Below are positions 1 to 16,714 of a stretch of 16,714 bases of DNA, piece by piece. This DNA is from Lentisphaeria bacterium (GTDB lineage: Bacteria; Verrucomicrobiota; Lentisphaeria; Victivallales; UBA1829). The stretch is taken from NCBI GenBank assembly GCA_017456805.1, contig JAFTIQ010000056.1, forward strand, positions 1 to 16,714, in the 5' to 3' direction. A model generated the notes under the pieces. It saw only the letters and a list, made by a program, of their open reading frames with translations. It did no database searches and was not told where the DNA came from. Each line of letters begins with the position of its first letter. Position 1 is the stretch's first letter. The translations under genes and the position numbers were made by a program.

Positions 1-146
1 ACCACACTATTGTCAAAGCATTGTGCAATGCCAATATTTTCTTCAGTTACAATACCGAAATCTAAGATATAATCCCCCGTATCGCAAAATTCATGACATG
101 TAATCTCAGCTCTCCACTTCCCCGGCGTAAACTTTTCAGTGGTCAT
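1..146 (-). CDS. Partial hypothetical phage protein, runs off left edge
   Basis: Only the N-terminal 48 or so residues are present; they begin MTTEKFTPGKWRAEITCHEF and continue through the window edge without a stop. I do not recognise the family. The start is well supported: an AAGGAG ribosome site lies 8 bases upstream of the ATG at 146, and that ATG overlaps the stop of the upstream gene in an ATGA junction (143-146), implying translational coupling. It is the most distal visible gene of the leftward early operon, so its expression should depend on promoters far upstream. No function can be assigned. Confidence 0.75.
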   Translation of the reverse strand, partial: MTTEKFTPGKWRAEITCHEFCDTGDYILDFGIVTEENIGIAQCFDNSV

Positions 147-568
147 TTTGCAAACTCCTTGTTTTTCACTACAACATAATTATTTACAAATTCCTTATGT
201 CCTGCCACTCTCTCCGTGCTGTGAATTAAAAAATGTTCAAATTCCTCTGCAAGTTTTTCAGATGTAGCATTTTGAAGGTCAGTATTCCACAAGGAACAGT
301 AGTCTTTTGTCCAGTGATGATTACCCCAACACTCTTTGTGTATCAATGCCGTGTAAAGTGTGCTGTAACCACATTTTTTGCATTTTTCTCCATAGCGATA
401 AAGTACAATTCTCGGAACAACTTGCATCCCATAGCTATTTAATACATCGGCTGTTGCAATATCTATTGAGAGTTTGCAATAAAAATTCCGCATATAAATC
501 TTTATGATTTCCGGTATCTCTACATGCAACGGTTCTCCATTCATAAAGAAATTATAAAAATCTGTCAT
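143..568 (-). CDS. Hypothetical protein with CxxC pair, 141 aa
   Basis: An uncharacterised 141-aa soluble protein. It has one CxxC pair (KCKKCGY, around residues 63-67) followed by a Cys/His/Trp-rich patch, which could bind zinc; this is inference. No signal peptide or membrane segment is visible. The ATG at 568 has an AAGGTGG-like ribosome site about 8 bases upstream, and the gene overlaps the end of the preceding gene by 17 bases. Its stop overlaps the next start as ATGA. It sits in a run of small accessory genes downstream of the helicase-methyltransferase gene. A shorter start at residue 9 is possible but has no better ribosome site. Confidence 0.8.
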   Translation of the reverse strand: MTDFYNFFMNGEPLHVEIPEIIKIYMRNFYCKLSIDIATADVLNSYGMQVVPRIVLYRYGEKCKKCGYSTLYTALIHKECWGNHHWTKDYCSLWNTDLQNATSEKLAEEFEHFLIHSTERVAGHKEFVNNYVVVKNKEFAK

Positions 569-911
569 TTTCCACCTTCTGATGTTTCCCTGCCGGTGCT
601 TTCAGCCACTCGGCAATACATTTTCTGCAATTCAATTCCGGTCTGCACCGTTTCGGAGACAGCCAGTAAATCCGGCAATATCCGTTTTGTTTTTTCACAT
701 CATCACCCGGAAATGTTCTTTTCCAATCTGCCAATTCCTCATCGGTCATTGCGTTGATCACGTCACGGTTTGTCTTTATTTTAGGCTGAAAGAAATCACA
801 ACGTTCAGCTAAGCTATCCGGACGTTTAGTTTCACAAAACACAGTACAAACATCACAATATTCGCTTGCCGCAAAGTATTTGCACTGTCCGCAGTTTTTC
901 TGTTCGCTCAT
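552..911 (-). CDS. Small Cys-rich phage protein, 119 aa
   Basis: A cysteine-rich protein. The N-terminus reads MSEQKNCGQCKYF and contains two close cysteine pairs. The middle has the phrase MTDEELADW and the end has a CRKCIAEWLKAPA stretch. The order of a DEELADW-like helix, then Cys pairs, then C-x-x-C-hydrophobic-x-EWL-x-x-P is one I recognise from many small, uncharacterised gut-phage proteins. Its role is unknown; zinc binding is likely from the paired cysteines. The ATG at 911 follows AAGGAGC by about 9 bases. It is co-directional with its neighbours and overlaps the next gene by 17 bases, so it is part of the same operon. Confidence 0.82.
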   Translation of the reverse strand: MSEQKNCGQCKYFAASEYCDVCTVFCETKRPDSLAERCDFFQPKIKTNRDVINAMTDEELADWKRTFPGDDVKKQNGYCRIYWLSPKRCRPELNCRKCIAEWLKAPAGKHQKVENDRFL

Positions 912-923
912 TTGCTCTGCTCC

Positions 924-1139
924 TTAAAAATAAATAATGTTTATGATATTGAAGTCATGGTAAGAAGAAGACTTGTTCTTATACTTTGCTTCAATATCTT
1001 CCTCAAGCTCACAAAAATCCTCAACAGTGTTTACTTTGTTCCATAAAGACGCATTTTCGATACGAAATTCATTACCGGAATGAAAGCTGAAAACAACCAT
1101 CCCAATCGGATTTCGTGTATCCGTTAAAAATTTACTCAT
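924..1139 (-). CDS. Hypothetical protein, 71 aa
   Basis: A 71-aa protein beginning MSKFLTDTRNP with no recognisable domain. The open frame extends upstream to 1211, but the start at 1139 is preferred. It has an AAGGATG ribosome site 6-7 bases upstream and it overlaps the stop of the preceding gene in an 8-base ATGAGTAA junction, a layout seen again at 1433-1440. The C-terminal part is rich in acidic residues, Ser, Tyr and Ile. There is no signal peptide. It is probably a phage accessory protein; nothing in the sequence points to a specific role. Confidence 0.7.
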   Translation of the reverse strand: MSKFLTDTRNPIGMVVFSFHSGNEFRIENASLWNKVNTVEDFCELEEDIEAKYKNKSSSYHDFNIINIIYF

Positions 1140-1440
1140 CGCAAACATCCTTGAGTTTCGCCACCGTTGCGGCAATGGCATCTTGGTAACTGTCAAATTC
1201 TCCGCCAACAATTGCAGAATGATACTTTGTTCGTCCTTTGTGTATGCGATTGTGAAACACTAAAAATTTAGCCAGCACCTCCGGGGATTGCGTGATCTGG
1301 TGAAAGACGGTTGCCTCCAAAAACCTTGATTCTCTGCTTGTTTGTCCGCAAATCACGCAGGATAAAATTTTTTCGCCGTGGTATTCTATTTTCGGGATCG
1401 AACTATTAAGATTTTTGCATCTCGGGCAAACTTTACTCAT
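1132..1440 (-). CDS. Zinc-ribbon hypothetical protein, 102 aa
   Basis: The N-terminus is a compact zinc ribbon: CPRC at residues 5-8 and CVIC about 20 residues later, a spacing typical of treble-clef or ribbon folds. The remainder (HNRIHKGRTKYHSAIVGGEF and a C-terminal helix) resembles a small phage domain but I cannot name it. The ATG at 1440 is chosen over an in-frame TTG at 1446, because AAAGGA lies 8 bases before it and because it forms an ATGAGTAA overlap with the preceding 56-aa gene. It overlaps the following gene the same way. The function is unknown; nucleic-acid or protein binding through zinc is an inference. Confidence 0.78.
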   Translation of the reverse strand: MSKVCPRCKNLNSSIPKIEYHGEKILSCVICGQTSRESRFLEATVFHQITQSPEVLAKFLVFHNRIHKGRTKYHSAIVGGEFDSYQDAIAATVAKLKDVCDE

Positions 1441-1603
1441 GTTCAATTCCTTTCAAATTTTTCCCGACAATTCTATATTCGAAATCCCGGCTTTTCCGGT
1501 TCATTTCTTTGCAAAATTGCTTTGCTTCGTTTTTTTTGCTTGTTACAAGAGCGATACCATAAAACTCCATCCAGTAATATTTCAGAACAACATAAACCCT
1601 CAT
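1433..1603 (-). CDS. Small phage protein, 56 aa (DUF7336-like)
   Basis: A short gene filling an otherwise empty gap. It reads MRVYVVLKYYWMEFYGIALV and continues to a Lys-rich C-terminus. The pattern of an initial VYVV strand, a second strand, then a charged helix resembles the tiny DUF7336-type phage proteins (K-V-Y-V-V start); this is recognition from memory, not a search. The support is strong for its size. The ATG at 1603 forms an ATGA overlap with the stop of the gene before it, AAAGGA lies about 9 bases upstream, and its stop makes an 8-base ATGAGTAA overlap with the next start. The gene leaves no unexplained gap in the operon. Confidence 0.82.
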   Translation of the reverse strand: MRVYVVLKYYWMEFYGIALVTSKKNEAKQFCKEMNRKSRDFEYRIVGKNLKGIEHE

Positions 1604-1929
1604 GCTTCAATTCCTTTCAATTTCAGCCATACTTTCAAAGCGGCGGTTGCTGGTTTTTTTTCATAATACTCATTGGTCATATCCAGAGAACAGAACCATT
1701 CTGAATCTCTACTCAACTCAACTCCCTGCGGCAAATCATACATAATCTCCTGCAAGGTCGGAGCGGGAGCCATTACAATATCTTTCCAGATAGCATCACC
1801 ATCCCGTTTATCGAGGGTGATATTTGCGCCGTTTGCATCCCAAAAATAGGCGGCATAACTATCCGCAAACTCCCCCTCCGGAATCAGCTTGCAAAGCTCA
1901 AAGGGAGGTACTAAATCTTGAAGTTTCAT
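1600..1929 (-). CDS. Conserved phage protein, MKLQDLVPPFELCKLIP family, 109 aa
   Basis: Starts MKLQDLVPPFELCKLIPEGE, a signature I recognise from a widespread but uncharacterised phage/prophage protein family (L-V-P-P-x-E-L-C-x-x-I-P). The C-terminal half contains a conserved-looking APTLQEIMYDLP segment followed by a Trp-rich part and a helix rich in Ala/Lys. It is probably soluble; the role is unknown. The frame is open to 2025, but the start at 1929 is preferred since it forms an ATGA overlap with the upstream stop and has a GGAAGGGGG ribosome site about 9 bases before it. It ends in another ATGA overlap with the 56-aa gene. Confidence 0.85.
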   Translation of the reverse strand: MKLQDLVPPFELCKLIPEGEFADSYAAYFWDANGANITLDKRDGDAIWKDIVMAPAPTLQEIMYDLPQGVELSRDSEWFCSLDMTNEYYEKKPATAALKVWLKLKGIEA

Positions 1930-2126
1930 ACCCTGTACCCCCTTCCGGTTTCCTTTGCGGAATCTCCAGATTCCTCGATTTCCGTTTCTTCGTTGACCTC
2001 GAATTCGTTCAAATCTTCCCCGCAAACCGGACAGTAATACGGGAATCCTTTTTTTTCGCCGTCCTCAACTTCCGATCCGCACTCACTGCAATATCGGGTG
2101 ACGATTGCGAACATTCTTTTAACCAT
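1926..2126 (-). CDS. Zinc-ribbon protein with acidic tail, 66 aa
   Basis: A small two-knuckle zinc ribbon: CSEC near residue 13 and CPVC about 18 residues later, the usual spacing for rubredoxin-like or zinc-ribbon folds. It is followed by an acidic Glu-rich tail. No catalytic residues are visible. The start at 2126 (MVKRMFAIVT) is preferred over the open extension to 2180, which would run into the upstream gene; AAGGA lies about 9 bases upstream. Another possible start is the Met four residues later. The gene is coupled to the next by ATGA. It could be an adaptor or nucleic-acid binding protein; no specific function is claimed. Confidence 0.75.
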   Translation of the reverse strand: MVKRMFAIVTRYCSECGSEVEDGEKKGFPYYCPVCGEDLNEFEVNEETEIEESGDSAKETGRGYRV

Positions 2127-2155
2127 ATCTCTTTTCCTTCTTCTTTTTTTTGTTT

Positions 2156-2764
2156 TCAGCTCGCAACAGGCACAAAACAAACCACTTTCCGCCGTTTGAA
2201 GCCATGCTTCTTCGCTTCTTTCACTGTCAGCAGCTTGCTTGAATAAACCGATCGTTCCAGCCGGCTGTTTCCATCATCTCCGACTTGCAAATTCAGCACC
2301 TTGCCGGGTTTGATTTTGTACTTCTCCGCTTCGGATTCATCCAGGAACACAAACGGATATTCTCCAGTCTGAACCGCCGTGAATTGCTCGGCAGTCAATC
2401 GGACGATCCCCAGCCGGTTCTCTTCTTCATCGATCATCTGCCCCAGATACTTTCTGTAAGTCTCTTTCGGATGCGGATGAAACTCTTCCAAGACGATCTT
2501 CCGGAATTTTGCATTGAGTTTATCCACCATTAGACAGCCTTTGGTCAGCTTCTTGGTGATCCCTTCTTTGACGTACAGAGCGATCAGGAAGATACACCGG
2601 GGACATGCCTTTGTCCCCTTTTCATTGATCAAGCTCATATCTTCCGGAAGATGCTTTCCTCCGCAAAGAATACAAACTTCCGTCCGTTTTTCTTTATCGG
2701 CATCGATCAGCATCTGCACCCGCTCCACCGGAACCGCAACAAAATATTTGTCAGCAGGTTTCAT
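2156..2764 (-). CDS. Zinc-binding protein with possible ASCH/PUA-like C-terminal domain, 202 aa
   Basis: The N-terminal half carries two CxxC pairs (CILC and CPRC about 24 residues apart), suggesting one structural zinc. The C-terminal 80 residues (from RLTAEQFTAVQTGE to the end) have the rhythm of small beta-barrel ASCH/PUA-like domains: a hydrophobic strand, a V-x-x-G-E turn, KIKPGKVLNLQVG, and a final VVCFVPV strand. That fold call is inference. The start at 2764 is chosen over the open extension to 2857, since the ATG follows the stop of the helicase-methyltransferase gene by one base (TAAGATG) and has GGAAGGTG 8 bases upstream. Tight coupling to the fusion gene hints at shared function, perhaps RNA or modified-DNA binding. 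Confidence 0.78.
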   Translation of the reverse strand: MKPADKYFVAVPVERVQMLIDADKEKRTEVCILCGGKHLPEDMSLINEKGTKACPRCIFLIALYVKEGITKKLTKGCLMVDKLNAKFRKIVLEEFHPHPKETYRKYLGQMIDEEENRLGIVRLTAEQFTAVQTGEYPFVFLDESEAEKYKIKPGKVLNLQVGDDGNSRLERSVYSSKLLTVKEAKKHGFKRRKVVCFVPVAS

Positions 2765-2765
2765 C

Positions 2766-5264
2766 TTAAGCACCTTCCGCAATATCGAACAAACATGGAA
2801 CATCAATTTCGTTTTCGGCTTGAACAAGATAATTGCATCCATCGTGCCAATATCCACTGTTCAACTCACATCCAATTCCATATCTACCCATTTTTACGGC
2901 GCAATATGGTACAGTCATGATCCCGCCGAACGGGTCAAAAACAATCTCACCCGGATTGCTCCAACGTTCAATCACCCTTTCCACAATATCAAGCTGAAGC
3001 GGACAGATATGCTTTTCCAGATTTTTCTTTGCCTGTTCCCCGTTCAAAGTCCTCATTCTGACAACATCATCCCAAACCCATGGAGTTCTGGCAGGAATCC
3101 GGAATGTTTCAAATGTTGCCGGCAACCTCCCGCGCTTTTCCATCGTTTCAGCTGCTTCAAGATGCTGTTCGTAACTGTAAACAGAAACTGCTGCCCGTTC
3201 GTTGAAAAGCTCATTTACACCTTCAAGATCCAGCATGGAAAGCTCTTCCGCTGTCAAAAGACGATTCCCGGAGCTGTTCCACTTTGCTCTTGCATCGATT
3301 TGCCAGCGACCTCTGCTGTATTCCGCTTTGCTGTGGACAACAGGGAAATCCGCGTATGCTTTGGTACAATCAGTTGGAAGTTTACGGAACAACAGAAGGT
3401 ATTCCGGACACCCGACCCCCATCTTCGTCTGGTCCTTGCAACATTCCGTCCAACCCAAACGATATGTTTGATTGTTTTCTCTGACAACATCTGTTTCGAT
3501 TGTAATTCTTCCGAAAAATTGAAATCCATGTTTTCTGAAATGGAATACAGTTTCATCACTGAACGGGTCAACAGTCGGCATCCCTGTTCCGGTGACATTC
3601 CCAAACAGGATTCTGTCTTTGACATGAATTGCCGCAACTCTTCCCGGCTTCAATACCCGGAGAAGCTCATCTGTCAGAAAATCCATCTGTTCAAAGAATT
3701 TCTCATTATTTGTATTGTGTCCGAAATCATTGTAATTCGCGGAATATTCGTAATGATTGCTGAACGGAATACTGGAACAGATCAGATCAACAGAGTTATC
3801 TTCCATTCTCTGGCACTCTTCCACACAATCATTGTTTACCGCGGTATAATGTTTCCCTTCGGAAACTTTTCTTTCACAGCCGATACTTCTTCTCAATCCG
3901 GCTCTGATGGAATCAGCAGAAAGACCATATCTCTGAATGATCTCTGCCATTGTTTCCGTCAGAGCATCGTGCATTTTCCACTTCTTCAAAAGTGTTGCTT
4001 TGATCTCTTCTTCGGAATCCGCATAAATAATGTGGATCGTAACTTCTTTCGTTTGCAAAAACCTGTAAATACGGTGAATTGCCTGAATGAAATCGTTGAA
4101 CTGGTAATTGATCCCAACAAAAATCGCATCAGAACAATGCCGCTGAAAATTGCATCCGGATCCGGAAAGTTCCGGTTTTGTCGCAAACAATCTGATTTTT
4201 CCATTGCTGAAATCGATTACGCTCTGTTCCCGTTCTTCAATATCCTGTTCCCCGTAAATAGCAACCGTTTCAGGCAATGCCTTACAAATTGCTTCACGCT
4301 CCAGCTCCAGATGATGCCACAAAAGAAAATTCTTTTCCGGATTCTCATCAACGATCTCTTTCATTTTTGCAACCCGGAGCGGAATTGTAGCTTTCTTTTC
4401 CCGTGCCGCATCCGGCAAAGATTGTGCGGCATTGTGAAACATCTCCTGCTGTCCGTTTCTCCGGTCAATTTTCACATTTTTCAGGTGATCAATATTCACT
4501 CTGTGCCATTTTACTTTGAACGGCGGCAAATCGTACCCATCGTCAGAATATCCAAGATCGGAAGGTTTATTCAGGAAAATCGCCCAGCTCGACACCCAAA
4601 GCCAGAACTCTTTTTCTTTGTGCGGATAAAGTGTAAGATCACCCGCTTTTTCGCTGTTCCGCTGAAAAAATCTTGTCAACGCTTCTCCGGTGTCCATCAC
4701 TCCCAAAAATCCAGCATAATGAATCAGTTCTTTCAACTCGTTCGGGGAAGGTGTCGCAGTCGCAACAAATTTATATTTTACATCCCTGCAGAGCGGCAGA
4801 AACTCTTGATATGTCTTTGTCCCGAACCCCCGCAAAATAGACGCTTCATCCAAAGAAACCGCTTCAAATTCTGCCGGATCAAGCTGACCGTCTCTCACAC
4901 GTTCATAGTTGGAAATGAAATAATTCCCTTCCATTTCTGAAAGCTCTTTATTGGTCCGGACATATTGCAAATTGATTCCGATCATCTTTCCATCCCGGAC
5001 AAACTCTTGTTTTACTCCCAGCGGTGCAACAATCAAAGTTTTCTTTCCGGTAACTCTGACAACCTGCTGCATAATTGCAAGCTGAATCAGACTTTTCCCA
5101 AGACCGAACTTTGCGAAAATAGCTCGTTGACCACCTTTCAATGCCCAGCGTACAATATCTTTCTGATGCGGTTTCAGGCATTCCGGAAGTTCCTTTTCTT
5201 CCACCTCAAACCCGCCAAACGGGGAAACCGCAATTTTCTTCTCAATGAAATCTCTGTAATTCAT
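2766..5264 (-). CDS. SNF2-like helicase fused to N4/N6 DNA methyltransferase, 832 aa
   Basis: Two enzymes in one chain. Residues 30-440 form a superfamily 2 helicase of SNF2 type: Walker A FGLGKS (53-58), a D-E box SLDEAS (137-142), motif III TATPSPN (169-175), and motif VI-like QAIHRIYR (394-401). Residues 470-815 form a beta-class amino-methyltransferase: motif IV is SSIPF (497-501) followed by NHYEYS, and motif I is the later DPFGG (777-781) with GCELNSGYW beyond it. The IV-before-I order is diagnostic of that class. Similar fusions exist in temperate phages; the likely role is modifying phage DNA against restriction, possibly with helicase-assisted access. The ATG at 5264 has AAGGG 7 bases upstream. 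No nuclease partner is adjacent, so it looks like an orphan methylase rather than a restriction system. Confidence 0.92.
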   Translation of the reverse strand: MNYRDFIEKKIAVSPFGGFEVEEKELPECLKPHQKDIVRWALKGGQRAIFAKFGLGKSLIQLAIMQQVVRVTGKKTLIVAPLGVKQEFVRDGKMIGINLQYVRTNKELSEMEGNYFISNYERVRDGQLDPAEFEAVSLDEASILRGFGTKTYQEFLPLCRDVKYKFVATATPSPNELKELIHYAGFLGVMDTGEALTRFFQRNSEKAGDLTLYPHKEKEFWLWVSSWAIFLNKPSDLGYSDDGYDLPPFKVKWHRVNIDHLKNVKIDRRNGQQEMFHNAAQSLPDAAREKKATIPLRVAKMKEIVDENPEKNFLLWHHLELEREAICKALPETVAIYGEQDIEEREQSVIDFSNGKIRLFATKPELSGSGCNFQRHCSDAIFVGINYQFNDFIQAIHRIYRFLQTKEVTIHIIYADSEEEIKATLLKKWKMHDALTETMAEIIQRYGLSADSIRAGLRRSIGCERKVSEGKHYTAVNNDCVEECQRMEDNSVDLICSSIPFSNHYEYSANYNDFGHNTNNEKFFEQMDFLTDELLRVLKPGRVAAIHVKDRILFGNVTGTGMPTVDPFSDETVFHFRKHGFQFFGRITIETDVVRENNQTYRLGWTECCKDQTKMGVGCPEYLLLFRKLPTDCTKAYADFPVVHSKAEYSRGRWQIDARAKWNSSGNRLLTAEELSMLDLEGVNELFNERAAVSVYSYEQHLEAAETMEKRGRLPATFETFRIPARTPWVWDDVVRMRTLNGEQAKKNLEKHICPLQLDIVERVIERWSNPGEIVFDPFGGIMTVPYCAVKMGRYGIGCELNSGYWHDGCNYLVQAENEIDVPCLFDIAEGA

Positions 5265-5304
5265 TTTTTACCCTTCTTTATTAAACGGCCGTAAATTTCA
5301 CTTT

Positions 5305-5643
5305 TCACGCATTCCGCCCTTTTGTCAGAAAATCATCAACTGTCGGAGTGTTGAACTTCATCGGATTTGTCTTGCTTTTCTCTTTGATCCAGCAATCCAG
5401 ACAAAGCCCATCTCTGACCATGTTGCATTTATCCATCTTTCCGCAGATCCGGCATTTCGATGTCATGTTTTCCGGTTTCCGCTGACAACCTTCAAGCACC
5501 TTACAGATAGCGCACATCTGCGGCAATCCTCCAGTTTTCTTCCGACTTTTTGAACAGTATTCGCAATATCTGTTCAAACTTGGTCTGCCGCAAGAAGCGC
5601 ATCTGTTCGGCAAATGCCAGTTTCCTGTTCCCTGTTCGCTCAT
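5305..5643 (-). CDS. Cysteine-rich multi-zinc protein, 112 aa
   Basis: A small protein with five or more cysteine pairs: CASC, CEYC, CAIC, CRIC and CLDC. The spacing allows three or more zinc knuckles in a chain. The C-terminus is a short TPTVDDFLTKGRNA tail. No enzyme motif is visible. It lies between the helicase loader and the helicase-methyltransferase genes, so a DNA- or protein-binding role in replication or modification is plausible but unproven. The ATG at 5643 has only a weak purine stretch (AGAG, GAAAG) upstream. A 64-base spacer with 9-bp repeats separates it from the loader gene. Confidence 0.82.
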   Translation of the reverse strand: MSEQGTGNWHLPNRCASCGRPSLNRYCEYCSKSRKKTGGLPQMCAICKVLEGCQRKPENMTSKCRICGKMDKCNMVRDGLCLDCWIKEKSKTNPMKFNTPTVDDFLTKGRNA

Positions 5644-5679
5644 CTTTCAATCTCTTTTTTGTTTTGTATTTTCTCTTTT

Positions 5680-5715
5680 GTCCGACCTGTCAGAACCGTC
5701 CGACAAGTCAAATTT
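5680..5715 (+). repeat. 9-bp tandem repeat tract, locus 1
   Basis: Four consecutive 9-base units beginning GTC: GTCCGACCT, GTCAGAACC, GTCCGACAA, GTCAAATTT. The tract covers the stop codon region of the helicase loader gene and the spacer after it. The same GTC-x-GA-type 9-mer in tandem recurs at 9674-9709 and 10426-10452. GTCCGAC and GTCGGAC are reverse complements, so the orientation is ambiguous. Confidence 0.7.
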
Positions 5716-6484
5716 TCTCTTTTTCTTCAACTGTCGTTTCTTTGACAGTTGCAATTTTGAAATTCTCATTCAAACGACGTTCTACCGGGTCAGGATCATC
5801 AAACAAAGCTTTGATTGCTCCCTCATAAAAGTTCCCGATGATCCAGAGCTTACATCCGATCTCGCCGGAATAAACCCCATCGATCAGGGAGAAATAAAGC
5901 TCTTGCTCTGTGGCTGTCATCGCACTGGTTCCCTTCTTCCCGACCAGTTCATCAACGATCACAAGATCATTTCCGCCCAGCCGGTAAAGAAACAGCTCAC
6001 CGCCATTCACGTTCGAATCACACTTTGCATTGATGTATTCCGCCGTCAGTTTCCGCCGGCTGTAATACTTCACATACTTGCCTTCGTTCAGCAGAAACTT
6101 TGCCACATAACAAGCCGATGATGTTTTTCCGGTTCCGGTCTTTCCGCCAATCAGCAAATTATTTGCCCGGTTCCGGTAAACCCACACCGCAGCATGTCTG
6201 ACATACGGATCTTCCATATTCCGGAAGTTCAGCGGAATCCCGCTGTTCTCCATCCGCATTTCAGCCACATCTGCCAATTCTGCTTTCCGTTTCCGTTCTT
6301 CTTCCGCCTTGAGTTCTGCTTTGTATTTATCGCTGCACTCCTGGCAATAAACGGCATCATACGCTTTTTTGAGCAACTCCGCCCAAGAAGGATCATCACC
6401 GACATCGTAAGGTGCATTGAACTCTTTCCCGCATTCCGGACAGCTGAGAATAGCCATCCCATTTTCCAAGATTTCTTTCACCAT
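5708..6484 (-). CDS. DnaC-like AAA+ helicase loader with N-terminal zinc ribbon, 258 aa
   Basis: An ATPase of the DnaC/IstB family, expected to load the replicative helicase at the phage origin. The N-terminus has a zinc ribbon (CPEC at 15-18, CQEC at 47-50), as in many phage DnaC-like loaders. It is followed by a Lys/Glu-rich helix, Walker A GGKTGTGKTS (113-122), Walker B DLVIVDEL (173-180), sensor-1 IIGNF (215-219) and an arginine-finger-like DPVERRLNEN (232-241). The frame is open to 6547, but the start at 6484 is preferred: it follows the stop of the replication gene by one base (TGACATG) and has AAGGAAGGG about 8 bases upstream. This pairing with the replication gene is the standard phage arrangement. 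Confidence 0.93.
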   Translation of the reverse strand: MVKEILENGMAILSCPECGKEFNAPYDVGDDPSWAELLKKAYDAVYCQECSDKYKAELKAEEERKRKAELADVAEMRMENSGIPLNFRNMEDPYVRHAAVWVYRNRANNLLIGGKTGTGKTSSACYVAKFLLNEGKYVKYYSRRKLTAEYINAKCDSNVNGGELFLYRLGGNDLVIVDELVGKKGTSAMTATEQELYFSLIDGVYSGEIGCKLWIIGNFYEGAIKALFDDPDPVERRLNENFKIATVKETTVEEKEKI

Positions 6485-6485
6485 G

Positions 6486-7166
6486 TCAGAACCCTTCCTT
6501 CCTGCGTTCATTCTGTTTCTGTTCGCGTTCTCTGAGTTCATTATCACGGCGTAAGCACCATTTCTTGATATCTGCTCTGATTTGAGATAGAGAATTCATA
6601 GCTTTATCCTGACCGTTGGCTTTCCAGCCTTTACTTTCACGGTCGGCAAGATACATCTCAGCATCCCACGGATCCATCACACATCCAGACTGACTTGCAA
6701 GGCAAACGATCTTTTCCGGAGTGTCCGGATAGCGGAAATCTCGCGCGCTATTTATATCACCCACATTCATTGTGGGTACATTCTTATTCTCAATCTTAAT
6801 CTTATTCTTATTATTATTGTTGTTGACATCCGTTAACGCCTGTTGACATCCGTTGACATCCGTTAACATCTGTTGATGTCTGTTAGCAGATTCAAGTCCG
6901 GCATTGCGGCACTTTTCAACTTTCTGAGAATAATTGTCACGAACAGAATCAATTTGGTTTTTGATCATGATCCAGCCAAATTCAAGATGCGGTGGAATAA
7001 CAACGTCCTCTCCGTTCATTCCATAAGCCACGATCGCGCTTAAAATCGTTCTTACATCCTTCAGAGACGTAAGGGACAACAAAGCTTCAATCTGGTTCTT
7101 GAACATAACTACGGAGTTAAATTCTTTGTTCTTCTTACCCATTCTTTTTCCACTTCTCCCCGCCAT
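6486..7166 (-). CDS. Phage replication protein, DUF6291-type, 226 aa
   Basis: Probable origin-binding or replisome-organising protein. Residues 14-90 match the DUF6291 pattern: FNSVVMFKNQIEALLSL, an L-AIVAYGMNGE segment, then IKNQIDSVRDNYSQKVEKCRNAG. The C-terminus (about 145-205) matches the domain that ends many phage replication proteins (P-D-T-P-E-K-I, M-DPWDAEMYLADRESKGW, IRADIKKWC). Between them is a low-complexity Asn/Gln/Lys linker that is encoded by 10-bp iterons (see 6821-6890). Its position directly before the loader supports the role. The start is uncertain: ATG 7166 has AGAGGA about 14 bases upstream and lies in a hairpin loop, while ATG 7142 has GTGGA 6 bases upstream. Confidence 0.85.
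   Translation of the reverse strand: MAGRSGKRMGKKNKEFNSVVMFKNQIEALLSLTSLKDVRTILSAIVAYGMNGEDVVIPPHLEFGWIMIKNQIDSVRDNYSQKVEKCRNAGLESANRHQQMLTDVNGCQQALTDVNNNNNKNKIKIENKNVPTMNVGDINSARDFRYPDTPEKIVCLASQSGCVMDPWDAEMYLADRESKGWKANGQDKAMNSLSQIRADIKKWCLRRDNELREREQKQNERRKEGF
6779..6890. repeat. Iteron array plus AT-rich stretch, candidate replication origin
   Basis: Seven consecutive 10-bp units run from 6821 to 6890, with consensus YGTTRACATC: three TGTTGACATC or CGTTGACATC copies, two CGTTAAC copies and two more diverged units. They are immediately flanked at 6779-6820 by 42 bases that are nearly all A/T (ATTCTTATT-type, with TTATTATTATTG at the edge). A 10-base period equals one helical turn and does not match the codon period, so the repeat is not explained by a protein repeat. 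Iterons plus an unwinding region inside the replication gene recall lambda ori within gene O. Function is inferred. Confidence 0.7.
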
Positions 7167-7175
7167 CTCTGACGG
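7145..7175 (-). promoter_or_regulatory. Hairpin enclosing upstream start codon of the replication gene
   Basis: On the minus strand TCCCCG and CGGGGA form a 6-bp stem with a 10-base loop containing the ATG at 7166. If formed in mRNA it would limit initiation at that codon and favour the downstream ATG at 7142. There is no T-run, so it is not a terminator. Regulatory meaning is inference. Confidence 0.4.
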
Positions 7176-7192
7176 GGATTTCCTCTCTGACT

Positions 7193-8269
7193 TTAGATCA
7201 AATCACCGTCTTTTTTGCTTCCGTTATTCGCATTTTCACGCCAATCAATAATAGCGTTGATCATGGAATTGGTACGGTTCCGGATATATTCATCCCATTC
7301 CGCAGGAAGTTCCGCAGAATCCATATCCACCTTCAGATTTCTGCTCTCAAGCCACTGTTTGACATCCAGCAAATTCAAAGGCACATCGTTCCGCTTGAAA
7401 TATCCTGCCAGGTAATCTGACACAGCTTCTTTTTCATCTGAGGTCTGTTCTGTCTCTGCAACCGTTTCACGAGTGACTTCTTCTGTTTTGCCATTCTGTT
7501 TTCCCTTTTTGATTTTGTTCAAAACTTCTTCTGATTTACTCTTTGCCTTACCTTCGGGCAAAGGTTCAGTTTTAACCACTTCCACATCAATAATTTCACC
7601 GTCCGCAAGTTCTTCTTTGACGTACATGCCTCCAAGAATGCCGGGGAAATACTTTCTTGCGAATCTTGCGATTGCACGGTAGAAAATCTGAAGCTGCGGA
7701 TCTTCAGCCCAAAGTGTACTGTTCCGTGTAAGGCACTGTGTCAGCATCAGCTTGTATTCAATCTTGTGTCCGGTCTTTGTTTCGGCTCTCAGAATAATGC
7801 CGAGGTCTGTTTCATCGGAAGATTTCCAAGACGGAACTTTATATTTCTTACCCTGAGAGTTCTGCCGTTCCTCAAACTTTCCGAGGATCTTTGACCAATC
7901 ACCGATATATTCATCTTCGATAAAGTGATCTTTCACCGGAGCAAACTTGTCCATGATTGCCTTGACAGTCTTTCCTTCAAGAGAAAGCGGAGCATCAGCG
8001 GAAACTTTGTAAATTCCAGGAGCAAGCAAAGCGGGCATCATTTCCCACTGATACGCAAGCTGCTGAAGCGCAAAGCATCCGTAAACATCTCCACGGAACA
8101 ATGGCGGCATCATCGGAGATTTTGCCATCAATGCCGCATTCTGCATGAAATACTGGTTCAACTTCTCGTCATACATCAACCGTTCCAAGCGGTTCTGCAT
8201 TTCTGCCGGAATTGCAAGCGGTTGACTTTCCGCTTGCACCATCGCTGTGTTACTTGTTTCAGTGTTCAT
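7193..8269 (-). CDS. recT: RecT-family single-strand annealing protein, 358 aa
   Basis: A phage recombination protein expected to coat and anneal single-stranded DNA produced by the exonuclease encoded just upstream. Family evidence: the core SPMMPPLFRGDVYGCFALQQ (51-70), then the diagnostic segment at 187-221 where a Trp is followed by EDP, a basic helix, and KYFPGILGGMYVKEEL. This W-x-x-D-P...R-x-F-P-x-x-L-x-G-x-Y-x-x-E-E-L motif is the conserved end of RecT domains. Residues 230-285 are a Lys/Glu/Thr-rich linker, followed by an extra 70-residue C-terminal domain that standard RecT (about 270 aa) lacks. The start at 8269 has AAGGATGG about 9 bases upstream. The exonuclease and annealing protein form the usual two-gene recombination module. 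Confidence 0.9.
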   Translation of the reverse strand: MNTETSNTAMVQAESQPLAIPAEMQNRLERLMYDEKLNQYFMQNAALMAKSPMMPPLFRGDVYGCFALQQLAYQWEMMPALLAPGIYKVSADAPLSLEGKTVKAIMDKFAPVKDHFIEDEYIGDWSKILGKFEERQNSQGKKYKVPSWKSSDETDLGIILRAETKTGHKIEYKLMLTQCLTRNSTLWAEDPQLQIFYRAIARFARKYFPGILGGMYVKEELADGEIIDVEVVKTEPLPEGKAKSKSEEVLNKIKKGKQNGKTEEVTRETVAETEQTSDEKEAVSDYLAGYFKRNDVPLNLLDVKQWLESRNLKVDMDSAELPAEWDEYIRNRTNSMINAIIDWRENANNGSKKDGDLI

Positions 8270-8293
8270 ATTTTTCCATCCTTCTGTTAAGGT

Positions 8294-9241
8294 TTACCGC
8301 AATCTCAAGATTCGGGAACCGGATCTGGTCATTACTTCGCTGGTGTATTCCATGATAACATCGTTTGTTAAAGTTCCCGGCGGACAGTTCTCTCTTGCAA
8401 GCCGTTCCCAATCCGTAACCTTTGCATAAGTATCTTTACTCCGCTTGAATGTCAGCAGCACATTGCCATCGGAATCTTTGATCGTATCGGCATTTTCGCA
8501 AAAGAGCTTCACCTCTTTTTCCATTCCTTCAATTTCTTTTTTCAAACCGGAAAAACTCTTTTTCGCAATTTGCAACATCTGGATGATACCGCAGATTTCT
8601 CCCTCGGCAACTTTGATCTCTCCCTCATTGCCCGGAAAGATGCTTGCAAGATCATCATAGATCGTGATTTGCGGCGGCATATCAGCCACAACACAATCAT
8701 TCCAGAACTTCACACATTCAGCAGCTTGGAATTCAGCCAGCTCTTCATTGTAAGGAATCGAATACCACCGGAATGTATTACCTCCAATCAGAACCGCCAG
8801 GTAAGCATGACGATACCCGGTAACATACATATAGTGCTGTACTTGGGTCATATAGTATTCAGGAATCTGATCTGTTCCGCTTTGTCCCCAATCGGACAAA
8901 GAAAACGCATTGCAAGTCTTGCATTCCAGAATAGCTTTTTCACCGACCACATAGCGGTCAATGTTGGCAACCAAACAGGAATGTACTTTATGACGGTACA
9001 TATTGTTCCGTCTCTGAACCTGTTTCCCGGTCACTCTTGCAAATTCATCCGCAATGGAAGGCTCCAGCAGGATTCCCCATCTCTGATAGGAATTTTCTTC
9101 TTTCTGTTCCGATCTGCCGGTCTTATCTTTCCAAATGTCATAAGCGGTTTTCCATCTACTGATCCCAAGAATCGCAGCAACATCAGATCCTCCGATCCCG
9201 GATTTCCGATCTTCAAGGAATTGTTCTCTTGTTCTTTCCAT
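8294..9241 (-). CDS. YqaJ-type (lambda-exonuclease-like) recombinase nuclease, 315 aa
   Basis: A PD-(D/E)xK exonuclease of the YqaJ/lambda-exo class, which resects double-stranded DNA 5'-3' to feed the annealing protein. Motifs: GIGGSD (15-20), LEP (59-61), NIDR (94-97, active-site Asp 95), LECKT (105-109, Glu 106 and Lys 108), then the QVQHYMYVTG helix (133-142). All catalytic positions are intact. The C-terminal third (220-315) is a coiled-coil-prone helix plus the ending typical of YqaJ proteins. The GTG at 9247 is rejected since the GGGGGG ribosome site would be only two bases away; it is 8 bases from the ATG at 9241. The stop of the preceding gene lies two bases upstream. Confidence 0.93.
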   Translation of the reverse strand: MERTREQFLEDRKSGIGGSDVAAILGISRWKTAYDIWKDKTGRSEQKEENSYQRWGILLEPSIADEFARVTGKQVQRRNNMYRHKVHSCLVANIDRYVVGEKAILECKTCNAFSLSDWGQSGTDQIPEYYMTQVQHYMYVTGYRHAYLAVLIGGNTFRWYSIPYNEELAEFQAAECVKFWNDCVVADMPPQITIYDDLASIFPGNEGEIKVAEGEICGIIQMLQIAKKSFSGLKKEIEGMEKEVKLFCENADTIKDSDGNVLLTFKRSKDTYAKVTDWERLARENCPPGTLTNDVIMEYTSEVMTRSGSRILRLR

Positions 9242-9243
9242 GA

Positions 9244-9492
9244 TCACATCCCCCCAATCGCCGCTTTTACCGCTTCATTGACCGCTCTCTGGAAGGTAAC
9301 TCCTTTGAGCACTTCTTCAATATTCATTCCGAGCGGTTCACAAATTCTAACCCAACGTTCATACGTCCAGAATGGATCGGGCTCTTTTTCATCAAGAACA
9401 GCAATTCTTCCATATGAGAAGTCAGCACTTCTCCCGGACGCAATATCTTCCAGGAAGATTTTTTTTTGAACTGGATTTATAAAATGTCTCAT
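9244..9492 (-). CDS. Conserved hypothetical protein, 82 aa
   Basis: A small soluble protein beginning MRHFINPVQKKIFLEDIASG. It contains a Trp-rich turn (PDPFWTYERWVRICEPLG) and ends with a hydrophobic helix and GGM. I do not recognise the family. The frame is open to 9516, but the start at 9492 is preferred because GGGAGGG sits 7 bases upstream and because its ATG overlaps the stop of the 54-aa membrane protein gene as ATGA. It is directly upstream of the exonuclease gene (two-base gap), so it is probably co-translated with the recombination module and could be an accessory factor. Confidence 0.75.
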   Translation of the reverse strand: MRHFINPVQKKIFLEDIASGRSADFSYGRIAVLDEKEPDPFWTYERWVRICEPLGMNIEEVLKGVTFQRAVNEAVKAAIGGM

Positions 9493-9653
9493 ACCAACGC
9501 CCTCCCGATTGCACAAATCATATAGCCTACCATCAAGCCCATATTGAGGATAGCAACTCCGAAAAACAAATACTCTTTCGGCATTTTGCTTTTTTCTTCT
9601 TTGCGGATTCTTTCTGCATCAAACCGCATACCACTTTTTCCGGTGATCATCAT
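9489..9653 (-). CDS. Small single-pass membrane protein, 54 aa
   Basis: Begins MMITGKSGMRFDAERIRKEE, a charged amphipathic N-terminus. This is followed by a C-terminal hydrophobic segment (from about residue 28 to the end, YLFFGVAILNMGLMVGYMIC-like) ending IGRALV, so it is a one-pass membrane protein. The gene has ATGA overlaps at both ends (9650-9653 and 9489-9492) and GAAGG about 10 bases upstream, giving solid support despite its size. Its role is unknown. An early-operon position makes a late lysis role less likely, so a superinfection-exclusion or membrane-anchoring function is a possible but untested idea. Confidence 0.8.
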   Translation of the reverse strand: MMITGKSGMRFDAERIRKEEKSKMPKEYLFFGVAILNMGLMVGYMICAIGRALV

Positions 9654-9880
9654 TTCGCCACCGCCTTCCGTCTGTCGGACACGTCAGAAAAGTCGGACAG
9701 GTCAGACTGAAGTTCGGTCTCTTCCGCGATAGTCAAAACATTTGCCGTCAGTGTTTCGGCATAAATTCTGTTGAAATCTTTCTTTCGGTTCGCGGTCATT
9801 CCCTTTGTGGCTCTGAGTGCCACTCTTCTTGAACACCGGACAGCGGTTCGCAATTCTTCTGCGATCTGTTGATAAGGCAT
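9650..9880 (-). CDS. Hypothetical protein, first gene of the main early operon, 76 aa
   Basis: A small basic protein beginning MPYQQIAEELRTAVRCSRRV. The body is helical and Arg/Lys-rich, and the C-terminus has a three-residue Ser-Asp-x repeat (SDLSDFSDVSD) produced by a 9-bp DNA repeat (9674-9709). I do not recognise a domain, though the helical, basic N-terminal part could be a DNA-binding module. The start at 9880 is chosen over the open extension to 10138, because AGGAGGT lies 6 bases before it, the best ribosome site of the operon, and because the extension would cover the promoter and terminator-like leader. As the first gene after the leader it is a candidate early regulator. Confidence 0.8.
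   Translation of the reverse strand: MPYQQIAEELRTAVRCSRRVALRATKGMTANRKKDFNRIYAETLTANVLTIAEETELQSDLSDFSDVSDRRKAVAK
9674..9709 (+). repeat. 9-bp tandem repeat tract, locus 2
   Basis: Four 9-base units: GTCGGACAC, GTCAGAAAA, GTCGGACAG, GTCAGACTG. It lies inside the 3' end of the 76-aa gene and codes its Ser-Asp-x tail. The alternation GTC-GGAC then GTC-AGA matches the tracts at 5680-5715 and 10426-10452. Confidence 0.7.
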
Positions 9881-9940
9881 AAGCCTACCTCCTGTTATAA
9901 AGGTTTTCAGGCTCTTTCCCCGACTTTCGACGATCGGTAC

Positions 9941-10091
9941 AAAAAAAGAGCTTGCCGGGGTCGAAAACGTGGCACAAGACACGCCATCCTTACGGATGCC
10001 CGACAAGCTCCAAAAGAGATTGTTGTAAAAATTGTGTTTCGGCTGCTGAAAAACTTCAGCCGCTGTTATCAGGGTTGCTACACCCATTTCA
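9941..10091 (-). ncRNA. Structured leader RNA ending in an intrinsic terminator
   Basis: Minus-strand transcript predicted from the promoter at 10098-10125. Nearest the 5' end is a hairpin (CGGCTG at 10040-10045 with CAGCCG at 10057-10062). Then comes a long stem: 9999-10010 pairs with 9948-9959 over 12 bases with one G-U. This encloses two inner hairpins, CATCC/GGATG with a 4-base loop (9985-9998) and CGTG/CACG (9968-9983), making a three-way junction. Directly after the closing stem the minus strand has seven T (9941-9947), so the outer stem is an intrinsic terminator. It could be a stable small RNA or an attenuator 60 bases before the first operon gene. The fold was derived by eye. Confidence 0.65.
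10027..10039. repeat. 13-bp direct repeat AAAAATTGTGTTT, copy 1
   Basis: Identical to 10172-10184, 145 bases away. The two copies bracket the leftward promoter. They could be protein-binding sites; this is a low-level inference. Confidence 0.45.
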
Positions 10092-10097
10092 CTGATT

Positions 10098-10125
10098 ACT
10101 ATACCACGATTTTTCATCTTTTCAA
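10098..10125 (-). promoter_or_regulatory. Leftward early promoter
   Basis: TTGAAA (-35, 10120-10125) and TATAGT (-10, 10098-10103) with a 16-base spacer, reading leftward. Transcription would begin near 10091, at the 5' end of the structured leader. The -10 shares the 11-bp sequence TACTATACCAC (plus strand, 10097-10107) with the other leftward promoter at 12732-12759. Confidence 0.7.
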
Positions 10126-10171
10126 GCCCCGTTTTCAAATTTTTTCAAAGTTTTTTCGGCTGGTCATTTCC

Positions 10172-10184
10172 AAAAATTGTGTTT
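10172..10184. repeat. 13-bp direct repeat AAAAATTGTGTTT, copy 2
   Basis: Second copy of the repeat at 10027-10039. It overlaps the likely promoter region of the 33-aa plus-strand gene (a TATATT box follows at about 10190). Confidence 0.45.
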
Positions 10185-10202
10185 TTGTGTTATATTAAAA
10201 AG

Positions 10203-10393
10203 CCCCTCCGGGATGGCTCCGCAAAGGAAGGAGGTGATATTATGGCAAAAACCAACGATGGAAAGAAAAAAGTATATGTTCACGAACATACCAAATCCAA
10301 CGGTACAAAGGTCAAAACACATTATCGTTCCACACCGAACTGATAAATTTTGATTCTTTGCATTTCCCATAATTTCAACCAACCCCGGAGGGG
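10203..10393. repeat. 10-bp inverted repeats flanking the 33-aa gene
   Basis: CCCCTCCGGG at 10203-10212 and its exact reverse complement CCCGGAGGGG at 10384-10393 lie in the 5' and 3' untranslated parts of the 33-aa gene. The upstream copy contains CCTCC, which could also pair with the gene's GGAGG ribosome site at about 10229-10233. The mRNA could therefore switch between a 5'-3' long-range stem and a site-masking hairpin. The downstream copy can also fold on itself (CCCC-GGA-GGGG). Confidence 0.6.
10242..10343 (+). CDS. 33-aa protein, V-x-x-H/G-x-T...HYRS-P-N motif
   Basis: The only plus-strand gene inside the leftward arm. It reads MAKTNDGKKKVYVHEHTKSN and ends KTHYRSTPN. The pattern V-x-V/H-x-x-T-x-x-x-G-T-x-V-x-x-H-Y-R-S-x-P-N is the core of a short motif I know from longer bacterial proteins with GYTKKDGTYVKPHYRSxPN repeats; here a single unit makes up the whole protein. 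It is basic, with no membrane segment. The ribosome site (GGAGGTGAT, about 6 bases upstream) is the strongest in the window, which argues for real translation. Its function is unknown. Its mRNA ends carry the inverted repeats described at 10203-10393. Confidence 0.72.
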   Translation: MAKTNDGKKKVYVHEHTKSNGTKVKTHYRSTPN

Positions 10394-10425
10394 AATTTCA
10401 TCTTTCCTTAACCCCCATCCAACTG

Positions 10426-10452
10426 GTCAGCCAAGTCCAACCAGTCAGACAG
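10426..10452 (+). repeat. 9-bp tandem repeat tract, locus 3
   Basis: Three 9-base units GTCAGCCAA, GTCCAACCA, GTCAGACAG just beyond the stop of the membrane-protein gene at 10472. It overlaps the inverted pair ACTGGT/ACCAGT. It is the most degenerate copy of the family also seen at 5680 and 9674. Confidence 0.55.
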
Positions 10453-10471
10453 CTTTATCCAATCACTTCTG

Positions 10472-10858
10472 TTAATTCCCATCAGAAAGTTTTTTCTTGA
10501 TGGCATCAACTCCAAGCTGATATATCTCTTTCCCGTCTTTTGACATGTTGCCAATGATCTCACTGTTTGCTATGACAGGAACCACCTTGATCATTGCCAT
10601 CTGTTCTGTCGTTGGAATAAATATTATACCAAGCAATGAAACAACCAAAATATTTGTTAAAACAATAAAACAATTTTTCAAAAATTTGACTTTCTTATTT
10701 TCATGTTCTTCTTCGTAATAGATGGATGTTTTTTCCACAACCCATGTAATAAATATAATGCAAAATAAAATTGCTGTAAGAATCAACAAAAAAACAAACA
10801 TCGTAACAATCGTATCAAGTTTCAAAATCCAGTAAATCTGACTTTCAGTGATTTCCAT
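10472..10858 (-). CDS. Two-pass phage membrane protein, 128 aa
   Basis: Two hydrophobic segments (about 17-41 and 61-81) separated by a charged loop (YYEEEHENKKVKF). They are followed by a C-terminal tail whose phrase FIPTTEQMAMIKVVPVIANSE I recognise from uncharacterised gut-phage membrane proteins (F-x-P-T/S-T/K-x-E-M-A-x-I-x-V-x-P-x-I-A-N). The tail ends in a Lys-rich helix. The frame is open to 10903, but the ATG at 10858 has AAGGTG 5-6 bases upstream. It follows the neighbouring small membrane protein gene by four bases, so the two may form a membrane complex; its function is unknown. Confidence 0.85.
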   Translation of the reverse strand: MEITESQIYWILKLDTIVTMFVFLLILTAILFCIIFITWVVEKTSIYYEEEHENKKVKFLKNCFIVLTNILVVSLLGIIFIPTTEQMAMIKVVPVIANSEIIGNMSKDGKEIYQLGVDAIKKKLSDGN

Positions 10859-10862
10859 TCTT

Positions 10863-11159
10863 TCACCTTTCCTTTCCGTTTGTGTTATCTGTCTTCCCGG
10901 CATTCATCAAAGCATCTGCCATGATTTTAGCGATCCCTCCATTAGTAAATTCAGCGGCTTTTTTCGCCATCAGAAACTGATTGAATTTTTCAATTTCTTC
11001 CGCTTTCCATTCATAGAATCTGCAAGCAATCAACATAAAAACACATGCCGCCCAGCACATCGCATTTTCCCACTGTTTTTCTGCAATGTAAGTAAACGTG
11101 AAAATCAACATGTTCAAAAGTGCGATAAACGTTGTTGCCTTGAATAAGGATTTCATCAT
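10863..11159 (-). CDS. Small membrane protein, 98 aa
   Basis: Two likely membrane segments (about 5-27 and 31-47) separated by a very short turn (EKQWEN). They are followed by an amphipathic, Ala/Lys-rich cytoplasmic-looking C-terminal half. I do not recognise the family. The start at 11159 overlaps the stop of the 52-aa gene in an ATGA junction and has AAGGA some 9 bases before it; ATG 11156 is an alternative. It is adjacent to the other two-pass membrane protein gene, so both are probably early membrane functions such as superinfection exclusion. That role is inference only. Confidence 0.8.
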   Translation of the reverse strand: MMKSLFKATTFIALLNMLIFTFTYIAEKQWENAMCWAACVFMLIACRFYEWKAEEIEKFNQFLMAKKAAEFTNGGIAKIMADALMNAGKTDNTNGKER

Positions 11160-11314
11160 TCCGTTTCCTTTTCCGTTTCTTCAAGCACCTTGTATGCTTC
11201 CAGAGCCTTATTGAAAAACAGCTCCATTCTATCCAGGAAAGAATTCTCCGGTTCAAGTTCCATATCGAAAGAAACTCTCCCCTTTTTCCCTGCCATCTCA
11301 ACTTTAATCTTCAT
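11156..11314 (-). CDS. Small acidic protein, 52 aa
   Basis: Begins MKIKVEMAGKKGRVSFDMEL and ends with an acidic helix (LEETEKETE). A short beta-strand pair followed by a helix is suggested, with no known motif. The frame is open to 11377, which would overlap the end of the pentapeptide gene; the start at 11314 is preferred since GAGGG lies 8 bases upstream and the gene then begins 10 bases after the preceding stop. It is coupled to the next gene by ATGA. No function assigned. Confidence 0.72.
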   Translation of the reverse strand: MKIKVEMAGKKGRVSFDMELEPENSFLDRMELFFNKALEAYKVLEETEKETE

Positions 11315-11324
11315 ATCTTTTCCC

Positions 11325-12284
11325 TCAAACCAATTCTTCCGGATGGATCCCGGAAATTTCTTCAAAGATTTTGTCATCGAAGTTCGGAATTGCTTTCAGT
11401 TTTTTCAACTGATCTTGCCACCCATCATCTTTTTTCGCATTTTCAAAAGATTCCCGGAATGCTTCTTTGTAGTCTTTCTCCTTCAAGTATCCTCCAATAG
11501 TATCGCATTCCGGATGATCGTTCTTTTCCGCATCTGTCATACACGCGACATAAACCCATTCAACCAACTCAAAGTAAAGAAATGCCGGAAAATCAATATC
11601 CTGCTTTTTGGTAAGTTTATTAAAACAGAAAAATTGATCCTGTTCTTCCGTGTTAAAGTATCCGGTGTTCCAGTTTCCGGTGTTACAGTCTCCGGTGTTA
11701 CAGTCTCCGGTGTTACAGTCTCCGGTGTTCCAGTTTCCGGTGTTACAGTCTCCGGTGTTCCAGTTTCCGGTGTTCCAGTTTCCGGTGTTACAGTCTCCGG
11801 TGTTCCAGTTTCCGGTGTTACAGTCTCCGGTGTTACAGTCTCCGGTGTTCCAGTTTCCGGTGTTCCAGTTTCCGGTGTTACAGTCTCCGGTGTTACAGTC
11901 TCCGGTGTTACAGTCTCCGGTGTTCCAGTTTCCGGTGTTACAGTCTCCGGTGTTACAGTCTCCGGTGTTACAGAGATTTTGAACTTCTTCCCAATTCAGT
12001 TCTTCGACAATTTCAATATATTCAGCGCAAAGTTTATTGTTATCGGATTCTTTCAGAACCGTTCCCCAAACTTTAACTTTTGCAACCCTTGTGTTTTCGC
12101 TGTCGTAATCGTAATAATTAAAGCAATCAGCAAGTTTTTCGCATGCGTGAAACCCTGAATTACAGAGTTCAATTTTTCCATCGTGGTGATAAATTTTCCC
12201 GACTTCATACTGAAAACCTTTACATTTCCAGTCCGATTCAAACGCCTTAAACGCCTGAATCGCATTTTCTTTTTCAATCTTCAT
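11325..12284 (-). CDS. DUF7666-type protein with NTGxx pentapeptide repeats, 319 aa
   Basis: Three parts. Residues 1-98 match the DUF7666 pattern: AFKAF, CKGFQYEVGKIY, then C-x-S-GFHACE and a hydrophobic V-x-VWG strand. Residues 104-213 are about 22 pentapeptide units of form N-T-G-x-x. They come in essentially two words, NTGDC (12) and NTGNW (8) in the core, ending NTGYF and a degenerate unit, as in the Pentapeptide_2 family (PF01469), which folds as a right-handed beta-helix. The tail (214-319), with MTDAEK-HPE-IGGYLKEKDYKEAF, is also conserved in phage relatives. The ATG at 12284 has AAGGTGA 7 bases upstream. Its role is unknown; a DNA-mimic or binding scaffold is possible. It lies early, between two membrane-protein genes and the RHH gene. 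Confidence 0.88.
   Translation of the reverse strand: MKIEKENAIQAFKAFESDWKCKGFQYEVGKIYHHDGKIELCNSGFHACEKLADCFNYYDYDSENTRVAKVKVWGTVLKESDNNKLCAEYIEIVEELNWEEVQNLCNTGDCNTGDCNTGNWNTGDCNTGDCNTGDCNTGNWNTGNWNTGDCNTGDCNTGNWNTGDCNTGNWNTGNWNTGDCNTGNWNTGDCNTGDCNTGDCNTGNWNTGYFNTEEQDQFFCFNKLTKKQDIDFPAFLYFELVEWVYVACMTDAEKNDHPECDTIGGYLKEKDYKEAFRESFENAKKDDGWQDQLKKLKAIPNFDDKIFEEISGIHPEELV
11661..11971 (-). repeat. 15-bp tandem repeat tract, two unit types
   Basis: About 20 perfect-length 15-base units. On the plus strand the words are GTGTTACAGTCTCCG and GTGTTCCAGTTTCCG; they differ at two sites that always change together. Read leftward along the protein the order is DC DC NW DC DC DC NW NW DC DC NW DC NW NW DC NW DC DC DC NW. 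The unit keeps the reading frame, so copy number can change without frameshift. Confidence 0.93.
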
Positions 12285-12303
12285 CTCTTTTCACCTTCTT
12301 GTT

Positions 12304-12400
12304 TTATTTCAGCCTATCCGCCACATCCGGCTTATCAGGATCATTTCCAATCTTTCTTTCAAAAAATCTACACATCCTTTCGCCGTAAGGCGCACTTCAC
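12304..12400 (-). pseudogene. Possible small frameshifted gene remnant
   Basis: Two overlapping minus-strand frames look like one broken short protein. One (12395 to 12309, from GTG) reads RLTAKGCVDFLKER-; the other (12375 to 12304) reads MCRFFERKIGNDPDKPDVADRLK-like. Joining them at the T6 run would give a continuous VRLTAKGC-VDFFERKIGNDPD sequence. AAGGTG lies near the GTG. Either a decayed gene or chance; I have no family for it. Confidence 0.3.
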
Positions 12401-12418
12401 ACCTTCACATCAAAAGGT

Positions 12419-12438
12419 CCGGTTTTTGGGATAACCGG
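12419..12438 (-). terminator. Weak terminator-like hairpin after RHH gene
   Basis: CCGGTT (12419-12424) and AACCGG (12433-12438) form a 6-bp stem with an 8-base loop, extendable by GGT/ACC with a small bulge. Leftward it is followed by ACCTTTTG, a short T-run. It may reduce readthrough from the RHH gene to the pentapeptide gene. Confidence 0.45.
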
Positions 12439-12446
12439 AAACCCTC

Positions 12447-12480
12447 GGAGTGTCCGTAAAAGGAATAAAGCGGTCACTCC
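12447..12480. repeat. Long imperfect hairpin over the RHH gene stop codon
   Basis: GGAGTGtCCG at 12447-12456 pairs with CGGtCACTCC at 12471-12480 (one T-T mismatch, 14-base loop). It overlaps the TGA of the RHH gene at 12474-12476. It sits within 70 bases of two further hairpins (12419-12438 and CGCC-GTAA-GGCG at 12381-12392), so the whole 12380-12480 stretch is structured. Confidence 0.55.
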
Positions 12481-12689
12481 TTATCAGCAACAACAACAGG
12501 ATTATTAAGTTGGTTATTTGCTAATGTATTGGCGTTCGATTGCAAAAAAAAGAACCGCTCTCTAATTAAATTTCTCAAGCAATCTGAAACGCTGTTTCTT
12601 GCATCACTTTCCATAATAAAATGAATCATTTTCTGTTCATCGGCAGATGCCCAGAGACTTAAAATATTTTTCTTCTTTCGTTTCTTCAT
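12474..12689 (-). CDS. Ribbon-helix-helix-type small regulator, 71 aa
   Basis: A likely DNA-binding regulator of the MetJ/Arc (RHH) class. After a basic N-terminus (MKKRKKKN) there is a short strand (ILSLWAS, 9-15), a helix with EQKMIHFI, an NSVSD turn, and a second helix with RNLIRERF (39-46). This spacing of strand, helix, S-x-S turn and I-R-x-L-I-R-E-R is characteristic of RHH domains. The C-terminal 20 residues are an Asn-rich tail. The ATG at 12689 has AAGGAGGAG about 7 bases upstream. Its own promoter at 12732-12759 has a perfect 5-bp-arm palindrome on the -10, so it could be self-regulated. It lies opposite the plus-strand HTH gene, forming a switch-like pair. Confidence 0.75.
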   Translation of the reverse strand: MKKRKKKNILSLWASADEQKMIHFIMESDARNSVSDCLRNLIRERFFFLQSNANTLANNQLNNPVVVADKE

Positions 12690-12727
12690 TTTGTTACTCC
12701 TCCTTGTAACATTAAAAACTAATTCAT

Positions 12728-12759
12728 TGGTACTATACCACCGTTTGAAGAAAATGCAA
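12728..12759 (-). promoter_or_regulatory. Leftward promoter of RHH gene with palindromic operator
   Basis: TTGCAT (-35, 12754-12759) and TATAGT (-10, 12732-12737), spacer 16, reading leftward. The -10 is inside TGGTA-CTA-TACCA (12728-12740), a perfect 5-bp-arm palindrome that could be an operator for the RHH or HTH protein. Confidence 0.65.
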
Positions 12760-12788
12760 GTCTTTTTTATTATTTTTTATTAAAAAAG

Positions 12789-12816
12789 TTGCAATTTTTT
12801 CTTTTTATGCTATTGT
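12789..12816 (+). promoter_or_regulatory. Rightward promoter of HTH gene
   Basis: TTGCAA and TATTGT separated by 16 bases (TATGCTATTGT gives an extended box). It lies at the end of an AT-rich stretch with the inverted pair CTTTTTTA/TAAAAAAG (12762-12788). It would drive the HTH gene whose GGAGGT site follows at about 12835. Confidence 0.55.
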
Positions 12817-12845
12817 AGTCCGCAGAGAAACAATGGAGGTGAAGC

Positions 12846-13166
12846 ATGATCGGACAATCTATTGTAAAAAAACTACAAGATGAATACTCCAGCGGAAAAA
12901 CGCACAGCGAAATAGCTGAAATCTACCATGTATCACCGCAGCTGATTCAGCGTATTTTGTCCGATCCGTCAACGATAAACGGAACAAAGCTGAAAACCTT
13001 GATTGCAATGTTCCCCAACGCCACGCTCCACCTGAACGGCTCCGATGTTGATATCTCAATCATCCGCAATCTGGAAGCCACAGTTGCCAACATCCGCAAG
13101 ATCGTAAACGATGACACTTTCACCCCGGACAAAAAACTGAAATTGATCCAGATTATTCTGGAATAA
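12846..13166 (+). CDS. Helix-turn-helix protein, probable prophage repressor, 106 aa
   Basis: A small DNA-binding protein with a helix-turn-helix at about residues 18-40 (KTHSEIAEIYHVSPQLIQRILS). The second helix is followed by SDPSTINGTKLKTLIAMFPNATLHLNG, the usual continuation of short XRE-like proteins. The C-terminus is a helical, Lys/Asp-rich dimerisation-like part. GGAGGTGAAGC precedes the ATG. It lies at the divergent junction of leftward early genes and rightward genes leading to the integrase, the expected place for a lysogeny repressor. That it is the main repressor is inference; it is shorter than CI-type proteins and lacks a peptidase domain, so it would not be controlled by RecA-stimulated self-cleavage. 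Confidence 0.8.
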   Translation: MIGQSIVKKLQDEYSSGKTHSEIAEIYHVSPQLIQRILSDPSTINGTKLKTLIAMFPNATLHLNGSDVDISIIRNLEATVANIRKIVNDDTFTPDKKLKLIQIILE

Positions 13167-13237
13167 ATAGGAGAAGGTCGGGCCCCCCTTTCGACAGAAC
13201 AACAAACACAAACAAAAAAAACGAAAGGTTCCCGAAA

Positions 13238-13450
13238 ATGGAAAACACAAACAGAGAAATGGAAACCGCAGTGAACGCCCTCAACCAACAGACAGCAGGA
13301 ACACACATCCACCTGCATTCCGGCGCAACATTGACTTACGTTGAATCAGAATGTGAATGTACCATCCGTCTGATCCGCTGCATGTCGGAAAAAGAGCAAA
13401 TCTCCGACGCGGATTTCCGAAACTTTGTAAAAATCGTCCTTGACCGCTAA
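13238..13450 (+). CDS. Hypothetical protein, 70 aa
   Basis: A short acidic protein starting MENTNREMETAVNALNQQTA. A central His-rich turn (GTHIHLHSG) precedes a strand-like THLTYVE-like segment and a SEKEQISDADF C-terminal helix. I do not recognise it. It lies 71 bases after the HTH gene with AAAGG about 9 bases before the ATG. The spacer has no clear terminator, so it is probably co-transcribed with the HTH gene. It ends shortly before a strong hairpin (13461-13482). Confidence 0.65.
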   Translation: MENTNREMETAVNALNQQTAGTHIHLHSGATLTYVESECECTIRLIRCMSEKEQISDADFRNFVKIVLDR

Positions 13451-13460
13451 CATTCAACCC

Positions 13461-13482
13461 TCCCGGCAGAACACTGCCGGGA
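13461..13482 (+). terminator. Perfect 9-bp hairpin, probable terminator or processing site
   Basis: TCCCGGCAG and CTGCCGGGA form a perfect 9-bp stem with an AACA loop, between the 70-aa gene and the AT-rich gene. The bases after it (ACTTAAATATAAAGGAG) are A/T-rich but lack a T-run. It may end or pause transcription from the repressor operon. Confidence 0.55.
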
Positions 13483-13508
13483 ACTTAAATATAAAGGAGA
13501 AAAATAAA

Positions 13509-14099
13509 ATGAAAAAACTATTATCAATAGCATGTTTTTCATGTTTAATGTCATTGTTTTGTTACGATTTCGCTGGATATGTTTCCAAAAAAGAAATATG
13601 TTTATTTAGCTATGAGCACTATATACATAATAACGGTAGCATATGTGTAGATCTTAGAGCGATAGCTATATTGAATGATGGTATTGTTTGTGGTGAATAT
13701 CCTATATATAGGAATCGTATATTTTTAGAAAAATATCCTGGATCAGAAAATCTTGTCACTGAGCAGAGAATACCTTTTAATATTACATTTTGTACACACA
13801 AAAAGATTTTAAAACAACCATATGGGAAAAAAATGTTTGGGCGCGCATATCTGTGCGCTGGATATGTTTGTTCGTCATGTCATAGATTCGAATCTAATAT
13901 CAAAGATTTTACTTTTACTGTTGGTTGTCGTTTAGTTAAAACAGGAATTAAAAAATTTCCATCCGGAGAAGTATTGCCAAAGTTTAGGTTAGATCCTCTT
14001 CCTGGAAAGGATCAAAAACCACAACAAAAAATAAAAGTAAAGTGTCCGAGATGTAGGCACAATTTCACAACAAATCAATATACAACTTTGATGCAATAA
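13509..14099 (+). CDS. Putative exported Cys-rich protein, AT-rich moron candidate, 196 aa
   Basis: Begins MKKLLSIACFSCLMSLFCYD, a clear signal peptide (Lys-Lys, hydrophobic core). The mature part is rich in Cys, Tyr and Phe. A C-terminal zinc-ribbon-like CPRCRHNFTT follows a Lys/Pro-rich linker, unusual for an exported protein. The frame is open to 13440, but ATG 13509 has AAAGGAGA about 9 bases upstream. Base composition departs sharply from its neighbours: hand counts of three 60-base blocks inside it gave 16, 19 and 20 G/C, against 27 in the integrase and 33 in the HTH gene. Position between repressor and integrase plus foreign composition suggest a lysogenic-conversion (moron) gene. The function is unknown. 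Confidence 0.8.
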   Translation: MKKLLSIACFSCLMSLFCYDFAGYVSKKEICLFSYEHYIHNNGSICVDLRAIAILNDGIVCGEYPIYRNRIFLEKYPGSENLVTEQRIPFNITFCTHKKILKQPYGKKMFGRAYLCAGYVCSSCHRFESNIKDFTFTVGCRLVKTGIKKFPSGEVLPKFRLDPLPGKDQKPQQKIKVKCPRCRHNFTTNQYTTLMQ

Positions 14100-14101
14100 C
14101 C

Positions 14102-15202
14102 ATGGCACTCCGCAAAATAGGAAAATACTGGCATTGTTACTTCCGGGATCTGGAAGGGAAACTTCGGACTCTTTCCTCCCATGAAACGGATAAATCGGAA
14201 GCCAGAAAATTTGAACAGCAAATGATGAAGCTGGTTGATTCTCGTCGTTCCCACCGTAATCTGATGCGTTTTTTATCACCTGAAGATCGCATGAAAGCGG
14301 AACTTATCGAAGCGGAAATTAAAGCAAAATCTCCGGAAGTTTCATCTTCTCCACGCTCCGGATTAAAGCTCTCTGCAATGTTTGATCTTGCAAGTAAACG
14401 GCGAAAACTTGGAACCTCCCACAAATACGCTTGGGATCGTTTTTTACAGGAAGTTCCATATAAATACGCAAAAGAAATCACACCTAAAATTGCCCTTGAA
14501 TATTTGAACAAAAACTACTCTTCCGGAAATGGAAAAAGTTTCAATAACGTAAAATCGTGCTTGAACACCATATTCCGCTGTTGCCTTGTTGAAGCAAATC
14601 TTTCTGCATCGCCATTTGGGGCTATTCTGAATCGATCTGTCATAGATATAAATAGCCACCGGAATATGACTGGAGAAGAATTTGATATTATCTTTTCAAA
14701 AGCAAATAAATATACACAGATTATGATGATGCTTTCCAGATGGACGGCGCAACGTCTTGAAACTTGTGCAAGAATAACGCCTGGAATGCTTGATTTCGAA
14801 AGAAAAGTATTTGTTATCCAGCCTGGAAAGACAAAACGTTTCAAAAAATGGGTCTGCTGTCCGATATTTCCGCAGCTTGAGAACTATATCAAACCGATTT
14901 TGGAAAACTGCCCAGATCCGGAAACTCCGATAGTTGAAAATTTCAATTATTGTGGGAACAAAAATTTTTCTTGGAACTTTTCTGGATTACTGAAAAAATT
15001 ACAAATCCCTGATACAGAAGAAGGAAGTATCTGTTTTCACTCGATCCGTGGAACAGCAATAACCTGGATGAAAGAAAATGGAATCAAAGGGGAAGAACTC
15101 CGAGCAATTACCGGACATACCTCAAATGAAGTTGAGGATATATATGCCAGAGATATTGCAACGATCAGCAAGATAGCAAACACATTTTCAAAAAATGGTT
15201 AG
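14102..15202 (+). CDS. int: Tyrosine recombinase (phage integrase), 366 aa
   Basis: Integrates and excises the element at the adjacent attachment site. The N-terminal 60 residues begin MALRKIGKYWHCYFRDLEGK, an arm-binding-like domain; a core-binding helical domain spans 88-180. Catalytic residues are all present: Arg 218 (TAQRLE), Lys 243 (PGKTKR), His 313 and Arg 316 (HSIRG), His 339 (GHTS) and the nucleophile Tyr 348 (IYARD). The length is normal for the family. It starts two bases after the stop of the AT-rich gene and no ribosome site is visible before the ATG, so translation may depend on coupling to that gene. It reads directly toward the tRNA-derived attachment site. Confidence 0.95.
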   Translation: MALRKIGKYWHCYFRDLEGKLRTLSSHETDKSEARKFEQQMMKLVDSRRSHRNLMRFLSPEDRMKAELIEAEIKAKSPEVSSSPRSGLKLSAMFDLASKRRKLGTSHKYAWDRFLQEVPYKYAKEITPKIALEYLNKNYSSGNGKSFNNVKSCLNTIFRCCLVEANLSASPFGAILNRSVIDINSHRNMTGEEFDIIFSKANKYTQIMMMLSRWTAQRLETCARITPGMLDFERKVFVIQPGKTKRFKKWVCCPIFPQLENYIKPILENCPDPETPIVENFNYCGNKNFSWNFSGLLKKLQIPDTEEGSICFHSIRGTAITWMKENGIKGEELRAITGHTSNEVEDIYARDIATISKIANTFSKNG

Positions 15203-15206
15203 GATT

Positions 15207-15226
15207 TGTATGTAGAAATGTATGTA
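15207..15226 (+). repeat. Paired 8-bp direct repeats near attachment site
   Basis: TGTATGTA occurs at 15207-15214 and 15219-15226, 12 bp apart, between the integrase stop and the tRNA-derived core. They resemble integrase arm sites in position, not in any known consensus. CTCTGCAC is also repeated at 15229-15236 and 15286-15293. Confidence 0.4.
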
Positions 15227-15252
15227 AGCTCTGCACGCGACTATAAAAAGTA

Positions 15253-15277
15253 GGTTCGAATCCCGACGGGGTTACCA
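15253..15277 (+). other. Attachment site: 3' end of a tRNA gene (T-loop to CCA)
   Basis: GGTTCGAATCCCGACGGGGTTACCA has the T-loop TTCGAAT, the 3' T-stem and acceptor strands, discriminator A and CCA of a tRNA gene. The left part is missing: no matching 5' acceptor (AACCCCG-like), anticodon arm or proper T-stem 5' strand precedes it. This is the classic phage-chromosome junction left by integration into a tRNA 3' end. The intact tRNA should be at the far junction, outside the window to the left. The tRNA species cannot be told from this part. Confidence 0.8.
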
Positions 15278-15319
15278 CTTTTACTCTGCACCTCCCGGCA
15301 TTTTTCACAATGGAGAGGT

Positions 15320-15799
15320 ATGCAGTTATTTATTCTATCCCGTTCCCCTCTGGAATCCGCAATGTCGCTTTCTGATGTTCATTTGCGGAAAATGTGCCTT
15401 GAGACGGCTCAGATTCTTTCCTCTGTCATGTGTCGGAAGGAAATCCCGTTGAGAATTGATATGCCCTGTCCATATCACTTGAATCATCCGGTGATTACTG
15501 CGATCAGAACCCGGGAACAGATCAACTGGGTTGCTTCTTACAATGAATTTCTCCATCTGGAATATCTGATCCGGTTCGGGAAACACCATGCCTATTGCCG
15601 TTTGGCGGAAGGTTATACCGGGATATTATATGATCCGTCCTGCGGCTGTTCCCCGGAGGGACTGGCGCGGGATTTCAAGGATTTTCAGACAGCGGAACCG
15701 GATCTTATTTCTGCTCACCGTGAATATTACCGTTTCAAGAAAACGATCATCAGAAATTGGAAATTCACCGGTACGGAAGAGCCTTTATGGTTGAAATAA
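15320..15799 (+). CDS. Conserved phage-like protein, 159 aa, host side
   Basis: Starts MQLFILSRSPLESAMSLSDV and has the core DVHLRKMCLETAQILS (19-34), NHPVITAIRT (55-64), a following W-x-x-S-Y-N-E-F segment and RFGKHHAYC (85-93). This matches a family I know from phages and bacteria with CDKHVVKM-LETAQLLS, NHP-x-W-x-R and R-Y-G-K-x-H segments, typically annotated hypothetical. Its function is unknown. GGAGAGGT immediately precedes the ATG. It lies beyond the attachment site, so it should be chromosomal, or the edge of a second element. The remainder of the protein is Tyr/Phe-rich with no membrane segment. Confidence 0.8.
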   Translation: MQLFILSRSPLESAMSLSDVHLRKMCLETAQILSSVMCRKEIPLRIDMPCPYHLNHPVITAIRTREQINWVASYNEFLHLEYLIRFGKHHAYCRLAEGYTGILYDPSCGCSPEGLARDFKDFQTAEPDLISAHREYYRFKKTIIRNWKFTGTEEPLWLK

Positions 15800-15909
15800 A
15801 TATCATTCTTTTGAAAATGTATTTGAAAATGTTTGAAATGATAGATATATTACGGTCGGAGAACCTGATTCGAAAGATGTTATAACTGAATGTGGCAAAG
15901 GAATATATC
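15800..15909. other. Intergenic stretch with direct and inverted repeats
   Basis: No gene. TTTGAAAATGT occurs at 15810-15820 and 15822-15832, with a third, shorter TTTGAAATG at 15832. TATCATT (15801-15807) and AATGATA (15837-15843) are inverted around them. An AT-rich spacer follows. Confidence 0.45.
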
Positions 15910-16560
15910 ATGGAAGAAAAACTGCACTATTGTGAAAAATGCAACGCAAAACTGTCCGTTCCGGAACCGGGCGAGTATCATTGTCCGAAATGCGATACCC
16001 CTTTTGTGATAGAAGATAAAAGTGATCCGATCATTCCCGTTATCAATTCAGGGATTCTGCAGAATAATCAGCCCGCGCAATATTCCGCACCGGGTGGATT
16101 TCAGCCCCCTCCGGTAAAAATCAGAACGCCTGACCGCAAGGCTGGATATTATGGAAAATTTACTTCCGGCGTAATTATTTTTGCTATCTGCATGTGTATT
16201 CTTTCCATTTTGGCGGGCGCCTGTGATTTTATTTTTGAGGCGGTCGGTGATGCAGAAAAATCTGTTGTAGAGAAAGAAATCACCGAATTGGAAGAGAAAA
16301 AAAGTAAGCTGCAGCGGGAGAAGTATCAATATTCTTATGGAACCTCCCGTTACAGAGAATTGGGAAAGAAAATAGAAGAAGTGGAAACGAAAATAGAACA
16401 GGCGACCACCCGGAGAAATAAAATTTTTGATGGTTTTTATTCAAAAACGGAAAGAGTGGCGATGATCTCCGGAGGTGCCGTTTCTTTGATCGCAATGATT
16501 ATTCTCTTCCAGCTCTACCGGCTGCTTCAGATGATTGAATTCAATACCCGGAAGGAGTAA
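15910..16560 (+). CDS. Zinc-ribbon, coiled-coil membrane protein, 216 aa
   Basis: Probable inner-membrane protein of unknown function. A zinc ribbon opens it (Cys 8, 11, 25, 28: CEKC and CPKC), then a Pro/Gln-rich flexible linker (to about 80), a membrane segment (86-111), a Glu/Lys coiled coil (118-172) and a second membrane segment (183-205). The topology suggests both ends in the cytoplasm with an external coiled-coil loop. A GTG at 15892 is in frame, but AAAGGA lies 6-7 bases before the ATG at 15910, so that start is preferred. It follows the phage-like gene by 110 bases; no operon link is obvious. I recognise only the architecture, not the family. Confidence 0.82.
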   Translation: MEEKLHYCEKCNAKLSVPEPGEYHCPKCDTPFVIEDKSDPIIPVINSGILQNNQPAQYSAPGGFQPPPVKIRTPDRKAGYYGKFTSGVIIFAICMCILSILAGACDFIFEAVGDAEKSVVEKEITELEEKKSKLQREKYQYSYGTSRYRELGKKIEEVETKIEQATTRRNKIFDGFYSKTERVAMISGGAVSLIAMIILFQLYRLLQMIEFNTRKE

Positions 16561-16588
16561 ACCGAAAAAAATCTGATAATTGAAAATT

Positions 16589-16685
16589 TAAACGCACAAT
16601 TCATGGAAACAGGTTAAGATATTGTGCGTTTAGTGTTACAGTGGATTTTTTTAATCTCTTTCAGAGGTGAATTTGTGCGTTTAGT
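16589..16685. repeat. GTGCGTTTA repeats after the membrane-protein gene
   Basis: TAAACGCACAAT (16589-16600) and ATTGTGCGTTTA (16621-16632) form a perfect 12-bp inverted repeat with a 20-base loop, downstream of the stop at 16560. TTGTGCGTTTAGT occurs again in direct orientation at 16622-16634 and 16673-16685. A T7 run lies at about 16646. It could be a terminator or an operator set for a gene beyond the edge. Confidence 0.6.
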
Positions 16686-16714
16686 TCTGCAATTCGTGCA
16701 TTAACTATTGCAAA

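Follow-up and report, generated by a model that had tools for sequence, protein, structure and literature searches.

A candidate phage replication origin of contiguous 10-bp iterons inside a DUF6291 gene

We analysed a 16.7-kb stretch of DNA (16,714 nucleotides, referred to as the window) and found seven contiguous 10-bp repeats inside a DUF6291 gene. We consider it probable (roughly 0.8) that this region is a phage replication origin lying within the gene of its own initiator, with iterons to which the initiator would bind, a hexamer tract that would melt and a helicase loader that would assist. The computations gave four results bearing on this: the repeats, a family-wide 10-bp period beyond coding needs, a hexamer tract, and an association between a protein motif and the repeat sequence.

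The repeat array and the gene that contains it

The features discussed below are as follows (coordinates of the window):
6486..7166, minus strand: DUF6291 gene (226 aa), proposed replication initiator (PF19808)
6879..6932, minus strand: proposed recognition segment, residues 79-96 (YSQKVEKCRNAGLESANR), placed by the motif position in relatives
6821..6890, minus strand: seven contiguous 10-bp iterons, coding-strand consensus ATGTYAACRG (TRF, pattern search)
6780..6824, minus strand: AT-rich 6-bp repeat tract, C-poor on the coding strand, encoding NNNNNKNKIKIENKN, proposed unwinding element
5708..6547, minus strand: gene of a DnaC/IstB-like AAA helicase loader (PF01695, E 2.6e-6; phrog_50, E 7.6e-15)
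7193..8269, minus strand: RecT-like annealing protein, upstream in the same gene run (Pfam/PHROGs)
8294..9247, minus strand: YqaJ/RecE-like exonuclease, upstream in the same gene run (Pfam/PHROGs)
14102-15202: integrase (Pfam)
Residues ~13-100, ~102-143 and ~144-226 of the DUF6291 protein: N-terminal helical domain, disordered linker and C-terminal helical domain, as predicted by AlphaFold2

On the coding strand, the seven units read CTGCTAACAG, ACATCAACAG, ATGTTAACGG, ATGTCAACGG, ATGTCAACAG, GCGTTAACGG and ATGTCAACAA (in a register one base lower, 6820-6889), and the AAC core is identical in 7/7 of them. They lie inside the gene exactly as the sequence-only reading had listed them, at 6821-6890 in plus-strand coordinates, and TRF called the array unaided at periods 10 and 20. 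Within the array, 40 of 60 comparisons at lag 10 are identities. The best lag-10 stretch was matched in 0/2000 codon-order shuffles and 1/5000 synonymous-codon shuffles. With a best 60-bp score of 41, against 29 elsewhere, the array is also the strongest lag-10 spot of the window. Exact matches to the units occur in the array only; the pattern search found seven one-mismatch matches scattered outside it, without array arrangement, and no second array of the iteron unit in the 16.7 kb.

The gene is of the DUF6291 type, as had been proposed, with a match to PF19808 (E 6.1e-9) that scores 36.4 bits against the Pfam gathering threshold of 27.2. The Pfam entry is without function. Among the sequence profiles searched, DUF6291 was the only Pfam match up to E 0.01 and no O-type replication profile matched the window protein, while the PHROGs search pointed to two families without known function and, weakly, to a head-tail one. 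No PDB chain matched the DUF6291 profile up to E 1. A first AlphaFold2 model built from 10 sequences was poor (mean pLDDT 62) and gave no match in Foldseek. The second model, built from 39 sequences (mean pLDDT 69.5), gave no convincing Foldseek match and none that would point to a DNA-binding fold for the N-terminal domain; we claim no kinship from the calmodulin, Mediator and other rows of the structure search. In the second model, block-mean pLDDT is 83-91 for residues 21-80, below 50 for residues 102-143 and 60-89 for residues 141-226. The array lies some 275 bp into the coding sequence and encodes residues 93-116, with which a long predicted helix runs out at low confidence and the predicted disordered stretch begins. 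These residues fall between the two better predicted domains. DUF6291 occurs, for example, in 55/394 genomes sampled from one bacterial order, and a search started from a single member found it in 133 phage records. None of the papers searched names DUF6291, and the matches listed, which include work on lambda-type systems and on SPP1, had nothing on a DUF6291 origin; as most subscription papers were outside the reach of the search, an earlier description may exist.

Regarding the sequence bordering the array, the sequence-only reading had described a 42-base A/T run (6779-6820). The border is AT-rich, but it is a degenerate 6-bp repeat and not a pure run. The A+T content of the tract is 81%, compared with 58% for the gene and 58% for the window, and an AT-rich tract beside repeats is also part of origins of the lambda/SPP1 type. 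We propose that the hexamer tract serves as the unwinding element.

The genes on the same strand are ordered YqaJ-type exonuclease, RecT-type annealing protein, DUF6291 and DnaC/IstB-like loader. The gene following DUF6291, taken for a helicase loader from the letters alone, is DnaC/IstB-like by both Pfam and PHROGs, and its start overlaps the end of the DUF6291 gene; an adjacent loader is a further trait of in-gene origins of the lambda/SPP1 type. These neighbours bear on a different explanation, by which the array would be a site bound by DUF6291 for copy control or segregation and not a start site. Short direct repeats also serve in such roles, and our tests by themselves indicate a likely binding site only. 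We nevertheless regard a control or partition site as very improbable, since the neighbours are recombination and helicase-loading genes and no partition protein was found among the window proteins scanned (nine with Pfam, seven with PHROGs).

Period and hexamer tract among relatives

Three protein searches yielded 38 relatives (P0001-P0038), which were judged by back-translation only. No match was obtained from viral contigs (searched with the window protein, alignments A1, A3 and A4, the window YqaJ protein and the L001 protein), from genome contigs (searched with alignment A1) or from phages (searched with the window protein, P0011 and the window loader). The linkers of 39 rows, window included, were back-translated and compared with residue shuffling as the null. 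Lag 10 was the strongest, with a mean z of 2.58, and the means were 1.85 at lag 20, 1.70 at lag 6, 0.18 at lag 9 and 0.09 at lag 11. The eight closest relatives (P0001-P0008) all showed lag-10 z between 2.8 and 7.8, and the linkers of P0032, P0035 and P0037 peaked at lag 11 instead of 10. The sequence-only reading had named homologues without the 10-bp periodicity as one finding that would refute it. The periodicity was kept in 8/8 of the closest relatives and in the family mean, which supports that reading, but the period is not universal: lag-10 z exceeded 2 in 22 of the 39 rows and not in the other 17.

At the DNA level, loci were collected from phage and plasmid records and from a genome search with PF19808, which was positive in 4/398 of a phylum sample and in 2/21, 46/297 and 7/13 in three families. 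The exploratory set comprised 71 ORFs, of which 65 were left after the removal of 6 near-duplicates. L042, L021 and L039 were then set aside because the domain end was misplaced or the ORF too short, which left 62. For the held-out set, 73 ORFs less 3 duplicates and 14 that were too short gave 56; the plan had called for genomes not yet used, but only the ORFs are all new, as 23 of 40 stretches fetched for this set came from genomes already sampled, several of them with another ORF in the exploratory set.

In the 62 exploratory linkers, mean z was 1.65 at lag 10, 1.22 at lag 20, 1.12 at lag 30 and 2.16 at lag 6, with z above 3 in 13, 8, 6 and 22 ORFs, respectively. Lags 9 and 11 had means of 0.25 and -0.36, and no lag exceeded a mean z of 0.8 in the N-domain (n=62) or in the C-terminal part (n=49), which served as controls. 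As 10 is not a multiple of three, peptide repeats alone cannot create a 10-bp period. Under the synonymous-codon test on the 62 ORFs, z reached 7.8 at lag 10 and 7.6 at lag 20. High values were also seen at most multiples of 3, a pattern expected of dipeptide repeats and in keeping with the hexamer tract. Outside these, z peaked at lags 14 (3.1) and 29 (3.0), lag 31 stood at -3.4, and lags 7, 8, 11, 13, 17, 19, 22, 23 and 25 lay between -2.3 and 1.3; in the N-domain, z was no higher than 2.9.

The held-out ORFs (n=56) showed a mean z of 1.30 at lag 10, with z above 3 in 10/56, and 0.84 at lag 20, under the mark of 1 set beforehand. Lags 7, 8, 11 and 13 had means from -0.42 to 0.01, and the N-domain had 0.36 at lag 10. 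The synonymous z was 8.0 at lag 10 and 3.6 at lag 20, and was also raised at lags 5 (4.4), 22 (3.5) and 29 (4.4), with 3.3 at lag 5 in the N-domain. Taken individually, about four in five ORFs have no z above 3 at lag 10. A single universal iteron sequence was rejected, as chains of ATGNNAAC (at least 2, at 10-bp steps, rare in shuffles) occurred in 6/39 proteins only.

The hexamer tract, defined as lag-6 identity of at least 0.7 within the linker region, was present in 43 of the 62 exploratory ORFs. Its AT content was above that of its own ORF in 40/43 (0.69 vs 0.54), and C on the coding strand was low (0.07 vs 0.20). Among the 19 ORFs in which both signals are strong, the tract started more than 20 nt past the iteron stretch in 15. 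The held-out set had a tract in 30/56, AT-richer in 30/30 and with C at 0.11 vs 0.23, while the N-domain control had it in 0/56. The encoded dipeptides vary (DK, EK, NV, SV, SD, DT, GQ, GN), and this difference points to the DNA as the conserved entity. Two Flavobacterium phages, L005 (gene 1995-2633) and L006 (1995-2621), share the same repeat-coding linker, but one has a hexamer tract longer by 4 residues (12 bp), which suggests that tract length is free to vary.

Protein motif and repeat sequence

In the exploratory set, short basic motifs at the end of the N-domain accompanied particular repeat sequences. At least two ATRYNAA sites were found in 10/13 ORFs of the RW class vs 2/49 others, at least two AAACC sites in 9/20 of the GGRP class vs 0/42 others, and TCAAC in 4/5 of the SAxKR class vs 3/57. 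The pairing of a G.AK class with AGCAAA was discarded (2/4 vs 18/58, p 0.39). Spacings between sites, for motifs picked after inspection, were 10 in 14/34 and 20 in 5/34 for ATRYNAA, and 9 in 6/24, 20 in 5/24 and 10 in 4/24 for AAACC. The GGRPxK motif resembles an AT-hook core, and in this class it accompanies A-rich AAACC repeats.

Because the motifs had been chosen by eye, rules were fixed beforehand and then tested on the ORFs fetched later (n=56), with Fisher p-values that are too small, as the ORFs share ancestry and are not independent events. By the pre-set rule, RW went with at least two ATRCNAA in 5/8 vs 7/48 (p 0.008); the looser ATRYNAA, taken from the exploratory set and outside the pre-set rule, gave 7/8 vs 8/48 (p 1.9e-4). 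GGRP went with at least two AAACC in 9/13 vs 4/43 (p 4.9e-5) and with AAAACC in 9/13 vs 6/43 (p 2.9e-4). For SAxKR with TCAAC, the held-out set gave 0/1. Four of the held-out ORFs classed as 'other' have RW after a residue that the regex disallowed; examined post hoc, L092 and L097 carry at least two ATRCNAA and L090 and L099 none.

Back-translation of the protein relatives gave the same pairing, with classes that were defined after seeing the proteins, that include several near-identical members and that leave 7/39 unclassified. ATGCAAA reached z of at least 3 in 10/12 RW proteins and z of at least 2 in 0/20 SAxKR proteins, while TCAAC reached z of at least 2 in 14/20 SAxKR and 0/12 RW proteins; P0034 (151 aa, without the N-domain) was placed in RW by its C-terminal match. 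The window protein falls into SAxKR under a looser rule and into 'other' under the exploratory and held-out regex. Its TCAAC z is 1.8; values of 0.1-0.4 were obtained for P0001-P0003, the proteins closest to it, whose cores are partly TTAAC. By this analogy, residues 79-96 may be the recognition segment of the window protein.

P0026 and P0028 do not differ at all in residues 1-58, and their C-domain windows match at 70-100%, but identity is 5-30% in the windows between. In one of them an RW motif occurs with ATGCAAA-compatible sites (z 3.9), and in the other SAxKR occurs with TCAAC-compatible sites (z 2.6). The same break was seen in P0024/P0025 and P0011/P0015 and, more weakly, between the window protein and P0004. 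Judging from these comparisons, the basic motif at the N-domain end and the adjoining repeat sequence tend to change together in relatives.

These data also bear on the idea that the repeats have no function as sites and are a by-product of slippage in a freely varying linker, or simply a flexible polar linker. The linker is predicted to be disordered, and the tract length does vary between the close phages L005 and L006 (by 4 residues). However, adding or losing one 10-bp unit shifts the reading frame, and slippage would be expected to favour lengths divisible by 3. Moreover, the period stays at 10 despite different unit sequences, the excess persists at synonymous sites, and the repeat sequence goes with the protein motif in the held-out data. 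We therefore judge slippage or mere linker flexibility to be improbable.

Gene neighbourhoods, known origins and a proposed mechanism

A primase, helicase loader or SSB gene adjoins DUF6291 or lies near it in 7 of 12 annotated loci (L004, L005, L006, L009, L013, L017, L020): a primase or primase/helicase downstream in L005, L006 and L009 (L005 and L006 being close kin), a helicase loader upstream in L013 and an SSB gene upstream in L004, L017 and L020. The other five (L010, L011, L012, L014, L018) have none of these nearby, and RecT, Erf or RecE genes are found at three of them. The submitters of L009, L014 and L020 named the DUF6291 product 'replication protein'. In L026 (genome G094), two DUF6291 ORFs are adjacent on the same strand.

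Such neighbours are relevant to the possibility that the units are an operator through which DUF6291 controls its own operon. A binding site of this kind would likewise yield DNA-level repeats that change with the protein, one protein can serve as both regulator and initiator, and the seven one-mismatch matches elsewhere in the window could be counted in its favour. An operator nevertheless seems unlikely to us: those matches are scattered and the exact ones are confined to the array, which lies about 275 bp into the coding sequence and not at a promoter position, an AT-rich hexamer tract is common beside the array in the family, and replication genes stand near 7/12 of the annotated relatives.

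The origin reading draws on phages with a comparable layout. In lambda, iterons and an AT-rich tract lie in the middle of gene O, with the replication gene P adjoining (annotation; PMC7466680), and the parallel drawn earlier between this DUF6291 gene and lambda ori fits in its layout, that is, iterons and an AT-rich tract within the proposed initiator gene and a replication gene next to it. Lambda differs in having four 18-bp iterons, annotated at steps of 20, 24 and 23 bp, in place of seven contiguous 10-bp units with a 6-bp tract, and the window protein is not of the O family by the profiles searched. Applied to lambda gene O as a control, our lag analysis gave top lags of 24 (z 3.3), 23 (2.5) and 25 and 20 (1.9), in a stretch that was placed by the annotated iterons and is therefore not a blind control. 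In SPP1, as described in PMC6316719, the initiator binds direct repeats beside an AT-rich unwinding element, oriL lies within gene 38 and the phage has its own helicase loader. The likeness to SPP1 oriL (gp38, loader gp39) consists in the in-gene repeats and AT-rich tract and in the loader, gp38 being likened by description; SPP1 differs in its second origin, oriR, whereas the window has no second array in 16.7 kb. The window has direct repeats within a gene, as in both phages, and we infer the role of that gene as initiator.

Two other types of iterons are of interest here. In iteron plasmid origins, each iteron spans roughly two helical turns (17-22 bp), which differs from the period of 10 seen in the window and family-wide. 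The alpha protein of phage P4 is a phage initiator that reads ten-base iterons, a length like that of the units described here; alpha is a primase-helicase and its iterons lie outside its own gene.

Our best reading, by analogy, is that the region would work like lambda ori and SPP1 oriL, with an initiator of another family, contiguous iterons of one helical turn, a hexamer tract and a link between motif and repeats. The DUF6291 protein would bind the seven units side by side, and, as there is one unit per helical turn, all copies would sit on one face of the DNA. The bound copies would bend or wrap the DNA, after which the adjoining AT-rich tract would melt. The DnaC-like loader from the next gene would then put the host helicase on the melted tract, guided by the C-terminal domain of DUF6291. 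Sequence specificity would reside in the short basic segment that ends the N-terminal domain. As this segment is encoded directly beside its sites, we propose that the protein key and its DNA lock would be passed on together, as a single cassette. GC skew was dropped as an origin marker, since it follows gene direction and is uninformative on the origin.

A broader version of the origin reading, to which we give about even odds, sees in each DUF6291 gene a self-contained initiator-origin cassette whose code can be read. Other phage initiator families would share the layout with a period of their own, so that the protein sequence would allow phage origins to be predicted. Here the N-domain would end in a basic segment some 20 residues long that would read 10-bp sites encoded in the next ~100 bases, and a single short piece of DNA would carry both specificity and target in an exchange. 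We do not place this version higher because the RW rule was weaker in its pre-set form than in its looser form, and lag 20 fell short of the value required. Lin1244_N (20-21 bp) would be another initiator family with its own period. Like DUF6291, Lin1244_N / DUF4373 has repeats inside the linker of a phage protein, and in L019 a DnaB-like helicase gene comes next. In the Lin1244_N set (L145-L172), the earlier linker window gave no peak (27 ORFs), and the later one (26 ORFs) gave mean z of 1.97 at lag 21, 1.47 at lag 20, 1.17 at lag 5 and 1.09 at lag 10. The lag-10 signal accompanies lag 5 and is probably a 5-bp tract. The strongest period of 20-21 (with 5 and 10 also raised) contrasts with 10 and 6 in DUF6291, and because the leading periods differ, the lag analysis does not simply yield 10 in every case.

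If the origin reading is true, elements with DUF6291 now have both an initiator and an origin proposed for them. Through the link between motif and repeats, natural pairs would allow a direct test of an old question, the joint change of specificity in phage initiators and origins. A disordered linker that encodes repeats at one or two helical turns and then an AT-rich tract of short period could serve as a sign of other in-gene origins.

Two further genes of the window may be mentioned. An 832-aa protein (2766-5264, minus strand) combines a helicase-like part with an N4/N6 DNA methylase part, and a DUF7666 protein (11325-12284, minus strand) carries a pentapeptide repeat array (CNTGD/WNTGN) encoded by 21.6 copies of a 15-bp tandem repeat.
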